This document shows positions 1-64,000 of a stretch of 64,000 nucleotides of DNA, in pieces. The stretch is from positions 124,001-188,000 of the forward strand of contig CANRKO010000002.1 of NCBI GenBank assembly GCA_947631235.1, in the 5' to 3' direction. The number at the start of each line of letters is the position of its first letter. The first letter of the stretch is position 1. The notes beneath the pieces were generated by a model. That model ran no database searches. It saw only the letters and a list, made by a program, of their open reading frames with translations, and was not told where the DNA came from. The position numbers and the translations under genes are program-made. The DNA comes from an uncultured Clostridia bacterium. GTDB lineage: Bacteria > Bacillota > Clostridia > UBA1381.

Positions 1-1
1 G

Positions 2-670
2 GACAAATCCGCCCGTCACGCGGAGAACATAAACGCCGGACTGTTCACGTACCCCGTGCTTATGGCTTCGGACATTCTCCTTTACCAAGCGGACTACGTT
101 CCGGTCGGCAAGGACCAGATGCAGCACATAGAACTTTGCCGCGACGTTGCGCAGCGTTTCAACGCCATTTACGGCGACGTGTTCACCATTCCCGAGGGGC
201 TTTTGCCGAAGGTGGGCGCTAACATAATGAGTTTGCAGAATCCGACGAAGAAAATGTCAAAATCCGACCCGAACCCGAAGGCGTACATTTCGATGATGGA
301 CGATATGAATGTAATCGCGAAGAAAATAAAAAGCGCGGTCACGGACAGCGAGGGCGTTATCGAGTACCGTGAGGGCGACGAGACAAAGGCGGGCGTGAAC
401 AACCTTCTTTCAATCATGTCGGCTGTGACGGGACGCAAAATTGACGATATAGTAAAGGACTACAGCGGCAAGGGCTACGGCGATTTCAAGAGCGATGTTG
501 CCGACGCTGTTGTGGAGTGCATAAAACCGATACGCGCGGAGTACGACAGAATAATAGCGGACAAGAAATATCTTACGGACATATGCGAAAAGGGCGCGGA
601 AACGGCTTACAAAATCGCGCGCAGGACACTTAGCAAGGTATACAAAAAAGTAGGCTTTGTGATGAGATAA
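2..670 (+). CDS. trpS: Tryptophanyl-tRNA synthetase, C-terminal part (5' end outside window)
   Basis: Class I aminoacyl-tRNA synthetase that charges tRNA-Trp in the cytoplasm. The frame is open from base 2, so the N-terminus with the HIGH motif lies upstream of the window; 222 codons are visible, against about 330 for the family. Seen: the core stretch DILLYQADYVPVGKDQMQH, the ATP-contacting KMSKS signature at 251-265, then a helical anticodon-binding part ending at a TAA. The next gene begins 13 bp downstream on the same strand, so the two may share a transcript. The assignment is firm because both signatures are intact. Confidence 0.96.
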   Translation, partial: DKSARHAENINAGLFTYPVLMASDILLYQADYVPVGKDQMQHIELCRDVAQRFNAIYGDVFTIPEGLLPKVGANIMSLQNPTKKMSKSDPNPKAYISMMDDMNVIAKKIKSAVTDSEGVIEYREGDETKAGVNNLLSIMSAVTGRKIDDIVKDYSGKGYGDFKSDVADAVVECIKPIRAEYDRIIADKKYLTDICEKGAETAYKIARRTLSKVYKKVGFVMR

Positions 671-683
671 GCGGAGGTATAAT

Positions 684-1832
684 ATGTACACGGAAAGCTT
701 TGTAATACTGATGATATACGTGTTCGCGGCGGCGTTCATATTTACGTTCGTCGCAACGCCGAACGTGCGCCGTCTCGCGTTCAAAATAGGCGAGGGCGCG
801 GTGGACAAGCCGCGTGACGCGCGCAGAATGCACAAAAAGCCCACGCCGAGAATAGGCGGACTCGCGATGATTTTCGGCTTTATCGTGCCTATCATAACGA
901 TACTGCTGTTTTCGAAAATAAGCGGCGACTCGTCGTTTTGGGGCAGCTATTCGATAGCGAGCCGTCAGACGGTCGGAATGTTTATCGCGCTCGCGATAAT
1001 AGTCGTCATGGGCTTTATAGACGACTGCAAGGATCTGCCCGCGAAACTGAAATTCCTCGTGCAGATCGGCGCGGCGCTTATCGTTATATTCGTCGGCGAC
1101 ATAAAGATTGACGTGTTCACAAACCCGAATTTTCTGAGCGACAACCCGTACCTCGTGCTGCCGGAATGGATCTCGGTAATAGTGACGGTGATATGGATAG
1201 TGTTCATAACGAACGCCGTAAACTTCATAGACGGTCTCGACGGTCTCGCGGCGGGCGTAAGCGCGATAATGTCGGTGTCGCTCGTGTTTATATCCATACG
1301 CGTCGGCGAGTATCCGATAGCGATTATGGGTATCGCGCTCATGGGTTCGTGTTTCGGTTTTCTGCCGTTTAACTTTAACCCCGCGAAAATATTTATGGGA
1401 GACACGGGCTCGACGTTTCTGGGGTTCATGCTCGCGACGCTGTCAATTCAGGGCGTGTTTAAGTCCTACGCGGTAATATCGTTCGCCGTGCCGCTTTTGA
1501 TACTCGGACTGCCGCTGTTTGACGCGCTGTTCGCGATGATACGCAGAATACTGCGCGGCGAAAGCCCGATGAAGGCGGACAGAGGACACCTCCACCACCG
1601 ACTTGTGGATATGGGCTTTTCGCAGAAACAGACCGTGTTTATACTGTACGCGATAAGCGGCGTTTTGGGAATAACGGCTGTGCTGCTCGCCGAAAGCGGC
1701 GTGCTCAGGGCGATACTCGTCGTAATAGCGATGATAATGCTGCTCCTTATCGGCGGTATGCTCGGTAAGGGCAGCCATAACCACCATCCAGATACCAGGG
1801 ATAAAACAGACGATACCGAGGAAAATGAGTAG
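684..1832 (+). CDS. tagO: Undecaprenyl-phosphate GlcNAc-1-phosphate transferase (WecA/TagO-type)
   Basis: Polytopic membrane enzyme of the MraY/WecA family. It moves a UDP-linked amino-sugar phosphate onto undecaprenyl phosphate, the first membrane step of teichoic acid or other wall polymer synthesis. The 382 residues show about ten hydrophobic segments. Family motifs seen: RMHKKPTPRIGG, the Mg-binding FIDDCKDLP, NAVNFIDGLDGLAAG, FMGDTGSTFLGF and the HLHHRL loop. The HLHH loop favours WecA/TagO over MraY. ATG follows GGAGG closely. The hydrophilic tail rich in H, D and T is not conserved in the family. wecB follows after a repeat-filled gap, consistent with one wall-polymer locus. Confidence 0.9.
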   Translation: MYTESFVILMIYVFAAAFIFTFVATPNVRRLAFKIGEGAVDKPRDARRMHKKPTPRIGGLAMIFGFIVPIITILLFSKISGDSSFWGSYSIASRQTVGMFIALAIIVVMGFIDDCKDLPAKLKFLVQIGAALIVIFVGDIKIDVFTNPNFLSDNPYLVLPEWISVIVTVIWIVFITNAVNFIDGLDGLAAGVSAIMSVSLVFISIRVGEYPIAIMGIALMGSCFGFLPFNFNPAKIFMGDTGSTFLGFMLATLSIQGVFKSYAVISFAVPLLILGLPLFDALFAMIRRILRGESPMKADRGHLHHRLVDMGFSQKQTVFILYAISGVLGITAVLLAESGVLRAILVVIAMIMLLLIGGMLGKGSHNHHPDTRDKTDDTEENE

Positions 1833-1845
1833 ATAGGAATGGGGC

Positions 1846-1963
1846 GGGCGACCGCAAGGGTCGCCCCTACATGAAATTGTGCGCCGTAGGGGCGACCTTT
1901 ACGGTCGCCCGTCCACGACAACCCGACGGCAACGAAACCGTAGGGGCGGTCATCGGCCGCCCG
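1846..1963. repeat. Family A repeats, three copies (GGGCGACC/GGTCGCCC hairpin units)
   Basis: Three copies of a roughly 25-bp imperfect palindrome lie at 1846-1870, 1886-1911 (inverted) and 1940-1963 (diverged, inverted). Each has the form GTAGGGG-CGACC-loop-GGTCG-CCCG. The same unit recurs at 43778-43802 and 53156-53223. With the family B element that follows, it fills the wecA-wecB gap. No coding function is seen. Confidence 0.85.
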
Positions 1964-1966
1964 CAA

Positions 1967-2073
1967 GACCCCCTCTCCGAGGGGGTCAAAACTCACTTGT
2001 GAGTTTTGGGGGTGTTATACCGCAAACCACACCCCCCGAAATCAAAGATTTCGACCCCCTCAACGAGGGGGTC
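1967..2073. repeat. Family B composite hairpin repeat, copy 1
   Basis: A 107-bp element bounded by GACCCCCTC...GAGGGGGTC imperfect palindromes at 1967-1987 and 2053-2073. Between them are an AAAACTC/GAGTTTT hairpin, a short GTTATA spacer, and a second hairpin GAAATC-AAA-GATTTC. It is closely matched by 4703-4819. It ends 27 bp before the wecB start codon, so it would lie in the wecB leader of any read-through transcript. Confidence 0.85.
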
Positions 2074-2100
2074 AAGGGATATAAAAAAAGGAGAAAGACG

Positions 2101-3252
2101 ATGAAAAAAATCAAGGTAATGACCGTATTCGGTACGCGTCCGGAAGCAATCAAAATGGCGCCGCTTGCGCTGGAACTCAAAAAGCACGGCGAGATCGACT
2201 CCATAATATGCGTAACGGCGCAGCACCGTCAAATGCTCGACCAGGTGCTTGAAATATTCGGCATAACGCCGGACTACGACCTCGACATAATGAAAACGCG
2301 CCAGACGCTCGTCGGCATTACCACGCGCGTTCTGGAGGGTCTCGACGAGGTCATACAAAAGGAAAAGCCCGACCTCGTGCTTGTTCACGGCGACACGTCC
2401 ACGAGTTTTGTCGCCGCGCTCGCCGCGTTCTACAACCAGGTGAAGGTCGGTCACGTCGAGGCGGGACTGCGCACATACGACAAATATTCGCCGTTCCCCG
2501 AGGAAATGAACCGTCAGCTTACGGGCAGAATATCTGATTTGAACTTCTCCCCGACGGAGCAGAACAGACAGAATTTACTTAAAGAAAACGTGCCGGACGG
2601 CACGATTTACATTACAGGCAACACCGTAATAGACGCGTTAAAGACGACGGTGCGCCGCGATTACAGATTTAAGGACGACTGCCTGAACGAACTCGATTTC
2701 CAAAATAAGCGCGTCATAATCGTGACGGCTCATCGCCGCGAAAATCTCGGCAAGCCGCTTGAAAACATATGCACCGCGCTTAAAGAAATCGTGACGGAGT
2801 ACCCCGATACTGAACTTGTGTACCCCGTACATTTAAATCCCGCGGTGCGCGAAACGGCGTTTTCGATACTCGGCGGTATGGACAGGGTGCATCTTATCGA
2901 CCCGCTCGACGTTGAGGACTTGCACAACGCGATGTCGCGCTCGTTCATGGTAATGACCGACTCGGGCGGCATACAGGAGGAGGCTCCCGCGCTCGCAAAG
3001 CCTGTGCTTGTGCTGCGGCGCGAGACGGAACGCCCCGAGGCGGTTAAGGCAGGAACGGTAAAAATCGCGGGCGTGGACAAGGACGAGATAAAGCGTCTCG
3101 CGAAGGAACTTTTGGACAGTAAGGACGCGTACGATAAAATGGCTCATGCCGCGAACCCGTACGGCGACGGCGAGGCGTCGAGACGTATCGCCGAGGCGAT
3201 TTTGTACGAGTTCGGCATAAGCGATAAAAAGCCCGACAATTTTTCTGTGTGA
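2101..3252 (+). CDS. wecB: UDP-N-acetylglucosamine 2-epimerase (non-hydrolysing)
   Basis: Cytoplasmic enzyme that interconverts UDP-GlcNAc and UDP-ManNAc for wall polysaccharides. The 383 residues match the family length. Motifs seen: GTRPEAIKMAPL near the N-terminus, HGDTSTSF, VGHVEAGLRT, PFPEEMNRQL, VTAHRREN, and the C-terminal DSGGIQEEAP that binds the nucleotide sugar. The frame stays open upstream to 1879, but that stretch is repeat sequence. The ATG at 2101, preceded by AAAAAAAGGAGAAAG, is the natural start. It follows the TagO-type gene and likely supplies ManNAc for the same linkage unit. Confidence 0.95.
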   Translation: MKKIKVMTVFGTRPEAIKMAPLALELKKHGEIDSIICVTAQHRQMLDQVLEIFGITPDYDLDIMKTRQTLVGITTRVLEGLDEVIQKEKPDLVLVHGDTSTSFVAALAAFYNQVKVGHVEAGLRTYDKYSPFPEEMNRQLTGRISDLNFSPTEQNRQNLLKENVPDGTIYITGNTVIDALKTTVRRDYRFKDDCLNELDFQNKRVIIVTAHRRENLGKPLENICTALKEIVTEYPDTELVYPVHLNPAVRETAFSILGGMDRVHLIDPLDVEDLHNAMSRSFMVMTDSGGIQEEAPALAKPVLVLRRETERPEAVKAGTVKIAGVDKDEIKRLAKELLDSKDAYDKMAHAANPYGDGEASRRIAEAILYEFGISDKKPDNFSV

Positions 3253-3290
3253 CGGCTTAAAATAAATTTACGGAACGGAGGCGGTTAAAA

Positions 3291-4655
3291 TTGGAAGAAC
3301 AGCTTGACATGATAAACCGCCTTTTAAGAGAACGGCGGTTTTCGGAGGTAAAAAATTTAATAAAGGACGAGAACCCCGCCGACCTCGCAGAGCTTTTCGA
3401 GGAACTTTTCGCGGATAATTTCGACGAGAAGGCGGAGTTTATGACGCTGTTCCGCCTGCTGCCGAAGGACAGCGCGGCTGAAACGTTCGCGCACATGAAC
3501 CCCGACATGCAGGGTCACCTTATCGGAATGTTCACCGATAAAGAACTTCGTGAAATCCTCGACGAACTTTATATAGACGATACGGTCGACATGATAGAGG
3601 ACTTGCCGGCAAATGTCGTGTCGCGTATACTTTTAAACTCCACGACGGGCGAACGCCGCGCGATAAATGATATTCTCCGTTACCCCCGCGACAGCGCGGG
3701 CAGCATAATGACGATTGAATACGTCAGTCTGCATAAGGACATGACCGTGTCGGAGGCGTTCGAGAAAATACGCAAGGTAGGCGTGAATAAGGAGACGATC
3801 TACACCTGCTACGTCACGGAGAACCGCATACTGACGGGCGTTGTGACGGTCAAGGACTTGTTCACCGCCGACGAGGACGACAGGATAGGCGACATAATGG
3901 ACACGCGCGTCATATCGGTAAACACGCACGAGGACAAAGAGGTCGTCGCGAACATGTTCCAGAAATACGACTTCCTCGCGCTGCCGGTCGTTGACCGCGA
4001 CAACCGTCTTGTCGGTATCGTAACGTTCGACGACGCTATGGACGTTATCGAAGAGGAGAACACCGAGGATATTTCGCGCTGGGCTGCCGTAACGCCGAAC
4101 GAGGAAAGCTATTTCCGCACCGGCGTTTTCAAGCATGCGAAGAGCCGCATCGTGTGGCTGTTGATACTGATGATAAGCGCGACGCTGACTCAGCTTATAA
4201 CGGCGCGGTACGAGAACGCGTTTAAGGTACTACCGCTTTTGGTGTCGTTCATGCCGATGATAATGGACACGGGCGGCAACTGCGGAGCGCAGAGTTCGAC
4301 GCTGATAATACGCGGCATAGCTTTGGGCGAAATACGTTTTACGGACTTTTTTCGAGTTGTGTTCAAGGAGTTTAGAATATCGATAATAGTGAGCTCGATA
4401 CTCGCGCTTGTGAACGGGGCGAGGGTATATCTGATGTACGGGCATAATTTTCCGCTTGCGCTCACGATTGCGCTGTCGATAATCGCGACGGTCGTAATAT
4501 CGAAAATGATTGGCGCGAGTTTGCCGATGCTCGCGAAAAAGGTGCGTCTCGACCCTGCGATAATGGCAACGCCGCTTATAACGACAATCGTTGACTGCGC
4601 GTCGCTGATTATTTATTTTAATATCGCAACGGTCGTGTTTGCGAATTTGATGTGA
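3291..4655 (+). CDS. mgtE: Magnesium transporter MgtE
   Basis: Mg2+ channel/transporter of the inner membrane. The order is the typical one: an acidic N-terminal superhelical domain (about residues 1-130), two CBS domains (about 130-255) that sense cytosolic Mg2+, then a five-helix membrane domain (about 280-454) with the signature FMPMIMDTGGNCGAQSST lining the pore. Length 454 is normal. The start is TTG at 3291, preceded by GGAGGCGG; no ATG in frame lies nearer. It sits 38 bp after wecB on the same strand. Local expression control, if any, is not visible. Confidence 0.95.
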   Translation: MEEQLDMINRLLRERRFSEVKNLIKDENPADLAELFEELFADNFDEKAEFMTLFRLLPKDSAAETFAHMNPDMQGHLIGMFTDKELREILDELYIDDTVDMIEDLPANVVSRILLNSTTGERRAINDILRYPRDSAGSIMTIEYVSLHKDMTVSEAFEKIRKVGVNKETIYTCYVTENRILTGVVTVKDLFTADEDDRIGDIMDTRVISVNTHEDKEVVANMFQKYDFLALPVVDRDNRLVGIVTFDDAMDVIEEENTEDISRWAAVTPNEESYFRTGVFKHAKSRIVWLLILMISATLTQLITARYENAFKVLPLLVSFMPMIMDTGGNCGAQSSTLIIRGIALGEIRFTDFFRVVFKEFRISIIVSSILALVNGARVYLMYGHNFPLALTIALSIIATVVISKMIGASLPMLAKKVRLDPAIMATPLITTIVDCASLIIYFNIATVVFANLM

Positions 4656-4672
4656 ATATGTGGAAATAGTAT

Positions 4673-4900
4673 GACCCCCTCTCTATGGGGTAAATACTGT
4701 ATGACCCCCTCTCCGAGGGGGTCTAAACTTGCTTGCAAGTTTAGGGGGGTGTTATAATGTGATACGGAATAAATACACCCCCCGAAATCAAAGATTTCGA
4801 CCCCCTCGGAGAGGGGGTCTTTCGTTAGTGTAGAATTCACCCCTCGGAGAGGGGGGTCTTTCGTTAATGTGGATTTTGCCCCTCGGAGAGGGGGTCTTTC
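4673..4900. repeat. Family B hairpin repeat, copy 2 plus partial copies
   Basis: A complete family B element lies at 4703-4819, with the same order of hairpins as 1967-2073. It is preceded by one degenerate half (from 4673) and followed by two tail-end copies, at about 4844-4860 and 4879-4897, each ending in GGGGTCTTTC. The block fills the space between the convergent mgtE and the EAL gene. The tail copies suggest repeated partial duplication of one end. Confidence 0.85.
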
Positions 4901-4905
4901 TTTAT

Positions 4906-6588
4906 TTATTTTTTCAGCAATTCTTCAAATTCCTCGGGCGGGAGGGGTTTTGAGAAATAATATCCCTGAATAATCTCGCAGCCGAGGTTTTTGAGCAGTC
5001 TGCACTGTTCCTCCTCCTCAACGCCCTCGGCGACAATCGGCACGGACAAGAACGCCGCTATCTCCTTTATAAGTTCCACAAGGCGCAGAGCCTTTTCGTC
5101 CTTGTGCATGTTCCGCACAAAAATCATATCCAGCTTTAAAACGTCGATCGGCAGTTCGGTAAGCATATTGAGCGACGAATAGCCGCTGCCGAAATCGTCC
5201 ATTTCTATCTTAAATCCCGCGTCTCTCAGACCGTTTATGACCTCGATTATCTGTCCCGCGTCCTCGGAGTACGCCGATTCGGTTATTTCAAGCAGCAAAT
5301 CATCTGTCGTAAGACCGTTATCGTCGAGTATTTTAAGCAGCTTTGACTTTATTTCGGGGTCATACATATCTATTCTCGACACGTTCACCGACACCGGCAC
5401 GGTTTTGCCGTACTTATCCTTCCACTCCTTAATGCGCGCGCCAGCCTCCTGCCACACGTAGTAGTCGAGGTGCGATACGAGACCGTTCGTTTCAAACAGC
5501 GGTATAAAGTCGCCGGGGCTTATCATGCCGAGTTCGGGGTGGTTCCAGCGTATAAGCGCCTCCGCGCTGCAAAGGTACGGCTCTTCGCCGGTAATGTTGT
5601 ACTTCGGCTGGAAATATACCTTGAAATCCCTGTTTTCGAGCGACGCGGACATATCGTTTATGAGGCGCTCGTAATACACGTCCTTTGAATTTTGCTCCTC
5701 GTCGTACAGCGCGACGCGCGTCGTGTAATTGCCGCGGAGCGTGTTGCAGACGCTCGTAGCCTTGTCGAACCGCTGCTCTATCGTGAGCGACTTGTCGGCG
5801 TTCGGGTAAACGCCCATGCGCAGCCTTACGCGGGGATTTACCGACATATCCGACAGCACCGAGCATATTTTGTCCATAAGCTCGTCATAGTCGGCGCGGT
5901 GCGGGCAGTATATCATAAACGTGTCCGCCTCGGCGCGGCACGCGATACCCTTTGAATTTTCCAGTATGCCGTCAATACCCTGCGCGATGGCTTTTAAGAT
6001 TGCGTCGCCGAAATCTCTGCCGTACAACTCGTTTACGAGGTGGAAACGGTCGGAGTTTATCACGATAGCGTCGTTTTCGAGCTCGGGGTGGTAACGTTCT
6101 TCAAGCTGCGCGTACTCAAAGAAGAAGTCCTTCGTAAACAGTCCCGTGAGTTCGTCCTGCGCGGCGGAGCGTATAATAAATCTGCCCTCGTTAAGTTCTA
6201 TGATACGCGAAATACGCGCCAGTATGACCTCGGGCATATTGTAGGGCTTTTTGATAAAGTCAGCCGCGCCCATGCGCAGGCTCTTAACCTCTGCCGACTC
6301 GTCCGACGTCAGCACGACCACCGGAATTTGCGAAAGTTCCGGCTCGGACTTCAGTATGCTCAAAAGTTCAAAGCCGTCCATTTCCGGCATGATGAGGTCG
6401 AGCAGCACGAGTGACAGGAGTTTTTTGTTTTCTTTTATTATTTCGAGAGCCTGTGCGCCGTTTTCCGCGTAAAGCACGTCGTAGCTGTCCTTCAGCATAA
6501 AACCGAGCAGCTCGCGGTTTATCATCTCGTCGTCAACGATGAGCACCACTCTCTTAAGTTCCGTGTTGTAATTGTATTTAGACGCCAT
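4906..6588 (-). CDS. Response regulator with degenerate GGDEF and intact EAL domain (c-di-GMP phosphodiesterase)
   Basis: Predicted cytoplasmic signalling protein of 560 residues. The receiver domain comes first (about 10-130: VLIVDDE acidic pair, VLLDLIMP phospho-acceptor Asp, FIKKPYN Lys). Next is a GGDEF-like domain whose signature reads AEADTF in place of GGDEF, so no cyclase activity is expected. Last is an EAL domain with EALIRW, LEITES, DDFGSGYSSL, LKLDM and AEGVEEEEQ, which keeps the residues needed to hydrolyse c-di-GMP. ATG at 6588 follows GGAAGGTATAAAA; an upstream in-frame start at 6654 would sit on the -35 box. No histidine kinase is adjacent. Confidence 0.9.
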   Translation of the reverse strand: MASKYNYNTELKRVVLIVDDEMINRELLGFMLKDSYDVLYAENGAQALEIIKENKKLLSLVLLDLIMPEMDGFELLSILKSEPELSQIPVVVLTSDESAEVKSLRMGAADFIKKPYNMPEVILARISRIIELNEGRFIIRSAAQDELTGLFTKDFFFEYAQLEERYHPELENDAIVINSDRFHLVNELYGRDFGDAILKAIAQGIDGILENSKGIACRAEADTFMIYCPHRADYDELMDKICSVLSDMSVNPRVRLRMGVYPNADKSLTIEQRFDKATSVCNTLRGNYTTRVALYDEEQNSKDVYYERLINDMSASLENRDFKVYFQPKYNITGEEPYLCSAEALIRWNHPELGMISPGDFIPLFETNGLVSHLDYYVWQEAGARIKEWKDKYGKTVPVSVNVSRIDMYDPEIKSKLLKILDDNGLTTDDLLLEITESAYSEDAGQIIEVINGLRDAGFKIEMDDFGSGYSSLNMLTELPIDVLKLDMIFVRNMHKDEKALRLVELIKEIAAFLSVPIVAEGVEEEEQCRLLKNLGCEIIQGYYFSKPLPPEEFEELLKK

Positions 6589-6625
6589 TTTTATACCTTC
6601 CGTTAATGAATAATATATATATACT

Positions 6626-6654
6626 ATTATAGTGTCAAATAAAAAATGTGTCAA
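6626..6654 (-). promoter_or_regulatory. Sigma-A promoter of the response regulator-EAL gene
   Basis: On the minus strand TTGACA (6654-6649) and TATAAT (6631-6626) are both perfect, with a 17-bp spacer, 37 bp before the ATG at 6588. It lies back-to-back with the metal efflux promoter. Confidence 0.85.
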
Positions 6655-6686
6655 GGCGCATTATGTAAAATTTATATAAAATTATG

Positions 6687-6715
6687 TTGACAAACAGAAA
6701 TAAGCGTGGTATAAT
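6687..6715 (+). promoter_or_regulatory. Sigma-A promoter of the metal efflux operon
   Basis: TTGACA at 6687-6692 and TATAAT at 6710-6715 are separated by exactly 17 bp. The expected start site falls just before the inverted repeat at 6728-6749. Confidence 0.88.
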
Positions 6716-6727
6716 CAAATCAATAAA

Positions 6728-6749
6728 TGAACAAATGAGCAGATGTTCA
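6728..6749. promoter_or_regulatory. Candidate ArsR/SmtB-type metal-responsive operator
   Basis: A 22-bp interrupted palindrome of form TGAACAnnTGnnCAnnTGTTCA sits over the transcription start region, between the -10 box and the ribosome binding site. The TGAACA...TGTTCA arms resemble operators of SmtB/CzrA/CadC repressors, which release DNA on binding Zn or Cd. No ArsR-family gene is in the window, so the regulator would act from elsewhere. Confidence 0.65.
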
Positions 6750-6776
6750 CATATAATACGGTCGGAGGGGATTAAA

Positions 6777-6995
6777 ATGAAGAAAAGCTACAAGATTGAG
6801 GTTGACTGCGCGAACTGCGCCAACAAAATGGAGGACGCCGCGAATAAAACGGACGGCGTAAAGAATGCGGTCGTGAATTTTATGACGCTTAAAATGAACG
6901 TCGAGTTCGAGGACGGCGCGGACGAAAATAAAGTGATGAAGGCTGTGCTTAAAAGCTGCCGCAAAGTGGAGAGCGACTGCGAAATTTATTTTTGA
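6777..6995 (+). CDS. Free-standing heavy-metal-associated (HMA) domain protein
   Basis: A 72-residue soluble protein made of one HMA ferredoxin-like fold with the metal site DCANCANKM (CxxC). It looks like the domain normally fused to the N-terminus of ZntA/CadA pumps. Here the pump that follows lacks it, so this protein probably delivers metal to, or regulates, that pump. ATG 6777 is preceded by GGAGGGG. The stop overlaps the region just before the ATPase start, suggesting translational coupling. Expected inducers are Zn, Cd or Pb, by inference from the pump type. Confidence 0.85.
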   Translation: MKKSYKIEVDCANCANKMEDAANKTDGVKNAVVNFMTLKMNVEFEDGADENKVMKAVLKSCRKVESDCEIYF

Positions 6996-7015
6996 GCCGA
7001 AAGGGGAAGGTAACG

Positions 7016-8887
7016 GTGACACGGAAACAGAAAAGGAATTTTGCCCGCATAATCGCGTCGGCGGTGCTGCTCGTCGTGTGCGCGGCTGTTGACAAATACA
7101 TAGCTTTGCCGAGGTGGGCGCTCATACTTATTTACGCCTTGCCGTACCTTACGGCGGGTTACGACGTGCTTATAAAATCGTTTAAGGGCATAATACACGG
7201 TCAGGTGTTCGACGAAAATTTCCTTATGGCTGTCGCGACGATCGGCGCGTTCGTGCTGGGCGAGTACCCCGAAGCGGCGTCCGTAATGATTTTTTACCAG
7301 ACGGGCGAGATGTTCCAGTCGGTAGCGGTCGGAAAGAGCCGCCGCAGCATAAGCGAGCTTATGGACATACGCCCCGATTACGCGAATGTGGAGCGTGACG
7401 GCACTCTCGTGCAGGTCGACCCGAACGAGGTGGAAATCGGTACGGAGATAGTTGTTAAGCCCGGTGAGAAAATACCGATTGACGGCGTTATAACCGAGGG
7501 TCACACGACTCTCGACGCGTCCGCGCTGACGGGCGAGAGTATGCCGGTTGAGACTGGCGAGGGTAGCGCGGTGCAAAGCGGCTGCATAAATTCAACGGGG
7601 CTTATAAAGCTGCGTACCACAAAGGTGTTCGGCGAGTCAACGGCGTCAAAAATACTGGAACTTGTGGAAAACAGCGGCGCGAAAAAGTCGCGCTCGGAAA
7701 ACTTTATAACGAAATTTGCGCGTTACTACACTCCTATCGTGTGCGCACTCGCGCTAGCGCTTGCCGTAATCGCGCCGCTTGCGAGTATGGCTTTGGGCAT
7801 GAGTGCCGATTGGAGCAAATGGATCATGCGCGCGCTGATATTCCTTGTAATAAGCTGTCCGTGCGCGCTTGTGATAAGTATACCCTTAAGCTTTTTCGCC
7901 TGCATAGGCGGCGCGGGTACGAAGGGCGTGCTTATAAAGGGTTCGACGTATATCGAAACGCTCTCGAAGGTTGACGCTGTCGTGTTCGACAAGACCGGTA
8001 CCGTCACAAAGGGTGTGTTCGAGGTCGCGGGCGTGCATCATAATGTAATGGAAGAAGAAAGATTGCTCGAATACGCCGCGCTCGCGGAAAGCAGCTCTAA
8101 CCACCCGATAGCGAAAAGCATAGCGAAAATTCTCGGCGACAACGCCGATAAGTCACGCGTCACCGAGGTCGAGGAACTCAGCGGTCAGGGCATGCGCGCC
8201 GTGATAGACGGCAAAAGCGTGGCTGTCGGCAACGACAGGCTTATGGAAAAACTCGGCATAGAATACAAGCCGTGCCACAAGGCTGGAACGGTTCTGCACG
8301 TCGCGGTAGACGGCAGCTACGAGGGACACATACTTATCTCCGACGTTGTAAAGCCGCAGGCGAAACGCGCCGTTACAGAACTTCACGAGTGCGGCGTAAA
8401 TCAAACTGTAATGCTCACCGGCGACAACGCGAAAACTGCCGAATACGTCGCGAAGGAAATAGGCGTGAGCAAGGCGTACTCGCACCTCATGCCGGAGGAT
8501 AAGGTGGAAAAGGTCGAGGAGTTGCTCGCCGAACAAAAGAAGGGCGCGGCTCTCGCGTTCGTCGGCGACGGCTTAAACGACGCGCCCGTGCTGTCACGCG
8601 CCGACGTGGGTATCGCCATGGGCGCGCTCGGTTCGGACGCGGCGATCGAGGCGGCTGACGTGGTGCTTATGGACGACGACCCGCTTAAAATCCCGCTTGC
8701 GATACGCATATCGAAAAAATGTATGCGTATTGTGTACGAGAATATCGGCTTTGCCATAGGCGTAAAATTCGCGTTTCTGCTTTTGGGCGCGATAGGCGTC
8801 GCGAATATGTGGTTCGCGATATTCGCCGACGTGGGCGTGATGATTATAGCGGTGTTAAACGCGATACGAATGTTAAGCAATAAATAA
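7016..8887 (+). CDS. P1B-type heavy-metal-transporting ATPase (ZntA/CadA-like), without N-terminal HMA domain
   Basis: Membrane efflux pump, likely for Zn, Cd or Pb. Seen in order: two N-terminal membrane hairpins, an actuator domain with LTGESMPV, the membrane metal site SCPCALVIS (about residue 281), the phosphorylated Asp in DKTGTVTKG (about 325), SSNHPIAKS in the nucleotide domain, GDGLNDAP, and the C-terminal FADVGVMIIAVLNA helix whose Asp fits Zn/Cd pumps. GTG 7016, five bases after AAGGGGAAGG, is preferred over TTG 6992. Length is 623 residues, short only because the HMA domain is encoded separately just upstream. Confidence 0.93.
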   Translation: MTRKQKRNFARIIASAVLLVVCAAVDKYIALPRWALILIYALPYLTAGYDVLIKSFKGIIHGQVFDENFLMAVATIGAFVLGEYPEAASVMIFYQTGEMFQSVAVGKSRRSISELMDIRPDYANVERDGTLVQVDPNEVEIGTEIVVKPGEKIPIDGVITEGHTTLDASALTGESMPVETGEGSAVQSGCINSTGLIKLRTTKVFGESTASKILELVENSGAKKSRSENFITKFARYYTPIVCALALALAVIAPLASMALGMSADWSKWIMRALIFLVISCPCALVISIPLSFFACIGGAGTKGVLIKGSTYIETLSKVDAVVFDKTGTVTKGVFEVAGVHHNVMEEERLLEYAALAESSSNHPIAKSIAKILGDNADKSRVTEVEELSGQGMRAVIDGKSVAVGNDRLMEKLGIEYKPCHKAGTVLHVAVDGSYEGHILISDVVKPQAKRAVTELHECGVNQTVMLTGDNAKTAEYVAKEIGVSKAYSHLMPEDKVEKVEELLAEQKKGAALAFVGDGLNDAPVLSRADVGIAMGALGSDAAIEAADVVLMDDDPLKIPLAIRISKKCMRIVYENIGFAIGVKFAFLLLGAIGVANMWFAIFADVGVMIIAVLNAIRMLSNK

Positions 8888-8912
8888 AAAAAGGGCGTAA
8901 AGCCCTTTTTTG
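8886..8912. terminator. Bidirectional terminator between the ATPase and recombinase genes
   Basis: AAAAAAAGGGC-GTAA-GCCCTTTTTT: a short GC stem with an A-run on one side and a T-run on the other, between two convergent stop codons. Confidence 0.85.
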
Positions 8913-8913
8913 T

Positions 8914-9723
8914 TTACCACGTTACCACCTTATCCACAAGCGTCTGCTGCTCGCTCGCGGTACGGCGCAGGTAAATGCGCGTCGTTTCGATGCTCTCGTG
9001 ACCCATCAGGTCGGCGAGCAGCGCAATATCGTTGTACTTGTCGAGAAAATTTTTCGCGTAGCGGTGACGGAACGAGTGCGGGTACACGACCGTCGTGTCC
9101 ATGCCGAACATTTTCGCGTACTTTTTAAGCTGCTGCGAAATGCCGCGCGTCGTTATCTGGTCGCCGTACCTGTTAAGGAACAGGTAGCCCGATCGTCTGC
9201 CCGTCGATTCGAGCCATTTGAGCGTTTCGTTTTTAAGGCGTTTCGGGATATAGAGACGGCGGAGTTTACCGCCCTTGGCGTAAATGTCGAAGTAACCCGT
9301 CTGCACATGCTCGACCTTTATCTGTACAAGCTCGCTCACTCTCGCGCCCGTCGCGCCGAGGTACCACACCACGAAATACCACTCCATAAGCCCGCGCCTG
9401 CGGAGCTGACTTTTAAAAAAGCTGTAGTCCGCGTTGCTTATGACGTTTTCGAGAAAGTTCTTCTGCTGCACCTTTACCGCCTTCAGTTTCAGCCTGTCCT
9501 TGCCGATGTAGGCGAGGTACTTGTTTATCGCCTGTATGCGCAGATTGACGGTTTTCGGCTTAAACGTTTCCATTAAATAACCCTTGTACGCGAGCAGATT
9601 TTCCTTCGTCGCGCCGTCGTAGTGGTCGTCGAAAAACCGCACCGTCCACAGATACGAGCGTATCGTGTTTTCCGACAGATTGCCCTTCCTCAGACTTTCC
9701 TCAAATGTAATTTTTTTTCTCAT
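8914..9723 (-). CDS. Tyrosine recombinase / site-specific integrase
   Basis: A 269-residue recombinase with the two usual parts. The N-terminal SAM-like core-binding domain covers about residues 1-85. The catalytic domain carries Arg in GARVSELVQI, the HSFRH box, LADLMGH and the Tyr nucleophile in TRIYLRR. All catalytic residues appear present. ATG 9723 follows TTTTTGGAGG. No phage, conjugative or att-like sequences are visible beside it, so it may be a XerD-like housekeeping enzyme or an orphan integrase. It is slightly shorter than typical XerC/XerD (about 300). Confidence 0.88.
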   Translation of the reverse strand: MRKKITFEESLRKGNLSENTIRSYLWTVRFFDDHYDGATKENLLAYKGYLMETFKPKTVNLRIQAINKYLAYIGKDRLKLKAVKVQQKNFLENVISNADYSFFKSQLRRRGLMEWYFVVWYLGATGARVSELVQIKVEHVQTGYFDIYAKGGKLRRLYIPKRLKNETLKWLESTGRRSGYLFLNRYGDQITTRGISQQLKKYAKMFGMDTTVVYPHSFRHRYAKNFLDKYNDIALLADLMGHESIETTRIYLRRTASEQQTLVDKVVTW

Positions 9724-9765
9724 GGTAAAAACCTCCAAAAATTTATTCGGCTTGCGCCAAAAAGT

Positions 9766-9774
9766 ATTATAGCA
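9766..9774 (-). promoter_or_regulatory. Extended -10 promoter of the recombinase gene
   Basis: On the minus strand TGCTATAAT forms an extended -10 element; no good -35 box is seen. It lies about 45 bp before the recombinase ATG. Confidence 0.5.
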
Positions 9775-9865
9775 CAGGCAATAAAACTACATTTTTAAAA
9801 TATTGTGAAAATATAGTGACAAAAAATAAAATTTTAATAAATGTTAAAATTATTACCAAAAACTA

Positions 9866-9894
9866 TTGACAATTTACAGTATGTGAATTATAAT
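9866..9894 (+). promoter_or_regulatory. Sigma-A promoter of the acyl-CoA ligase operon
   Basis: TTGACA (9866-9871) and TATAAT (9889-9894), both perfect, with a 17-bp spacer; AGGAGG follows just before the ATG at 9928. The upstream 100 bp is very AT-rich and may act as an UP element. Confidence 0.85.
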
Positions 9895-9927
9895 CCAGAT
9901 ATATACTTTGATTAGGAGGTAGGTTGC

Positions 9928-11775
9928 ATGGCAACAGAAACAAAAAGAGAACGTTTCGAGAGAATATCGGAGGCGCGCCGCGAAAAGGTGCTTGACGCGG
10001 TAAGGCTGCTCGAAAACTGCTCGAACAAATCAAATTACGATTACAAGCTTGACGAGATAGAGAGCATATTCGCCGACATAGAGGAGGCTCTTGCCGAGGC
10101 GAAATCCAAGTTTACGGGTAACGAAAAGCAGCGCGGCATAAAGACCTTTATAAAGGGCTTTCAGGAGGAATACACGTGGCTTTCGGGCTTTATGCGCAAC
10201 GTTGACCGTTTCGCCGACAAGGAGGCTCTCGTGAACCCGTCATCGGGTCAAAGCTGGACATACAAGGAACTTAACGCCGAGGCAAACAAATTCGCCGACG
10301 CAATTCTTAAGGCGGGACTTAAAAAGGGCGACGTCGTGATGTTCCAACTTCTCAACTGCCCCGAATTTGTGTTCGCGTACCTCGCGTGCCACAAGACGGG
10401 AACGGTAAGCTGTCCTATCAATTTCCGTTTAAGCTCCGGCGAAATCGCCGTGACGATCGAGGACAGTAAGCCGAAGATATTTATATACGAGGCGATGAAC
10501 AGCGAGGTCGTGGAGCAGGCGTTAAAATTATCGAAGTACAAGCCCGAGACAGTTATTATGGTTGATTCGAGCAAAACAGAGCCAATAGACGGCGCGGTTA
10601 CGTACTCCGAATTTGTGAAGGACGCGAGCACGGAAAATCCGCAGCTTGATTGGAAACTCTCGACCTACGACGAAACATCGCGCCTGTACACGTCCGGCAC
10701 GACCGGCAGACCGAAGGGCGTATGTCTCACGAGCATTAACGAGGTTTTGAGCGCGCACGACGTAATGATACATTTCCCGCTGTCGAGCGACGACAAGACG
10801 ATGAACACAACGCCGTGGTTCCACCGCGGAGGACTTCACTCCGGCGGCATAACTCCGACGCTTTACGCGGGCGGAACGGTCGTAATACTTAAAAAATTCG
10901 ACGCGGCTGAAACACTCAGACGCATAGAAAAATTAAAGCTTACATTCATAATCGGCGTGCCGAACGTGCTGGAACTTTTGACGGACGCGCAGATTAAAAA
11001 CAACTTCGACCTTTCGAGCCTTAACGGCATAGTAACGATGGGCGCACCGCTTGAAAGAGCCGCTTGTATGCGCTATCAGGAGGTGCTTACGCCGAGAATA
11101 TTCAACGGCTACGGCACTACTGAAACGTTCTGGAACACGTTCCTGCGTCCTACGGAACTCCCCGATATGGCGGGTACGGCGGGCAGATCGTGTACCGATG
11201 ACGACGTTCGCGTAGTAAAGGTGTTTGACGACCGCAACGCCATGCCCGACGAGCTTGCCGACATGGACGGCAGAGAGGTCGGCGAGGTTATCATAAAATC
11301 GTACGCGAAGGGCTCGTACTTCTACTACAGAAACGACGAGGAAAGCGAGAGAAAGTTCAGCAACGGCTTTATGTACACAGGCGACCTCGGCACATGGGAT
11401 AAGAACCGCTTTGTGAGCATCGTCGGCAGAAAGGACGACATGATTATATCGGGCGGCGAGAACATATACCCCGTGCAGGTCGAGGAGGCTTTAAACACTC
11501 ATCCGAAAGTTGTGGACTGCATCGTGACGTCGGTTCCCGACAAGACGCGCGGCGAGATCGTGACGGCTTACGTAGTGAGGGCGGACGAGACGCTGACCGT
11601 CGGCGAACTTGAACAGTTCTGCAAGAACAACCCGATGATAGCGAATTACAAGCGTCCGCGCTACTATCGCTTTGTGTCCGAAATCCCGCTGAACGCGACG
11701 GGTAAAAAGCTACACTACAAGATGAAGGAAATCGCCCGCGGAGATTTGAGAAACGGACTGCTGGTGAGAGTATAA
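9928..11775 (+). CDS. Acyl-CoA synthetase / AMP-dependent ligase with N-terminal helical extension
   Basis: ANL-superfamily enzyme that adenylates a carboxylic acid and transfers it to CoA. Motifs seen: YTSGTTGRPKGV (ATP loop), NGYGTTE, YTGDLG, GRKDDMIISGGENIYP and the C-terminal NATGKK with the catalytic Lys. The first ~90 residues are charged, probably helical, and not part of the normal ligase fold. They contain the run LLENCSNKSNYDY; their role is unknown. The substrate cannot be told from sequence. The stop overlaps the next ATG (TAATG), so the ligase and the amidohydrolase are translationally coupled and probably act in one pathway. Confidence 0.88.
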   Translation: MATETKRERFERISEARREKVLDAVRLLENCSNKSNYDYKLDEIESIFADIEEALAEAKSKFTGNEKQRGIKTFIKGFQEEYTWLSGFMRNVDRFADKEALVNPSSGQSWTYKELNAEANKFADAILKAGLKKGDVVMFQLLNCPEFVFAYLACHKTGTVSCPINFRLSSGEIAVTIEDSKPKIFIYEAMNSEVVEQALKLSKYKPETVIMVDSSKTEPIDGAVTYSEFVKDASTENPQLDWKLSTYDETSRLYTSGTTGRPKGVCLTSINEVLSAHDVMIHFPLSSDDKTMNTTPWFHRGGLHSGGITPTLYAGGTVVILKKFDAAETLRRIEKLKLTFIIGVPNVLELLTDAQIKNNFDLSSLNGIVTMGAPLERAACMRYQEVLTPRIFNGYGTTETFWNTFLRPTELPDMAGTAGRSCTDDDVRVVKVFDDRNAMPDELADMDGREVGEVIIKSYAKGSYFYYRNDEESERKFSNGFMYTGDLGTWDKNRFVSIVGRKDDMIISGGENIYPVQVEEALNTHPKVVDCIVTSVPDKTRGEIVTAYVVRADETLTVGELEQFCKNNPMIANYKRPRYYRFVSEIPLNATGKKLHYKMKEIARGDLRNGLLVRV

Positions 11776-12572
11776 TGAAAATCATAGACTTCCACACGCA
11801 TATCTATCCCGATAAACTCGCGGTGCGGGGAAGTCAGAGCGTATGCGATTTTTACGGGCTTGACTACCACAACACGGGCAGCGTGGACGTGCTGCTTTAT
11901 GAGGGCAAAAAAGCGGGCATATCCGAATTTGTGCTGCTGCCCGTGGCTGTGAAGGCTGAACACGTGAAAAGCATAAACGACTTTACCGCCCGCGAGGTTA
12001 GGGAGCATAAGGAATTTTACGGTTTCGGAACGGTTCACGCGGAAATGGACAACATGGCTGAGGAGGTCGAGAGAATATTCTCTCTCGGTTTAAGGGGCGT
12101 AAAAATACACCCCGACACGCAGCGTTTTAACATAGACGACGAGCGCCTTTATCCGATGTACGACGCGGTAAGGGGCAAGGCTCCCGTCGTCATACACTGC
12201 GGAGACCCGCGGTACGACTATTCCGACCCCGAAAGACTAAGGCGTGTGCTCGATTTATTTCCCGACCTGTGCGTGGTGGGAGCGCATCTGGGCGGCTGGT
12301 CGATGTTTGACAGAGCGTTCGAGTATTTGAAGGACACAAGCTGCTATTTCGATTTTTCAAGCTGCATGATGTTCATAGGCGCGGACGGTACACTCAAATA
12401 TATACGTGGCTACGGCGCGGACAGAATTGTTTTCGGAACGGACTTCCCGCTGTGGAATATGCCCGATGAGGTGGGAGCGTTTATATCTCTCGACCTCACG
12501 GACAATGAGAGAGAAAAGATAGCGTATAAAAACGCCGAAGAACTTCTAAAACTTCGGGGGACACTAAAGTAA
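11775..12572 (+). CDS. Amidohydrolase-family metal-dependent hydrolase
   Basis: A 265-residue TIM-barrel hydrolase of the amidohydrolase-2 type. Seen: the metal-binding HTH near the N-terminus (DFHTHIYP), VIHCGDP, VGAHLGGW and the catalytic Asp in FGTDFP. The substrate is unknown; this subgroup includes decarboxylases and ring hydrolases. It overlaps the ligase by one base. The last codons (RGTLK) are encoded by a GGGACACTAAA repeat unit and the TAA that follows it, so the C-terminus has been rewritten by repeat insertion. Confidence 0.8.
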   Translation: MKIIDFHTHIYPDKLAVRGSQSVCDFYGLDYHNTGSVDVLLYEGKKAGISEFVLLPVAVKAEHVKSINDFTAREVREHKEFYGFGTVHAEMDNMAEEVERIFSLGLRGVKIHPDTQRFNIDDERLYPMYDAVRGKAPVVIHCGDPRYDYSDPERLRRVLDLFPDLCVVGAHLGGWSMFDRAFEYLKDTSCYFDFSSCMMFIGADGTLKYIRGYGADRIVFGTDFPLWNMPDEVGAFISLDLTDNEREKIAYKNAEELLKLRGTLK

Positions 12573-12626
12573 ATAGGGACACTAAAAAACGGGGACACTA
12601 AAGTTTAACTTTAGTGTCCCCGTTTT
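12556..12626. repeat. GGGACACTAAA repeat cluster 1 (four units, palindromic end, bidirectional terminator)
   Basis: Exact units lie at 12558-12568, 12576-12586 and 12592-12602 on plus, and 12610-12620 inverted. The last two form a 41-bp palindrome (12586-12626) with flanking A and T runs that should terminate both convergent genes. The first unit encodes the end of the amidohydrolase. Confidence 0.92.
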
Positions 12627-12640
12627 GTATATTGATTTTA

Positions 12641-15600
12641 TTACTGAACGCCCAGAGCCGCGAACTCCGTAATCTCGCACGGCTCGTCGTCGAGCAGCTG
12701 GAGCTTAACGGAATTTGTGTACTTCGGCACGGGGAAGATAAACGTCTGCGCGTCGGTGCTGCCGTCGCTTACAGAGTCTATAACGACCTCCCAGCCGTCG
12801 CGGTTAGTGATGTCCTTAACGTCCTCTTCGGGTATGTCGTAACGCGTCGATACTCTAAACGGATGCTTTTTGCCGTCTGCGAATTTCACGATTACCGCGC
12901 TTATGGGCCATTTGTCGGTTTTCATCATAATTACGCCCTTACCGCTTGACTTCCATGCCGTTCCGTAATCGAAATCGCAAGCCAGCTTGCCGTCGCCCTC
13001 GCTCGCGTACACCTCAAGGGCGGTGGACTGCGTTCCGGTCATTTTCTCGCCGTTCGTATATACCTTGCCGCTTGCGGGCTGCGCTGCCTTCGCGCTCTTA
13101 ATCGTTTCGAGAGCCGCCTTGTCGTCGATTACCGTTTCAATATCACTTACGGTGATAACGCCCGTTTCGCCGTACCACTCGACCTTTTTATTTAATGCTT
13201 CCGATACTGCTCTTAAAGGAACGAACGTTCTGTCGCCGGTAATCTCCGGTGCGGCGTCCATGGTCTTTGCCGCGCCGTCAACGGTGTAATCAGTGCTGCC
13301 TATCGTCATTACAACGGTTGCCTCGGGACTTTGCACCGTTACCTGCTGCGCGTCAGCGTCCCACGTCACATACGCGCCGAACGCCTCCGATATAAAGCGC
13401 ATGGGAACCATCGTTCTTCCGTTTACGATATACGGCGCAAGTTCGTTGTTGCCGCCGTCGATGTAGTACGGCGCGCCGTTAATGAGAGCCTTCGGCTCGT
13501 CCGCCGCAAGCTGTGTAACGTCGCCCTCGTACAAATCGGAGATGTTCCACTCCTTTTTCGCAAGGTCGGGGTTCGTTATTTTGCTACCGTTCTCGTCAAC
13601 CGTGTAAATCTGCGGAACGGGGATTGTTTTCGTGTCGTAGCCGAGGCAGTAGTCAACGTGCGTCGGCTGGTTGTAGCCCACGTTCTGAACGGCTACCGCG
13701 TCGCGGTACTGATTATCCGACATGAGCGTCGGCAGCTTATAACTCGTCGGAATTGTGGTTGTGTAAATTCTAAGCTCCGAGTTGTCAAGCGTCGGGTAGA
13801 TTACTTCCTCGCGCCAGTCGCCGAGAATGTCAGCCGTAAGCGTCGGGTTCGACTTCGCGGAGTTGTTCGAGTGGCACTCCGTCGCCGAGAATATTTCCTC
13901 TACCTTATACGTGTACGGGTTGTATTTTGAAATGTTTACGCCGTCGAGTACCTCGCGTCCGAGGTCGCCGTCCCACCACGCGAAGAAGTTCGCGGGTATG
14001 CTGTAGTTGTCGGTTATAAGGTTGCCGTCCGACGCGATAAGCAAGCCTATCGACGACCAGCTTTCCGCGCCCTCGTGCGTCGGGTCTATATCGTCGCTGC
14101 CGCCGCGTCCCACGTCGAGGCTCGTCTTGGGCGACGACCACAAAATCTCGCCCGTGCGCGCGTCCTTCATCTGATGACCGTACTTGCCGCTTTCATGAAC
14201 CGAGAATATTTCAAGTCCCGGGCGCGACGGAACGAGGTCGCCCATGTGCTGCGCGTCGCCGTGCGCCAAATCGGTGTTTGAATAGAGAGGTTCACCGTTG
14301 TCGTCATACGTCGTTGAACCGTATATGATTTCGTCCTTACCGTCGTAGTCAACATCGGCAACGCAAAGCGAGTGATTTCCTCTGCCGCGATAGGGGAGCG
14401 ACTCCTCCTTCGTCATAAAGTCGGTGTCGAAAATCCAGTCGTTTACTATCTTATTGTCAACCATCGAATACGCCGCGAGAACCGTCTTATCGTAGTAACC
14501 TCTCGCGAACATCATCGACGGAGTGTCGCCGTTTTCGTAGAACACGCACGCGTTGTAACGCTCGGAACGGTTGCCCCAGTCGTCGCCCCATGACGTAACG
14601 TCCCACTTAACGCCGTCGCGCTCGCCCTTCGTCTGCGGGTAGTAATCAGTGGTGTCGATAACCGCGCCCGTCTCGCCGTCAAATACGGTGAGGTAAAGCG
14701 GGCCGTCGAGGTTTTTGCCTATATCGTTTCTCCAGTCCTTTTTCGGGTCGCCGATAACCGTGCCGTCGCCCGCGACCGTACCGTCGGCTGTACGCATAGC
14801 GACTTCGGCTTTGCCGTCGTTGTTGAAGTCGGCGCATAAGAATTGCGTGTCATGCGCGCCGCTGCGGACGTTTATGCCCAAATCAATTCTCCAGAGTTTC
14901 GTGCCGTCAAGCTTGTACGCGTCGAAAAGCGTGTTGCCCGTCGCGCCGGAGTGCGAACTGTCGCGTGAGTTGGACGGATCCCATTTGAGGATGATTTCAA
15001 GTTCGCCGTCGCCGTCGAGGTCGGCGGTAGACGCGTCGTTCGCGATATAGAAGTATTCCTCCTCGGTTTCGGGGTTGATCCTCACCTTGCCGCCGGCGGG
15101 AACGTCCAGCTTAAAGCCGATATAGTCCTTGTCAAGCAGCTTTACCTCGTCGCACTTTTCACCCTCCGCGCCGTTTATTACGGGAGCAACGGCGTAAGCG
15201 TCGCCCGCCTTCGCGTCGTAGTCAACGTAATTCGTCTTGTTCATCGGCTCGGCGTTGAGTTTTTCGCCGTTTTTGTAGAGGTTATATCTCGTGTCCGCGC
15301 TTTCCGTTCCGAGCCACCGCCACGAAATAAAGCCGTACGTCTCGGAGTAAACCGCGACAAGACCTCTGTCGAGCGTTTCCATCTTGCGCTGCATGTCGGG
15401 ACGCGCGTCGATGAGCTTCTGCGTCTCGCTGCCGTCCGACACGCCCGTGTGAATTGTCAGCGGCTCGGGGTCGGGCGGTACGTCGCCTATCTCGGTGTAA
15501 TCGCCGTCGGCGGTGTCGTTTAAAAGCTCCTCGCCGTCCGCCGTTACAACTATATTGTCAACATACGCATAAACGCCGGGATCCGTTACGTACGGCGTGT

Positions 15601-16213
15601 AGCCGATACGCGTCACGGGCGCTTTCGCGTCGGAGTAAGCGTAATCCTTGCCGTCCGCCTTTATGTACTCCTCGCCGTCCTTGTAGATCGTGAATTTTTT
15701 ATTCTTCCATTCGAGCTTAAAGTTGTGCCACTCGTTCTTTATTGACACATACTCGCCGCCCTCGGTAAACTTTTTCTCGTCGTTTATAAGTCCCTCGGTT
15801 ATGGACGTCGAGCCGCTGTCGGGGAAGAAGTAAATTCCCGTCATGCTGCCCTTGCCGAATACATCGGTCGTTCCGGTGTAGAACGCGTAGCGGAAGCCCT
15901 GCGACATTCCGTACCAGTCGAACGAAACGCTCCAGTCGTCCTTCATCGTGTACTTGCCGCTTTTCTGCTCGTAGAGATAGTCCGACGGAAGCTCGATATA
16001 CGGATTTACGCCCTTTTCCGCGTCGTCGCCCCTGTTTGTCGAAAATCCGTCAAACGCGAATACGTTTCCTTTGTCCGCGTCCGTCGGGTCGGCAGTGACC
16101 GTAAGGCTTCCCTTACCGCCGTAAATGCTCAAACTGTCCTCCGCCGCAGCAGCAGGTACGGCAAGACTCGCCGCCATACCGACAATAACGGCTAAACTGA
16201 TTAAACGCTTCAT
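12641..16213 (-). CDS. Secreted multidomain rhamnogalacturonan lyase (PL11-type)
   Basis: An 1190-residue extracellular enzyme predicted to cleave the rhamnogalacturonan-I backbone of pectin by beta-elimination. Seen: a signal peptide (MKRLISLAVIVG...AAAA), a concanavalin-like beta domain (about 27-235), and the PL11 propeller-like core (about 270-875) with repeated Ca-binding loops such as ADLDGDGELE, ADFNNDGKAE and ADVDYDGKDE. A copper amine oxidase N-terminal-like domain follows (about 915-1025, NGRTMVPMRFISEAFG), then a galactose-binding-like tail (about 1045-1190). No SLH or sortase anchor is seen. ATG has GGGGGAC upstream. The assignment rests on family resemblance of the core. Confidence 0.87.
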   Translation of the reverse strand: MKRLISLAVIVGMAASLAVPAAAAEDSLSIYGGKGSLTVTADPTDADKGNVFAFDGFSTNRGDDAEKGVNPYIELPSDYLYEQKSGKYTMKDDWSVSFDWYGMSQGFRYAFYTGTTDVFGKGSMTGIYFFPDSGSTSITEGLINDEKKFTEGGEYVSIKNEWHNFKLEWKNKKFTIYKDGEEYIKADGKDYAYSDAKAPVTRIGYTPYVTDPGVYAYVDNIVVTADGEELLNDTADGDYTEIGDVPPDPEPLTIHTGVSDGSETQKLIDARPDMQRKMETLDRGLVAVYSETYGFISWRWLGTESADTRYNLYKNGEKLNAEPMNKTNYVDYDAKAGDAYAVAPVINGAEGEKCDEVKLLDKDYIGFKLDVPAGGKVRINPETEEEYFYIANDASTADLDGDGELEIILKWDPSNSRDSSHSGATGNTLFDAYKLDGTKLWRIDLGINVRSGAHDTQFLCADFNNDGKAEVAMRTADGTVAGDGTVIGDPKKDWRNDIGKNLDGPLYLTVFDGETGAVIDTTDYYPQTKGERDGVKWDVTSWGDDWGNRSERYNACVFYENGDTPSMMFARGYYDKTVLAAYSMVDNKIVNDWIFDTDFMTKEESLPYRGRGNHSLCVADVDYDGKDEIIYGSTTYDDNGEPLYSNTDLAHGDAQHMGDLVPSRPGLEIFSVHESGKYGHQMKDARTGEILWSSPKTSLDVGRGGSDDIDPTHEGAESWSSIGLLIASDGNLITDNYSIPANFFAWWDGDLGREVLDGVNISKYNPYTYKVEEIFSATECHSNNSAKSNPTLTADILGDWREEVIYPTLDNSELRIYTTTIPTSYKLPTLMSDNQYRDAVAVQNVGYNQPTHVDYCLGYDTKTIPVPQIYTVDENGSKITNPDLAKKEWNISDLYEGDVTQLAADEPKALINGAPYYIDGGNNELAPYIVNGRTMVPMRFISEAFGAYVTWDADAQQVTVQSPEATVVMTIGSTDYTVDGAAKTMDAAPEITGDRTFVPLRAVSEALNKKVEWYGETGVITVSDIETVIDDKAALETIKSAKAAQPASGKVYTNGEKMTGTQSTALEVYASEGDGKLACDFDYGTAWKSSGKGVIMMKTDKWPISAVIVKFADGKKHPFRVSTRYDIPEEDVKDITNRDGWEVVIDSVSDGSTDAQTFIFPVPKYTNSVKLQLLDDEPCEITEFAALGVQ

Positions 16214-16271
16214 AAATAGTCCCCCTTCATTTTTCGTTTATGCAAATTTCTTATGTTCGGTTTTAATGATT

Positions 16272-16290
16272 AGAGCCGTCACGCGGCTCT
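16272..16290 (-). promoter_or_regulatory. Leader hairpin upstream of the PL11 lyase
   Basis: AGAGCCG-TCACG-CGGCTCT stem-loop lies between the promoter and the ATG. It has no strong T-run on the minus strand, so it is more likely an mRNA 5' stabilising hairpin than a terminator. Confidence 0.4.
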
Positions 16291-16304
16291 TTCCTTATAT
16301 GTAA

Positions 16305-16333
16305 AATATAACATGGATTTACCTGCCTGTCAA
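16305..16333 (-). promoter_or_regulatory. Sigma-A promoter of the PL11 lyase gene
   Basis: Minus-strand TTGACA (16333-16328) and TATATT (16310-16305) with a 17-bp spacer, about 92 bp before the start codon. Confidence 0.8.
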
Positions 16334-16357
16334 GTAAAAAAGGCGGTGGTAAAAAAC

Positions 16358-16392
16358 GTAAAAAATATACGGTCGGACGCGCCGACCGTATA
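16358..16392 (-). terminator. Terminator of the sugar acetyltransferase gene
   Basis: TACGGTCGG-ACGCG-CCGACCGTA stem (16368-16390, extendable). On the minus strand it is followed by a T-rich tract, 12 bp after the stop of the acetyltransferase gene. Confidence 0.85.
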
Positions 16393-16403
16393 CGGAAATG
16401 ACG

Positions 16404-16970
16404 TTATTCGATTTTCCTTATAACCCGTGCCGGAACGCCGCCGACAACGGTGTTTGCGTCAACGTCCTTCGTGACGACCGCGCCCGCTGCGACCACGGCG
16501 TTATCGCCGACTGTAACGCCGGGGAGAATGGTAGCGTTCGAGCCTATCCACACGTTTTTGCCGATTATGACGGGCGCGGGAATGTTGTCGTGCCGTTTTT
16601 CGGGCGAGAGCCCATGGTTTATCGTCGCGATAACGACGCTGTGACCGATAAGCGTTCCGTCGCCTATCTGTATGCCGCCCCAGTCCTGAAAGCGGCAGCC
16701 GGAGTTTATAAACACGTTTTTGCCGAGCGTTATATTAAGTCCGCAGTCCGTGTAAAACGGCGTGAAAAGTCCGAAACTCCCGTGAACTTCTTTGCCCGTA
16801 AGTTCCGAAAAAATTTCACGAAGTTCCGTCGGCTCGTGGTATGAGCCGTTAAGCCGCGCCGTTATTTTAAGCGCGCGCTGACTTAATTCGTGCATTGCCA
16901 TGTGCATATCCGACCCCGCGACCGCAACCGTGCCGTTTCTCATTTTTTGTAAAAATTCCTCCGTTGTCAT
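16404..16970 (-). CDS. Maltose/galactoside O-acetyltransferase family protein (LbH)
   Basis: A 188-residue cytoplasmic acetyl-CoA-dependent sugar O-acetyltransferase of the Maa/LacA type. The N-terminal helical part is followed by a left-handed beta-helix with hexapeptide repeats ([44 protein letters not shown]) and the usual end [13 protein letters not shown]. The His in ATINHG is the expected catalytic residue. The acceptor sugar is unknown. It lies between the pectin lyase and the paralogous exported proteins, each probably with its own transcript. Confidence 0.88.
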
Positions 16971-16999
16971 AATATCTCTCCGTTATTTTTTATTATTCA

Positions 17000-17653
17000 T
17001 TACTCGGCGAGCGAGAATACAGCCGTAATACCGCCGCTGCCGAGAGTCTCGCGCCAGCCCGTCAAGTCGTCGATATGACCGAGTTTTGTGTAACTCCATG
17101 AGTTTGAACCGTAAAACATGACAATTTGATTGCCGTTGTAAAGCACTATGTCGCCTGCGTCCGTCGTCATTTGACTGTTGCTTGTCGTAAGGCTTCTGCC
17201 GAGGGAACCCACCTTTTCAAATCCCGAATAATCGCTCATCTCAATCGTAACAGGTGACGCCTTCATCATCTCTATAAATTCGCCGACCGCCGCGTTATCC
17301 TCAAGCGTTGCGGTAAATACCGCGTCTCCTATTTGCACATTCATTTTTACATCGTCCTCCGTATCGGTGTTTGTGACGTTGATCGGTTCGAGCGTATCCA
17401 TATTCCACAAAAATGTCTTTACGCTTACGGTGTCGGACGTGTCGGGCGCGGTTATCACGCCGTTTTCGGGTTTATACATTTTGCAGCCGACGAGCCTTCC
17501 GCCCTCGTTGTACTCGGCAATAATCAGTCTTGCGCCGTCGTCAACGCCCGAAACCATCACGTTCTCACCGTCGGAGTAAGACTCAGCCGCGCACGCGGTA
17601 ATGCCCGCGGCGCATAAAATCACAGTTAAAATTATTGCAATAACCTTTTTCAT
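17000..17653 (-). CDS. Exported protein: shared surface domain + cyclophilin-like domain
   Basis: A 217-residue predicted lipoprotein or secreted protein (signal MKKVIAIILTVILCAAGITAC; the ITAC could be a lipobox). Residues about 22-98 are nearly identical to those of the neighbouring aldo/keto reductase gene and end in a VSVKTFLWNM...INVT motif common in clostridial surface proteins. Residues about 105-217 match the cyclophilin-like fold (VKMNVQIGDAVFTATLEDN, SDYSGFEKVG, IVLYNGNQIVMFYG). The ATG at 17653 has GGGAG upstream. It lies 14 bp after the reductase stop, so both probably come from one transcript. Confidence 0.8.
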   Translation of the reverse strand: MKKVIAIILTVILCAAGITACAAESYSDGENVMVSGVDDGARLIIAEYNEGGRLVGCKMYKPENGVITAPDTSDTVSVKTFLWNMDTLEPINVTNTDTEDDVKMNVQIGDAVFTATLEDNAAVGEFIEMMKASPVTIEMSDYSGFEKVGSLGRSLTTSNSQMTTDAGDIVLYNGNQIVMFYGSNSWSYTKLGHIDDLTGWRETLGSGGITAVFSLAE

Positions 17654-17667
17654 AATTTTTTCTCCCA

Positions 17668-18825
17668 TCAATACCAGTCGTGTTTTTCGTTCCTGTCGAG
17701 CGCGTTGATGCGCGTCATTTCATCATCGGTAAGTTCAAAGTCGTAGAGTTTTGTATTTTCGAGAATGTGGTCGGGGTTGCTCGAACCGGGGATAACGACG
17801 ACTCCCTTCTGTAAATTCCACCTTAGTATCACCTGCGCCGACGACACACCGTGCGCCGCAGCAATTTCGGAGATAACGCTGTCACCGAGAAGTTCCGCCG
17901 TGTGACCTCTGCCGCCGAGCGGGTACCAGCCCTGCACGACAATGCCCTTGCTTTGAATAAACGGTATCACGTCGTTTTCCTGATAGTACGGGTGGATTTC
18001 GTTCTGCACGAGCGCGGGCGGCGTGTCAACCTGCGGCAAAAACTCCGTCAGTTCCTCAACGTACCAGTTCGACAAGCCGATTGAACGGATTTTACCGTCC
18101 TCCACGAATTTTTCCATAGCCTTGTACGCCTTAACGTCGTTCGGGTCGGGGTGGTGCAGGAGCATTAAATCGACGTAGCCGATATTTAACTTGTCGATAC
18201 AGTCCCGGATTGACTGCTCGGGGTTTGCCATTTGCTCGCCGGGGTAAATTTTCGTTGTGACGAATATGTCCTCGCGCTTTATGCCGTACTCATCCATCGC
18301 CTCGCGCACGCCCTGTCCGACCTCAGCCTCGTTGCCGTACATCGACGCGGTGTCTATAAGCCGCACGCCGCATTTGAGCGCGGCTTTTACGGAGTTTACG
18401 CACGTTTCGCCCGTCAGGCTGTACGTCCCGAGACCGTTGATCGGCATTTCGTAGCCGCTGTTTAAGAGAACTTTTTTCGTATTAAAATTAAATTCTCCGA
18501 CATCGGGTTTGTTTTCGGGTACGGTCGGGGGCGTATCGGTTTTTGTGACGTTGATTGGTTCGAGCGTGTTCATGTTCCACAAAAATGTCTTTACGCTTAC
18601 GGTGTCGGATATGTCGGGTGCGGTTATCACGCCGTTTTCGGGCTTATACATTTTGCAGCCGACGAGCCTTCCGTCCTCGTTGTACTCGGCAATAATCAGT
18701 CTTGCGCCGTCGTCAACTCCCGAAACCATCACGTTTTCACCGTCGGAGTAAGACTCCGCCGCACACGCCGAAACACTCATAAGGCACGCAATCACAATCA
18801 ATATTAACGCCGCAATTCTTTTCAT
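17668..18825 (-). CDS. Exported aldo/keto reductase with N-terminal shared surface domain
   Basis: A 385-residue protein. A signal sequence ends at VSAC (possible lipobox). The ~78-residue domain shared with the next gene follows, then a Pro-rich linker (PPTVPENKP), then a full aldo/keto reductase barrel (about 110-385). The tetrad is complete: Asp in RLIDTAS, Tyr in MYGNE, Lys in TTKIYP and His in LLHHPDP. AKRs use NADPH, which is not expected outside the cell, so an exported form is odd. Divergent from a lysR gene, which is its likely regulator. Confidence 0.85.
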   Translation of the reverse strand: MKRIAALILIVIACLMSVSACAAESYSDGENVMVSGVDDGARLIIAEYNEDGRLVGCKMYKPENGVITAPDISDTVSVKTFLWNMNTLEPINVTKTDTPPTVPENKPDVGEFNFNTKKVLLNSGYEMPINGLGTYSLTGETCVNSVKAALKCGVRLIDTASMYGNEAEVGQGVREAMDEYGIKREDIFVTTKIYPGEQMANPEQSIRDCIDKLNIGYVDLMLLHHPDPNDVKAYKAMEKFVEDGKIRSIGLSNWYVEELTEFLPQVDTPPALVQNEIHPYYQENDVIPFIQSKGIVVQGWYPLGGRGHTAELLGDSVISEIAAAHGVSSAQVILRWNLQKGVVVIPGSSNPDHILENTKLYDFELTDDEMTRINALDRNEKHDWY

Positions 18826-18853
18826 AGCCGTTTCCTCCTTTTTCGTTTACTCT

Positions 18854-18882
18854 ATTATATAATGGGCATACAAAAATATCAA
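18854..18882 (-). promoter_or_regulatory. Promoter of the aldo/keto reductase operon
   Basis: Minus-strand TTGATA (18882-18877) and TATAAT (18859-18854), 17-bp spacer. Confidence 0.78.
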
Positions 18883-18888
18883 ATACTT

Positions 18889-18907
18889 ATATTGAATACC
18901 TTAATAT
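18889..18907. promoter_or_regulatory. Candidate LysR-type operator
   Basis: ATATT-N9-AATAT interrupted palindrome (contains T-N11-A) lies between the divergent reductase and lysR promoters. This is the usual place for autoregulation and control of the neighbour by a LysR protein. Confidence 0.5.
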
Positions 18908-18909
18908 GC

Positions 18910-18939
18910 TTGACAAGCATAACAACAGGGAAGTATAAT
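18910..18939 (+). promoter_or_regulatory. Promoter of the lysR gene
   Basis: TTGACA (18910-18915) and TATAAT (18934-18939), 18-bp spacer, ending 21 bp before the ATG. Confidence 0.78.
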
Positions 18940-18959
18940 ATAAAAAAGGAAGTGATTTT

Positions 18960-19841
18960 ATGGAAATCCGCGTATTGAAATATTTTCTCGCCGTGGCGCG
19001 GGAGATGAGCATATCGGCTGCCGCCGACACGCTGCATATAACGCAGCCTACGCTGTCGCGGCAGATTATGGATTTGGAAAAGGAGCTCGGCGCGCAGCTA
19101 ATCGTGCGCAGCAGCAAAAGGCTCAGCCTTACGCCCGACGGCATGAGACTGAAAAAACGCGCCGAGGAAATAATAAGCCTTGCCGACAAGACGACGGCTG
19201 AATTTTCGTCGGGCGAGAGCCATATCGGCGGAGACGTTTACATCGGCGGCGGAGAGACGGACACTATGCGTATGCTTGTGCGTATCGCGGCGCAGCTACG
19301 CGACGAACACAGCGACATTCATTTTCATATTTTCAGCGGCGACAGCGACGATATTACGGATAAGCTCGACAAAGGGATATTCGATTTCGGCGTTTTCGTC
19401 GAGCCTGCAGACGTGAGCAAATACGAGTACATAAGGCTGCCGGCGGTTGACAAGTGGGGAATTTTGATGCGCGCCGACAGTCCGCTTGCCGCCAAAGAAT
19501 ACATCGAACCCTCCGACCTGCGCGGCGTGCCGCTTATCGTGTCGCGCCAGTCGCTTACGAGCCGCGACATACCGAAATGGATAGGGCGCGATTTCGACGA
19601 CCTCAACGTCGTCGCAACGTACAATCTGATCTACAACGCGTCGCTCATGGCTGACGAGGGGCTGGGGTACGTGCTGTGTCTCGACAAAATAATCCGCACG
19701 AATGAGGGAAAGACGCTTACCTTCAGACCCTTAAAGTCCGACATGGAGGTGCATCTCGATATTGTGTGGAAGAAACATCAGGTATTTTCAAAAGCGGCTG
19801 AACTGTTTCTGCAAAGGCTGCGCGAAAAATATGAAAAATAA
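18960..19841 (+). CDS. LysR family transcriptional regulator
   Basis: A 293-residue regulator. The N-terminal winged helix-turn-helix (about 1-60, MSISAAADTLHITQPTLSRQI) is typical. The C-terminal periplasmic-binding-like domain (about 90-290) should bind a small effector that cannot be named. ATG follows AAGGAAGTGA. It is transcribed divergently from the exported aldo/keto reductase, which suggests it controls that operon. Confidence 0.93.
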   Translation: MEIRVLKYFLAVAREMSISAAADTLHITQPTLSRQIMDLEKELGAQLIVRSSKRLSLTPDGMRLKKRAEEIISLADKTTAEFSSGESHIGGDVYIGGGETDTMRMLVRIAAQLRDEHSDIHFHIFSGDSDDITDKLDKGIFDFGVFVEPADVSKYEYIRLPAVDKWGILMRADSPLAAKEYIEPSDLRGVPLIVSRQSLTSRDIPKWIGRDFDDLNVVATYNLIYNASLMADEGLGYVLCLDKIIRTNEGKTLTFRPLKSDMEVHLDIVWKKHQVFSKAAELFLQRLREKYEK

Positions 19842-19842
19842 A

Positions 19843-19869
19843 AAACGGAGAGGCATACCCTCTCCGTTT
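19843..19869. terminator. Bidirectional terminator between lysR and the ZIP transporter gene
   Basis: ACGGAGAGG-CATAC-CCTCTCCGT stem with A-run before and T-run after, between convergent stops. Confidence 0.85.
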
Positions 19870-19873
19870 CGCT

Positions 19874-20662
19874 TTACAGAAACAGCAGCAAGCTGAGCGC
19901 GATAATCGCCATACCGATTACGACGCTTATGATAGTGATTTTGCTTTTCTCGTACTCCCGCGCCATAGGTAGCAGCTCTTCGAGCGATATGAACATCATA
20001 ATTCCCGCGATCGCGCCGAACAGCACTCCGAATATCGTGTCGTTAAAGAACGGGCGCAGCAGCAGATACCCGATAATCGCGCCGAGCGGCTCGGTAACGC
20101 CCGAGAAAAACGATACCCAAAACGCCTTGCGCCTGCTGCCCGACGAATAATATATCGGCACAGAAGTCGCAATTCCTTCGGGTATGTTATGTATGGCTAT
20201 GGCGACGGCAATCGCGACGCCGAGGTGCGGGTCTTTGAGCGCCGATGTGAAGGTCGCGAGACCCTCGGGGAAATTATGTATTCCTATAGCAAGCGCGGTC
20301 ATAAATCCCATGCGTTTTAACGCGACGCTGCGGCTGTCCTTGTCGGTGAGATTGCCGATGTCGCCCTCAGCCGACGGCACGAAGTAGTCGATAAGCCCGA
20401 TAAACAGTATACCGCCGAAAAACGACGCGGCGGCGAGCCAGTAACCCCACTTGTCGCCGAACCCGCCCGACAGGTACGTGCGCGACTTTTGGAATATTTC
20501 CACCATCGAAACGTATATCATAACTCCCGCCGAAAAGCCGAGCGACGCGGCGAGAAATTTTGTGTTGGTTGTTTTCGCGAACAGCGCGATAACGCTCCCC
20601 ACACCTGTCGCAAGCCCCGCCATGACCGTCAGCGACAGCGCGAAAATAACATCCGTATTCAA
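19874..20662 (-). CDS. ZIP family divalent metal transporter (ZupT-like)
   Basis: Inner-membrane uptake carrier for Zn2+ and possibly Fe or Mn; 262 residues, about eight membrane segments. The two metal-binding helices carry HNFPEGLATF and HNIPEGIATSVPIYY, which define the ZIP/ZupT group. ATG has AAAAGGAGATGATA upstream. It stands alone, with the lysR terminator on one side and the methyltransferase gene diverging on the other. No metal-responsive operator is evident. Confidence 0.92.
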   Translation of the reverse strand: MNTDVIFALSLTVMAGLATGVGSVIALFAKTTNTKFLAASLGFSAGVMIYVSMVEIFQKSRTYLSGGFGDKWGYWLAAASFFGGILFIGLIDYFVPSAEGDIGNLTDKDSRSVALKRMGFMTALAIGIHNFPEGLATFTSALKDPHLGVAIAVAIAIHNIPEGIATSVPIYYSSGSRRKAFWVSFFSGVTEPLGAIIGYLLLRPFFNDTIFGVLFGAIAGIMMFISLEELLPMAREYEKSKITIISVVIGMAIIALSLLLFL

Positions 20663-20795
20663 AACGTATCATCTCCTTTTAAGTTCTCATGTTTAGAATA
20701 TGCCCGTGCATATTTTACGTTACGGAATATTTGACTTGCCAAATCAAAAAAAGAGGTATATAATAGGTAGAAAATAATAAGATAAAGGTGACGAT

Positions 20796-21563
20796 ATGCA
20801 GGACATAACCTCACAATCGAACGCGAAAATAAAATATATCCGTTCTCTTGCGCAGAAAAAATCACGCGCGGAGCATAGGGAGTACACCGTTGAGGGCGTA
20901 AAGTCGGTGCGCGACGCGCTCTCGTCGGACAGGGAAGTGACGGCGTTTTACGCGTCAAAATCCTTTACGGAAAACGAGGAATTCGACTATCCCGAAAATA
21001 TTCCCGTATACCGCGTAGAGGACGCGGTGTTTGAAAAGCTGTGCGACACAAAAACGCCGCAGGGCATACTTGCCGTAATAAAAATGACCGACACGCGCTT
21101 TGAATTGGACAAGGAAAAATTTTACATTTACTGCGACCGTCTGCAAGACCCCGGAAACCTCGGCACGGTCATACGCACAGCCGACGCGGCGGGCGCGGGC
21201 GGAGTGCTGCTGTCGGAGGGCTGCGCGGATCTTTACAGTCCGAAAACGGTTCGCGCAAGCATGGGCTCGTTTTTTAACGTAAACGTTATGACGGACGTGA
21301 GCGCAAAAACGCTCGAAGAGTGCGCCGTCGCGGGCTTTGCGATATACGGCGGTTCGCTCGGCGCAGACAGCATACCGTACACCAAGGCTGATTTTACAAA
21401 GCCGTGCGTGATAGTCATAGGAAACGAGGCGAACGGCATAAGCGGCGAGGTGTTAAGGCTGTGCCAAAGCGTTAAAATACCGATAATGGGCAAAGCCGAG
21501 TCGCTGAACGCGGGGGTTGCCGCAGCGGTGCTTATGTACGAGACTGTAAGGCAAAGGGCTTGA
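20796..21563 (+). CDS. SpoU/TrmH family RNA 2'-O-methyltransferase
   Basis: A 255-residue SAM-dependent methylase of ribose in rRNA or tRNA. The N-terminal substrate-binding domain (about 1-75) precedes the trefoil-knot SPOUT domain. The three SpoU motifs are intact: DRLQDPGNLGTVIRTADAAG, VIGNEANGIS and IPIMGKAESLNAGVAAAVLM. The exact target nucleotide cannot be set from sequence; RlmB/TrmH-like is as close as one can go. ATG has AAAGGTGACGAT upstream. dprA follows. Confidence 0.9.
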   Translation: MQDITSQSNAKIKYIRSLAQKKSRAEHREYTVEGVKSVRDALSSDREVTAFYASKSFTENEEFDYPENIPVYRVEDAVFEKLCDTKTPQGILAVIKMTDTRFELDKEKFYIYCDRLQDPGNLGTVIRTADAAGAGGVLLSEGCADLYSPKTVRASMGSFFNVNVMTDVSAKTLEECAVAGFAIYGGSLGADSIPYTKADFTKPCVIVIGNEANGISGEVLRLCQSVKIPIMGKAESLNAGVAAAVLMYETVRQRA

Positions 21564-21588
21564 CAAGTCGGAAATTTTGTAGTATTGT
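21560..21588 (+). promoter_or_regulatory. Promoter upstream of dprA
   Basis: TTGACA (21560-21565), overlapping the methyltransferase stop codon, and TATTGT (21583-21588), 17-bp spacer. Confidence 0.6.
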
Positions 21589-21618
21589 AACATATGATTT
21601 TGGATGAGGTGATTGTTT

Positions 21619-22794
21619 ATGGAAATGGAGCATATGCTGCATTGGCTGTGGCTCACTTCAAAATTTAACGGCGCGAACCGTAAAATCGCAAAACTTACCG
21701 AATTTTTCGGCGGAGTGGACGAGGTGTACGCGTCGCACGCCTTCAGCGAACTGAACCTCACCGACGAGGAAAAACGCATGTTAAACGACAAGGACTTGTC
21801 GAAAGCAGAGAAGATATGCGAGGAAGTGGCGCGTATCGGCGGTAAAATAATCGCCGTTGACGACGCGAATTACCCCAAACTCCTCAAACAAACCCACACA
21901 CCTCCGACGGTGCTGTATATAAAAGGCATGGTACCGTCGCTCGACGACGTGCTGACGATAGGCGTTGTCGGCACACGCGACATGAGCGTGTACGGCAGAA
22001 TTGTCACGGAACGGCTGTGCGCCAATCTTGCGAGAGTCGGTGTTGTGACGGTAAGCGGTATGGCTGCAGGTATCGACGCGGTCGGCGCGTGGGCGACAAT
22101 CGAGGAAGGCGGCGTGGCGGTAGGCGTGATTGGCTGCGGTATAGACATGGTTTACCCCACGGAAAACGCGGAACTTTACAAGGCGATAGCGGAGAGGGGC
22201 TGCATTATGACGGAGTTCCCGCCCGGAACGCCGCCCATATCGAAAAATTTCCCGATACGCAACCGTATAATAGCCGGACTGTCGCGCGGCGTGCTCGTAA
22301 CGGAAGCGCCGCCCAAAAGCGGAGCGCTGATAACGGCGCGTTATGCCATGGACGAGGGACGCGACGTGTTCGCAGTACCGCGCAACATTTCGGACGTGAG
22401 GTATTCCGGCACGAACAAGCTGATACAACAGGGCGCAAAGCTTATCACTCACCCGAACGACATACTTTGCGAGTACCCCTACGCGAAGAAGATAGAGGTA
22501 AAAGAGGTACCCGCGAGTGAAAAAAGGGAGCGTCATCACCTTCGAGCAACAGCGGCAAAACCGCCGAAGGCAAAAAAGGACGCGGACGATAAGATTAAGG
22601 AAAAGATAAAGTCGCTCTCGGGTACGGAGCGAACGATAGCCGAACTGCTCTTGGGGCGCGATATGCAGACAGATGAAATATCGCGCGTTACGGGTATGCC
22701 GATAAGCGAGCTTAACACACAGCTTGTAATGCTTGAAATGAAGGGCATTGTAAAAAAGCTGCCCGCAAGCGCGTACAGACTTAAAACTGATTAG
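21619..22794 (+). CDS. dprA: DNA-processing protein DprA
   Basis: A 391-residue cytoplasmic protein that loads RecA on single-stranded DNA taken up in transformation. An N-terminal helix-hairpin-like region is followed by the Rossmann-like core with VVGTRDMSVYG, SGMAAGIDAVG, GCGIDMVYP and SKNFPIRNRIIAGLS. A C-terminal winged helix (about 325-388) follows a Lys-rich linker. ATG 21619 sits after GAGGTG. It starts the dprA-topA-trmFO cluster common in Firmicutes; only 14 bp separate it from topA. Confidence 0.95.
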   Translation: MEMEHMLHWLWLTSKFNGANRKIAKLTEFFGGVDEVYASHAFSELNLTDEEKRMLNDKDLSKAEKICEEVARIGGKIIAVDDANYPKLLKQTHTPPTVLYIKGMVPSLDDVLTIGVVGTRDMSVYGRIVTERLCANLARVGVVTVSGMAAGIDAVGAWATIEEGGVAVGVIGCGIDMVYPTENAELYKAIAERGCIMTEFPPGTPPISKNFPIRNRIIAGLSRGVLVTEAPPKSGALITARYAMDEGRDVFAVPRNISDVRYSGTNKLIQQGAKLITHPNDILCEYPYAKKIEVKEVPASEKRERHHLRATAAKPPKAKKDADDKIKEKIKSLSGTERTIAELLLGRDMQTDEISRVTGMPISELNTQLVMLEMKGIVKKLPASAYRLKTD

Positions 22795-22808
22795 GAAGAA
22801 GGATAGAA

Positions 22809-24899
22809 ATGGCTGCGAAGAAAAAGCTTTTGATAGTGGAGTCGCCCGCAAAGGCGGGGACAATAAAAAAATATCTCGGAAAGGACTACACCGTTCTCGC
22901 ATCTATGGGACATATTATAGACCTCCCGAAGAGCAATATGGGCGTAGACCTCGAACACGATTTTGAACCGAAATATATAACGATACGCGGCAAGGGAACG
23001 CTTTTGGCGCAGCTTAAAAAGGAAGCGAAAAAGTCCGACGTCGTGTATCTCGCGACCGACCCCGACCGCGAGGGAGAAGCGATAAGCTGGCATCTTGCGG
23101 GCGCGCTCGGCATAGACCCGTCGTCGCCGTGCCGCGTGACGTTTAACGAGATTACGAAAACTGCTGTAAAAGCCGCGATAAAAGAGCCGCGCCCCATTGA
23201 TATGGATTTGGTTGACGCGCAGCAGGCGCGGCGCGTGCTTGACAGAATAGTCGGCTACACCATAAGCCCGATACTGTGGGAGAAGGTAAAGCGCGGACTG
23301 AGCGCGGGACGCGTGCAGTCGGTGGCGACAAGACTCATCTGCGACCGCGAGGAGGAAATAGAGAACTTCGTGCCGCAGGAGTACTGGACGATAGAGACGG
23401 AGCTTACCGACCCGAAGTCGAAAAAAAGCTTTACCGCGAAGTATTACGGCGAGAAAAACAAGGAAGTAAAGCTTGAAAACGCGGAGCAGTCGGCAGCCGT
23501 AGCGGCGAAGATAAAAAACGCCGCGTTCACCGTTGAAAGCGTAAAGAACGGCAAGCAAAAGCGCAAGCCGCAGCCGCCGTTTACGACGAGTACGCTCCAG
23601 CAGGAAGCGTCGAATAAATTCAGTTTCCAGTCGGCAAAGACGATGCAGATTGCCCAGACGCTTTACGAGGGCGTAAATCTTGGCGGCACTATCGGTACGC
23701 TCGGTCTTATAACGTACATGAGAACCGACTCTTTGCGTATCGCGGACGACGCGCAGAGAGAGGCGGTCGAGTACCTTACGGAAAAGTACGGCGGCGAATA
23801 CGTTCAGGCAAGGCAGTACAAAACAAAGAAGAACGCGCAGGACGCGCACGAGGCGATAAGACCGACCTCGATAAACATAAAACCGACAGGCATAAAGGAT
23901 AAGCTTACGCCCGACCAGTACCGCCTGTACAAACTTATATGGGAACGGTTCGCGGCAAGTCAGATGGCTGACGCGGTATACGACACCGCGCAGGTTACGA
24001 TCGACGCGGACGGTCACACGTTTAAGGCAAGCGGCTCGAAGATAGCGTTCGAGGGATACACGAAGGTATACGTTGAATCGACGGACAGCGGTAAAAAGGA
24101 TAAAATGCTGCCGCCGCTTGAAAAGGGTCAAAATCTCAAGCTGAAAAATCTTGACGAAAAACAGCACTTCACGCAGCCGCCCCCGCGTTACACGGACGCG
24201 ACGCTCGTCCGCGAGTTGGAGGAAAACGGCATAGGCAGACCGTCAACATACGCGCCGACGATAGCGACGATCGTTTCACGCGGCTACGTGACGCGCAGCA
24301 AGCGTCAGCTTGTGCCGACAGAGCTTGGATTTGTGACGGCTGAAATAATGAAAAACAACTTCAAGGACATAGTCGATGTTGAGTTTACCGCAGGTATGGA
24401 GGAAAAACTCGACGAGGTCGAGGAAGGCAAGGAAAAGTGGAAACGCGTCATAGAGGACTTTTACCCGCCGTTTAAGGACAATCTCGACAAGGCGCAGTCC
24501 GGCATCGAGAAAATAAAGATAAAGGACGAGGTAAGCGACGTAATATGCGACAAGTGCGGCAGAAACATGGTTTACAAGCTGTCGAAATTCGGTAAATTCC
24601 TCGCTTGCCCGGGCTACCCCGAGTGCCGCAACACGATGTCGATACGCGAGGGTACGGGCGTTGAGTGTCCGAAGTGCGGCGGCGAGATACTCGTCAGACA
24701 TTCGCGCAAGGGCAAGATATACTACGCGTGCGAAAAGCTGCCGAAGTGCGACTTTATGGCATGGGATATGCCGCTTAAAGAAAAGTGTCCGCAGTGCGGC
24801 GGACTGCTGCTCAAAAAGCAGGGCAGAAACGGTAAAATCTTCTGCATAAACGAGGACTGCAAATACGAGCGCAAGGCAAGCAAAAAGAATGAAGGTTAA
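22809..24899 (+). CDS. topA: DNA topoisomerase I
   Basis: Type IA topoisomerase that relaxes negative supercoils; 696 residues. Seen: the TOPRIM domain with [15 protein letters not shown] and DPDREGEAI, the active-site Tyr in [35 protein letters not shown], and three C-terminal four-Cys zinc ribbons starting at about 581, 620 and 659 ([24 protein letters not shown]). The ATG follows AGGAAGGATAGAA. The stop overlaps the trmFO start by 11 bases, indicating coupled translation. Confidence 0.98.
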
Positions 24900-26193
24900 A
24901 GTAATAGGCGCGGGGCTTGCGGGCTGCGAAGCGGCGTGGCAGCTTGCGGAGCACGGCATTAACGCAGAGCTTTGCGAAATGAAACCCGAAAAGTATTCGC
25001 CCGCGCACAAAAGCGAAAACTTCGCCGAACTCGTATGCTCGAACTCTTTAAAGGCGGAGCGTATAGAAAACGCGTGCGGACTGTTAAAAGAGGAAATGCG
25101 GCTTTTCGGCTCGCTGATGATGAAAGCAGCCGACGTGAGCCGCGTACCTGCGGGCGGCGCGCTCGCGGTTGACCGAGACGTGTTTTCGTCGTACATCACC
25201 GACAAAATAAAGTCGCACCCGCTTATAACCGTGCATTACGGCGAAGTGAGCGAAATAAATACCGACGAGTACACGATAATCGCCACGGGACCCTTAACGT
25301 CCGACGCTATGGCAAAGGAAATATCGCGCCTTACGGGCGGCGACGAACTGTACTTTTACGACGCGGCAGCGCCGATCGTGACCGCCGATAGCATAGACAT
25401 GAGCAAGGCGTTTATGGCTGCGCGTTACGGCAGGGGCAGCGCGGACTACGTAAACTGCCCGATGACAAAGGACGAGTACGGCGCGTTTTACCGCGAACTT
25501 GTGAACGCCGAAACCGCGCCGCTGAAGGAATTTGAAAACGAAAAGGTGTTCGAGGGCTGTATGCCTGTGGAGGTAATGGCGAAACGCGGCAAACAAACGC
25601 TGACGTTCGGACCGTTAAAGCCCGTCGGACTTGTGGACCCGAAAACGGGGAAGGACGACGCTTACGCCGTGGTGCAGCTTAGAAGCGAGAACGCGGACGG
25701 TACGCTTTACAACATGGTCGGCTTTCAGACAAACCTCAAATGGGGCGAGCAAAAGCGCGTGTTCTCGATGATACCCGGGCTTGAAAACGCGGAATTTGTG
25801 CGTTACGGCGTAATGCACCGCAACACGTATATAAACTCGCCGCGCCTTTTGAACAAGTACTACCGTATGCGCGAGTACCCGAAAATATTTTTCGCCGGAC
25901 AGATTACAGGCGTAGAGGGTTACGTCGAGAGCGCGTCGAGCGGTATTTTGGCGGGGTACAATATGGCGAAAATGCTGTCGGGCAGGGAAATGTTCGAACC
26001 CGACGCGAGGACGTGCATAGGCGCGCTGCCGCTGTACATTTCAAATCCTCAAAACAGTGCGTTCCAGCCGATGAACGCGAACTTCGGCATAATAGAAGGG
26101 CTGGGCGAAAAAATACGAAATAAAGCCGAGCGTTACAACAAGACAGCGCTCCGTGCTTTAGATATAATAAAACAACAAACTAAGGAGATGTAA
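24889..26193 (+). CDS. trmFO: Methylenetetrahydrofolate-tRNA-(uracil-5-)-methyltransferase TrmFO
   Basis: FAD-dependent folate enzyme that makes ribothymidine at position 54 of tRNA. The 434 residues show an N-terminal dinucleotide fold ([16 protein letters not shown]), [22 protein letters not shown], and the C-terminal FAD segment [20 protein letters not shown]. Homologous to GidA but of TrmFO length. The ATG lies inside the end of topA. It is followed at 3 bp by a lipoprotein gene. Confidence 0.96.
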
Positions 26194-26196
26194 ATT

Positions 26197-26613
26197 ATGA
26201 AAAAGAGAATTACGGCTGTTATTTTGGCAGCGCTTATGGGAGCGGTTATGCTCGCGGGCTGCGGAAACAAGGCAGAGGAAAACCCCACTCCCGCCGAGAC
26301 AACCGCACCGACAGCGGAAGAACCGGTCGAAAAGGTAACCCCGACGCTCATGTACTTCATTTCAAACGGCGACGAGACGTTTGACGAGGAGCAGAAGAAC
26401 GTTGAGGAACTGCAGCAGGAATACGGCGACAGCGTGAACTTCGACGTTATCAACATCGACGAGAACACCGAGGCGGCGAACAACTTCCCCGTACAGGGTC
26501 AGACGCCGATGGTAATCATGCTCGACACGTCGAACAACATATCGGCGATGAGTCCTATGACATACGAAAAGGACGCGCTGAAGGGAATAATCGACGCGGC
26601 GATGGGCGCGTAA
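26197..26613 (+). CDS. Lipoprotein with thioredoxin-like fold lacking the CxxC pair
   Basis: A 138-residue predicted lipoprotein: signal MKKRITAVILAALMGAVMLAGC with lipobox LAGC, a Pro/Thr/Glu linker, then a domain with a thioredoxin-like pattern (PTLMYFISNGDETFDEEQ for strand and helix, VNFDVINIDEN, and a cis-Pro-like QTPMVIMLD). The position of the CxxC reads SNGD, so no redox activity is expected; it may bind a partner or be a divergent fold. ATG has AAGGAGATGTAAATT upstream. It directly follows trmFO and ends at a terminator. Confidence 0.72.
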   Translation: MKKRITAVILAALMGAVMLAGCGNKAEENPTPAETTAPTAEEPVEKVTPTLMYFISNGDETFDEEQKNVEELQQEYGDSVNFDVINIDENTEAANNFPVQGQTPMVIMLDTSNNISAMSPMTYEKDALKGIIDAAMGA

Positions 26614-26621
26614 AAAACGAC

Positions 26622-26661
26622 AAAAAACTCTCACGGGACGTAAGCCTTGTGGGAGTTTTTT
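26622..26661 (+). terminator. Terminator of the dprA-topA-trmFO-lipoprotein operon
   Basis: AAAAAACTCTCAC...GTGGGAGTTTTTT stem-loop, 9 bp after the lipoprotein stop codon. Confidence 0.88.
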
Positions 26662-26726
26662 AACGCGTATAATAAAACAAAATCTCCTTAAAATATACAA
26701 TAGATAAAAATAAGGAGATAAAAAGC

Positions 26727-27593
26727 ATGATAACTGTAAGAACCGACCTCGCGGTCGAGGCGCACGAACTTAGCAAAAAGGAGGCAGCCGACGCGACGGA
26801 GATTGACGGCGTTATATCGCGCGTCGAGGAGACGGGCAGGATAACGATAACGCGTGTCGATATAACGAATGAAAACGGCGAGCGCGCGCTCGGCAAAGCG
26901 TGCGGCAACTACGTCACGATCGACGCTCCCGACCTTAAATACAGCCTTGAAACGTACGAGAAGGTGTGCAAGATAATATCGGACGAAATCCATAAAATGG
27001 CAGATATAGACAACGATACCCTGACGCTCGTCGTGGGACTCGGCAACCGCGACATAACGCCCGACGCTCTCGGCACGAGCGTTGTGTCAAAGCTGCTCAT
27101 AACGCGCCACCTAAAGGAGAGCATGAGCAATATTTTCGGCGACGGTATAGGCAGCGTGTGCGCGATAGCACCGGGCGTTTCGGGTACGACGGGCATAGAG
27201 ACGGCGGATATAATCAAGTCGGTGATAAGCCGCGTAAGCCCCGACCTAATCATAGCCGTTGACGCGCTCGCCGCCGCCGACATAGAGAGGATAAGCAACA
27301 CGATACAAATATCCGACACAGGCATACAGCCGGGCGCGGGAGTGGGGAATAACCGCGACGGTCTGAATGAGCACACGACCGGCGTGAAGGTAATCGCGAT
27401 AGGCGTTCCGACGGTAATCGACGCGTCCACCATTTCAAAGACGGAGATACCGAAGGAAATGGCTCCGCTGATGGTCACGACGAAGGACATCGACCTTGTG
27501 ATAGAGCGCAGCGCGAAAACGGTCGCGAACGGTATAAATCTCGCGCTGCACCGCGATATGTCGCTTAGAGACGTTGAGAGCTTTGTGGGTTAG
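26727..27593 (+). CDS. gpr: Germination protease GPR
   Basis: Spore-specific aspartic-type endopeptidase that degrades small acid-soluble spore proteins on germination. The 288 residues start with the MITVRTDLAVEA propeptide region where self-cleavage occurs. Family blocks are present: VVGLGNRDITPDALGT, CAIAPGVSGTTGIE, AVDALAAADIERI and IQISDTGIQPGAGVGN. This is strong evidence that the organism makes endospores. ATG follows TAAGGAGATAAAAAGC. A forespore sigma-G promoter would be expected; none is clear by eye. Confidence 0.96.
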   Translation: MITVRTDLAVEAHELSKKEAADATEIDGVISRVEETGRITITRVDITNENGERALGKACGNYVTIDAPDLKYSLETYEKVCKIISDEIHKMADIDNDTLTLVVGLGNRDITPDALGTSVVSKLLITRHLKESMSNIFGDGIGSVCAIAPGVSGTTGIETADIIKSVISRVSPDLIIAVDALAAADIERISNTIQISDTGIQPGAGVGNNRDGLNEHTTGVKVIAIGVPTVIDASTISKTEIPKEMAPLMVTTKDIDLVIERSAKTVANGINLALHRDMSLRDVESFVG

Positions 27594-27597
27594 ACGA

Positions 27598-27626
27598 TTG
27601 ACATATCGGCTTTAATAATGTAAAAT
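27598..27626 (+). promoter_or_regulatory. Promoter of the M16 peptidase pair
   Basis: TTGACA (27598-27603) and TAAAAT (27621-27626), 17-bp spacer, 28 bp before the ATG. Confidence 0.72.
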
Positions 27627-27654
27627 ATATCCAAACACTCAAAGGAGAATGGAA

Positions 27655-28908
27655 ATGGAAACGATAAGGATAAACGACAATATCACATTGTATTACATTC
27701 CGATGGAGAAACTCAAAACAACCTCTATCGGCGTGTACCTGCACAGACCGCTTTGCGAAGGCGAGGTGTCGGAGAACGCCGTGCTGCCGTACGTGTTAAA
27801 GCGCGGCTGCAAGGCTGCGAAGGACAGCGAGGCGGTCGCGAAATACCTCGAAGAACTGTACGGCGCGTCCTTCGGCGCTGGCGTTTCAAAATCGGGTAAC
27901 GACCAGTTTATACACCTCGGCTTTGAAACAATATCCGACAGGTACGCCGCGGGCGGGGAAAAGCTTACGGCTGAGCTTACGCGGCTCGCGATGTCGGTAC
28001 TGTTCGAGCCTGTCTCGTTCACGGACGAGGTTGTGGAAATCGAAAAGAAAAACGCGGTTGACAGGATAATGTCGGAGCTTAACGACAAGCGCATATACGC
28101 CCGTAACCGCTGCATAGAGGAAATGTTCGCGCCGTCGGGCTACGCTTTGAGCGCGCACGGCACGAAGGACGGCGTAATGAAAATCACGGCGCAAAGCCTT
28201 AAAGCACACTACGACAAAATAATAACCTCGACGCCGATAGACATATATGTGTGCGGCAGCGCGGACGCGGAAAGCATAGCCGACGCGGTAAAGCCTTACG
28301 TTCAGGGTATGGAGTTTACAAAAGCAAAGCTGCCGAAATCGGAAATGCTCGCGGGCGGCGAAAATGTAAAGCGCGTCACCGACCGCATGGAGGTCACACA
28401 GGGCAAGCTTTGTCTCGGCTTTAAGACGGGTACCGCGCCGACCGACAGCGACTGTTATGCGCTGCAGGTCATGTGCTGCGTGTTCGGAGGTGGAGCGCAC
28501 AGCAAGCTGTTCTCAAACGTGCGCGAAAAGCTGAGTTTGTGCTACTACGCGTCGTCAAACCTGTTGAGCCTTAACGGCGCGATGCTCGTAAACGCTGGCA
28601 TAGAGTTTGAAAATTTCGACAAGGCGTACAACGAGATAATGGCGCAGCTTGACGCGGTGAAGAACGGCGATGTATCCGACTGGGAGTACGTGTCGAGTGT
28701 GAAGGCGCTCGTGAACGGTTTCGAGGGCTTTAAGGACAACCAGTTCGCGATGCAGACGTTTCATATAAACCAGCGTCTCGCGGGACTTACGGATGACATT
28801 GACGCGGTGAAGGAGAAAATCAAAGCCGTAACGGTGGACGACATAAAGCGCGCCGCCGAAAAAATCGAGCTTAACACCGTGTATTTCTTAACGGGAAAGG
28901 AGGAATAA
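27655..28908 (+). CDS. M16 family peptidase-like protein, inactive-type subunit (YfmF-like)
   Basis: A 417-residue cytoplasmic M16 pitrilysin-like protein. The zinc motif HxxEH expected near residue 50 is replaced (AVLPYVLKRGCKAAKDSEAV), so it is probably the non-catalytic partner. The C-terminal half has the M16 repeat fold (LCLGFKTGTAPT, HSKLFSNVREKLSLCYYASS). ATG 27655 is preferred to 27649 because AAAGGAG lies seven bases before it. The next gene supplies the active HxxEH partner four bases downstream; the pairing mirrors YfmF/YfmH. Confidence 0.85.
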   Translation: METIRINDNITLYYIPMEKLKTTSIGVYLHRPLCEGEVSENAVLPYVLKRGCKAAKDSEAVAKYLEELYGASFGAGVSKSGNDQFIHLGFETISDRYAAGGEKLTAELTRLAMSVLFEPVSFTDEVVEIEKKNAVDRIMSELNDKRIYARNRCIEEMFAPSGYALSAHGTKDGVMKITAQSLKAHYDKIITSTPIDIYVCGSADAESIADAVKPYVQGMEFTKAKLPKSEMLAGGENVKRVTDRMEVTQGKLCLGFKTGTAPTDSDCYALQVMCCVFGGGAHSKLFSNVREKLSLCYYASSNLLSLNGAMLVNAGIEFENFDKAYNEIMAQLDAVKNGDVSDWEYVSSVKALVNGFEGFKDNQFAMQTFHINQRLAGLTDDIDAVKEKIKAVTVDDIKRAAEKIELNTVYFLTGKEE

Positions 28909-28912
28909 GGTC

Positions 28913-30202
28913 ATGGAATTAAAGCATATCACGAGCGAAATAACGGGCGAGGAAATGTACTGCGGCACGCACCCGTCGGGACTCGGCATATACCTCATAC
29001 CGAAAAAGGGTTACAGCGAAACGTACGCGATATTCGGCACGCGCTACGGCTCGGTCGATTCGAAATTCACAGTACCGGGCGAAACGGAAGTCACGGAGGT
29101 GCCGGACGGTATAGCGCACTATCTGGAGCATAAAATGTTCGACCAGCCCGACGGCAGCAACGTGTTCGACAAATTCGCGAAATACGGCGGCAACGCCAAC
29201 GCGTTCACGTCCTTTAACATGACCGCGTACCTCTTTACCGCGACGGAACACGTCGAGGAAAACCTTGCCGCGCTGATGGATTACGTGCAGTCGCCCTACT
29301 TCACCGACGAAACGGTGCAGAAGGAGCAGGGAATAATCGGTCAGGAAATAAAGATGTACGACGACAGCGGAAACTGGAAACTGTTCTTTAATCTCTTAAA
29401 CTGCCTGTACAAAAACCACCCCGTCAAAAAGGAGATAGCGGGAACGGTCGAGAGCATAAGCCGGATAACGCCGGAGTACCTCTACAAGTGCTACAACACC
29501 TTTTACAACCTCTCAAATATGTCAATCGTCGTTGTCGGCGGTTTTGACGTAAAGAGCGTGCTTGACGTAATAGAAAAGGGCATAAAGAAGAACGAGCCGT
29601 TCACGGAGGAAATAAAGAAGATATACGAGGACGAACCCGATGAAATCGCAAAGCCTTACGCCGAGCAAAGTCTCAGCGTCGCGTCGCCGCTGTTTATGAT
29701 AGGCTTTAAGGACACCGACACGGGCTGCGGCGGCGAAAGGCTGCTAAAAAAATACATCGAGGTAAGCATACTGCTCAAAATGCTGTTCGGCAAAAGCTCG
29801 CGTCTGTACAAGGAGCTTTACGAAAGCGGTCTCATAAACAACACCTTCCAAACCGACTACACCGTTCAGCCGTCCTACGCGTACAGCGCGATAGAGGGCG
29901 AGAGCCGCGACAGCAAGGCGGTGTACGAGGCGGTAAAGAATGAGATAGAGCGCGTAAAAAATGAGGGTCTTAACGAGGACGACTTTAACAGAATTAAAAA
30001 GGTCATGTGGGGACAATATATCCGTTCGCACAACGACGTCGAGGACTACGCGGGAACGTTCATGCAGTTCCTCTTCATGGGCGCGGACTATTTTAACTAC
30101 CATGACGCGTACGCGAAAGTCACGTTCGACGACGTAAAACGCAGATTCGAAAATCATTTCGTGACGGAGCGCAGCGCGCTGTCGGTGATAAATCCCGTAT
30201 AA
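28913..30202 (+). CDS. M16 family zinc peptidase, catalytic subunit (YfmH-like)
   Basis: A 429-residue pitrilysin-type metallopeptidase. The inverted zinc motif is seen in IAHYLEHKMF (HxxEH), followed by FAKYGGNANAFTSF; the third ligand Glu is expected in the EEN...EQGIIGQEIKMYDD region. The second half repeats the fold without the metal site. Start ATG 28913 follows AAAGGAGGAATAAGG. It forms an operon with the inactive homologue upstream. Its substrate is unknown; peptide processing is inferred from family. Confidence 0.92.
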   Translation: MELKHITSEITGEEMYCGTHPSGLGIYLIPKKGYSETYAIFGTRYGSVDSKFTVPGETEVTEVPDGIAHYLEHKMFDQPDGSNVFDKFAKYGGNANAFTSFNMTAYLFTATEHVEENLAALMDYVQSPYFTDETVQKEQGIIGQEIKMYDDSGNWKLFFNLLNCLYKNHPVKKEIAGTVESISRITPEYLYKCYNTFYNLSNMSIVVVGGFDVKSVLDVIEKGIKKNEPFTEEIKKIYEDEPDEIAKPYAEQSLSVASPLFMIGFKDTDTGCGGERLLKKYIEVSILLKMLFGKSSRLYKELYESGLINNTFQTDYTVQPSYAYSAIEGESRDSKAVYEAVKNEIERVKNEGLNEDDFNRIKKVMWGQYIRSHNDVEDYAGTFMQFLFMGADYFNYHDAYAKVTFDDVKRRFENHFVTERSALSVINPV

Positions 30203-30208
30203 AAAACA

Positions 30209-30237
30209 ACGGTTCGGCGATTTGCCGAACCGTTTTT
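30209..30237. terminator. Bidirectional terminator, M16 pair / rrf2
   Basis: ACGGTTCGGC-GATTT-GCCGAACCGT stem with A-rich left and T-rich right flank. Confidence 0.88.
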
Positions 30238-30242
30238 ATGTA

Positions 30243-30644
30243 CTATAATTTTTCTTTGAGAACGTCGTCGAACGTTATTTTTTCAAGTTCGCCCGTGATT
30301 GCGCACTGTACGGAATAAAGCTTTCGCTGCACCTTGCACACGCCGCTGTTCTCGCAAGCCGTCGGATCCTCGAGACACTTGTTTATCGCGATTTTGCCGT
30401 CGATAAGTTCCACAATGTCGCGCAGCGTTATGTCCTTCGGACTTTTAGCGAGCAAATAACCGCCGCTGCTGCCGCGGAATGATTTAAGTATACCCGAACT
30501 TACAAGCTTATTTAATATTTTCAGCGCGAAACGGTAGGGGATATGGTTCTTTTCCGCAATCGCCTTCGCGTCCATACGCGTATTGTCAGCCGCGAGCATG
30601 GCGACTATTCTCAGCGCGTAATCAGCCTCACGTGTAATTTTCAT
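30243..30644 (-). CDS. Rrf2 family transcriptional regulator
   Basis: A 133-residue winged-helix DNA-binding protein of the Rrf2/IscR family. The N-terminal helix-turn-helix (MKITREADYALRIVAMLA, IPYRFALKILNKL, GSSGGYLLA) is clear. Cysteines at INKC, PTAC and SGVC match the three-Cys Fe-S ligand set of Rrf2 regulators, so it may sense iron-sulfur status or redox. Its ATG overlaps the aroK stop (ATGA). No isc/suf genes are nearby, so the target is unknown. Confidence 0.9.
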   Translation of the reverse strand: MKITREADYALRIVAMLAADNTRMDAKAIAEKNHIPYRFALKILNKLVSSGILKSFRGSSGGYLLAKSPKDITLRDIVELIDGKIAINKCLEDPTACENSGVCKVQRKLYSVQCAITGELEKITFDDVLKEKL

Positions 30645-31153
30645 TTCAGCTTTTCCTCCGTAATACTAAGAATTTCCTCCGCGTACGACGCGGGCGTGCG
30701 CCCTTTTATCACGCGGATTTTAACGTCGCAGTCGTCGTAAAACGGCTTGCGTTTCAAAAATCGCTCCCGTATTTCTTCCATGCTTTCGCCCTTCATAAGC
30801 GGACGCGTCGCTCTCGCCTCGCCGACGCGCTCCTCTATGACGGCAAAGTCGGGGTCGAGGTTAAAGATTATGCCGTTTTTTCTTAACGCGTCAACGTTCC
30901 TCTTGTCGAGAACAACTCCGCCGCCCGTGGCTATGACCGTGCCGTCGGACTGCGCCGCCTTTTCGACCGCTTTCCTTTCAAGCGCCCTGAAATACTCCTC
31001 GCCGTAACGCTCGAATATTTCGCTTATCTCCATACCGCTTTCGGTCACGATCATGGAATCGGTGTCCTCGAAACGGTAGCGCGACTTGTCGGCAATCGCT
31101 CTGCCTATCGCCGTCTTACCGGTCGCCATAAATCCCGTCAGAACTATGTTCAT
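30641..31153 (-). CDS. aroK: Shikimate kinase
   Basis: A 170-residue P-loop kinase phosphorylating shikimate in aromatic amino acid synthesis. Walker A is GFMATGKTAIGRAIA. The shikimate-binding DTDSMIV, the FRALER segment, GGGVVL and the lid RPLMKG are all present. It overlaps aroE upstream and rrf2 downstream by four bases each, so the three genes are coupled. Confidence 0.95.
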   Translation of the reverse strand: MNIVLTGFMATGKTAIGRAIADKSRYRFEDTDSMIVTESGMEISEIFERYGEEYFRALERKAVEKAAQSDGTVIATGGGVVLDKRNVDALRKNGIIFNLDPDFAVIEERVGEARATRPLMKGESMEEIRERFLKRKPFYDDCDVKIRVIKGRTPASYAEEILSITEEKLK

Positions 31154-32007
31154 CTGCCGAACACCTCTTTTCGGATTTTATCGCCCATACCGTCGGGGAG
31201 TTTAATTCCCGTGAACAGCTCGTACGCGATTATCCCCTGATATATCAGCATACCCAGACCGTTAAGCGTTTTCGCGCCGCGCTTTCTTGCCTCGGCGAGA
31301 AAAAGCGTTTCGTCGGGGTTGTAAATCATATCCGCGACGGTGGTATTGCCGTCGATAAAATCAAGGCTCGTAATTTCGTCTATGCTGTCGGTCGGCAGGA
31401 CGTTTTCCTGCGGCTCCATACCCGCCGAGGTGGTGTTTATGACTATATCGAATTTTAACTCGTCCACGCTCGTCTTAATATTAAAGCCCTTTGTTTTCAG
31501 AATATCCTCCGCGAGAGACACAGCCTTCGCCCTCGTGCGGTTTACGACGGTGATCTCCTTCGCGCCGTTGTCTATGAGCCGTATAATAGTCGGACGCGTA
31601 ACGCCGCCCGCGCCTATTATAAGGATTTTACTGCCCTCTATCCTCGCGCCCTCGGTTTTAAGAGCCATACAGAACCCGTCCGCGTCGGTGTTGTAACCCG
31701 TGAGAACGCCGTTATTGTTGACGACCGTATTGACGCTGCCGAGCTCCTTCGCCGTGTCGGTAACGACGTCGAGGTACTTCATTACCTCGGTCTTGTGCGG
31801 TGCGGTGACGTTTATGCCCTTAATGTTGAGCGCGCGCATACCCTCTATTGCCTTGCCGAGATTTTCGGGTTTTACGAGATACGCCCCGTACACGTAGTTG
31901 TTATGTACGGTCTCGGATATGAAGTTGTGCATAGCAGGTGAAAACGTATGCTCAACGGGATACCCGATTATACCGAGATGCTGTGTGTGTCCGTTTATTT
32001 CAATCAT
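31150..32007 (-). CDS. aroE: Shikimate dehydrogenase
   Basis: NADP-dependent enzyme reducing 3-dehydroshikimate; 285 residues. Seen: the substrate site YPVEHTFSPAMHN, the catalytic Lys and Asp in NVTAPHKTEVMKYLD and NTDADGF, and the nucleotide-binding GAGGVTRPTIIRL with NRTRAKA, indicating NADP preference. First gene of aroE-aroK-rrf2. ATG follows TACGAACGGAGATAAAAAT. Ordinary in length and motif content. Confidence 0.95.
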   Translation of the reverse strand: MIEINGHTQHLGIIGYPVEHTFSPAMHNFISETVHNNYVYGAYLVKPENLGKAIEGMRALNIKGINVTAPHKTEVMKYLDVVTDTAKELGSVNTVVNNNGVLTGYNTDADGFCMALKTEGARIEGSKILIIGAGGVTRPTIIRLIDNGAKEITVVNRTRAKAVSLAEDILKTKGFNIKTSVDELKFDIVINTTSAGMEPQENVLPTDSIDEITSLDFIDGNTTVADMIYNPDETLFLAEARKRGAKTLNGLGMLIYQGIIAYELFTGIKLPDGMGDKIRKEVFGR

Positions 32008-32104
32008 ATTTTTATCTCCGTTCGTAAGAATGGGTTTATTCTACCACAATTTTTTTCGGTTGAACAGGTTTTTTAATAAATTAAACTGCTTTTTATAAAA
32101 AAAA

Positions 32105-32476
32105 TCACGTTTTTGATTTTGAACGGAACACGACCGCGACGAGAAATCCGAACACGATAGCGGCGCACACACCGCCCGCGGCGGCGGTAAGACCGCCCGT
32201 GAACGCGCCCAAAAGCCCCTTTTCGGCAACGGCTCGGTACGCGCCTTTGCACAGGTTGTAGCCGAAACCCGTAAGCGGCACCGTCGCGCCCGCTCCGGCA
32301 AAGCTTACAAGCGGCTCGTATATGCCGAAAAACTGCAGCACAACGCCGCTTACCACGAACGTGACGAGTATTCTCGCGGGCGTGAGCTGCGTCTTGTCTA
32401 TAAGGATTTGACCGATAACGCATATAAGCCCGCCCACGACGAACGCCTTTATAAATTCAATAACCGTCTCCATCAC
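32105..32476 (-). CDS. spoVAE: Stage V sporulation protein AE (SpoVAE/AEB)
   Basis: A 123-residue integral membrane protein with about four hydrophobic segments, including FVVGGLICVIGQILID and TVPLTGFGYNLCKGAYRA. It is part of the SpoVA channel that moves dipicolinic acid into the forespore and out on germination. Its start overlaps the spoVAD stop (ATGA). It is homologous to SpoVAC, with which it shares the IGQ/IGE and VP-TGF motifs. Confidence 0.92.
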   Translation of the reverse strand: MMETVIEFIKAFVVGGLICVIGQILIDKTQLTPARILVTFVVSGVVLQFFGIYEPLVSFAGAGATVPLTGFGYNLCKGAYRAVAEKGLLGAFTGGLTAAAGGVCAAIVFGFLVAVVFRSKSKT

Positions 32477-33486
32477 TGAACCTCCTTTTCAATCGTGACC
32501 GCGTGCGCTATGCACGGTATACTCTCGCCCTGCTGAACGATCATCGGGTTCATCAGCGCGCCCGTCGCCATGACGAGTATTTTATTTAAATTTCCCTTTT
32601 TAAATTCGTTCATAATATGCCCGCACAGCACGCTCGCGCAGCAGCCGCAGCCGCTACCTCCGGCGTGTGTGTCCTGCTTTTCGCCGTCGAAAATCATCTT
32701 TCCGCAGTCGTTGTGAATGTTTCGGAGGTTGTAGCCCTCTCTGCCCATGAGGTCTATAAGAATGTCCGAGCCTATATGTCCGAGGTCGCCGGTCAGAATG
32801 AGGTCGTAGTCGGACGGTTTAAAGCCCGTCTCCTTAAAGTGAGCGATAAGCGTGTCGATAGCCGCCGGAGCCATAGCCGCGCCCATGTTGGTAAGGTCGG
32901 AAATGCCCTTGTCGATAACCTTACCGCTCGTCACGTGCGTGATCATCGCGATACCCTTTTCGGACGACAACGCCGCACAGCCCGAACCCGTCACTGTCCA
33001 CTGCGCCGCCGGAGGACGCTGACCGCCGTATTCAAGCGGCGTGCGGAACTGCTTTTCGGCTGTGCAGAAGTGGCTTGAAGTCGCGCACAGCACATTGTCG
33101 GCAAACCCTCCGCCTATAAGCATCGCGCCTATCGAAAGGCTCTCGGTCATGGTCGAGCACGCGCCGTACAGCCCGAGAAACGGAATATCCATGTCGCGCA
33201 TGCAGTAGTGCGCGCCTATGCACTGGTTTATCAAATCGCCCGCAAGTACGTAATCAATATCCTTCTGTTCGAGACCCGCCTTGTCGAGTGCGGCGAACAC
33301 CGCCTTTTTCTGCAATTTGCTCTCCGACTTTTCCCACGTGCTCTCGCCGAGCGTGTCGTCGGTAAGCACCACGTCAAAGCTGTCGCGGAGCGGACCTTCG
33401 CCCTCCTTTACGCCGACGATTGCAGCCGACTCCCTAATATACACCGGTCTTTCTATTTTAATTGTCTGTCTGCCTATTCTGCTCAT
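32473..33486 (-). CDS. spoVAD: Stage V sporulation protein AD
   Basis: A 337-residue soluble SpoVA subunit with a thiolase-like fold that binds dipicolinic acid. Seen: RPVYIRESAAIVGVKEGEGPL, GLYGACSTMTESLSIGAML, TGSGCAALS, LTGDLGHIGSDILIDLM and the Gly/Cys run HAGGSGCGCCASV. Length and motifs match the family. It is the middle gene of spoVAC-spoVAD-spoVAE on the minus strand; the preceding spoVAC stop is 21 bp away. Confidence 0.96.
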   Translation of the reverse strand: MSRIGRQTIKIERPVYIRESAAIVGVKEGEGPLRDSFDVVLTDDTLGESTWEKSESKLQKKAVFAALDKAGLEQKDIDYVLAGDLINQCIGAHYCMRDMDIPFLGLYGACSTMTESLSIGAMLIGGGFADNVLCATSSHFCTAEKQFRTPLEYGGQRPPAAQWTVTGSGCAALSSEKGIAMITHVTSGKVIDKGISDLTNMGAAMAPAAIDTLIAHFKETGFKPSDYDLILTGDLGHIGSDILIDLMGREGYNLRNIHNDCGKMIFDGEKQDTHAGGSGCGCCASVLCGHIMNEFKKGNLNKILVMATGALMNPMIVQQGESIPCIAHAVTIEKEVQ

Positions 33487-33507
33487 ACAAATTTCCTTTC
33501 CCGAGCG

Positions 33508-33957
33508 TTAAATCATGCTCGTAACCCAGTAGATAAGCCCCGCGACCCATGACGCGAGCGCGCCGTACAGTATGACGGGACCGGCTATGGTAAATATTTT
33601 CGCGCCCGTTCCGAGTACCATGCCCTCGGTTTTCGCCTCCAGCGCGGGCGACACAACGGAGTTCGCAAAACCCGTTATCGGCACGACCGTACCCGCGCCC
33701 GCGTGTTTCGCGATTTTCGGGTATATGTCGAGACCCGTGAGCAGCGCGCCGAGGAATACGAGCGTAATTGACTCAAACGTCGCCGCGCTCTCCTCGTCAA
33801 GCCCTATCGCTTTGTAGAGCGTTATAAATCCCTCGCCTATCGCGCAGATTAGCCCGCCTATCAAAAACGCCTTGACGCAGTTTTTGAGTATAGTGGAATT
33901 GGGCGTTTTCTTTTTCACATACTCGCCGTATTCCTTGTTCGTCATTTCATGTTTCAT
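33508..33957 (-). CDS. spoVAC: Stage V sporulation protein AC
   Basis: A 149-residue membrane protein of the SpoVA dipicolinate channel. The short basic N-terminus MKHEMTNKEYGEYVKKKTP is typical, followed by LIGGLICAIGEGF, KHAGAGTVVPITGFANSV and a C-terminal membrane helix. SpoVAC homologues can act as mechanosensitive channels. It is the first gene of the operon; start ATG follows GAAAGGACGG. A forespore-type promoter may lie in 33975-34045, partly inside the 24-bp direct repeat, but this is uncertain. Confidence 0.95.
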   Translation of the reverse strand: MKHEMTNKEYGEYVKKKTPNSTILKNCVKAFLIGGLICAIGEGFITLYKAIGLDEESAATFESITLVFLGALLTGLDIYPKIAKHAGAGTVVPITGFANSVVSPALEAKTEGMVLGTGAKIFTIAGPVILYGALASWVAGLIYWVTSMI

Positions 33958-34019
33958 ATCCGTAAATCCGTCCTTTCACAAATTCAGACCGTTTTATATA
34001 TCATTTCACCGTTTCGGCA

Positions 34020-34043
34020 AAATATGAACAAAATATAAATTTT
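34020..34043 (+). repeat. 24-bp direct repeat, left copy
   Basis: Identical over 24 bp to 34681-34704 (begins AAATATGAACAAAATA). It lies between spoVAC and the antitoxin gene. The two copies bracket the whole toxin-antitoxin module with its promoter and terminator. Confidence 0.9.
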
Positions 34044-34074
34044 CGTATTTTTGCCGACGTTGGGCGTAAAACTA

Positions 34075-34103
34075 TTGATATTTGAGGTGAAATCATATAT
34101 AAT
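34075..34103 (+). promoter_or_regulatory. Promoter of the toxin-antitoxin module
   Basis: TTGATA (34075-34080) and TATAAT (34098-34103), 17-bp spacer, 18 bp before the antitoxin ATG. Confidence 0.8.
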
Positions 34104-34121
34104 ATAGGCGAGGTGATAACA

Positions 34122-34367
34122 ATGTCAAATAAGGAACGTATTATTCAGCTTATAGATAACGTCCCCGACAACAGACTTGTATATATAGTTGACATACTCG
34201 AATCGTTAAAGGCTTACGCGAACGAGCCGACGGCTGAAACCGCCGCCCCCGACGAATGGGACATGGCGATGATTCGCGACGCCGAGCGTATCAACGACGG
34301 AACAACGGTGTCCCTTGAAGAAATGATGGCGAAGGACGGGTTTACCTATGCGGACTTACAGAATTGA
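34122..34367 (+). CDS. Antitoxin of a type II toxin-antitoxin pair
   Basis: An 81-residue acidic protein that should neutralise the toxin encoded next. The N-terminal half (KERIIQLIDNVPDNRLVYIVDILESLKA) is helical, and the C-terminal half carries the disordered, acidic toxin-wrapping stretch (DEWDMAMIRDAERINDGT...). ATG 34122 follows GGCGAGGTGATAAC and the frame overlaps the toxin by 20 bases, the standard layout. A clear DNA-binding fold is not recognised; autoregulation is inferred from family behaviour only. Confidence 0.82.
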   Translation: MSNKERIIQLIDNVPDNRLVYIVDILESLKAYANEPTAETAAPDEWDMAMIRDAERINDGTTVSLEEMMAKDGFTYADLQN

Positions 34368-34602
34368 GCTGCAAAAGGCGGCGCAAAAATTTATCGAGAA
34401 ACAGGATAAACAGCAGCGGCTGCGGCTTTACAAGGCAATCTATATGCTGCCGCAAGGAACGGACATACGCCGCCTTGCGGGAACAAAAATGTACAGACTT
34501 CGGGTGGGTGATTTCCGAATACTGTATGAGATTGACAACGGAGTTTACAAAATAAATGTGATAAACATTGATAACCGCGGTCAGGTATACAAAAATTTAT
34601 AA
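34348..34602 (+). CDS. RelE/ParE superfamily toxin
   Basis: An 84-residue basic protein, likely a ribosome-dependent mRNA interferase. RelE-type features: a helical hairpin at the N-terminus (AAQKFIEKQDKQQRLRLYKA), the core LRVGDFRILYEIDNGVYKINVINIDNRGQVY, and Arg residues at positions expected for RNA cleavage (YRLRVGDFRILYE). The small size and overlap with the acidic upstream gene support it. A hairpin terminator follows. Confidence 0.9.
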   Translation: MRTYRIELQKAAQKFIEKQDKQQRLRLYKAIYMLPQGTDIRRLAGTKMYRLRVGDFRILYEIDNGVYKINVINIDNRGQVYKNL

Positions 34603-34623
34603 TTGTTGACGTAAATCCATACG

Positions 34624-34662
34624 CCGTCTCGATATGCGAATATCGGGACGGTATATTTTTTG
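34624..34662 (+). terminator. Terminator of the toxin-antitoxin module
   Basis: CCGTCTCGATAT-GCGA-ATATCGGGACGG stem followed by TATATTTTTTG, 21 bp after the toxin stop. Confidence 0.88.
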
Positions 34663-34680
34663 TTTTTAGGATGCGGTCGG

Positions 34681-34704
34681 AAATATGAACAAAATATAAA
34701 TTTT
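34681..34704 (+). repeat. 24-bp direct repeat, right copy
   Basis: Perfect copy of 34020-34043, placed just after the terminator and just upstream of the DUF5685 promoter. Confidence 0.9.
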
Positions 34705-34725
34705 ATAAAATATACGCGCCGAAGG

Positions 34726-34754
34726 TTGAATTTTGACGGCATTTGCGATATAAT
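34726..34754 (+). promoter_or_regulatory. Promoter of the DUF5685-dnaJ-DUF1385-prmC genes
   Basis: TTGAAT (34726-34731) and TATAAT (34749-34754), 17-bp spacer, 42 bp before the ATG. Confidence 0.72.
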
Positions 34755-34796
34755 AATTATTTGGTACAGGCAATTTTAAGATTACGGAGAAAAGCC

Positions 34797-35645
34797 ATGT
34801 TCGGATATATATCAATCTGCAAAGAAGGACTCGGCAGCGGGGACGCGAACGTGTTCCGCGCATACTACTGCGGTCTGTGCAAGGCTGTGGGGCGGGAATG
34901 TTCGCACATTTCGCGGCTGGGACTGAGTTACGACATAACCTTTCTCGCGCTTGTGCTGTCATCCGCGCTTTTTGAGGACGCGGACATAACTGAGGAACGC
35001 TGCGCCGTACACCCGTTCAAAAAACACCCGTGCGTTACAAACGACGCGGCTGTCGAATACGCTGCGCGTGCGGGGGAAATACTGACGTACTTAAAGCTTA
35101 AAGACGACCGTGACGACGAGGGCAGCGTGAAGGCGCGTCTCGCAATGGCTGCGCTCCGCCGAGGCAAGAACAGGGCTGTCGCGAAGAACAAAGAGACGTT
35201 TGATTTTATATCCGACCGACTGTCGGAATTGTCGCTGCTCGAAAAGCAAAGCTGCTCCGAGATTGACGAGGTTGCCGACAAATTCGCGAAAATACTCGAA
35301 TACGTGTTCACACCCGACTTTGTCACGGACGGCGATACGCGGCGGATATTGTCATGGCTCGGCTATAACCTCGGACGGTGGCTGTACGTTATCGACGCGT
35401 ACAACGACATTGAAAAGGATTATAAATCCGGCTCGTACAACGCGTTTCTTCAAAACGCGTCGGTCGGCGCGGAGGAAATAAAAAATCAAATCCGTGAGCG
35501 TGTGGATTTCACTCTCACGCTCACGCTTGAAAATATGGCGTCGGCGCTTGAACTTTTAAATCTTCACAGAAACCGTGCGCTGATAGAAAACATAGTATAT
35601 CAGGGATTAAAGGGGAAACAAAAATCTGTATTGGGAGAGGAATAA
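34797..35645 (+). CDS. DUF5685 family protein
   Basis: A 282-residue protein of unknown function found in Clostridia. It opens MFGYISICKEGLGSGD and has a CGLCKAVG Cys pair near residue 25, further Cys/His in CAVHPFKKHPC, and a largely helical rest with conserved Asp runs (YVIDAYNDIEKDYKSGSYNAF). The Cys/His/Asp pattern could bind metal, but this is inference. ATG 34797 follows ACGGAGAAAAGCC. It abuts the dnaJ-like gene with no gap, and the pair recurs together in related bacteria as far as I recall. Confidence 0.75.
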   Translation: MFGYISICKEGLGSGDANVFRAYYCGLCKAVGRECSHISRLGLSYDITFLALVLSSALFEDADITEERCAVHPFKKHPCVTNDAAVEYAARAGEILTYLKLKDDRDDEGSVKARLAMAALRRGKNRAVAKNKETFDFISDRLSELSLLEKQSCSEIDEVADKFAKILEYVFTPDFVTDGDTRRILSWLGYNLGRWLYVIDAYNDIEKDYKSGSYNAFLQNASVGAEEIKNQIRERVDFTLTLTLENMASALELLNLHRNRALIENIVYQGLKGKQKSVLGEE

Positions 35646-36242
35646 ATGGATCCGTATAAGGTTTTGGGCGTTGACAGAAACGCGGACGAGGAAACAATCA
35701 AACGGGCTTACCGCGAGCTTGTGAAAAAATATCATCCCGACAAGTACGTCAACAATCCGCTTGCCGACTTGGCGGCGGAGAAAATCAAGGAAATAAATAA
35801 GGCGTACGACATGATTATGAACAACCGGGGTGCGGGCGGCTACTCGGGGAATACATCGTCCGGCGGCTACACGGGCGCATCGTCGGGCGGCTACACGGGC
35901 GGCTCGGCGTCGTTTGCGGCTGTGCGGACGCTTATCGCGCAGGGACGCGTAAACGAGGCGGCTGCGATGCTTAACTCATTGCCGCGCACGGCGGAATGGT
36001 ATTACCTTTCGGGGCGCGTACGTATGCAGATGGGCTGGTACGACCAGGCTTTGAGTTTTTTTCAAACGGCTGTAAATATGGAGCCGAACAACGCGGAATA
36101 CATTGACGCACTTCAAAATCTGAGGTCGCGCCGCCAAGAATACACAAACTCCACTCAGGGCGGCGGTATGTGTATGTCGTGCGACCCCTGCACGATGTGT
36201 CTGTGTCTGCAGTGCTGCACGCCGTGGTGCGACCCGTGCTGA
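35646..36242 (+). CDS. J-domain protein with Gly-rich linker, helical repeat and Cys-rich tail
   Basis: A 198-residue Hsp40-like protein. The J domain covers about 1-65 with the HPD signature (KKYHPDKY) that stimulates DnaK. A Gly/Ser linker with SSGGYTG repeats follows (about 68-92), then a TPR-like helical pair (about 95-165: [35 protein letters not shown]), then a 24-residue tail with nine cysteines ending in CDPC. The tail could be a metal site or lipidation target. It is not a classical DnaJ, since the zinc finger and C-terminal domains are absent. ATG follows GGGAGAGGAATAA immediately after DUF5685. Confidence 0.85.
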
Positions 36243-36265
36243 TTTTTTCGGAAAGGAAAATCGAT

Positions 36266-37258
36266 ATGAACAATAAAGAACAGCATATAACTTCAATAGG
36301 CGGTCAGGCGGTCATGGAAGGCGTAATGATGCGCGGGCCGTATAAAACAGCCGTGGCGGTGCGCAAGCCCGACGGCGACATAGCCTGCAAGATAGACGAC
36401 AACGGCGTTAAAACGCGCTCGAAATTCTGGCGGCTGCCGATAATACGCGGCTGCGTAAACTTCATAGACAGCCTTGTGATAGGCATGAAGGCGCTCATGT
36501 ACAGCGCCGAATTTGTCGACATTGAGGGCGATGAGGAGGAAGAGGAGAGCAAATTCGACAAGTGGCTGGAGGATAAGCTCGGCGATAAAATAAAGGACGT
36601 GGTAATCTACGCCGCAATCGCGATTTCACTCGTGTTCAGCATCGCAATATTCATGCTTTTGCCGACGTTTATCACAAAAGGCGTCGAGGCTCTCGGCGCA
36701 CTGTCGCCGGCGGTGAACACGGTAACCTCCACAGGCGCGTTCACGAGTATATTCGAGGGCGTTATACGTATGGTGATATTTATCTCGTACCTTGCGCTCG
36801 TGTCACAGATGAAGGATATAAAACGCGTGTTCATGTACCACGGCGCGGAGCATAAAACGATAGCGTGCTACGAAGCGGGCGAGGAGCTTACGCCGGAGAA
36901 CGTGAAGAAATACACGCGTTTCCACCCCAGATGCGGAACAAGCTTTCTGCTGTTCGTAATGATAGTGAGTATACTGCTTTTCGCGCTGCTGCCGCGCTTT
37001 GACGGCTTTAACGCGGCGGTCAGCACGCTTTTAAGAATGAGCACGCGCCTTTTGCTGCTCCCCGTAGTCGCGGGCATATCGTACGAACTTATAAAGTGGG
37101 CGGGCAGGAGCAAAAACAAATGCGTCGGTCTTTTGTCAAAGCCGGGACTGTGGCTCCAAAAACTCACGACACGCGAACCCGACGAAAGCATGATAGAGGT
37201 CGCGATCGAAGCTATGAAACCGTGTATACCCGAGGATAAAGAGGACGACAAATGGTAA
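36266..37258 (+). CDS. DUF1385 family membrane protein (YqhQ-like)
   Basis: A 330-residue protein whose family is common in Firmicutes and often next to prmC/prfA. Seen: the N-terminal signature GGQAVMEGVMMRGPYKTAV, a KSKFW-like segment (RSKFWRLPIIRGCVNFIDSL), hydrophobic helices, and the conserved YHGAEHKTIACYE and TRFHPRCGTSFLL motifs with His, Glu and Cys suited to metal binding. Function is not established. ATG 36266 follows GGAAAGGAAAATCGAT. It overlaps prmC by seven bases. Confidence 0.88.
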   Translation: MNNKEQHITSIGGQAVMEGVMMRGPYKTAVAVRKPDGDIACKIDDNGVKTRSKFWRLPIIRGCVNFIDSLVIGMKALMYSAEFVDIEGDEEEEESKFDKWLEDKLGDKIKDVVIYAAIAISLVFSIAIFMLLPTFITKGVEALGALSPAVNTVTSTGAFTSIFEGVIRMVIFISYLALVSQMKDIKRVFMYHGAEHKTIACYEAGEELTPENVKKYTRFHPRCGTSFLLFVMIVSILLFALLPRFDGFNAAVSTLLRMSTRLLLLPVVAGISYELIKWAGRSKNKCVGLLSKPGLWLQKLTTREPDESMIEVAIEAMKPCIPEDKEDDKW

Positions 37259-38079
37259 TAGACGCTCTTGTAAGATATGTTGCCTCAAAGCTTAAAGACA
37301 ACGCACGGTTCGAGGCTGAGCAGATAGTGATGCACGTTCTCGGTATAGACAGAACGGGGTTCATAACAGATTCAAGCCGCGCCGTTACGGACGACGAAAT
37401 GAGAATAATCAACGAAACGGCGGCTCGGCGTGCAGGTGGTGAGCCGCTTCAATATATTCTCGGCGAAACGGAATTTATGTCGCTGCCGTTTAAAGTGAAC
37501 CGTTCGACGCTCATACCGCGCAGCGACACCGAAACGCTCGTCGAGCACGTTTTGGAACACATGAACGGCAAATCGTGCGAAATTCTTGACATCGGCGCGG
37601 GTACAGGCTGTGTCGGTATAAGTCTCGCGCACTACAACAAAAACGCGCGCGTGACGGAACTTGACATAAGCTTTGACGCGATCAACACGGCGCGTGAAAA
37701 CGCGGGAATAAACGGCGTTTTGGGAAGAACGAAGTTTATAAAAGCCGACATATTAAACAAGATCCCCGACGGCGCGTACGATATTATCGTGTCAAATCCG
37801 CCCTACATCGAAACGGCGGTTATCGGTACGCTGCAGACCGAGGTAAAAGATTACGAGCCGCTTTCCGCGCTCGACGGCGGAGAGGACGGGCTTACGTTTT
37901 ACAGACGCATAACCGAAATCGCCCCGAAAATGCTGAAAAAGGGCGGACTTCTCGCGTTTGAAATCGGCTATAACCAAGGCGAAAACGTAAAAAAACTTAT
38001 GGAAAAAAATTTCAAAGACATAAGGATAATAAAGGATTTGTGCGGCAACGACCGAGTTGTGTCGGGACGCGGCGCATGA
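37252..38079 (+). CDS. prmC: Peptide chain release factor N5-glutamine methyltransferase
   Basis: SAM-dependent enzyme that methylates the GGQ glutamine of release factors. The 275 residues show the N-terminal helical recognition domain (about 1-75), the SAM-binding motif EILDIGAGTGCVGI, and the diagnostic active site IIVSNPPYIE. Its substrate RF2 is encoded elsewhere in this window (prfB, 59-60 kb). The start lies inside the DUF1385 stop region; no Shine-Dalgarno gap is needed because translation is coupled. Confidence 0.95.
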   Translation: MVIDALVRYVASKLKDNARFEAEQIVMHVLGIDRTGFITDSSRAVTDDEMRIINETAARRAGGEPLQYILGETEFMSLPFKVNRSTLIPRSDTETLVEHVLEHMNGKSCEILDIGAGTGCVGISLAHYNKNARVTELDISFDAINTARENAGINGVLGRTKFIKADILNKIPDGAYDIIVSNPPYIETAVIGTLQTEVKDYEPLSALDGGEDGLTFYRRITEIAPKMLKKGGLLAFEIGYNQGENVKKLMEKNFKDIRIIKDLCGNDRVVSGRGA

Positions 38080-38093
38080 CCATAAAAAAACAG

Positions 38094-38122
38094 TTGAAAA
38101 CGACGCTGATAACAGCTATAAT
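38094..38122 (+). promoter_or_regulatory. Sigma-A promoter of lon
   Basis: TTGAAA (38094-38099) and TATAAT (38117-38122), 17-bp spacer, 39 bp before the lon ATG. No CIRCE-like repeat is seen. Confidence 0.8.
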
Positions 38123-38161
38123 ATTTATATCGCTTTATAACAGACATTTGAGGTGGGAAAA

Positions 38162-40471
38162 ATGGAAAACGAATTAAATTATATGCCGGTTGTGCCGATG
38201 CGCGGAATGGTGCTTTTTCCGCACATGACGCTCAACTTCGACGCGGCGCGGACAGCGTCCGTAAAAGCCATTGAAGCCGCAAGCGCGGCAAATTCAACGG
38301 TGTTCCTTACGGCGCAGAAGGATATAAGCGTCGAAGAACCGTCGTTTGCCGACGTGTACGATGTCGGTACGGTCGCGCATATACGTCAGGTAATGCGTAT
38401 GCCGGGCGGCGTGGTGCGCGTGATAGTTCAGGGCGTGCGGCGCGGCATGATCGACTGCGAAATACCGTGCGACGAATATCTGAAGGCGGGCATACTCGAA
38501 TACGAGGACTCTTACTACGATAATGACAATCTCGCGGCGGCGCACAAGAACCGTCTGCGCAAAACTTACGAGGAATACTTCTCGCAGAACCCGCGCCTTA
38601 CAGCCGACAATTTCATGCAGGTAATGTCGGCGCATACGCTTGGCGAACTGTGCGATATTGTAGCCGCCGGCGCGGAGCTTGAAGTTGAAACAAATCAGGA
38701 ATTGCTCGCGGAATTTGACGTGTGCGCGAGAGCGGAAATGCTCACCGCCGCGCTGCAGAACCGCATGGAGGTTTTAAAGCTTGAACGTCAGATAGCCGAG
38801 CGCGTGAAGGAACGGCTCGACAAGAACCAGCGTGAGTACTACCTGCGCGAACAGCTCCACGTCATAGAGGAGGAGCTTGACGGCGGCGGAACGATAAGCG
38901 AGGCTGAAGAGTACGAAAACAGGATAAAGAAACTCAAAACGACGAAGGACACAAAGGAAAAGCTTTTAAAGGAGGTTGACCGTTTCCTTAAAATGCCGCC
39001 CTCGTCGTCGGAGAGCGCGGTTATAAGAAGTTACCTCGACACGGTTCTCGAAATGCCGTGGAACAAGACGACTAAGGAAAACAACGACATACAAAACGCC
39101 CGCGCCGTGCTTGACGAGGATCATTACGGTCTCGACAAGGTGAAGGAGAGAATAGTCGAGTACCTCGCCGTCAGACAGATGACGAACGGCAAAAACAGCG
39201 CGATACTTTGTCTTGTCGGACCTCCGGGCGTGGGTAAAACGTCTGTCGCGAAATCCGTCGCGAGGGCGCTCGGCAGAAAATATGTCCGCATATCGCTCGG
39301 CGGCATACACGACGAAAGCGACATACGCGGTCACAGAAAGACGTACATAGGCGCTATGGAAGGCAGAATAATGGCTGCCATGAAGGAAGCGAAAACGCTT
39401 AACCCCCTCATACTGCTCGACGAGATTGACAAAATGGGCGTCGATTACAAGGGCGACCCGTCAGCCGCGCTTTTGGAGGTGCTTGACTACGAGCAGAACG
39501 GCACGTTCCGCGACCATTACATAGAAGTGCCGTTCGATTTGTCGAAGGTACTGTTCATCACGACCGCGAACACGCTCGACACAGTGTCGCGCCCGCTTTT
39601 GGACAGAATGGAAATAATCGAGCTTACAGGCTACACGAGCGCGGAGAAATTCCATATCGCGAAGGACTATCTCATGCCGAAAACGCTCAAAGCGAACGGT
39701 CTTACCGAAAAACAGCTTACGATCGCCGACAGTGCGCTGCGCGAAATAATCGAGCATTACACGCGTGAAGCGGGCGTGAGAAAGCTGGAGCAGAAGATAG
39801 GAGAGATATGCCGCAAGGCTGCGAAGGAACTTTTGAGTACGCGTAAGCGCGTAATAAAGGTGACGGTAAAGAATTTGGAGGACTTCCTCGGCAAACCCCA
39901 CTACCGCTTTGACATGATGAACGAGCACGACGAGGTCGGCGTGGCGCGCGGACTGGCGTGGACGTCGGTGGGCGGCGACACGCTGTCGATAGAGGTAAAC
40001 GTAATGCCCGGCAGCGGCAAGGTGGAGCTTACGGGTAAGCTCGGCGACGTGATGAAGGAAAGCGCGGTTGCCGCGATAAGCTACATACGCGCAAACGCGA
40101 AGGAACTCAAAGTACCGTCCGACTTCCACAAGAAGTACGACATACATATCCACGTTCCGGAGGGCGCGGTGCCTAAGGACGGGCCTTCGGCGGGCATAAC
40201 CATGGCGACAGCCGTTGTGAGCGCGCTCACGAAAAATCCTGTAAGAAACGACATAGCCATGACGGGCGAGATAACGCTGCGCGGACGCGTGCTGCCGATA
40301 GGCGGACTTAAGGAAAAGTCGCTCGCGGCATACAGGGCGGGTATAAAGGACATAATCATACCCGAGGAAAATAAGCCCGACATTGACGACGTACCCGACG
40401 AGGTGCGCGACAAACTGCATTTCATACCCGTAACAAACATGGATGCGGTGCTCGATAACGCGTTAAGATAA
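38162..40471 (+). CDS. lon: ATP-dependent protease Lon
   Basis: A 769-residue cytoplasmic AAA+ protease that degrades damaged and regulatory proteins. Seen: the N-terminal substrate domain (about 1-200), a coiled-coil-like region, Walker [10 protein letters not shown] (about 357), Walker [10 protein letters not shown], and the C-terminal serine protease domain with [14 protein letters not shown] (catalytic Ser) and the catalytic Lys in [12 protein letters not shown] 38162 is preferred over GTG 38153 because GAGGTGG lies just before it. Length is typical. Confidence 0.97.
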
Positions 40472-40530
40472 TTTTCTTATCGGGTTATCCGCGTTTATAT
40501 TATAAATCAAATCGTGAAGGGAGGTTATAC

Positions 40531-40661
40531 CGGACGGCGGGGGAGCGCCCGACGCTCGTATTTTTTGCGATGGGAACTCGTGTTTCGAGGTGAGAGGGAG
40601 TAATTGAACTCCGACCGTGCGAAAGATTGACTTCTTTCGTAATTTTATTTACGAAATGAGG
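40531..40661 (+). ncRNA. Unassigned structured leader (riboswitch-like) upstream of thiW
   Basis: A 198-bp gap precedes thiW. By eye, CGG-A-CGG (40531-40537) can pair with CCG-A-CCG (40611-40617), closing a junction with three hairpins: GAGCG/CGCTC (40543-40557), CTCG/CGAG (40577-40589) and GGAG/CTCC (40597-40612). Downstream, CGAAAGA/TCTTTCG (40620-40639) followed by a T-rich run competes with TTTCGT/ACGAAA (40635-40656), which ends beside the ribosome binding site. This looks like an aptamer plus switch. It has a TGAGAG...GACC stretch but lacks the TPP pyrophosphate-sensing arm, so I do not call it TPP. Confidence 0.55.
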
Positions 40662-40669
40662 AATTAAAA

Positions 40670-41395
40670 ATGAAAACAAATAAGAAACTTTTGAAAATGA
40701 CGGTACTCGCGATGCTCGTCGCGCTCGGCGTTGTAATATCGCCGATACTGCGCGTCGAGGGAATGTGTCCGATGGCGCACTTTATAAACATCGTCTGCTC
40801 GGTGCTTTTGGGGCCGTACTACTCGCTCGCGTGCGCGACAATGATAGGAATTTTGCGTATGGCGTTCATGGGCATACCGCCGCTGGCGCTTACGGGCGCG
40901 GTATTCGGAGCGTTCCTGTCGGGAATTTTTTACAGAACGTCCAAGGGCAATCTTTTAATGGCGGTACTCGGCGAGGTAATAGGAACGGGAATTATCGGCG
41001 CGATCGTGTCGTACCCCGTAATGTCGCTTTTGTGGGGTAAGGAAGGACTTACGATGTTCTTCTACGTGCCGTCGTTCATATGCGGAACGCTCATAGGCGG
41101 AAGTATAGCGTTCGCGTTTTTGAAAAAGCTGTCGTCGGCGGGTGCGCTCACGCGTTTCCAGACCGCGCTCGGCTCACCGGTTTACGAGTATAAGGGCAGC
41201 ATAATCGGCAACGCTGTTTCCATAGCCGCGATAGGAGTTATATTATTTGTTGTTATAAATTTGGCAAAGGATTTGTTCAAGATAAATTTCACCGCCATGC
41301 CTTACATAACATACGGCATACTCGGCGCGTTCGTGCTTGCGGCGCTCGTGTACACGGCGGTAAAGGTACTCGGGAGAAAGACGAATGAAGGCTGA
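40670..41395 (+). CDS. thiW: ThiW, energy-coupling-factor S component for thiazole/thiamine precursor
   Basis: A 241-residue membrane protein with about six helices. It matches ThiW, the substrate-binding S subunit of an ECF transporter thought to import hydroxyethylthiazole. The N-terminal KLLKMTVLAMLVALGVVISP and SPILRVEGMCPMAHFINIV are typical. The shared ECF ATPase and T module must come from elsewhere. ATG 40670 has GAGG at 40658-40661. It is the first gene of thiW-thiM-thiE-thiD and its stop overlaps thiM, so uptake and phosphorylation of the thiazole are coupled. Confidence 0.9.
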   Translation: MKTNKKLLKMTVLAMLVALGVVISPILRVEGMCPMAHFINIVCSVLLGPYYSLACATMIGILRMAFMGIPPLALTGAVFGAFLSGIFYRTSKGNLLMAVLGEVIGTGIIGAIVSYPVMSLLWGKEGLTMFFYVPSFICGTLIGGSIAFAFLKKLSSAGALTRFQTALGSPVYEYKGSIIGNAVSIAAIGVILFVVINLAKDLFKINFTAMPYITYGILGAFVLAALVYTAVKVLGRKTNEG

Positions 41396-42200
41396 CGAAA
41401 TATACGGCATAACGGAGAGGATAAGGGGAAAATCACCCCTTATCCACTCCATAACAAACCCAATATCCATAAACCAGTGCGCGAACGCTTTGCTCGCGGT
41501 CGGCGCGAGACCGATAATGGCTGAGCATCCGCGCGAGGTACGCGAGATTACGGAAACTGCCGACGCGCTGTACCTCAATCTCGGCAACATCACCGACGCG
41601 CGTATGGAGTCGATGATGATTTCGGTAAAAACGGCTAAAGAAAAAAATATCCCCGTAACGCTCGACCTTGTGGGCGTCGCCTGCTCGACACTTAGGAGGG
41701 ATTACGCGTCGGAGCTTATAAGCGCGAACGTTCCGACGATTATAAAGGGCAACTATTCAGAAATAACAGCCATGTCACAAATCGGCTACACGAGCGCGGG
41801 TGTTGACGCGGACGGCTCGCTAACCATGGAGAGCGTCACGGAGGTTGCCGCAAACTTAGCCGATAAATTTAACACGGTCGTACTTGCGAGCGGTAAAACA
41901 GATATAATATGCTGCGGCGGACGCGTTCTTTACGCGCATAACGGCACGCCGCAGCTTTCACGCGTGACCGGTACGGGCTGTATTTTGGGCGCGCTCGCGT
42001 CGTGCTGCGCGGCTGTAACGGGCGGCTTTGACGCCGCCGCGTCGGCTTGCGCCTTGCTCGGTATAAGCGGCGAAATGTCCGAAACCGATAAGGGTGGCGG
42101 TACGTTCATGGTAAATCTGATTGACAATCTCACGACGCTCAATGCGGAGCGCATAAAAGAGCGTTTGAATATCGAGGAGGCTGCGCATGGAAAAGTTTAA
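41385..42200 (+). CDS. thiM: Hydroxyethylthiazole kinase
   Basis: A 271-residue ribokinase-like enzyme phosphorylating 4-methyl-5-(2-hydroxyethyl)thiazole. Seen: PLIHSITNPISINQCANALLA at the N-terminus, ARPIMAEHPREV, TLDLVGVACS, PTIIKGNYSEI, and the C-terminal anion-hole motif RVTGTGCILGALASCC. It overlaps both thiW (11 bases) and thiE (14 bases). With ThiW upstream, this indicates salvage of thiazole. Confidence 0.96.
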   Translation: MKADEIYGITERIRGKSPLIHSITNPISINQCANALLAVGARPIMAEHPREVREITETADALYLNLGNITDARMESMMISVKTAKEKNIPVTLDLVGVACSTLRRDYASELISANVPTIIKGNYSEITAMSQIGYTSAGVDADGSLTMESVTEVAANLADKFNTVVLASGKTDIICCGGRVLYAHNGTPQLSRVTGTGCILGALASCCAAVTGGFDAAASACALLGISGEMSETDKGGGTFMVNLIDNLTTLNAERIKERLNIEEAAHGKV

Positions 42201-42834
42201 CCCGCTTTTGTACGTCATAACCGACAGCGAAAACTTCACCGAGGACGAATTTCTTCACCGCGTCGAGCAGTCGCTCATTGGCGGCGCAACGCTTATGCAG
42301 CTGCGCGAAAAGAACCGCGGCGGACTTGAATATTACCGTCTCGCGAAAAGGGTTCACGAGATAACGGCAAGGTACAACGTGCCGCTTATAATAGACGACA
42401 GGCTTGACGTCGCGCTCGCGGCGGGCTGCGAGGGCGTACATCTCGGACAGAGCGACCTGCCCGTGGACGCAGCGCGTAAAATCGCGGGCGGCAAGTTTAT
42501 AATCGGCGCGACCGCGAAAACTGTAGAGCAAGCCGAAACCGCGTACCGCATGGGCGCGGACTACCTCGGTTCGGGCGCGGTGTACCCGACGACAACGCAC
42601 GTCGTGACGCGCATAACGCCGGTGGAAACGATCGACGCGATATGCCGCGCCGTGCCTATCCCCGTGAACGCGATAGGCGGTCTTACGAAGGACAATCTCG
42701 GCGTTCTCGAAGGCGTGGGCATAAAAGGCGTGTGCGTCGTGTCGGCTGTGATGAAGGCGGACGACGTACAAAACGCGGCACGCGAGCTTTTACGCGCCGC
42801 GAACGCGCTTATAAACGGCAAAACGGAGGGTTAA
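42187..42834 (+). CDS. thiE: Thiamine-phosphate synthase
   Basis: A 215-residue TIM-barrel enzyme joining HMP-pyrophosphate and thiazole phosphate to thiamine phosphate. Seen: LYVITDSENF, LMQLREKNRGG, the pyrophosphate site IIDDRLDVALAAGCEGVHLG, IIGATAKTVEQA, and the C-terminal PVNAIGGLTKDN and VVSAVM. The family usually has GASAHT where this reads GATAKT, a mild variation. Followed by thiD after two bases. Confidence 0.95.
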   Translation: MEKFNPLLYVITDSENFTEDEFLHRVEQSLIGGATLMQLREKNRGGLEYYRLAKRVHEITARYNVPLIIDDRLDVALAAGCEGVHLGQSDLPVDAARKIAGGKFIIGATAKTVEQAETAYRMGADYLGSGAVYPTTTHVVTRITPVETIDAICRAVPIPVNAIGGLTKDNLGVLEGVGIKGVCVVSAVMKADDVQNAARELLRAANALINGKTEG

Positions 42835-42836
42835 AT

Positions 42837-43628
42837 ATGAAAACTGCGCTTACGATAGCCGGCAGCGACAGCAGCGGCGGTGCGGGTGTTCAGGCGGACA
42901 TAAAAACGATGAGCGCCCACGGCGTTTACGCAATGAGCGCAATAACGGCTCTAACTGCCCAGAACACAACGGGCGTGCGCGGCATATACGAGGTAACGCC
43001 CGAATTTCTCAAAATGCAGACTGACGCGGTATTCGAGGACATTTACCCCGACGCGGTAAAAATCGGGATGGTGTCGTCCGCGCCGCTTGCGGAGGTGATA
43101 GCCGAACGGCTCATATTTTACGGCGCGAAAAATATAGTCATAGACCCCGTAATGGTCGCGACAAGCGGCTCAAATCTTACGGATAACGACGCGATTTCTG
43201 TGCTGCGCGAAAGACTGTTCCCCCGCGCCGCGCTCATAACGCCGAATATACCCGAAACCGAAACGCTCAGCGGCATGAAAATAACGTCCGCCGCCGATAT
43301 GGAAAAAGCGGGCGCAAAAATATGCTCGCAATGCGGCTGCGCGGTACTCGTAAAAGGCGGTCACAGCGTGAACGACGCGAGCGACCTTCTGTGCGAAAAC
43401 GGCATTTTCACATGGTTTCACGGCGAGAGGATAGACAACCCCAATACCCACGGCACGGGCTGTACGCTCTCGTCGGCGATAGCGTCGAATTTGGCAAAGG
43501 GTTACGCGCTCGCCGATGCGGTAAAACGCGCGAAAGAATATATATCCGCCGCGCTTGCCGACGGTCTCAACCTCGGCACAGGCAGCGGGCCTATGAATCA
43601 TATGTTTGCCGTTAGCCTCCCTTGTTAA
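42837..43628 (+). CDS. thiD: Hydroxymethylpyrimidine/phosphomethylpyrimidine kinase
   Basis: A 263-residue kinase that phosphorylates HMP and HMP-P. Seen: the N-terminal AGSDSSGGAGVQADIKTM, VIDPVMVATSG, the C-terminal HGTGCTLSSAIAS anion hole, and VLVKGGH. The frame is open upstream into thiE, but ATG 42837 after GGAGGG is the start. The last five codons (VSLPC) and the TAA lie within a hairpin repeat that begins about 43615, so the native C-terminus has been replaced by repeat sequence. Confidence 0.95.
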   Translation: MKTALTIAGSDSSGGAGVQADIKTMSAHGVYAMSAITALTAQNTTGVRGIYEVTPEFLKMQTDAVFEDIYPDAVKIGMVSSAPLAEVIAERLIFYGAKNIVIDPVMVATSGSNLTDNDAISVLRERLFPRAALITPNIPETETLSGMKITSAADMEKAGAKICSQCGCAVLVKGGHSVNDASDLLCENGIFTWFHGERIDNPNTHGTGCTLSSAIASNLAKGYALADAVKRAKEYISAALADGLNLGTGSGPMNHMFAVSLPC

Positions 43629-43730
43629 AGGGAGGGGGACCGCCGAAGGCGGTGGAGGGATTCATAATTAAAATAGAAAAGGAATCCCCCAGTCACGCTC
43701 CGCGTGACAGCCCCCTTTGACAAGGGGACC
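43615..43730. repeat. Family C-like hairpin repeat, variant copy
   Basis: A 116-bp element bounded by GCCTCCCTTGTTAAAGGGAG and CCCCCTTTGACAAGGGG hairpins. Inside are ACCGCC/GGCGGT and GTCACGC/GCGTGAC stem-loops and mirror-related GGGATTC/GGAATCCC parts. The architecture matches the copies at 53246-53356 and 57998-58138, but the sequence has diverged. It supplies the stop codon of thiD and probably its terminator. Confidence 0.8.
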
Positions 43731-43777
43731 TCACTTCGGGTGACCATTGGTCGCCCGATATAGACACATTGAAAAAC

Positions 43778-43802
43778 GGGCGACCGCAAGGGTCGCCCCT
43801 AC
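43778..43802. repeat. Family A repeat, single copy
   Basis: A 25-bp GGGCGACC...GGTCGCCCCTAC unit identical in plan to 1846-1870. The 285-bp gap 43629-43913 otherwise holds the C-like repeat before it and a sigma-A promoter after it. Confidence 0.85.
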
Positions 43803-43842
43803 TTTTTATTCCCCAAATTTCCAATTATTTTCCCGCCCCGTA

Positions 43843-43871
43843 TTGCAAAATCCGCGAATTTATTATATAAT
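43843..43871 (+). promoter_or_regulatory. Promoter of the HerA-like ATPase gene
   Basis: TTGCAA (43843-43848) and TATAAT (43866-43871), 17-bp spacer, 42 bp before the ATG. Confidence 0.78.
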
Positions 43872-43913
43872 TACTGTGTATAGCATACACGGATGCGAAC
43901 GGAGGGATATTTA

Positions 43914-45488
43914 ATGTATACAAAGGACGGTAAATTATGGATAGCGACGGGCGAAACGCCTATTTTACTCAACCCCGCAATGGCGAACAGGCACGGTCTT
44001 ATCGCCGGAGCGACGGGTACGGGTAAAACGATAAGCTTAAAGGTCATGGCTGAAACGCTCAGCACCGCCGGTGTGCCGATTTTCATGGTCGATATAAAGG
44101 GCGACGTGTGCGGCATCGCGAAAGCGGGCGAGGAAAACCACCACGTAACGGAGCAGCTTGAAAAATGCAAGGTCACGGAGGAATTTCCGTACAGGGACTA
44201 CCCGACCGTATTCTGGGACGTTTACGGCGAAAAGGGCATACCCGTAAGAACGACCGTTTCACATATGGGACCTACGCTTATCTCGCGCCTTCTGGGGCTT
44301 AACCCGACACAGGAGGGCGTTCTCGAAATAGCGTTCCGCGTTGCCGACGAGGAACAGCTTTTGCTCATAGACATTAAAGACCTTCGCTCCATGCTCATGT
44401 ATGTCTCGGACAACGCAAAGGAGATACAGGCGAAGTACGGCAACGTCTCGGCGCAGAGCGTCGGCGCGATACTGCGCTCGCTTTTGTCTCTCGAAAACGC
44501 GGGCGGCGACATTTTCTTCGGCGAGCCGGAGCTTGACATACGCGACTGGATACGCACGAACGCCCAGAGCGCGGGCGTTATAAACGTGCTCGACTGTGTA
44601 AAACTTGCGAATGAGCCGCTTTTGTACTCAACGTTCCTCCTGTGGCTGCTTACAGACCTTTACGAAATGCTGCCGGAGGTCGGCGACCTCGACAAGCCGA
44701 GAATGGTATTTTTCTTCGACGAGGCGCACATGCTGTTTAACGATGCGCCGAAGGCTCTTGTGGAAAAGATCGAGCAAGTTATACGTCTTATCCGTTCTAA
44801 GGGCGTGGGCATATACTTCATAACGCAAAGCCCCGCCGACATTCCCGAAACAATACTTGCGCAGCTCGGAAACAGAATACAGCACGCGCTCCGCGCGTTC
44901 ACACCGGCGGAGCAGAAGGCTGTAAAGGTCGCGGCGCAGACGTTCAGGGCAAATCCGGCGTTCGACACCGAGGAAGCAATTTCCGTACTCGGCACGGGCG
45001 AAGCGCTCGTATCGTTCCTTGACGACGACGGCGCGCCGTCAATCGTTCAGCGCGCGTTCATACTTCCGCCGCAAAGCTTTATGGGGCCGTGCGGCGACGA
45101 TATACGCAATAACATAGTAAACGGTTCGGAATTCTACCTCAAATACAAGGACGCGGTGGACAACCGTTCCGCGTACGAGGAACTTGAAGAAGTGCGCGAG
45201 GAAAAGGAAAAGGCTGCGGAAGAGGCAAAAGCCGAGGAGGAGCGCATCAAGCAGGAAAAGGAAGCCGAAAAGGAGCGCATTGCGCAGGAAAAAGAGGAAG
45301 CGCGCAAAAAGCGCGAGGAAGAACACGAAAAGCACGAGAAGGAGCGCGAGCACGACCGCATGGAGCGCGAACTCAAAAAGAAATTCTCAATGGTAAACAA
45401 AGTCGCATCCACCGCTCTCGGGCAAATCGGACGCGAGGTCGGACGACAAGTCGCACGCGGCGTGTTCGGAAACATGAAGTGGTTTTAA
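43914..45488 (+). CDS. DUF853 / HerA-like ATPase (YjgR-type)
   Basis: A 524-residue FtsK/HerA-superfamily ATPase of unknown cellular role. Walker A is [10 protein letters not shown] near residue 37. Walker B is in [13 protein letters not shown], followed by an Arg-finger region ([19 protein letters not shown]). Residues about 420-490 form a long, highly charged coiled coil rich in Glu/Lys/Arg, then a basic tail ([12 protein letters not shown]). ATG 43914 follows ACGGAGGG. It stands between thiD and thiC with its own promoter; no link to thiamine is expected from its family. Confidence 0.9.
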
Positions 45489-45491
45489 CGC

Positions 45492-45520
45492 TTGACACCG
45501 CGGTAAATTTACTGTATACT
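45492..45520 (+). promoter_or_regulatory. Promoter of the thiC transcript
   Basis: TTGACA (45492-45497) and TATACT (45515-45520), 17-bp spacer, just before the TPP riboswitch. Confidence 0.78.
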
Positions 45521-45534
45521 GTATAATATAAAAA

Positions 45535-45613
45535 TAAGGGGAGCTTAATCGCTGAGAGGAAGGTACGCTTCGACCCGTTGAACCGTCCGACGGACAATGC
45601 CGTCACGGGAATA
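45535..45613 (+). ncRNA. TPP riboswitch
   Basis: Classic thiamine pyrophosphate aptamer. GGGGAGC starts P2, CTGAGAGGAAGG forms the pyrimidine-sensing arm, and GACCCGTTGAACC, CCGACGG, CAATGCCG and TCACGGGAA make the pyrophosphate-sensing arm and closing strand. It is followed at once by an intrinsic terminator, so TPP should stop transcription of thiC. Both halves of the consensus are intact. Confidence 0.95.
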
Positions 45614-45625
45614 AATAAGGTTATG

Positions 45626-45659
45626 ACGCGTTTCCGCCACGGAAACGCGTTTTATTTTT
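45626..45659 (+). terminator. Riboswitch-controlled terminator ahead of thiC
   Basis: ACGCGTTTCC-GCCAC-GGAAACGCGT stem followed by TTTATTTTT, placed between the TPP aptamer and the thiC ribosome binding site. Confidence 0.92.
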
Positions 45660-45676
45660 CGGAAAGGATTGAAATT

Positions 45677-46978
45677 ATGGATTACACAACACAGATGGAC
45701 GCGGCGAAAAAGGGCATAATAACGCCGGAAATGAAAATCGTCAGCGAGAAGGAAAATATTGACGCCGAAATTCTGCGTGAAAGAATAGCGCGCGGAACGG
45801 TTGTCATTCCCGCGAACAAAAATCACAAGGCGATAAGCCCCGAGGCTGTCGGCGAGGGCATGAGAACGAAAATCAACGTAAACCTCGGTATCTCCAAGGA
45901 CTGCACCGATTACAGCGTTGAAATGGAAAAGGTAAAAATGGCTGTCGATATGAAAGCCGAGGCGATTATGGACTTAAGCTGCTACGGTAAAACGCACGAG
46001 TTCCGCCGCCTGCTCACCGACACCTGCCCCGCGATGATAGGCACAGTTCCGATGTACGACGCAGTCGGCTATCTCGACAAGGAGCTTGCGGAAATCACAG
46101 CCGACGAATTCCTCGACGTGATAGAGGCCCACGCGAAGGACGGCGTTGACTTTATGACTATCCACGCGGGCATCAACCGCCGCACCGCTTCGATTTTTAA
46201 GGAAACGGAGCGCGTTACGAATATCGTGTCACGCGGCGGCTCGCTCATATACGCGTGGATGGAAATGACCGGCAACGAAAACCCGTTTTACGAGTATTAC
46301 GATAAGGTTCTCGATATTTTGGCGAAGTACGACGTTACGATAAGTCTCGGCGACGCGTGCCGCCCCGGTTCGACGCACGACTCGACCGACGCGTCGCAGG
46401 TCACGGAACTTGTGGAGCTCGGCATACTCACAAAACGCGCATGGGAAAAGAACGTGCAGGTAATGGTCGAGGGCCCCGGTCATATGGCGATTGACGAAAT
46501 TGCCGCGAATATGAAACTCGAAAAGCGTCTTTGCCACAACGCGCCGTTTTACGTACTCGGGCCTCTCGTAACGGACATCGCGCCCGGCTACGACCACATC
46601 ACGTCAGCGATAGGCGGAGCGATAGCGGCGGCAAACGGAGCGGACTTCCTCTGCTACGTAACGCCCGCCGAACATTTGCGCTTACCGAACGCCGACGACG
46701 TGCGTGAGGGAATAATCGCGTCAAAAATTGCCGCACATGCGGGCGACATCGCGAAAGGCATAAAGGGTGCGCGGGAGATAGACGACAAAATGAGCGACGC
46801 ACGCAGACGCGTCTGCTGGGACGAAATGTTCAAGTACGCGATAGACCCCGAAAAGCCGATGCGCTATTACAACGAATTGCCGCCGGAGGAACAGCACACC
46901 TGCTCGATGTGCGGAAGGATGTGCGCGGCGCGTACCATGAACAAAATCATGGCTGGCGAAAAGGTAGACGTAAAGTAA
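45677..46978 (+). CDS. thiC: Phosphomethylpyrimidine synthase
   Basis: Radical-SAM enzyme converting aminoimidazole ribotide to HMP-phosphate; 433 residues, the short clostridial form. Seen: [71 protein letters not shown], and the C-terminal 4Fe-4S site CSMCGRMC. The frame is open upstream through the riboswitch, but ATG 45677 after GGAAAGGATTGAAATT is the start. It is controlled by the TPP riboswitch. No thiazole genes (thiG, thiS, thiH, thiF) are in the window. Confidence 0.97.
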
Positions 46979-46989
46979 GGAGAGGGAAT

Positions 46990-47598
46990 ATGAACATACA
47001 AAACGCAGATTTCGTGACATCGGCTGTAAAGCCGGAGCAGTACCCGAAGGACGGACGTATGGAGTTCGCGTTCGCCGGACGCTCGAACGTCGGAAAATCG
47101 TCGCTTATAAACAAAATACTTAACCGCAAATCACTCGCCCGCGTATCGGGTACGCCGGGCAAGACGATAACGATAAACTTCTACAACGTGGACGACGCCA
47201 TATACCTCGTAGACCTTCCGGGCTACGGCTACGCGCAGCGCAGCAAGGCGGAGACGGAAAAGTGGGGCGAGATGATGGAAAGCTACCTCGCGAACCGCAA
47301 AGAACTCGTGCAGACGATACTGCTCGTTGACAGCCGCCACAAGCCCACGAAGGACGATATGCAGATGGCTGAATGGATACGCCATTACCACGAGCGTCTT
47401 ATCGTGGTCGCGACGAAGGTCGATAAGCTTAAAAAAAGCGAGATAGAGCCGAATTTCGAGCTTATATGGGAAACGCTCGAAATGGGCGAGGACGACATAC
47501 TCGTTCCGTTCTCGACGAAGGACGACGAGGGCAAGGTGACGGTATGGGACATGATAGAAATGATGATGGCAGGCGAAATGTACGGAGATGAGGAGTAA
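46990..47598 (+). CDS. engB: Ribosome biogenesis GTP-binding protein EngB (YihA/YsxC)
   Basis: A 202-residue TRAFAC GTPase needed for large ribosomal subunit assembly. Seen: G1 GRSNVGKSSL, the switch region GTPGKTITINFY, G3 DLPGYGYA, and G4 TKVDKLKKSE. ATG 46990 follows AAGGAGAGGGAAT. It sits 11 bp after thiC and 4 bp before the surface-protein gene, so expression may partly depend on the thiC transcript. Confidence 0.95.
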   Translation: MNIQNADFVTSAVKPEQYPKDGRMEFAFAGRSNVGKSSLINKILNRKSLARVSGTPGKTITINFYNVDDAIYLVDLPGYGYAQRSKAETEKWGEMMESYLANRKELVQTILLVDSRHKPTKDDMQMAEWIRHYHERLIVVATKVDKLKKSEIEPNFELIWETLEMGEDDILVPFSTKDDEGKVTVWDMIEMMMAGEMYGDEE

Positions 47599-47602
47599 AG
47601 CT

Positions 47603-50122
47603 GTGAAAAGAATAGGCATAATTTTAATTTCGGCAATAATAACGGTTTTCGGCGTGACGGCGTTCGCTGCTGACATAAAATTCGAGCCTGAGGGCGGCGG
47701 TAAGTGGATTTACTGCAACAATCCCGAAGGACTCGCGAACAAAGATTTAATGAACCACCCCGACTGCGAGCCGTCATATATAATGAACAACGCGCACCTC
47801 ACGCCCGACGTGTACGACTTTCTGATGTGCCACATAAACTGCACCGACACCGACGACGGCTACGGCGTGGGCTACGACATCGAGCTTGACGTCGAAATGA
47901 CCGCGTCCGAGGACAGCGTTATAACGGTGAACAAGGTGTTTTTTGAAACACCCCAAATGCGCAGCTACATCTACGGCGACGGCACGTGGGCTAAGGAGAT
48001 GCACAAGGTCGGCTGCCTTAACGCGCTCGCCTCGTTTCTCGGCGTGAACCTCTGCGAGCGCAACGGCTCATGGCTGTATACCGCCGAAGAGTACGAGCCG
48101 GTGACGGTCGAGATAAAGAAGGGCGAGACGGTGTGGCTTAGCGACTACATTAAAAATTACAGTGTCGTGCCGTACCGCAAGCCCGTTGAGATTATGGGCG
48201 AAATCGAGGTCGAGGAGGGCGACATTTCCTTTAACGTCGCCGCGTTCAAGTCAAACGGCACGCTCGGCGACAGAACGGATTTTGACCCCGACGCGGCGTA
48301 CGGAAAATACTCCTACACGCGCACGCAGAAGGGCATAGCCGACACGCTCCCGAAGGTAAACGCTAACCTCGAATACACGATAGATAACAAGTACCAAGAC
48401 GGCGACCTTATCGAAAACAAGGTCTTTAACCAGTACGAGAAGGACGGCTTTGTGACGGACGCGTGGTGTACGCATTTAAATCCGCAGGACGATATATGGT
48501 CGAAGAAAATCTCGACCGAGTCCGACCTTCTGACGTTCCGCTACGAGGACGACTCGAAACTCGACTACTACGGCTCGAAGGTGAAGAAGGATAAGCGCGA
48601 CAACGTCTGGATATGGGATCCGTTCCACAGCGACACGACCCACTACGAGGGCGCGGTGACGTGGTTTGAAAGGGAGGACGATTACTATCCCAACTACGAG
48701 CTTTCGCCGTACCGTTCGAACCAGGGATACGCCTGCTCGATGGGCAACTACTGCGTGACGGAAAGCTACAATTTAAAGGTAAAGAACACAATGCCGGAGG
48801 ACAGATATTTTGAGTACGTGTCGCAGACCGTATCGAATATTGTCGTGTACGTCGAGGACGAGGACGGTAAGCACAGCGGCTACGTAAAGGGCGAATGGGG
48901 CGGCGACGTCAGAGACATTCTCGCGAGCGTCCGCATACCCGCAAAGAGCGAGAAGGAATTTACGATTAACGTCGTGCTGCCGATAAACTACGTCGGCGGA
49001 CTTAAAAACTCGTTCATGGTAAGCTATGAGCCGCACGTTGACAAGACGTACGAGGACTATATAAATGAGGACAACGGCATAGAGGACGGCGTTGTAACGT
49101 ACGGTGTGACAGCTGACGCCGTGTACAATGAGTTGCCCGACGACGTTAAAAAAATCGTTGACGGCGGCGCGGAAAACTTTGAGATAACGCCCGCGCCGTG
49201 GGGCTACATGCTCCGCTACATCGACTGGGACGGCATACCGTATTACTACTACGACCACTGGGCAAAGCTTAAAGATATGTATATGCTGGACAGCGACTAC
49301 AACATCACGGGACGCTACACGCCCGACTTTATAACGCGCCTTGCCTTAACCTACGACGGTTGGTACTACCGCGAGGACGCGGACGGCAGACGCTTCCGCA
49401 CGCAGGACAGCACGAATTGGGAGGAGTACAACTACCGCTTGCCTCTCCCCGAAATAACGTATAACGGGGATGAGCCGTCGAAATGGGCGGCAGATGAGGT
49501 GAGCCGCGCATATGAGATTGACGTCGCGCCGTACGATTTGAAGGATAAACTCACGTATGACGAGGGTATGACGCGCACAATCTTCTGCTATGTGCTGTCG
49601 AGCATGCTCGAACGGTGCGGCAACATGCCGGAGAATATTGATGACGATATAAGCTTTACCGACACCGAGAGCAAAACGATACGAAAGCTTGCGACAGCGG
49701 GAATTATATCGGGTTACGACGACGGCACGTTCCGCCCCGACAATGAGATAACGCGTCAGGAGGCGGCAGTGCTGCTCGGCAAAACGTACGAGTACCTGTT
49801 CGGCGCATCTGAAACCGACGGGAAATACGAGTACGCCGACGATGAGGAAATAGGCGGCTGGTCAAAGCCGTTTGTAACGCTCATGCACAACACGGGAATT
49901 ATGCAGGGCGTGGGAGAGAATATGTTCTCGCCGAAAACAACGTATACGAACGAACAGTCGATTGCCACGATAATGCGTCTTTACGACCTCACAGTAAACC
50001 CACCGGAAGAAACGGACACAGACGAAATTGACGAAACCGACATATCCGATGGGGACACTAAAGCTGACGAGGATGCCGAAACGGACGGGGACACTAAAAT
50101 AGAAGAAAACACGGAAGTATAA
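47603..50122 (+). CDS. Large secreted SLH-domain surface protein
   Basis: An 839-residue exported protein. A signal peptide (VKRIGIILISAIITVFGVTAFA) is followed by ~600 residues of unrecognised beta-rich sequence with many Tyr, Asp and Trp. At least two S-layer homology modules (about 626-796; RKLATAGIISGYDDGTFRPDNEITRQEAA is the clear one) should bind it to the cell wall. An acidic tail (about 797-839) ends it, holding two GDTK segments each encoded by a GGGACACTAAA repeat. GTG 47603 with GAGGAG seven bases upstream is preferred over ATG 47588, which lies before the engB stop. Function unknown. Confidence 0.85.
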   Translation: MKRIGIILISAIITVFGVTAFAADIKFEPEGGGKWIYCNNPEGLANKDLMNHPDCEPSYIMNNAHLTPDVYDFLMCHINCTDTDDGYGVGYDIELDVEMTASEDSVITVNKVFFETPQMRSYIYGDGTWAKEMHKVGCLNALASFLGVNLCERNGSWLYTAEEYEPVTVEIKKGETVWLSDYIKNYSVVPYRKPVEIMGEIEVEEGDISFNVAAFKSNGTLGDRTDFDPDAAYGKYSYTRTQKGIADTLPKVNANLEYTIDNKYQDGDLIENKVFNQYEKDGFVTDAWCTHLNPQDDIWSKKISTESDLLTFRYEDDSKLDYYGSKVKKDKRDNVWIWDPFHSDTTHYEGAVTWFEREDDYYPNYELSPYRSNQGYACSMGNYCVTESYNLKVKNTMPEDRYFEYVSQTVSNIVVYVEDEDGKHSGYVKGEWGGDVRDILASVRIPAKSEKEFTINVVLPINYVGGLKNSFMVSYEPHVDKTYEDYINEDNGIEDGVVTYGVTADAVYNELPDDVKKIVDGGAENFEITPAPWGYMLRYIDWDGIPYYYYDHWAKLKDMYMLDSDYNITGRYTPDFITRLALTYDGWYYREDADGRRFRTQDSTNWEEYNYRLPLPEITYNGDEPSKWAADEVSRAYEIDVAPYDLKDKLTYDEGMTRTIFCYVLSSMLERCGNMPENIDDDISFTDTESKTIRKLATAGIISGYDDGTFRPDNEITRQEAAVLLGKTYEYLFGASETDGKYEYADDEEIGGWSKPFVTLMHNTGIMQGVGENMFSPKTTYTNEQSIATIMRLYDLTVNPPEETDTDEIDETDISDGDTKADEDAETDGDTKIEENTEV

Positions 50123-50159
50123 AAAACAGGGACACTAAAATTTTAGTGTCCCTGTTTTT
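50052..50159. repeat. GGGACACTAAA repeat cluster 2 (four units, 38-bp perfect palindrome/terminator)
   Basis: Units at 50052-50062 and 50088-50098 lie inside the SLH gene and are read as GDTK. Units at 50129-50139 and 50142-50152 (inverted) form a perfect 38-bp palindrome at 50122-50159 with A and T flanks. It terminates both the SLH gene and the convergent MATE gene, whose stop is five bases away. Confidence 0.92.
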
Positions 50160-50163
50160 GTAT

Positions 50164-51501
50164 TTACATATATCCGTATTGTTTCCTTTTAACAAATATG
50201 AACGCGAGCGTCATAAGCATAGCCGCCGAGTCGGACGCGACAAACGCCCACCACACGCCGTCAAGTCCCCATATAAAGGGAAAGATGAGAATAGTGCCGC
50301 CCTCGAACAGGAGCGTCCGCGTAAACGATATGACGGCTGACACAATACCGTTGTTGAGCGCGGTAAAAAATGCCGAGCCGAAAATCGTAAAGCCGGAACA
50401 GAAGTACCCGATAAGGAACACTCTGAACGCGTGGACGGTCATATCGCAAAGTTCCTTGTCGTAGCCGACGAAAACGCGTGAAAGCGGCGCGGAAAACAAA
50501 AGCACCGCAGCCGTTATCAAAATCCCGACAACGGTCGTTATCACCATGCTTTTCTTCAAAAGATTTTTCAATTCGTCCTTGTTGCCCGCACCGAAATGGT
50601 AGCTTATCACGGGCGCACTGCCTATCGCGTAGCCGTAGAAAATCGCCGAGAATATAAAGCTCGCGTACATGATAACGCCGTAGGACGCAACGCCGTTCTC
50701 GCCCGCAAGCCGCATAAGCTGCCAGTTTATCAGCATATTCATAAACGACATGGCGAGGTTCGTCACCATTTCCGACGAACCGTTCGCGCACGATTTCAAA
50801 AGCACCTTTGTGTACAGCTTTGTTTTCGTGATGCGCAGCAGACTGCTGTTTTTACCGAGGAAGTACGCAAGCGGAATTGCCGCGCCGACGAACTGACTTA
50901 TACCCGTAGCAAGTGCCGCGCCCGACACGCCCCACTTGAATACCGCGACAAAAAGCGCGTCGAGAGCCATGTTTGTAACGCCCGCCGCGACCGTTACGAG
51001 TAGTCCCAATTTTGGTTTTTCCGCCGCGATAAAAAAGCTTTGAAACATATTCTGCAAAATAAAGAACGGCATCGCGGCAAGAATAATTCTGCCGTACACA
51101 ACGCAGTCGCTCTTCATACCTTCGCCCGCTCCGAGAGCCGCTGCGACAGACGGGAGCAGCACAAACCCGACAGCCGCGAGCGCTGCGCCGATTACCGCGC
51201 CCGCGCAAATGAGCATTGAAAAATAGCGGTTAGCCATTTCGCGCTTACCCTCGCCGAGCGTTTTGCCGACAAACGCCGTACCGCCGCTGCCGAGCATAAA
51301 ACCGACCGCGCCTATAATGTTGAGCGCGGGGAATATGAGGTTGATCGCCGCGAACGACGTTTTACCCACGAAATTTGACACAAAAAGCCCGTCCACGATA
51401 CCGTACACCGACGTGAAAATCATCATTATGATTGACGGCATCACGAACCGTATGAGCTTATAATATGTAAAATGGTCGGATAGACTTAATTTTTTCTTCA
51501 T
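50164..51501 (-). CDS. MATE family efflux transporter
   Basis: A 445-residue inner-membrane exporter with twelve hydrophobic segments in two repeats, driven by Na+ or H+. Typical features: FVMPSIIMMIFTSVYGIVDGLFVSN at the first helix, LGSGGTAFVGKTLGEGKREMA, and the second-half repeat with APVISYHFGAGN. Substrates (drugs, metabolites) are not predictable. ATG 51501 has AGGGTG seven bases upstream. It is convergent with the SLH gene and shares the palindromic terminator. Confidence 0.92.
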   Translation of the reverse strand: MKKKLSLSDHFTYYKLIRFVMPSIIMMIFTSVYGIVDGLFVSNFVGKTSFAAINLIFPALNIIGAVGFMLGSGGTAFVGKTLGEGKREMANRYFSMLICAGAVIGAALAAVGFVLLPSVAAALGAGEGMKSDCVVYGRIILAAMPFFILQNMFQSFFIAAEKPKLGLLVTVAAGVTNMALDALFVAVFKWGVSGAALATGISQFVGAAIPLAYFLGKNSSLLRITKTKLYTKVLLKSCANGSSEMVTNLAMSFMNMLINWQLMRLAGENGVASYGVIMYASFIFSAIFYGYAIGSAPVISYHFGAGNKDELKNLLKKSMVITTVVGILITAAVLLFSAPLSRVFVGYDKELCDMTVHAFRVFLIGYFCSGFTIFGSAFFTALNNGIVSAVISFTRTLLFEGGTILIFPFIWGLDGVWWAFVASDSAAMLMTLAFIFVKRKQYGYM

Positions 51502-51565
51502 ATAACGCACCCTGTTCCTTTCGGCTGTATTATACGATAAACGCGTGCGCGTGTCAACAGCGCGG

Positions 51566-51600
51566 CACAAAAAAACGCGTATGCCCTAAGACATACGCGC
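51566..51600 (-). terminator. Terminator of the sigma/anti-sigma operon
   Basis: CGCGTATG...CATACGCG stem; on the minus strand it is followed by TTTTTTTGTG, ten bases after the anti-sigma stop. Confidence 0.85.
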
Positions 51601-51609
51601 CGAAAAATT

Positions 51610-52515
51610 TTATCTTACCGAATTTGCGACCTTTAAAAGCACATCGCCGGTTATATCGCTCTCGCCGCTTACAAGGTCAACGGAAACACCGTCCTGCTCC
51701 CACATCACGTCATGCTCCGAAACCGCCGCAGTACAGCCGTTTACCGTGCCTTCGGTGACGGTCTCGTCGGTTGGCGCGGTATAACGCGTATCATCGTTTA
51801 TCACGCGCTCGTGAATGTAAAATTCTTCTGTGCCGTCATAGTACACAAGCACCGCGTAATTGCCCGACATAACGCCGTCGTCACCGGTGAAACCGTAGCA
51901 GTAGAGGAAGTTCCAGCCCTCCGGCATATACTCCGGCGTTTTAAGCGTGAAGTTAAGCTTTGAGCCGAGTTCCTCGATCGAGGTAAATACCTCCTCGCCG
52001 TTGCCGCTTTCGGGAATAACTCCCGCATCCTTCGCCGTACTGCTGACGCGGATTATTACATCTTCATCATCGTCCACCAAACCCTTGTCCTTGAACAGCT
52101 TTATAATACTTTCCTCGTCATACCGTACACCGCTTGCGTCGTATAAGTCGGTGTATGATGTTATGCCGTCAAGCGACATTATCTCGTTTCCGTCCTTGTC
52201 GAAAATACAGCCTTTAAGCGTCTGCGTAAGCGTTTCCTCCGCCTCGCTGTAATCCGTCTGGACTACGTCGTTGTGACCTGTCTGCACGACATTTATGATA
52301 CGCTCCATCATATTCTGCGCGAAACCTGTCTGCGCCGCTATCGCAATCGCCGCCGCGCACGCCGCCAACGCCGCGCACTTTCTCCACGAGAAACGCGCCT
52401 TTCTTTTCTTAAATTCGTTTTTCATCTCTCTACGCTCCTTATCCGTCAAGTCCATAGCTTCATACTTCGAGAAATCCGTCCGAACATCGTTCAGATAATC
52501 GTACTCGTTTTTCAT
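51610..52515 (-). CDS. Membrane-anchored anti-sigma factor-like protein (DUF4367/DUF4179 type)
   Basis: A 301-residue protein with a cytoplasmic charged N-terminus (about 1-45), one membrane helix (CAALAACAAAIAIAAQTGFA) and an extracytoplasmic part with a C-terminal DUF4367-like domain (LNFTLKTPEYMPEGWNFLYCYGF, VSEHDVMWEQDGVSVDLVSG). It starts five bases after the ECF sigma gene ends, the standard sigma/anti-sigma arrangement. It should hold the sigma factor inactive until an envelope signal arrives. ATG 52515 follows AAGGAGTGATCACG. Confidence 0.82.
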   Translation of the reverse strand: MKNEYDYLNDVRTDFSKYEAMDLTDKERREMKNEFKKRKARFSWRKCAALAACAAAIAIAAQTGFAQNMMERIINVVQTGHNDVVQTDYSEAEETLTQTLKGCIFDKDGNEIMSLDGITSYTDLYDASGVRYDEESIIKLFKDKGLVDDDEDVIIRVSSTAKDAGVIPESGNGEEVFTSIEELGSKLNFTLKTPEYMPEGWNFLYCYGFTGDDGVMSGNYAVLVYYDGTEEFYIHERVINDDTRYTAPTDETVTEGTVNGCTAAVSEHDVMWEQDGVSVDLVSGESDITGDVLLKVANSVR

Positions 52516-52520
52516 CGTGA

Positions 52521-53045
52521 TCACTCCTTTGAAAGTTCTCTTTTCAATTTCCGCCTTCCGCGCGAAAGTCTGTTGTACACCGCCGACGGCTTAACGCGTA
52601 GCTCACCCGATATAACCGCCACCGTGTCGCCGTCAATGTACCGCCTGCGGAAAATTTCGCGGTCGCGCTCGGGAAGGGAAGAGAGAAGGTCGTTTATCTC
52701 GTTTTCTGTTTCCTCGCGCATTATGCCGCTGTCGGCTGTCTTGTCCGAGGGAATACGCTCGTCGAGACGTGCCGGGCTGTCATTGTAATACTTGCGTTTG
52801 TAATCTATGCACTTGTATCTGCACACCGCGCCTATCCAGTTTTTGAGCGTGTTCCTTTCGGGAGCAAAGCTTTTCATGTTTTTCCACAGCGCGAGAAGAA
52901 TGTCGTTCATGCACTCGCCGCGGTAATTTTCGTGTAAATGGTACGACACGATTGATTTTATAAGTCCGCCGTATTTGTCGATAAGCGCGTCGAGCGCGCG
53001 CTCGTCACGGCGTATTATCCCCGCCGTAATCTCCTCGTCGGTCAT
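52521..53045 (-). CDS. ECF-type RNA polymerase sigma factor
   Basis: A 174-residue sigma-70 family member with only region 2 (about 20-95: LDALIDKYGGLIKSIV, NDILLALWKN, NWIGAVCRYKCIDYKR) and region 4 (about 110-172: INDLLSSLPERDREIFRRRYIDGDTVAVISGELRVKPSAVYNRLSRG, a helix-turn-helix). ATG 53045 follows GAGGGAGGTGGCACA. It is paired with the membrane anti-sigma next to it. The promoter it reads is not identified; autoregulation is usual for such pairs. Confidence 0.92.
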   Translation of the reverse strand: MTDEEITAGIIRRDERALDALIDKYGGLIKSIVSYHLHENYRGECMNDILLALWKNMKSFAPERNTLKNWIGAVCRYKCIDYKRKYYNDSPARLDERIPSDKTADSGIMREETENEINDLLSSLPERDREIFRRRYIDGDTVAVISGELRVKPSAVYNRLSRGRRKLKRELSKE

Positions 53046-53155
53046 TGTGCCACCTCCCTCGCAAACGGTATAAGAAACGTCTCTCATTTATTTATTCGTT
53101 GCAAATCGCGATTTTCTATCAATATGGGATTAGATTATGAAAAAAATATGCAAAA

Positions 53156-53223
53156 GTAGGGGCGACCCTTGCGGTCGCCCGTTTTATGTATATATGTCGG
53201 GCGACCGCAAGGGTCGCCCCTAC
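53156..53223. repeat. Family A repeat pair in inverted arrangement
   Basis: Two 25-26-bp family A units, at 53156-53181 and 53199-53223, face each other across a 17-bp AT spacer, so the whole 68 bp can fold as one long hairpin or two short ones. With the family C element after it, this fills the 333-bp gap 53046-53378; no gene is seen there. Confidence 0.88.
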
Positions 53224-53245
53224 GGCAATTTGTCGCTTTCTGTAA

Positions 53246-53356
53246 GGCTCCCCTAATAGGGGAGTTGTCACACGTAGTGTGACTGAGGGGTTTGTGTGTA
53301 TTTCGGAATAAAACCCCTCCGTCGGCTCCGCCGCCACCTCCCCTAATAGGGGAGGC
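53246..53356. repeat. Family C hairpin repeat, copy 1
   Basis: A 111-bp element bounded by CTCCCCTAATAGGGGAG hairpins at both ends. Inside are GTCACAC-GTA-GTGTGAC, a TGAGGGGTTTGTGTGTA stretch, and AAAACCCCTCCGTCGGC. The reverse complement of 57998-58138 matches it in the same order, so these are two copies in opposite orientation. Confidence 0.9.
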
Positions 53357-53378
53357 ATACATAGCGCAAAACATCCCA

Positions 53379-53762
53379 TTACGCCCCCATAAAACTCCGC
53401 ATCTTCTCGACCGTGCCGTAGCTTAACGTATGCCCGATCGAGCAGACCTCTCTTTCGGCTTCGTCGTCGGTGAGGTTCAGGACGCACACCAAAAACCGCT
53501 TGATCATGCTGTTCTTCATACCGCCCATCTCGGCGATCTCTCTGCCCTCGTCGGTGAGAACGACGTCGCCGTAGGGAACGTGCGTGACGTACCCCTTAGC
53601 CTTCAGCGCGCCGACCGCCTTGTTGACGCTCGGTTTCGATATGCCGAGCCTTTGCGCAATATCGGTAGTCCTGACGCTCTTATTTGATTTTGAAAGTTCG
53701 TAAATAGCCTCCAGATATTCCTTCATGGAATTTGAAATATCCGTACCGTAAACCGTATTCAT
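53379..53762 (-). CDS. DtxR/MntR family metal-dependent regulator
   Basis: A 127-residue winged-helix repressor responding to Mn2+ or Fe2+. The N-terminal DNA-binding domain (about 10-75: MKEYLEAIYELSKSNKSVRTTDIA, LGISKPSVNKAVGAL, LTDEGREIAE) is followed by a shortened dimerisation domain with Cys/His/Glu ligands (DDEAEREVCSIGHTLS). It is a little shorter than MntR (about 142) and has no SH3-like domain. No metal uptake gene adjoins it; the ATPase upstream is Ca-type and separated by a terminator. Confidence 0.88.
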   Translation of the reverse strand: MNTVYGTDISNSMKEYLEAIYELSKSNKSVRTTDIAQRLGISKPSVNKAVGALKAKGYVTHVPYGDVVLTDEGREIAEMGGMKNSMIKRFLVCVLNLTDDEAEREVCSIGHTLSYGTVEKMRSFMGA

Positions 53763-53810
53763 TTATATAACCGCCCTTTCCGTGTCGCGCTAAACGCTTT
53801 GAAAAAACAA

Positions 53811-53841
53811 AAAGAGGGCGCGAAAACATCGCGTCCTCTTT
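53811..53841 (-). terminator. Terminator of the Ca-type ATPase gene
   Basis: AAAGAGGGCGCG-AAAACAT-CGCGTCCTCTTT; on the minus strand it is followed by a T-rich run. One G-T pair is in the stem. Confidence 0.85.
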
Positions 53842-53889
53842 GACACACTTCTATTATAAACCATTTTTCCCGAACTTGCAAGAGGTAAA

Positions 53890-56469
53890 TTAAAATTTTT
53901 CTTTTGAAAACGCGGCTGACACGAATTTCTGCGTCTCGACGATAACGAGCGGCATAACCGACAGCACGCCGACGATTATCCACTGCAGGGCGTTTAGCGG
54001 CACAGCCCCGAACACGGGCGCGAGCGACGGCACGGATATAACGACCGCCTCCAGCGCAAGCCCGACGATGAGCGACAGCACGAGAAACGGGTTTTTGAAT
54101 ATTCCCGCCTTGATTACCGACGTGTCGCTGCGCATATTGAACGCGTGTACGAGCTGCGAGATCGACAGCACCGCGAACGCCATCGTTCTGCCGGTGACGA
54201 GCGAGCCGAATACCCTTGAGCCCGTCACGAATGCCAAAAGCGCGAGCGCGCCTATCATAAGCCCCTCGAATATTATCGACGCCCACAGTCCGTCCGCGAA
54301 CAGCCCCTTTTTCGGGTTACGCGGCGGTTTTTGCATGATGTTCTCCGACGGCGCGTCAAGCCCCAGTGCGATAGCGGGGAAGGAGTCGGTGACGAGGTTC
54401 ACCCATAAAAGCTGTATTGCCGTAAGCGGCGACGAGGAGCTTAAAAGTATGCCTGCGAACACCGTCAGTATCTCGCCGATATTGCTCGACAGCAGGAATT
54501 TGACCGCTTTTTTGATGTTCGCGAATATGCACCGCCCCTCCTTGACGGCGTATACGATGGTAGCGAAATTGTCGTCGGTCAGCACCATATCCGACGCGGA
54601 CTTCGCCACATCCGTACCGGCTATGCCCATGCTGCAGCCTATGTCGGCGGCTTTAAGCGCGGGCGCGTCGTTCACTCCGTCGCCCGTCATAGCCGTAATT
54701 TCGCCGTTTGCCTTAAACGCCTTGACGAGCCGTACCTTGTGCGACGGCGTTACGCGGGCGAAAACGGAACACGTTTTAACTCTCTCCGAAAGCTCTTCGT
54801 CGGACATTTTATCGAGCTCGCCGCCCGTTATGACCTCGCTCGTGTCGCGTGCGATACCGAGTTTTTTCGCAGCTGCGAGAGCCGTTGCGGCGTGGTCGCC
54901 CGTTATCATCACGGGGCGAATACCCGCGTTTTTGCACACGCGCACAGCCGCCGCAGCCTCTTTCCTCGGCGGATCCTCGATGCCGATAAGCCCGATAAAC
55001 GTCATATTCCTCTCGTTTATCGGCGCGACCGATGTGTCGGTGCGGCAGCACACCGCGATTACGCGCAGACCCTCCGACGCCATACTTTTGTTGTCGGCGA
55101 GTATTTTATTCCTGCCGTGCGACGACAGCGCCGACGTGCCGTTTTCCGTAAGCTCGAACGAACACAGCGGCAGCACGTACTCCGGCGCGCCTTTTACAAC
55201 AGTGCGGCTGCCCTTTATGTCGCGGTGCTGCGTCGTCATGCGCTTGCGCGTCGAGTCGAACGGTATTTCCGCGACGCGGCGGTAACGGCGGTCGAGCGCG
55301 GATTTGTCTGTGCCGTGTTCCTTCGCGTACTGCAAAAGCGCGACCTCCGTGGGATTTTTGTTACCCTCCGCGCTGTCGCAGCAAAGCGCGCAGCACTGCA
55401 TTAAAAGCGGCTCGTCATGCGAGACGATTTTTGTTACGGTCATTTTGTTTTCGGTGAGCGTGCCGGTTTTGTCGGAGCAAATAACCGACGCGCCGCCGAG
55501 CGTCTCGACTGACGGCAGATTGCGCACGATCGCGTTTTTGCCCGACATACGCATAACGCCCAGCGCGAGCATGATTGTCACGATTGCCGGAAGTCCTTCG
55601 GGTATCGCCGCGACGGCGAGCGACACGGCTGTCATAAACATTTCAAGCGGCGGCAGACACATAAACAGCCCCGTCACAAACACCGCGAGACATATCGCGA
55701 GCGCGGCTATGCCGAGCGTTTTGCCCGTGTCCGCAAGCTTTTTCTGCAGCGGCGTTTTCTCCCGTTCCTCGGTGAGCAGCATATCGGCTATCTTTCCGAC
55801 CTCGGTATCCATGCCCGCCGCTGTTACCACGGCGCGACCCTTGCCGCCCGTCACGGACGTGGACGCGAACAGCATATTTTTTCTGTCCCCAAGCGGCGCG
55901 TGAATGTCGGACACCGCGTCAGCCGACTTTGTGACGTTCAGGCTCTCGCCCGTAAGCGACGATTCATCGGTCGTGAGCGAGTTTGACGATATTAAAAGGC
56001 AGTCGGCGGGTATCAGGTCGCCCGCCGAAACGGCGATAATGTCGCCCGTCACAACGTCCTCCGCTTCAACCGTTATAATGTTGCCGCTCCTTACGACCCG
56101 AGCGTGCGGCGACGACATTTTCTTTAACGCTTCAAGGCTCTTTTCCGCGCGTTCCTCCTGCGTCACGCCGAGTATCGCGTTCGCGACGACTATCGCGAGT
56201 ATTATAAGCGGCTCGGAAATGTCCGCGTCGCCCTGCAAAAACGACGTAAAAAACGACACAGCCGCCGCCGCGAGCAGTATTATTATCATAAAATCGTTGA
56301 ACTGTTCGATAAATTTTATGAATATGTTCTTTTTCTTTTTGCCGCGCAGCCTGTTTTTGCCGTTTTCTTTAAGCCTTCGCGCAGCCTCCCTGACCGTCAA
56401 TCCGTCCTTTATATCGGTATTTAAAAGCGCGGCTGTCTCACGCGCCGTTTTGTTGTGATATACTTCCAT
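53890..56469 (-). CDS. P2-type calcium-transporting ATPase
   Basis: An 859-residue inner-membrane pump that exports Ca2+, closest to the SERCA/PMCA-like bacterial group. Order: a cation-ATPase N-domain ([12 protein letters not shown]), helices M1-M2, an actuator with LTGESLNV, M4 with [16 protein letters not shown] (Ca ligand Glu), the phosphorylation site [39 protein letters not shown], then the C-terminal helices with [17 protein letters not shown] (Asn and Asp ligands). Length and ligands fit Ca rather than Na/K or Mg. ATG is preceded by GGAGGGG. Confidence 0.93.
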
Positions 56470-56558
56470 AGTCCGCCCCTCCGTTATTTCATAAATAATA
56501 ATTATTCCCCGCCGCGCCGCTTTATTACAAGCGTGTCTTTGAATTGTAATAAAAATGT

Positions 56559-56643
56559 TTTAGTGTCCCCGCCGAAAATGTGATACAATGGGGACATAAA
56601 AGTAAAACAGGGACACTAAAAACAAATGAAAGGGGACACTAAA
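56559..56643. repeat. GGGACACTAAA repeat cluster 3, in the promoter and leader of the RAYT-like gene
   Basis: Units: inverted at 56559-56569, a degenerate copy GGGGACATAAA at about 56590-56600, then direct copies at 56610-56620 and 56633-56643. A -10-like TACAAT lies at 56584-56589, so the inverted unit covers the -35 position and the others lie in the leader. The last unit abuts the ATG and its GGGG, with the preceding AAA, serves as the ribosome binding site. Confidence 0.9.
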
Positions 56644-57162
56644 ATGGCAAGACAGGCAAGAGAAGTGAGCAAAAGCGGCAACTATTACGTATCGCTGCGC
56701 GGAAACGAGCTTTACGTTACCGACGCGGACAAGAAAAGGTTTGCCGAAATCGCGGCTGAAAAGTTCGGGGGCGGCAAGGTGTACGGACTGGAAATAACGA
56801 AAACTGAGATACGCATGGCTGTAAAAGAGCCGTCAAACGGCATATCCATGGCGGTAAAGTCGCTCACGACCGTTTACGCGCGTTACTTTAACAACGTAAA
56901 CGGCAGAGAGGGCAAGGTGTTTGAGGGACGTTTCCGCAGTACGCCGCTTGAAACGAAAAAAGAGGTGGACGAGTGCGTTAAGAACCTCAAAACATCCGCG
57001 CCCGAACCGAGGAGAACCGAAAAACCGAAAGTCGCGCCGAAAAAGACCGCGGTAGAGAAGGTGAGGAAAACCGAAACGGCAAAAAAGAGCGCTCCCGCAA
57101 AGAAGGTGGAAACGGAGAAAAAGCCCGAGCCGAAGAAGAACCTGCCGTCGTGGCTTTTGTGA
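56644..57162 (+). CDS. Degenerate REP-associated tyrosine transposase-like (RAYT-like) protein with basic tail
   Basis: A 172-residue protein. Residues 1-~115 follow the Y1/IS200-like RAYT pattern: an N-terminal ARQAREVSKSGNYYVSLRG, then KKRFAEIAAEK, VYGLEITKTEIRMAVKEP, and ARYFNNVNGREGKVFEGRFR. Where active members have a His-x-His pair (NHVHLLLKE) this has TEIRMAVKE, and the RYIHxNP segment with the catalytic Tyr reads KNLKTSAP. So DNA cleavage is probably lost while DNA binding may remain. The tail (~115-172) is Lys/Pro/Ala/Glu-rich, histone H1-like. Its start region is built from GGGACACTAAA repeats, its likely binding sites. Confidence 0.75.
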   Translation: MARQAREVSKSGNYYVSLRGNELYVTDADKKRFAEIAAEKFGGGKVYGLEITKTEIRMAVKEPSNGISMAVKSLTTVYARYFNNVNGREGKVFEGRFRSTPLETKKEVDECVKNLKTSAPEPRRTEKPKVAPKKTAVEKVRKTETAKKSAPAKKVETEKKPEPKKNLPSWLL

Positions 57163-57230
57163 TTTGACGTAATATATGCGCGCCGCGCCGAATAAAATAG
57201 TACAAACAACTATTTCGGGAGGTGACGGCT

Positions 57231-57983
57231 GTGAAATTCTTTGTATTCAGATTAAAACACGTCATAATCGCCGCTATCGCGCTTGCGGCTGCGTTTGTCA
57301 TAGGCTTTTCCGTGCCGCGGGCCGTGAGCGTTTTTAATGTGAACGGCAGAGAAATACCGATATACAGCGTGGAGCGCGGCGATAACAAAATCGCGCTCAC
57401 ATTCGACTGTGCGTGGGGCGATGAGGACGTTGACGCGGTGCTTAAAACGCTTGACGAGTACGGCTGCAAAGCAACGTTCTTCGTGACGGGCGAGTGGGCG
57501 TCGAGGTGCGGCGCGTCGCTCAAAAAAATCGCCGACGCAGGTCACGAGATAGGCAACCATTCCTACAACCACGCCGATTACACGAAAATGGGCGCGAAGG
57601 AAATAACAGCCGACCTCGACAAAGCCGACGCGGCGATCGAGAAGGCTGCGGGCATTAAGCCGCGCCTTGCCCGCGCACCGTCCGGCGGCTACAACAACAC
57701 AGTCGTCAAGGCGATAGAGGACAGCGGCAGACAGTACATACAGTGGTCGGTGGACGGTATCGACTACGGCGACGCGGAAACGGAGTCGATTTATAACAGG
57801 TGCGTCAAAAAGACTAAGGCGGGCGATATTATTCTCCTGCACACCGGCACGAAAAACACCGCCAATATCCTGCCGAAAATCATTGAGGCGCTCGAATGTG
57901 ACTACGACCTCGTGACCGTTTCCGAGCTTGTGTACAGCAGCGACTATACCGTCGATAATACCGGCAGACAATTTGCGAGGTAG
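57231..57983 (+). CDS. Polysaccharide deacetylase (PdaB-like)
   Basis: A 250-residue exported NodB-domain enzyme. An N-terminal membrane anchor or signal (KHVIIAAIALAAAFVIGFSV) is followed by IALTFDCAWGDEDV (metal-binding Asp), ATFFVTGEW, HEIGNHSYNHADYTKM (HxxxH ligands), RAPSGGYNN and ILLHTG. The match around FDxxWG and overall size suggest PdaB, a sporulation deacetylase needed to keep the cortex intact. GTG 57231 with GGGAGG upstream is preferred to GTG 57222. It lies between the RAYT-like gene and a family C repeat. Confidence 0.85.
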   Translation: MKFFVFRLKHVIIAAIALAAAFVIGFSVPRAVSVFNVNGREIPIYSVERGDNKIALTFDCAWGDEDVDAVLKTLDEYGCKATFFVTGEWASRCGASLKKIADAGHEIGNHSYNHADYTKMGAKEITADLDKADAAIEKAAGIKPRLARAPSGGYNNTVVKAIEDSGRQYIQWSVDGIDYGDAETESIYNRCVKKTKAGDIILLHTGTKNTANILPKIIEALECDYDLVTVSELVYSSDYTVDNTGRQFAR

Positions 57984-57997
57984 GTGAACACATCGTG

Positions 57998-58138
57998 AGC
58001 CTCCCCTACTAGGGGAGGTGTCGGCGCGTGCTATTGCGCAGCAATAGCTGACAAAGCCGACGGAGGGGTTTTATCCCCGAAGTACACACAAACCCCTCAG
58101 TCACACTGCGTGTGACAGCTCCCCTATTAGGGGAGCCT
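57998..58138. repeat. Family C hairpin repeat, copy 2 (inverted)
   Basis: A 141-bp element, inverted relative to 53246-53356. It has CTCCCCTACTAGGGGAG and CTCCCCTATTAGGGGAG end hairpins and GTCACAC/GTGTGAC inside, plus an extra CTATTGC-GCA-GCAATAG hairpin missing from the other copy. It makes up half of the 275-bp gap between the pdaB-like and GH43 genes. Confidence 0.9.
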
Positions 58139-58190
58139 TTCTATTAAACACAAAAATCCAAAAATTCCCCATTTTTTCTTCAAAAAACCA

Positions 58191-58219
58191 TTTACAAACG
58201 CGCTGATTGGTGGTATCAT
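58191..58219 (+). promoter_or_regulatory. Promoter of the GH43 gene
   Basis: TTTACA (58191-58196) and TATCAT (58214-58219), 17-bp spacer, 39 bp before the ATG. Confidence 0.6.
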
Positions 58220-58258
58220 ATACAATGTTTGAAAATTCCGAAAGGCGGACAATCACAC

Positions 58259-59203
58259 ATGGACAAAGAGCAGATATACAACAGCCCCTTGGTGTACCAG
58301 CGCGCCGACCCTTACGTGCATTACCACACCGACGGCTACTACTATTTCACCGGCACAATTCCGCAGTACGACAGCATTGAAATAAGACGCGCAAGGACGC
58401 TCAACGGTCTTTTGACAGCCGACTCGTTCATCGTATGGAAAAAGCACATGACGGGCGAAATGTCGGGACTTATCTGGGCGCCCGAGCTCCACTACATAGA
58501 CGGCGTGTGGTACATATATTTTACCGCAAGCTCCAGCGCGGATAGGTGGAGCATACGCCCCTACGTTCTGCGCTGCCGCGATGAAAACCCCATTACGGGG
58601 AAGTGGGAAGAACTCGGACAGATAGACGTCGGACACGAAAGCTTTTCGCTCGACATGACGAGTTTTATCCACAAGGACGGAAAGCAGTACGTAATATGGG
58701 CGCAGGTCATGTACCACGGCGGGCCGTCCGAACTTTTTATGGCGCGTATGAAAAACCCGTGGACGCTCGAAACAAAGCCGATGCTGCTCACAACGCCGCA
58801 GTACCCTTGGGAAAAGCACCGTTTCGAGGTAAACGAAGGCCCCGCCGTACTTAGGCGCAACGGCAAGGTGATAGTGACATACTCCGCGTCCGACACAGGC
58901 TGCCACTACTGCATGGGTATGCTCTGGGCTGACGAGGACAGCGACCTTTTAAATCCCATATCGTGGCGCAAGAGCGACGTTCCGGTGTTTACGTCAAGCG
59001 ACGGCGCGGGTCAGTACGGACCGGGTCACAACAGCTTTACGACCGACGGCGGCAGGGATATTCTGATATACCACAGCCGCAGCTACAAGGAAACCGAGGG
59101 AGACCCTCTCGACGACAATAACCGCCATGCGCGCGCCAAGGCGTTTGACTACGATGAAAACGGCTTGCCTATATTCGGAGAACCTGTGCCTAATAATATA
59201 TGA
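58259..59203 (+). CDS. Glycoside hydrolase family 43 enzyme
   Basis: A 314-residue five-bladed beta-propeller hydrolase, likely an alpha-L-arabinofuranosidase or beta-xylosidase. Seen: the catalytic base Asp in RADPYVHYHTDGYYYF, the pKa-modulating Asp near ESFSLDMTSF, the acid Glu in EVNEGPAVLRRNGK, and the late GPGHNSF blade. There is no signal peptide, so it should act inside the cell on imported oligosaccharides. It complements the secreted pectin lyase at 12.6-16.2 kb. ATG 58259 has AAAGGCGG 12 bases upstream. Confidence 0.88.
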   Translation: MDKEQIYNSPLVYQRADPYVHYHTDGYYYFTGTIPQYDSIEIRRARTLNGLLTADSFIVWKKHMTGEMSGLIWAPELHYIDGVWYIYFTASSSADRWSIRPYVLRCRDENPITGKWEELGQIDVGHESFSLDMTSFIHKDGKQYVIWAQVMYHGGPSELFMARMKNPWTLETKPMLLTTPQYPWEKHRFEVNEGPAVLRRNGKVIVTYSASDTGCHYCMGMLWADEDSDLLNPISWRKSDVPVFTSSDGAGQYGPGHNSFTTDGGRDILIYHSRSYKETEGDPLDDNNRHARAKAFDYDENGLPIFGEPVPNNI

Positions 59204-59214
59204 GAATAAAAACA

Positions 59215-59253
59215 GGGGACACTAAAATTTTAGTGTCCCCATTTTAGTGTCCC
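59215..59253. repeat. GGGACACTAAA repeat cluster 4 (26-bp palindrome plus half copy)
   Basis: A direct unit at 59216-59226 and inverted units at 59229-59239 and 59243-59253. The first two form a perfect 26-bp palindrome (59215-59240) between the convergent GH43 and prfB stops, and probably act as terminator on both strands. Confidence 0.92.
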
Positions 59254-59257
59254 CGCG

Positions 59258-60377
59258 TTACTTATTTAGCGTGCCGAGACTCGCCGCTTTAAGGTACGCG
59301 TTTATAAATCCGTTCAGCTCGCCGTCCATGACCGCGCCGATGTTGCCCATTTCGTAGCCGGTGCGCAAATCCTTGACCATGGTGTACGGCTGGAAAACGT
59401 AGGAGCGTATCTGGCTGCCCCAACCGTTATCCATCTGCACGCCCTGAAGGTCGGAGATTTTCTCCTTCTGCTCGCGCTCGGCAAGTTCGACAAGCTTACC
59501 TTTGAGCATCTTCATGGCGTAATCCCTGTTCTGGAACTGCGAACGCTGCGTCTGACACGACACGACTATACCCGTCGGGATATGCGTGAGACGCACAGCC
59601 GACGAGGTCTTGTTAATATGCTGACCGCCTGCGCCCGACGCACGGAACGCCTCCATTTTTATGTCCTCAGGACGGATGTCCACCTCGACATCATCGTCAA
59701 GCTCCGGCATGACCTCGACCGATGCGAACGACGTCATACGCTTGCCCGCGCTGTTGAACGGCGAAATGCGCACAAGACGGTGAACGCCCTTTTCAGCCTT
59801 TAAGTACCCGTAGGCGTTAAGACCCGTAATCTCGACCGAGCAGCTTTTTATGCCCGCCTCATCGCCGGGGAGCGAGTCTACTATCTCGAACGTGTAGCCG
59901 TTCTTCTGCGCCCACATCTGGTACATTCTGATGAGCATCTCGCACCAGTCCTGCGCCTCCGTGCCGCCCGCGCCCGCGTGGAACGTCATAATGGCGTTGC
60001 TCTTGTCGTACTGACCCGACAAAAGCGTTTCGAGCGTCATCTTGTCGATTTCTTCCTCGATTTCCTTCGCCGCCTGTGTGACCTCGGGGAGAAGGCTCTC
60101 GTCGTTTTCCTCGTTCGCGAGGTCGATAAGAACGAGCGTGTCCTCCCATTTATTTTTTAAATTCTCGTATGATTCAACCTTGTCTTTAAGCTGCTTTGTC
60201 CTTTGCAGCACCTTCTGGGAATTTTCCATATCGTCCCAGAAACCTTCCTTGACAGCCTCGCCTTCAAGCTTTGTTATTTCCTCCTGCGCAGATGCGATGT
60301 CAAAGTGAATCCCTCAAATCCGTTATGCTTTTTTCGAGACCCTGAAGTCTCAGACGGTACTCGTCGTACTCCAACAT
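59258..60377 (-). CDS. prfB: Peptide chain release factor 2, with programmed +1 frameshift
   Basis: Release factor for UGA and UAA. The ATG at 60377 starts 25 codons, then an in-frame TGA (60302-60300) in CTT TGA C. Skipping the T at 60302 gives GAC and an open frame to 59258, 372 residues in all. This is the conserved RF2 autoregulatory frameshift; AGGGA lies a few bases before it as the internal Shine-Dalgarno. Then come the GGQ loop (ASGAGGQHINKTSSAVRLTH) and the RF2-type anticodon region. It follows secA by 33 bp on the same strand, the usual secA-prfB operon. Confidence 0.95.
60299..60311 (-). promoter_or_regulatory. RF2 programmed frameshift site
   Basis: Minus-strand GATTCACTTTGAC: the slippery CTT followed by UGA C. 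When RF2 is scarce the ribosome slips +1 and makes RF2; when it is abundant it terminates. Confidence 0.93.
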
Positions 60378-60410
60378 ATTATCACTTCTTTCGGTTAAAA
60401 TTTTTCGGCA

Positions 60411-63131
<2,721 letters not shown>

Positions 63132-63205
63132 GCTTATATCTCCTCATTGTATTTTATCCTTAATAAAAAATCCGCCAAAACCGAATTTTTACGTTATCGT
63201 TCTCT

Positions 63206-63214
63206 ATTATACCA
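63206..63214 (-). promoter_or_regulatory. Extended -10 promoter of secA-prfB
   Basis: Minus-strand TGGTATAAT forms an extended -10 about 75 bp before the secA ATG; the -35 region is weak. Confidence 0.5.
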
Positions 63215-63282
63215 CAAATACGAAATAATTACCACTGTTTTTTGTTAATTTTTTGTAAATACGAAAAATTATTGAATATTGC

Positions 63283-63756
63283 TCACTCAATATCAAGAAT
63301 TTTCGTCGTGACCTTACCGCCGCTGATTTCGGCGACGGCGTAGGTTTTTGAATAGCGCACGCTGCCGGGGTTTAATATTACGGCGTTACCCCAATACTCG
63401 GTGTAGGGCGAGTGCGTGTGACCGAAAATCACAAGCGACGGATTGACCCTTGCGGCACGCGCTTTAAGCGTCGTGAGCGTCGGCTCGTACTTGACGCGCT
63501 GCTCGTGACCGTGCGTTACGAATATCTTCGCCCCTTCAGCCATAATCGTTATCTCCGACGATGCGCGGGAGAGCATATCGTTGTTGCCCTTGACGTAATA
63601 CAGCGGTATGTCGGGGTAAATGTACGACAAGTCCTCCGCGTCGCGCGTGTAGTCGCCGGCGTGGATTATCGCGTAAGGCTTGGGCAAACTGTTTATAATT
63701 TCAATGCACGGGTCGGTATAGCCGTGCGTATCCGAAAAAATCAGTATTCTTTTCAT
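63283..63756 (-). CDS. YfcE/MJ0936-type metallophosphoesterase
   Basis: A 157-residue calcineurin-like phosphodiesterase. Metal-ligand motifs in order: FSDTHGY (DxH), HAGDY (GD), VKGNNDM (GNxD), FVTHGH and FGHTHSP (GHxH). The small size and motif spacing match YfcE-like phosphodiesterases of unknown natural substrate. No signal peptide. ATG 63756 has GGAGAGATAAAT upstream. It stands alone, in the same orientation as secA. Confidence 0.92.
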   Translation of the reverse strand: MKRILIFSDTHGYTDPCIEIINSLPKPYAIIHAGDYTRDAEDLSYIYPDIPLYYVKGNNDMLSRASSEITIMAEGAKIFVTHGHEQRVKYEPTLTTLKARAARVNPSLVIFGHTHSPYTEYWGNAVILNPGSVRYSKTYAVAEISGGKVTTKILDIE

Positions 63757-63943
63757 ATTTATCTCTCCGCGAAACGTGTTTAAAATACTATATCATACGC
63801 ACGCGCCGTTGTCAAAGAAAACTGTCGAAATGTTTTTATTATTTGACAACCGTATATGACAAAAAATACGCGCGCGGCGTGTTATAATTGTTCCGTTATA
63901 CATAAGGCGGCAGTCTGCGCCGTCCGACGGAGGAATGATTTAA

Positions 63944-64000
63944 ATGACACAACCCGATATAAAGGATAAAATAAACGCTGAAAATCTCCGCGCTCCGCTG
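63944..64000 (+). CDS. Start of an unidentified gene (truncated by window end)
   Basis: ATG at 63944 follows CGGAGGAATGATTTAA, and nineteen codons (MTQPDIKDKINAENLRAPL) are open to the window edge. A TATAAT at 63883-63888 may be its -10, but no -35 at proper spacing is seen. Too short to assign a function. The good ribosome binding site is the main support. Confidence 0.6.
   Translation, partial: MTQPDIKDKINAENLRAPL

Follow-up and report, generated by a model that had tools for sequence, protein, structure and literature searches.

In the part of PMC3733652 that concerns TIRYT genes, the terminal repeats share the word GGGGWSAS, the HUH and Tyr residues are conserved in all of them, and inverted repeats flank both sides of the gene; the same source places REPs inside genes of several species, many of them replication and repair genes, so that intragenic repeats as such are not new. 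Most TIRYTs fall in subclass 2.1 and have HTH-like C-termini, according to the relevant part of PMC6006769. DNA uptake sequences show an orientation bias within reading frames, milder than the one described below, and number almost 1,500 in Neisseria (PMC2346458, in part); the sections of PMC2397512 that bear on them report that inverted pairs act as terminators, that the words are strictly conserved and occupy permissive sites, and that their gains are too divergent to be explained by point mutation. In the open-access literature searched, the matches to the exact 11-mer GGGACACTAAA concern other organisms, and nothing useful on RAYTs in Clostridia was found.

Here we compare with these systems a locus of a Clostridia genome (G000; 2,086,820 bases, 2.09 Mb, in 16 contigs, 86% complete), computing homology, catalytic loss, purifying selection, motif excess and conservation, placement, co-distribution and operator spacing, which proves to be fixed. 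The window is the whole 64-kb stretch analysed, and its relevant features are as follows.

12558..12620: group of four motif copies where two genes converge, with the first copy falling within the end of an amidohydrolase gene
50052..50152: 3' palindrome together with a pair of in-frame coding copies (GDTK), intact in G005, G010 and G011
53890..56469, minus strand: divergent P-type ATPase gene, a conserved neighbour by its signature
56559..56569, minus strand: operator-like copy of the motif covering the -35 region, with 14 bp between it and the -10
56584..56589, plus strand: -10 hexamer TACAAT preceded by TG (extended -10 type), by consensus match only
56591..56601, plus strand: motif variant GGGACATAAAA directly after the -10
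56610..56620, plus strand: motif copy in the leader, from the exact-copy count
56633..56643, plus strand: motif copy abutting the ATG, in ribosome-binding position
56644..57162, plus strand: nuclease-dead Y1 (TIRYT/RAYT-derived) gene, 172 aa plus stop, core at about residues 1-115
56989..57159, plus strand: Lys/Pro/Ala-rich tail with the conserved C-terminal tip LPSWLL, predicted to be disordered
59216..59253: palindrome and one extra unit between convergent genes, with further units in G010 and G011

The Y1-derived gene is identified by homology, by E-I-R in place of HxH, by N at the Tyr position and by a confident model of the core; translation starts at 56644 or, alternatively, at an ATG in the same frame at 56626, and 57162 is the last base of the stop codon. 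The initial annotation had described a Y1/RAYT-like protein stripped of its catalytic residues and extended by a Lys/Pro/Ala tail, and both parts of that description hold, with E and R at the HxH positions, N aligned to the Tyr, and the tail present and predicted to be disordered. The structure model reaches a pLDDT of at least 90 at 93 of 172 residues, and its predicted order of strands and helices fits that of Y1 transposases; at this level a non-Y1 outcome is not seen. Searches of Pfam, NCBIfam and PDB sequences with the window protein or its alignment give no meaningful match. Homology to PF01797 (Y1) comes from profile-profile comparison, in which 20 short forms of the family, taken as a profile, match the profile built from 10 intact RAYTs (Treponema, Bacillaceae and others) with a probability of 99.7%; by direct Pfam search the window protein has no match, 3/20 short forms match weakly (best E 0.001) and 3/6 long orthologues score above the cut-off. 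Motif-encoded peptides (GDTK, RDTK, GTQK) occur within the tail of the dead transposase itself in some species (L046, L050, L052).

Protein matches occur in 37 of the 61 genomes searched, including 16/16 of the genus, where one match (G012) is a fragment at a contig edge; most of the genomes compared are incomplete with uncurated gene calls, and the named orthologue records are mostly Clostridia metagenome assemblies, many from animal guts. The family comprises short forms, which where complete have 149-197 aa and all end in P-S/T-W/Y-L-L, and long forms of 246-262 aa where complete, which end in SVWLL or DIWLL and show a weak match to an HTH-like region. When 29 family proteins (22 short, 7 long) are aligned with 8 intact ones, H, H and Y are present in 8/8 intact proteins, whereas the long forms keep the second H in 7/7, the first H in 1/7 and the aligned Tyr in 2/7, and 21/22 short forms have lost all three residues, the exception being G029 (L054) with H, H and an aligned Tyr. 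The short forms cluster together (support 97/87), and the passage from long forms, in which catalytic loss is partial, to short forms, which lack the C-terminal domain and almost all of the catalytic residues, makes a natural series of steps. In comparisons with the four closest genomes the core dN/dS is 0.019-0.053; more distant pairs, so far as their dS could be estimated, give about 0.09-0.2. With the gene in 16/16 genus genomes and so low a core dN/dS, the Y1-derived gene is not decaying, in agreement with the earlier proposal of a dead form under purifying selection; the frequent frameshifts expected of decay are not seen in relatives, as 38/39 protein matches have no reported in-frame stop. 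We reject a pseudogene because of the dN/dS and the open orthologues. Among loci with sufficient upstream DNA, 19/22, some of them of long forms, have the P-type ATPase signature at 1.1-1.2 kb, a sign that the gene has been inherited vertically at one place.

The promoter and leader had been described as built from motif units, which is correct for the copies in the leader and at the ATG; the unit at -35 is in reverse orientation, and the unit after the -10 is the variant GGGACATAAAA. The operator in the gene's own promoter is conserved across four genera of short forms: TTT(A/T)GTGTCCC stands exactly 14 bp from the -10 in 20/22 short-form promoters, that is, in 20/20 of those that possess the operator, two short forms being without it. 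In 4/7 long forms a related word lies 24-25 bp from the -10, about one helical turn further. The operator variant of genera g4, g6 and g11, GGGACACAAAA, is not the commonest variant in these genomes as a whole.

We confirm the 14 exact copies of GGGACACTAAA at four loci of the window (shuffled mean 0.01), where it is the commonest 11-mer and where 3/14 copies lie inside coding sequences (12558, 50052 and 50088). The excess persists genome-wide, with 128 copies (71 + 57) against 0 for the reversed word. Motif counts follow the gene, and gene loss with retention of the repeats is not seen: the exact motif has 27-167 copies in each of the 16 genus genomes, 4-167 in 23 genomes with a short form, 0-10 in the 11 family genomes where the match belongs to a longer frame, 0-1 in three family genomes lacking a protein match, and 0-1 in 24 genomes of the order's other families, three of which had weak protein matches. 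G029 has the gene and little motif (4 copies). The variant GGGACACAAAA is modestly enriched (G024 29, G027 21 and G028 17 copies versus 0, 0 and 1 for the reversed word), and GGGACATAAAA weakly so. The gapped palindrome pattern has no match in viral contigs.

Further evidence comes from intact homologues, where GGGACAG is found within 400 bp of the RAYT gene at 8/10 loci (four Treponema, four Bacillaceae), is absent near L090 and L094, and in reversed form occurs at most once per locus. In the window, GGGGACAC fits GGGGWSAS and stands at the promoter and leader, as a TIRYT near-gene repeat does; inverted repeats on both sides of the gene are not found, the motif being absent between 57162 and 59216. 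From its presence at intact homologues and its fit to the published consensus, motif and protein appear to share ancestry. Downstream of intact Bacillaceae RAYT genes (L097, L100) we also observe tandem CTGTCCC arrays of five and nine units at 15-base spacing.

We placed copies relative to genes with a home-made gene caller, covering 114/128 copies in G000 and all of those in G014 (70), G013 (41) and G009 (31). Among these 256 copies, 138 are coding, 119 sense and 19 antisense (sense/antisense G000 43/3, G014 41/6, then 19/5 and 16/5). The first 103 copies placed in G000 include 39 sense and 0 antisense; the three antisense copies, in trpC and trpA, come from a region added later. Synonymous shuffling of the first G000 set (200 shuffles) yields a mean of 0.9 and a maximum of 4 sense copies. 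GGGGACACTAAA encodes 25/26 GDTK peptides, yet Gly is encoded by GGG in 6% and Thr by ACT in 5% of cases; coding copies use two frames (GDTK/RDTK and GTLK/GTLN), so it is the nucleotide word that is kept and not one peptide. Coding copies are mostly single or tandem direct units, and non-coding copies include words directly before start codons, in ribosome-binding position, and 3' hairpins. The initial annotation's picture of palindromes dispersed genome-wide does not survive this analysis, since more than half of the placed copies are coding, others serve as ribosome-binding sites, and palindromes at 3' ends account for only a part. Promoter regions and the spaces between divergent genes have few copies, and an ordinary promoter regulon is rejected for this reason. 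Orientation that follows replication instead of transcription is unlikely, because the coding copies of contig C3 are sense on both strands. In 20 sampled stretches of G024, from another genus, variants are sense in 23 cases versus antisense in 6, some gene calls being doubtful; a 493-aa gene there (L265), presumably spoIVA-like, carries four different GGGACA-type variants, all sense.

Copies are both conserved and gained. All ten window copies between 50052 and 59253 are intact in each of G005, G010 and G011 (30/30), in DNA that aligns at 91-95% identity, with one extra unit each in G010 and G011. In the U32 gene, chosen because it bears copies and compared across 31 genomes (30 of the 51 with a match, all non-fragment, plus G033), we find 14 site columns, all sense; 14/19 short-form genomes have one exact site or more, versus 0/12 others. 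Several of these sites coincide with codon insertions or deletions, and in the G000 clade one replaced YGDFRLN, a stretch well conserved elsewhere. An antisense copy in hemB, a gene with no match in G000, is exact in 6/8 genus genomes with the gene, at a third-position identity of about 0.5; a sense/antisense pair in cobQ keeps its 66-base spacing in G003, G014, G018 and G033; and one antisense trpA and one sense trpF copy are common to G000 and G033, from different genera (offsets compared by eye).

Copies cluster in cobalamin operons (9/70 copies in G014, 15/38 in G018 and 20/60 in G033) and haem/sirohaem operons (9/70 in G014, 10/41 in G013), with Poisson P values of 4e-11 for G014 cobalamin and 3e-14 or lower for the others (genome sizes rounded), which are descriptive only because the operons were picked after the clusters had been seen. 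Other carriers are thiF, NAD synthase, trp genes, hypD and its AIR-synthase-family neighbour, which we take to be hypE, as well as hydF, uxaC, mutL, U32 and phage head genes; the tagged operons share no single obvious function. Phage head-tail connector or scaffolding-type genes have the motif or a variant near their start codons in four genomes of two genera (L166:2345-2704 and 3577-4119; similarly L150, L172 and L263).

Conserved, operon-clustered words gained inside genes admit several readings. Our preferred one, which we hold tentatively and at a little under an even chance, is that a TIRYT-type Y1 transposase was exapted and passed on vertically, and that its descendant lost cleavage, kept recognition of GGGGACA(C), the core of the family's terminal repeats, binds the motif, regulates its own gene and acts through tagged transcription units. 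We favor it because of the 99.7% profile match, the catalytic loss, the low dN/dS and the fixed operator spacing of 14; because of GGGACAG at intact genes, the TIRYT consensus and motif counts that follow the short form; and because of the synonymous-shuffle control, the 30/30 intact copies, the U32 distribution and the operon clustering. Against it stand the few promoter copies, the two operator-less short forms, G029 with H, H and an aligned Tyr, the lack of a shared operon function, the 19/138 antisense coding copies, and the operator variant GGGACACAAAA of g4, g6 and g11, which is not the commonest variant in their genomes.

The strongest rival is tagging of the uptake-sequence kind, in which copies would mark self DNA for uptake or recombination, biased exchange (molecular drive) would have multiplied them, and the dead transposase would serve in the cytoplasm as a reader or as an ssDNA chaperone. 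The placement of the copies resembles that of neisserial and Pasteurellaceae uptake sequences, and site gains with codon insertions or deletions, 3' hairpins and genus variants look alike here; we nonetheless consider it unlikely, given 27-167 copies per genus genome, where uptake sequences number in the hundreds to thousands and almost 1,500 are reported for Neisseria in the part of PMC2346458 concerned, and given the strong clustering in few operons.

The motif might instead act mainly as RNA, with the protein or a complementary small RNA binding mRNA at ribosome-binding and coding sites in a CsrA-like manner, as the sense excess of 119 to 19 and the copies that serve as ribosome-binding sites and 3' hairpins would allow. 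Sense bias alone does not prove action at the transcript level, and we reject it as such proof, uptake sequences showing a milder bias of the same kind; the hydrophilic peptides GDTK and GTLK may simply be better tolerated than those encoded antisense. The best-conserved copy sits upstream of the -10 with constant spacing, which in long forms is greater by about one helical turn; this suggests DNA, and an Rfam scan of the window at gathering scores finds no RNA. This reading seems to us distinctly unlikely.

Improbable, and next in rank, is that the protein is not the reader, another factor owning the motif and the gene being one target only: many genes carry the motif, binding by the dead protein is something we infer, and genomes with little motif, such as G029 with 4 copies, keep the gene; but GGGACA-type repeats accompany intact homologues in distant bacteria, and motif abundance follows the short form. 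Very improbable is that the copies are scattered REP palindromes, either relics or selfish elements, which a dead RAYT coats or insulates, as the palindromes at convergent gene ends and the TIR-like core might suggest, since 46/114 placed G000 copies are coding, versus 0/15 for GTAG-type REPs, and copies are conserved rather than decaying.

Those GTAG-type REPs served as an internal control, lying in intergenic DNA in 15/15 distinct cases of the G000 sample (22 overlapping pattern hits); together with the coding copies, this separate family leads us to reject a plain REP reading, and the motif does not behave as an extragenic palindrome of the REP/REPIN kind. The GTAG-GGGCGACC...GGTCGCCC family is found in the window at 1846, 1889, 43778, 53159 and 53199. 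A second RAYT-like gene, with NHIH and Tyr and a Pfam score below the cut-off, lies at L032:1291-1830 (G000:C3:13620-14159); its protein contains a repeated GTSRAPS stretch, and some GTAG REP copies are about 1.3 kb from it (L117). G000 also has an IS200-type TnpA with HIH and Tyr (L031:1468-1938; G000:C7 ~52766-53236; Y1_Tnp 130.6 bits), and CCCCTACTAGGGGAGG-type repeats, unrelated to the motif, in gene ends (window 58000-58140; L117:3752-4035).

Under the exapted-reader interpretation, the protein would bind GGGACACTAAA and repress its own gene through the -35 operator and the motif copy in the ribosome-binding site. It would act on selected copies elsewhere, in ribosome-binding sites, at in-frame coding positions (mostly sense) and in 3' hairpins, with DNA or RNA as its possible target, and most likely by blocking polymerase or ribosomes and so dampening the tagged operons. 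Putative targets are the cobalamin, haem/sirohaem, tryptophan and hydrogenase maturation genes, U32, mutL and others. As to the overall interpretation of the initial annotation, the dead but selected RAYT, the ancestral link to the motif and the operator are retained, and the genome-wide dispersed palindromes are given up. A wider proposal, possible but more doubtful, is that in several genera a dead Y1 transposase is a global reader of an 11-nt word placed by selection in ribosome-binding sites, coding sequences and the terminators of cofactor operons, a Y1-side counterpart of TldR with many intragenic sites in place of a promoter regulon. Dead transposase and conserved word may constitute a new kind of regulator or a recognition-tag system.

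How does this locus compare with described systems? With TIRYTs/TIRtrons (PMC3733652; mostly subclass 2.1 in PMC6006769, each in its pertinent part) it shares a homologous Y1 core, the HTH-like region of the long forms (by weak match) and GGGGWSAS repeats, fitted by GGGGACAC. Published TIRYTs keep HUH and Tyr, in the passages of PMC3733652 that describe them, whereas the window protein has neither; moreover, no repeat copy is seen immediately after the window gene, and the word has copies scattered over coding sequences. RAYT/TnpA-REP systems, in the parts of PMC8266576 and PMC6006769 that cover them, likewise belong to the Y1 fold family and have REPs near gene ends; the window protein differs from them in lacking HUH-Tyr and in its associated word, GGGACACTAAA, which has no GTAG tag, GTAG REPs being a separate intergenic family. 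Uptake sequences, as the sections in point of PMC2346458 and PMC2397512 present them, are also short words in coding sequences with an orientation bias, inverted pairs at gene ends and gains other than by point mutation, but here the copies are far fewer, clustered in operons and tied to a transposase-derived protein. The closest functional analogue is TldR, the nuclease-dead TnpB repressors of which PMC13418256, in the portion concerned, gives an account: both are dead IS200/IS605 descendants kept by a host or phage. TldR is RNA-guided and derives from TnpB, whereas the protein here comes from the Y1 (TnpA-like) side and implies no guide RNA. If our reading is true, exaptation can turn the Y1 half of IS200-type transposons into a reader that does not cut, much as it turned TnpB into TldR; coding genes of gut Clostridia contain a strictly conserved word that is easily missed because it passes for protein sequence, and the spread, maintenance and action of such words become testable.
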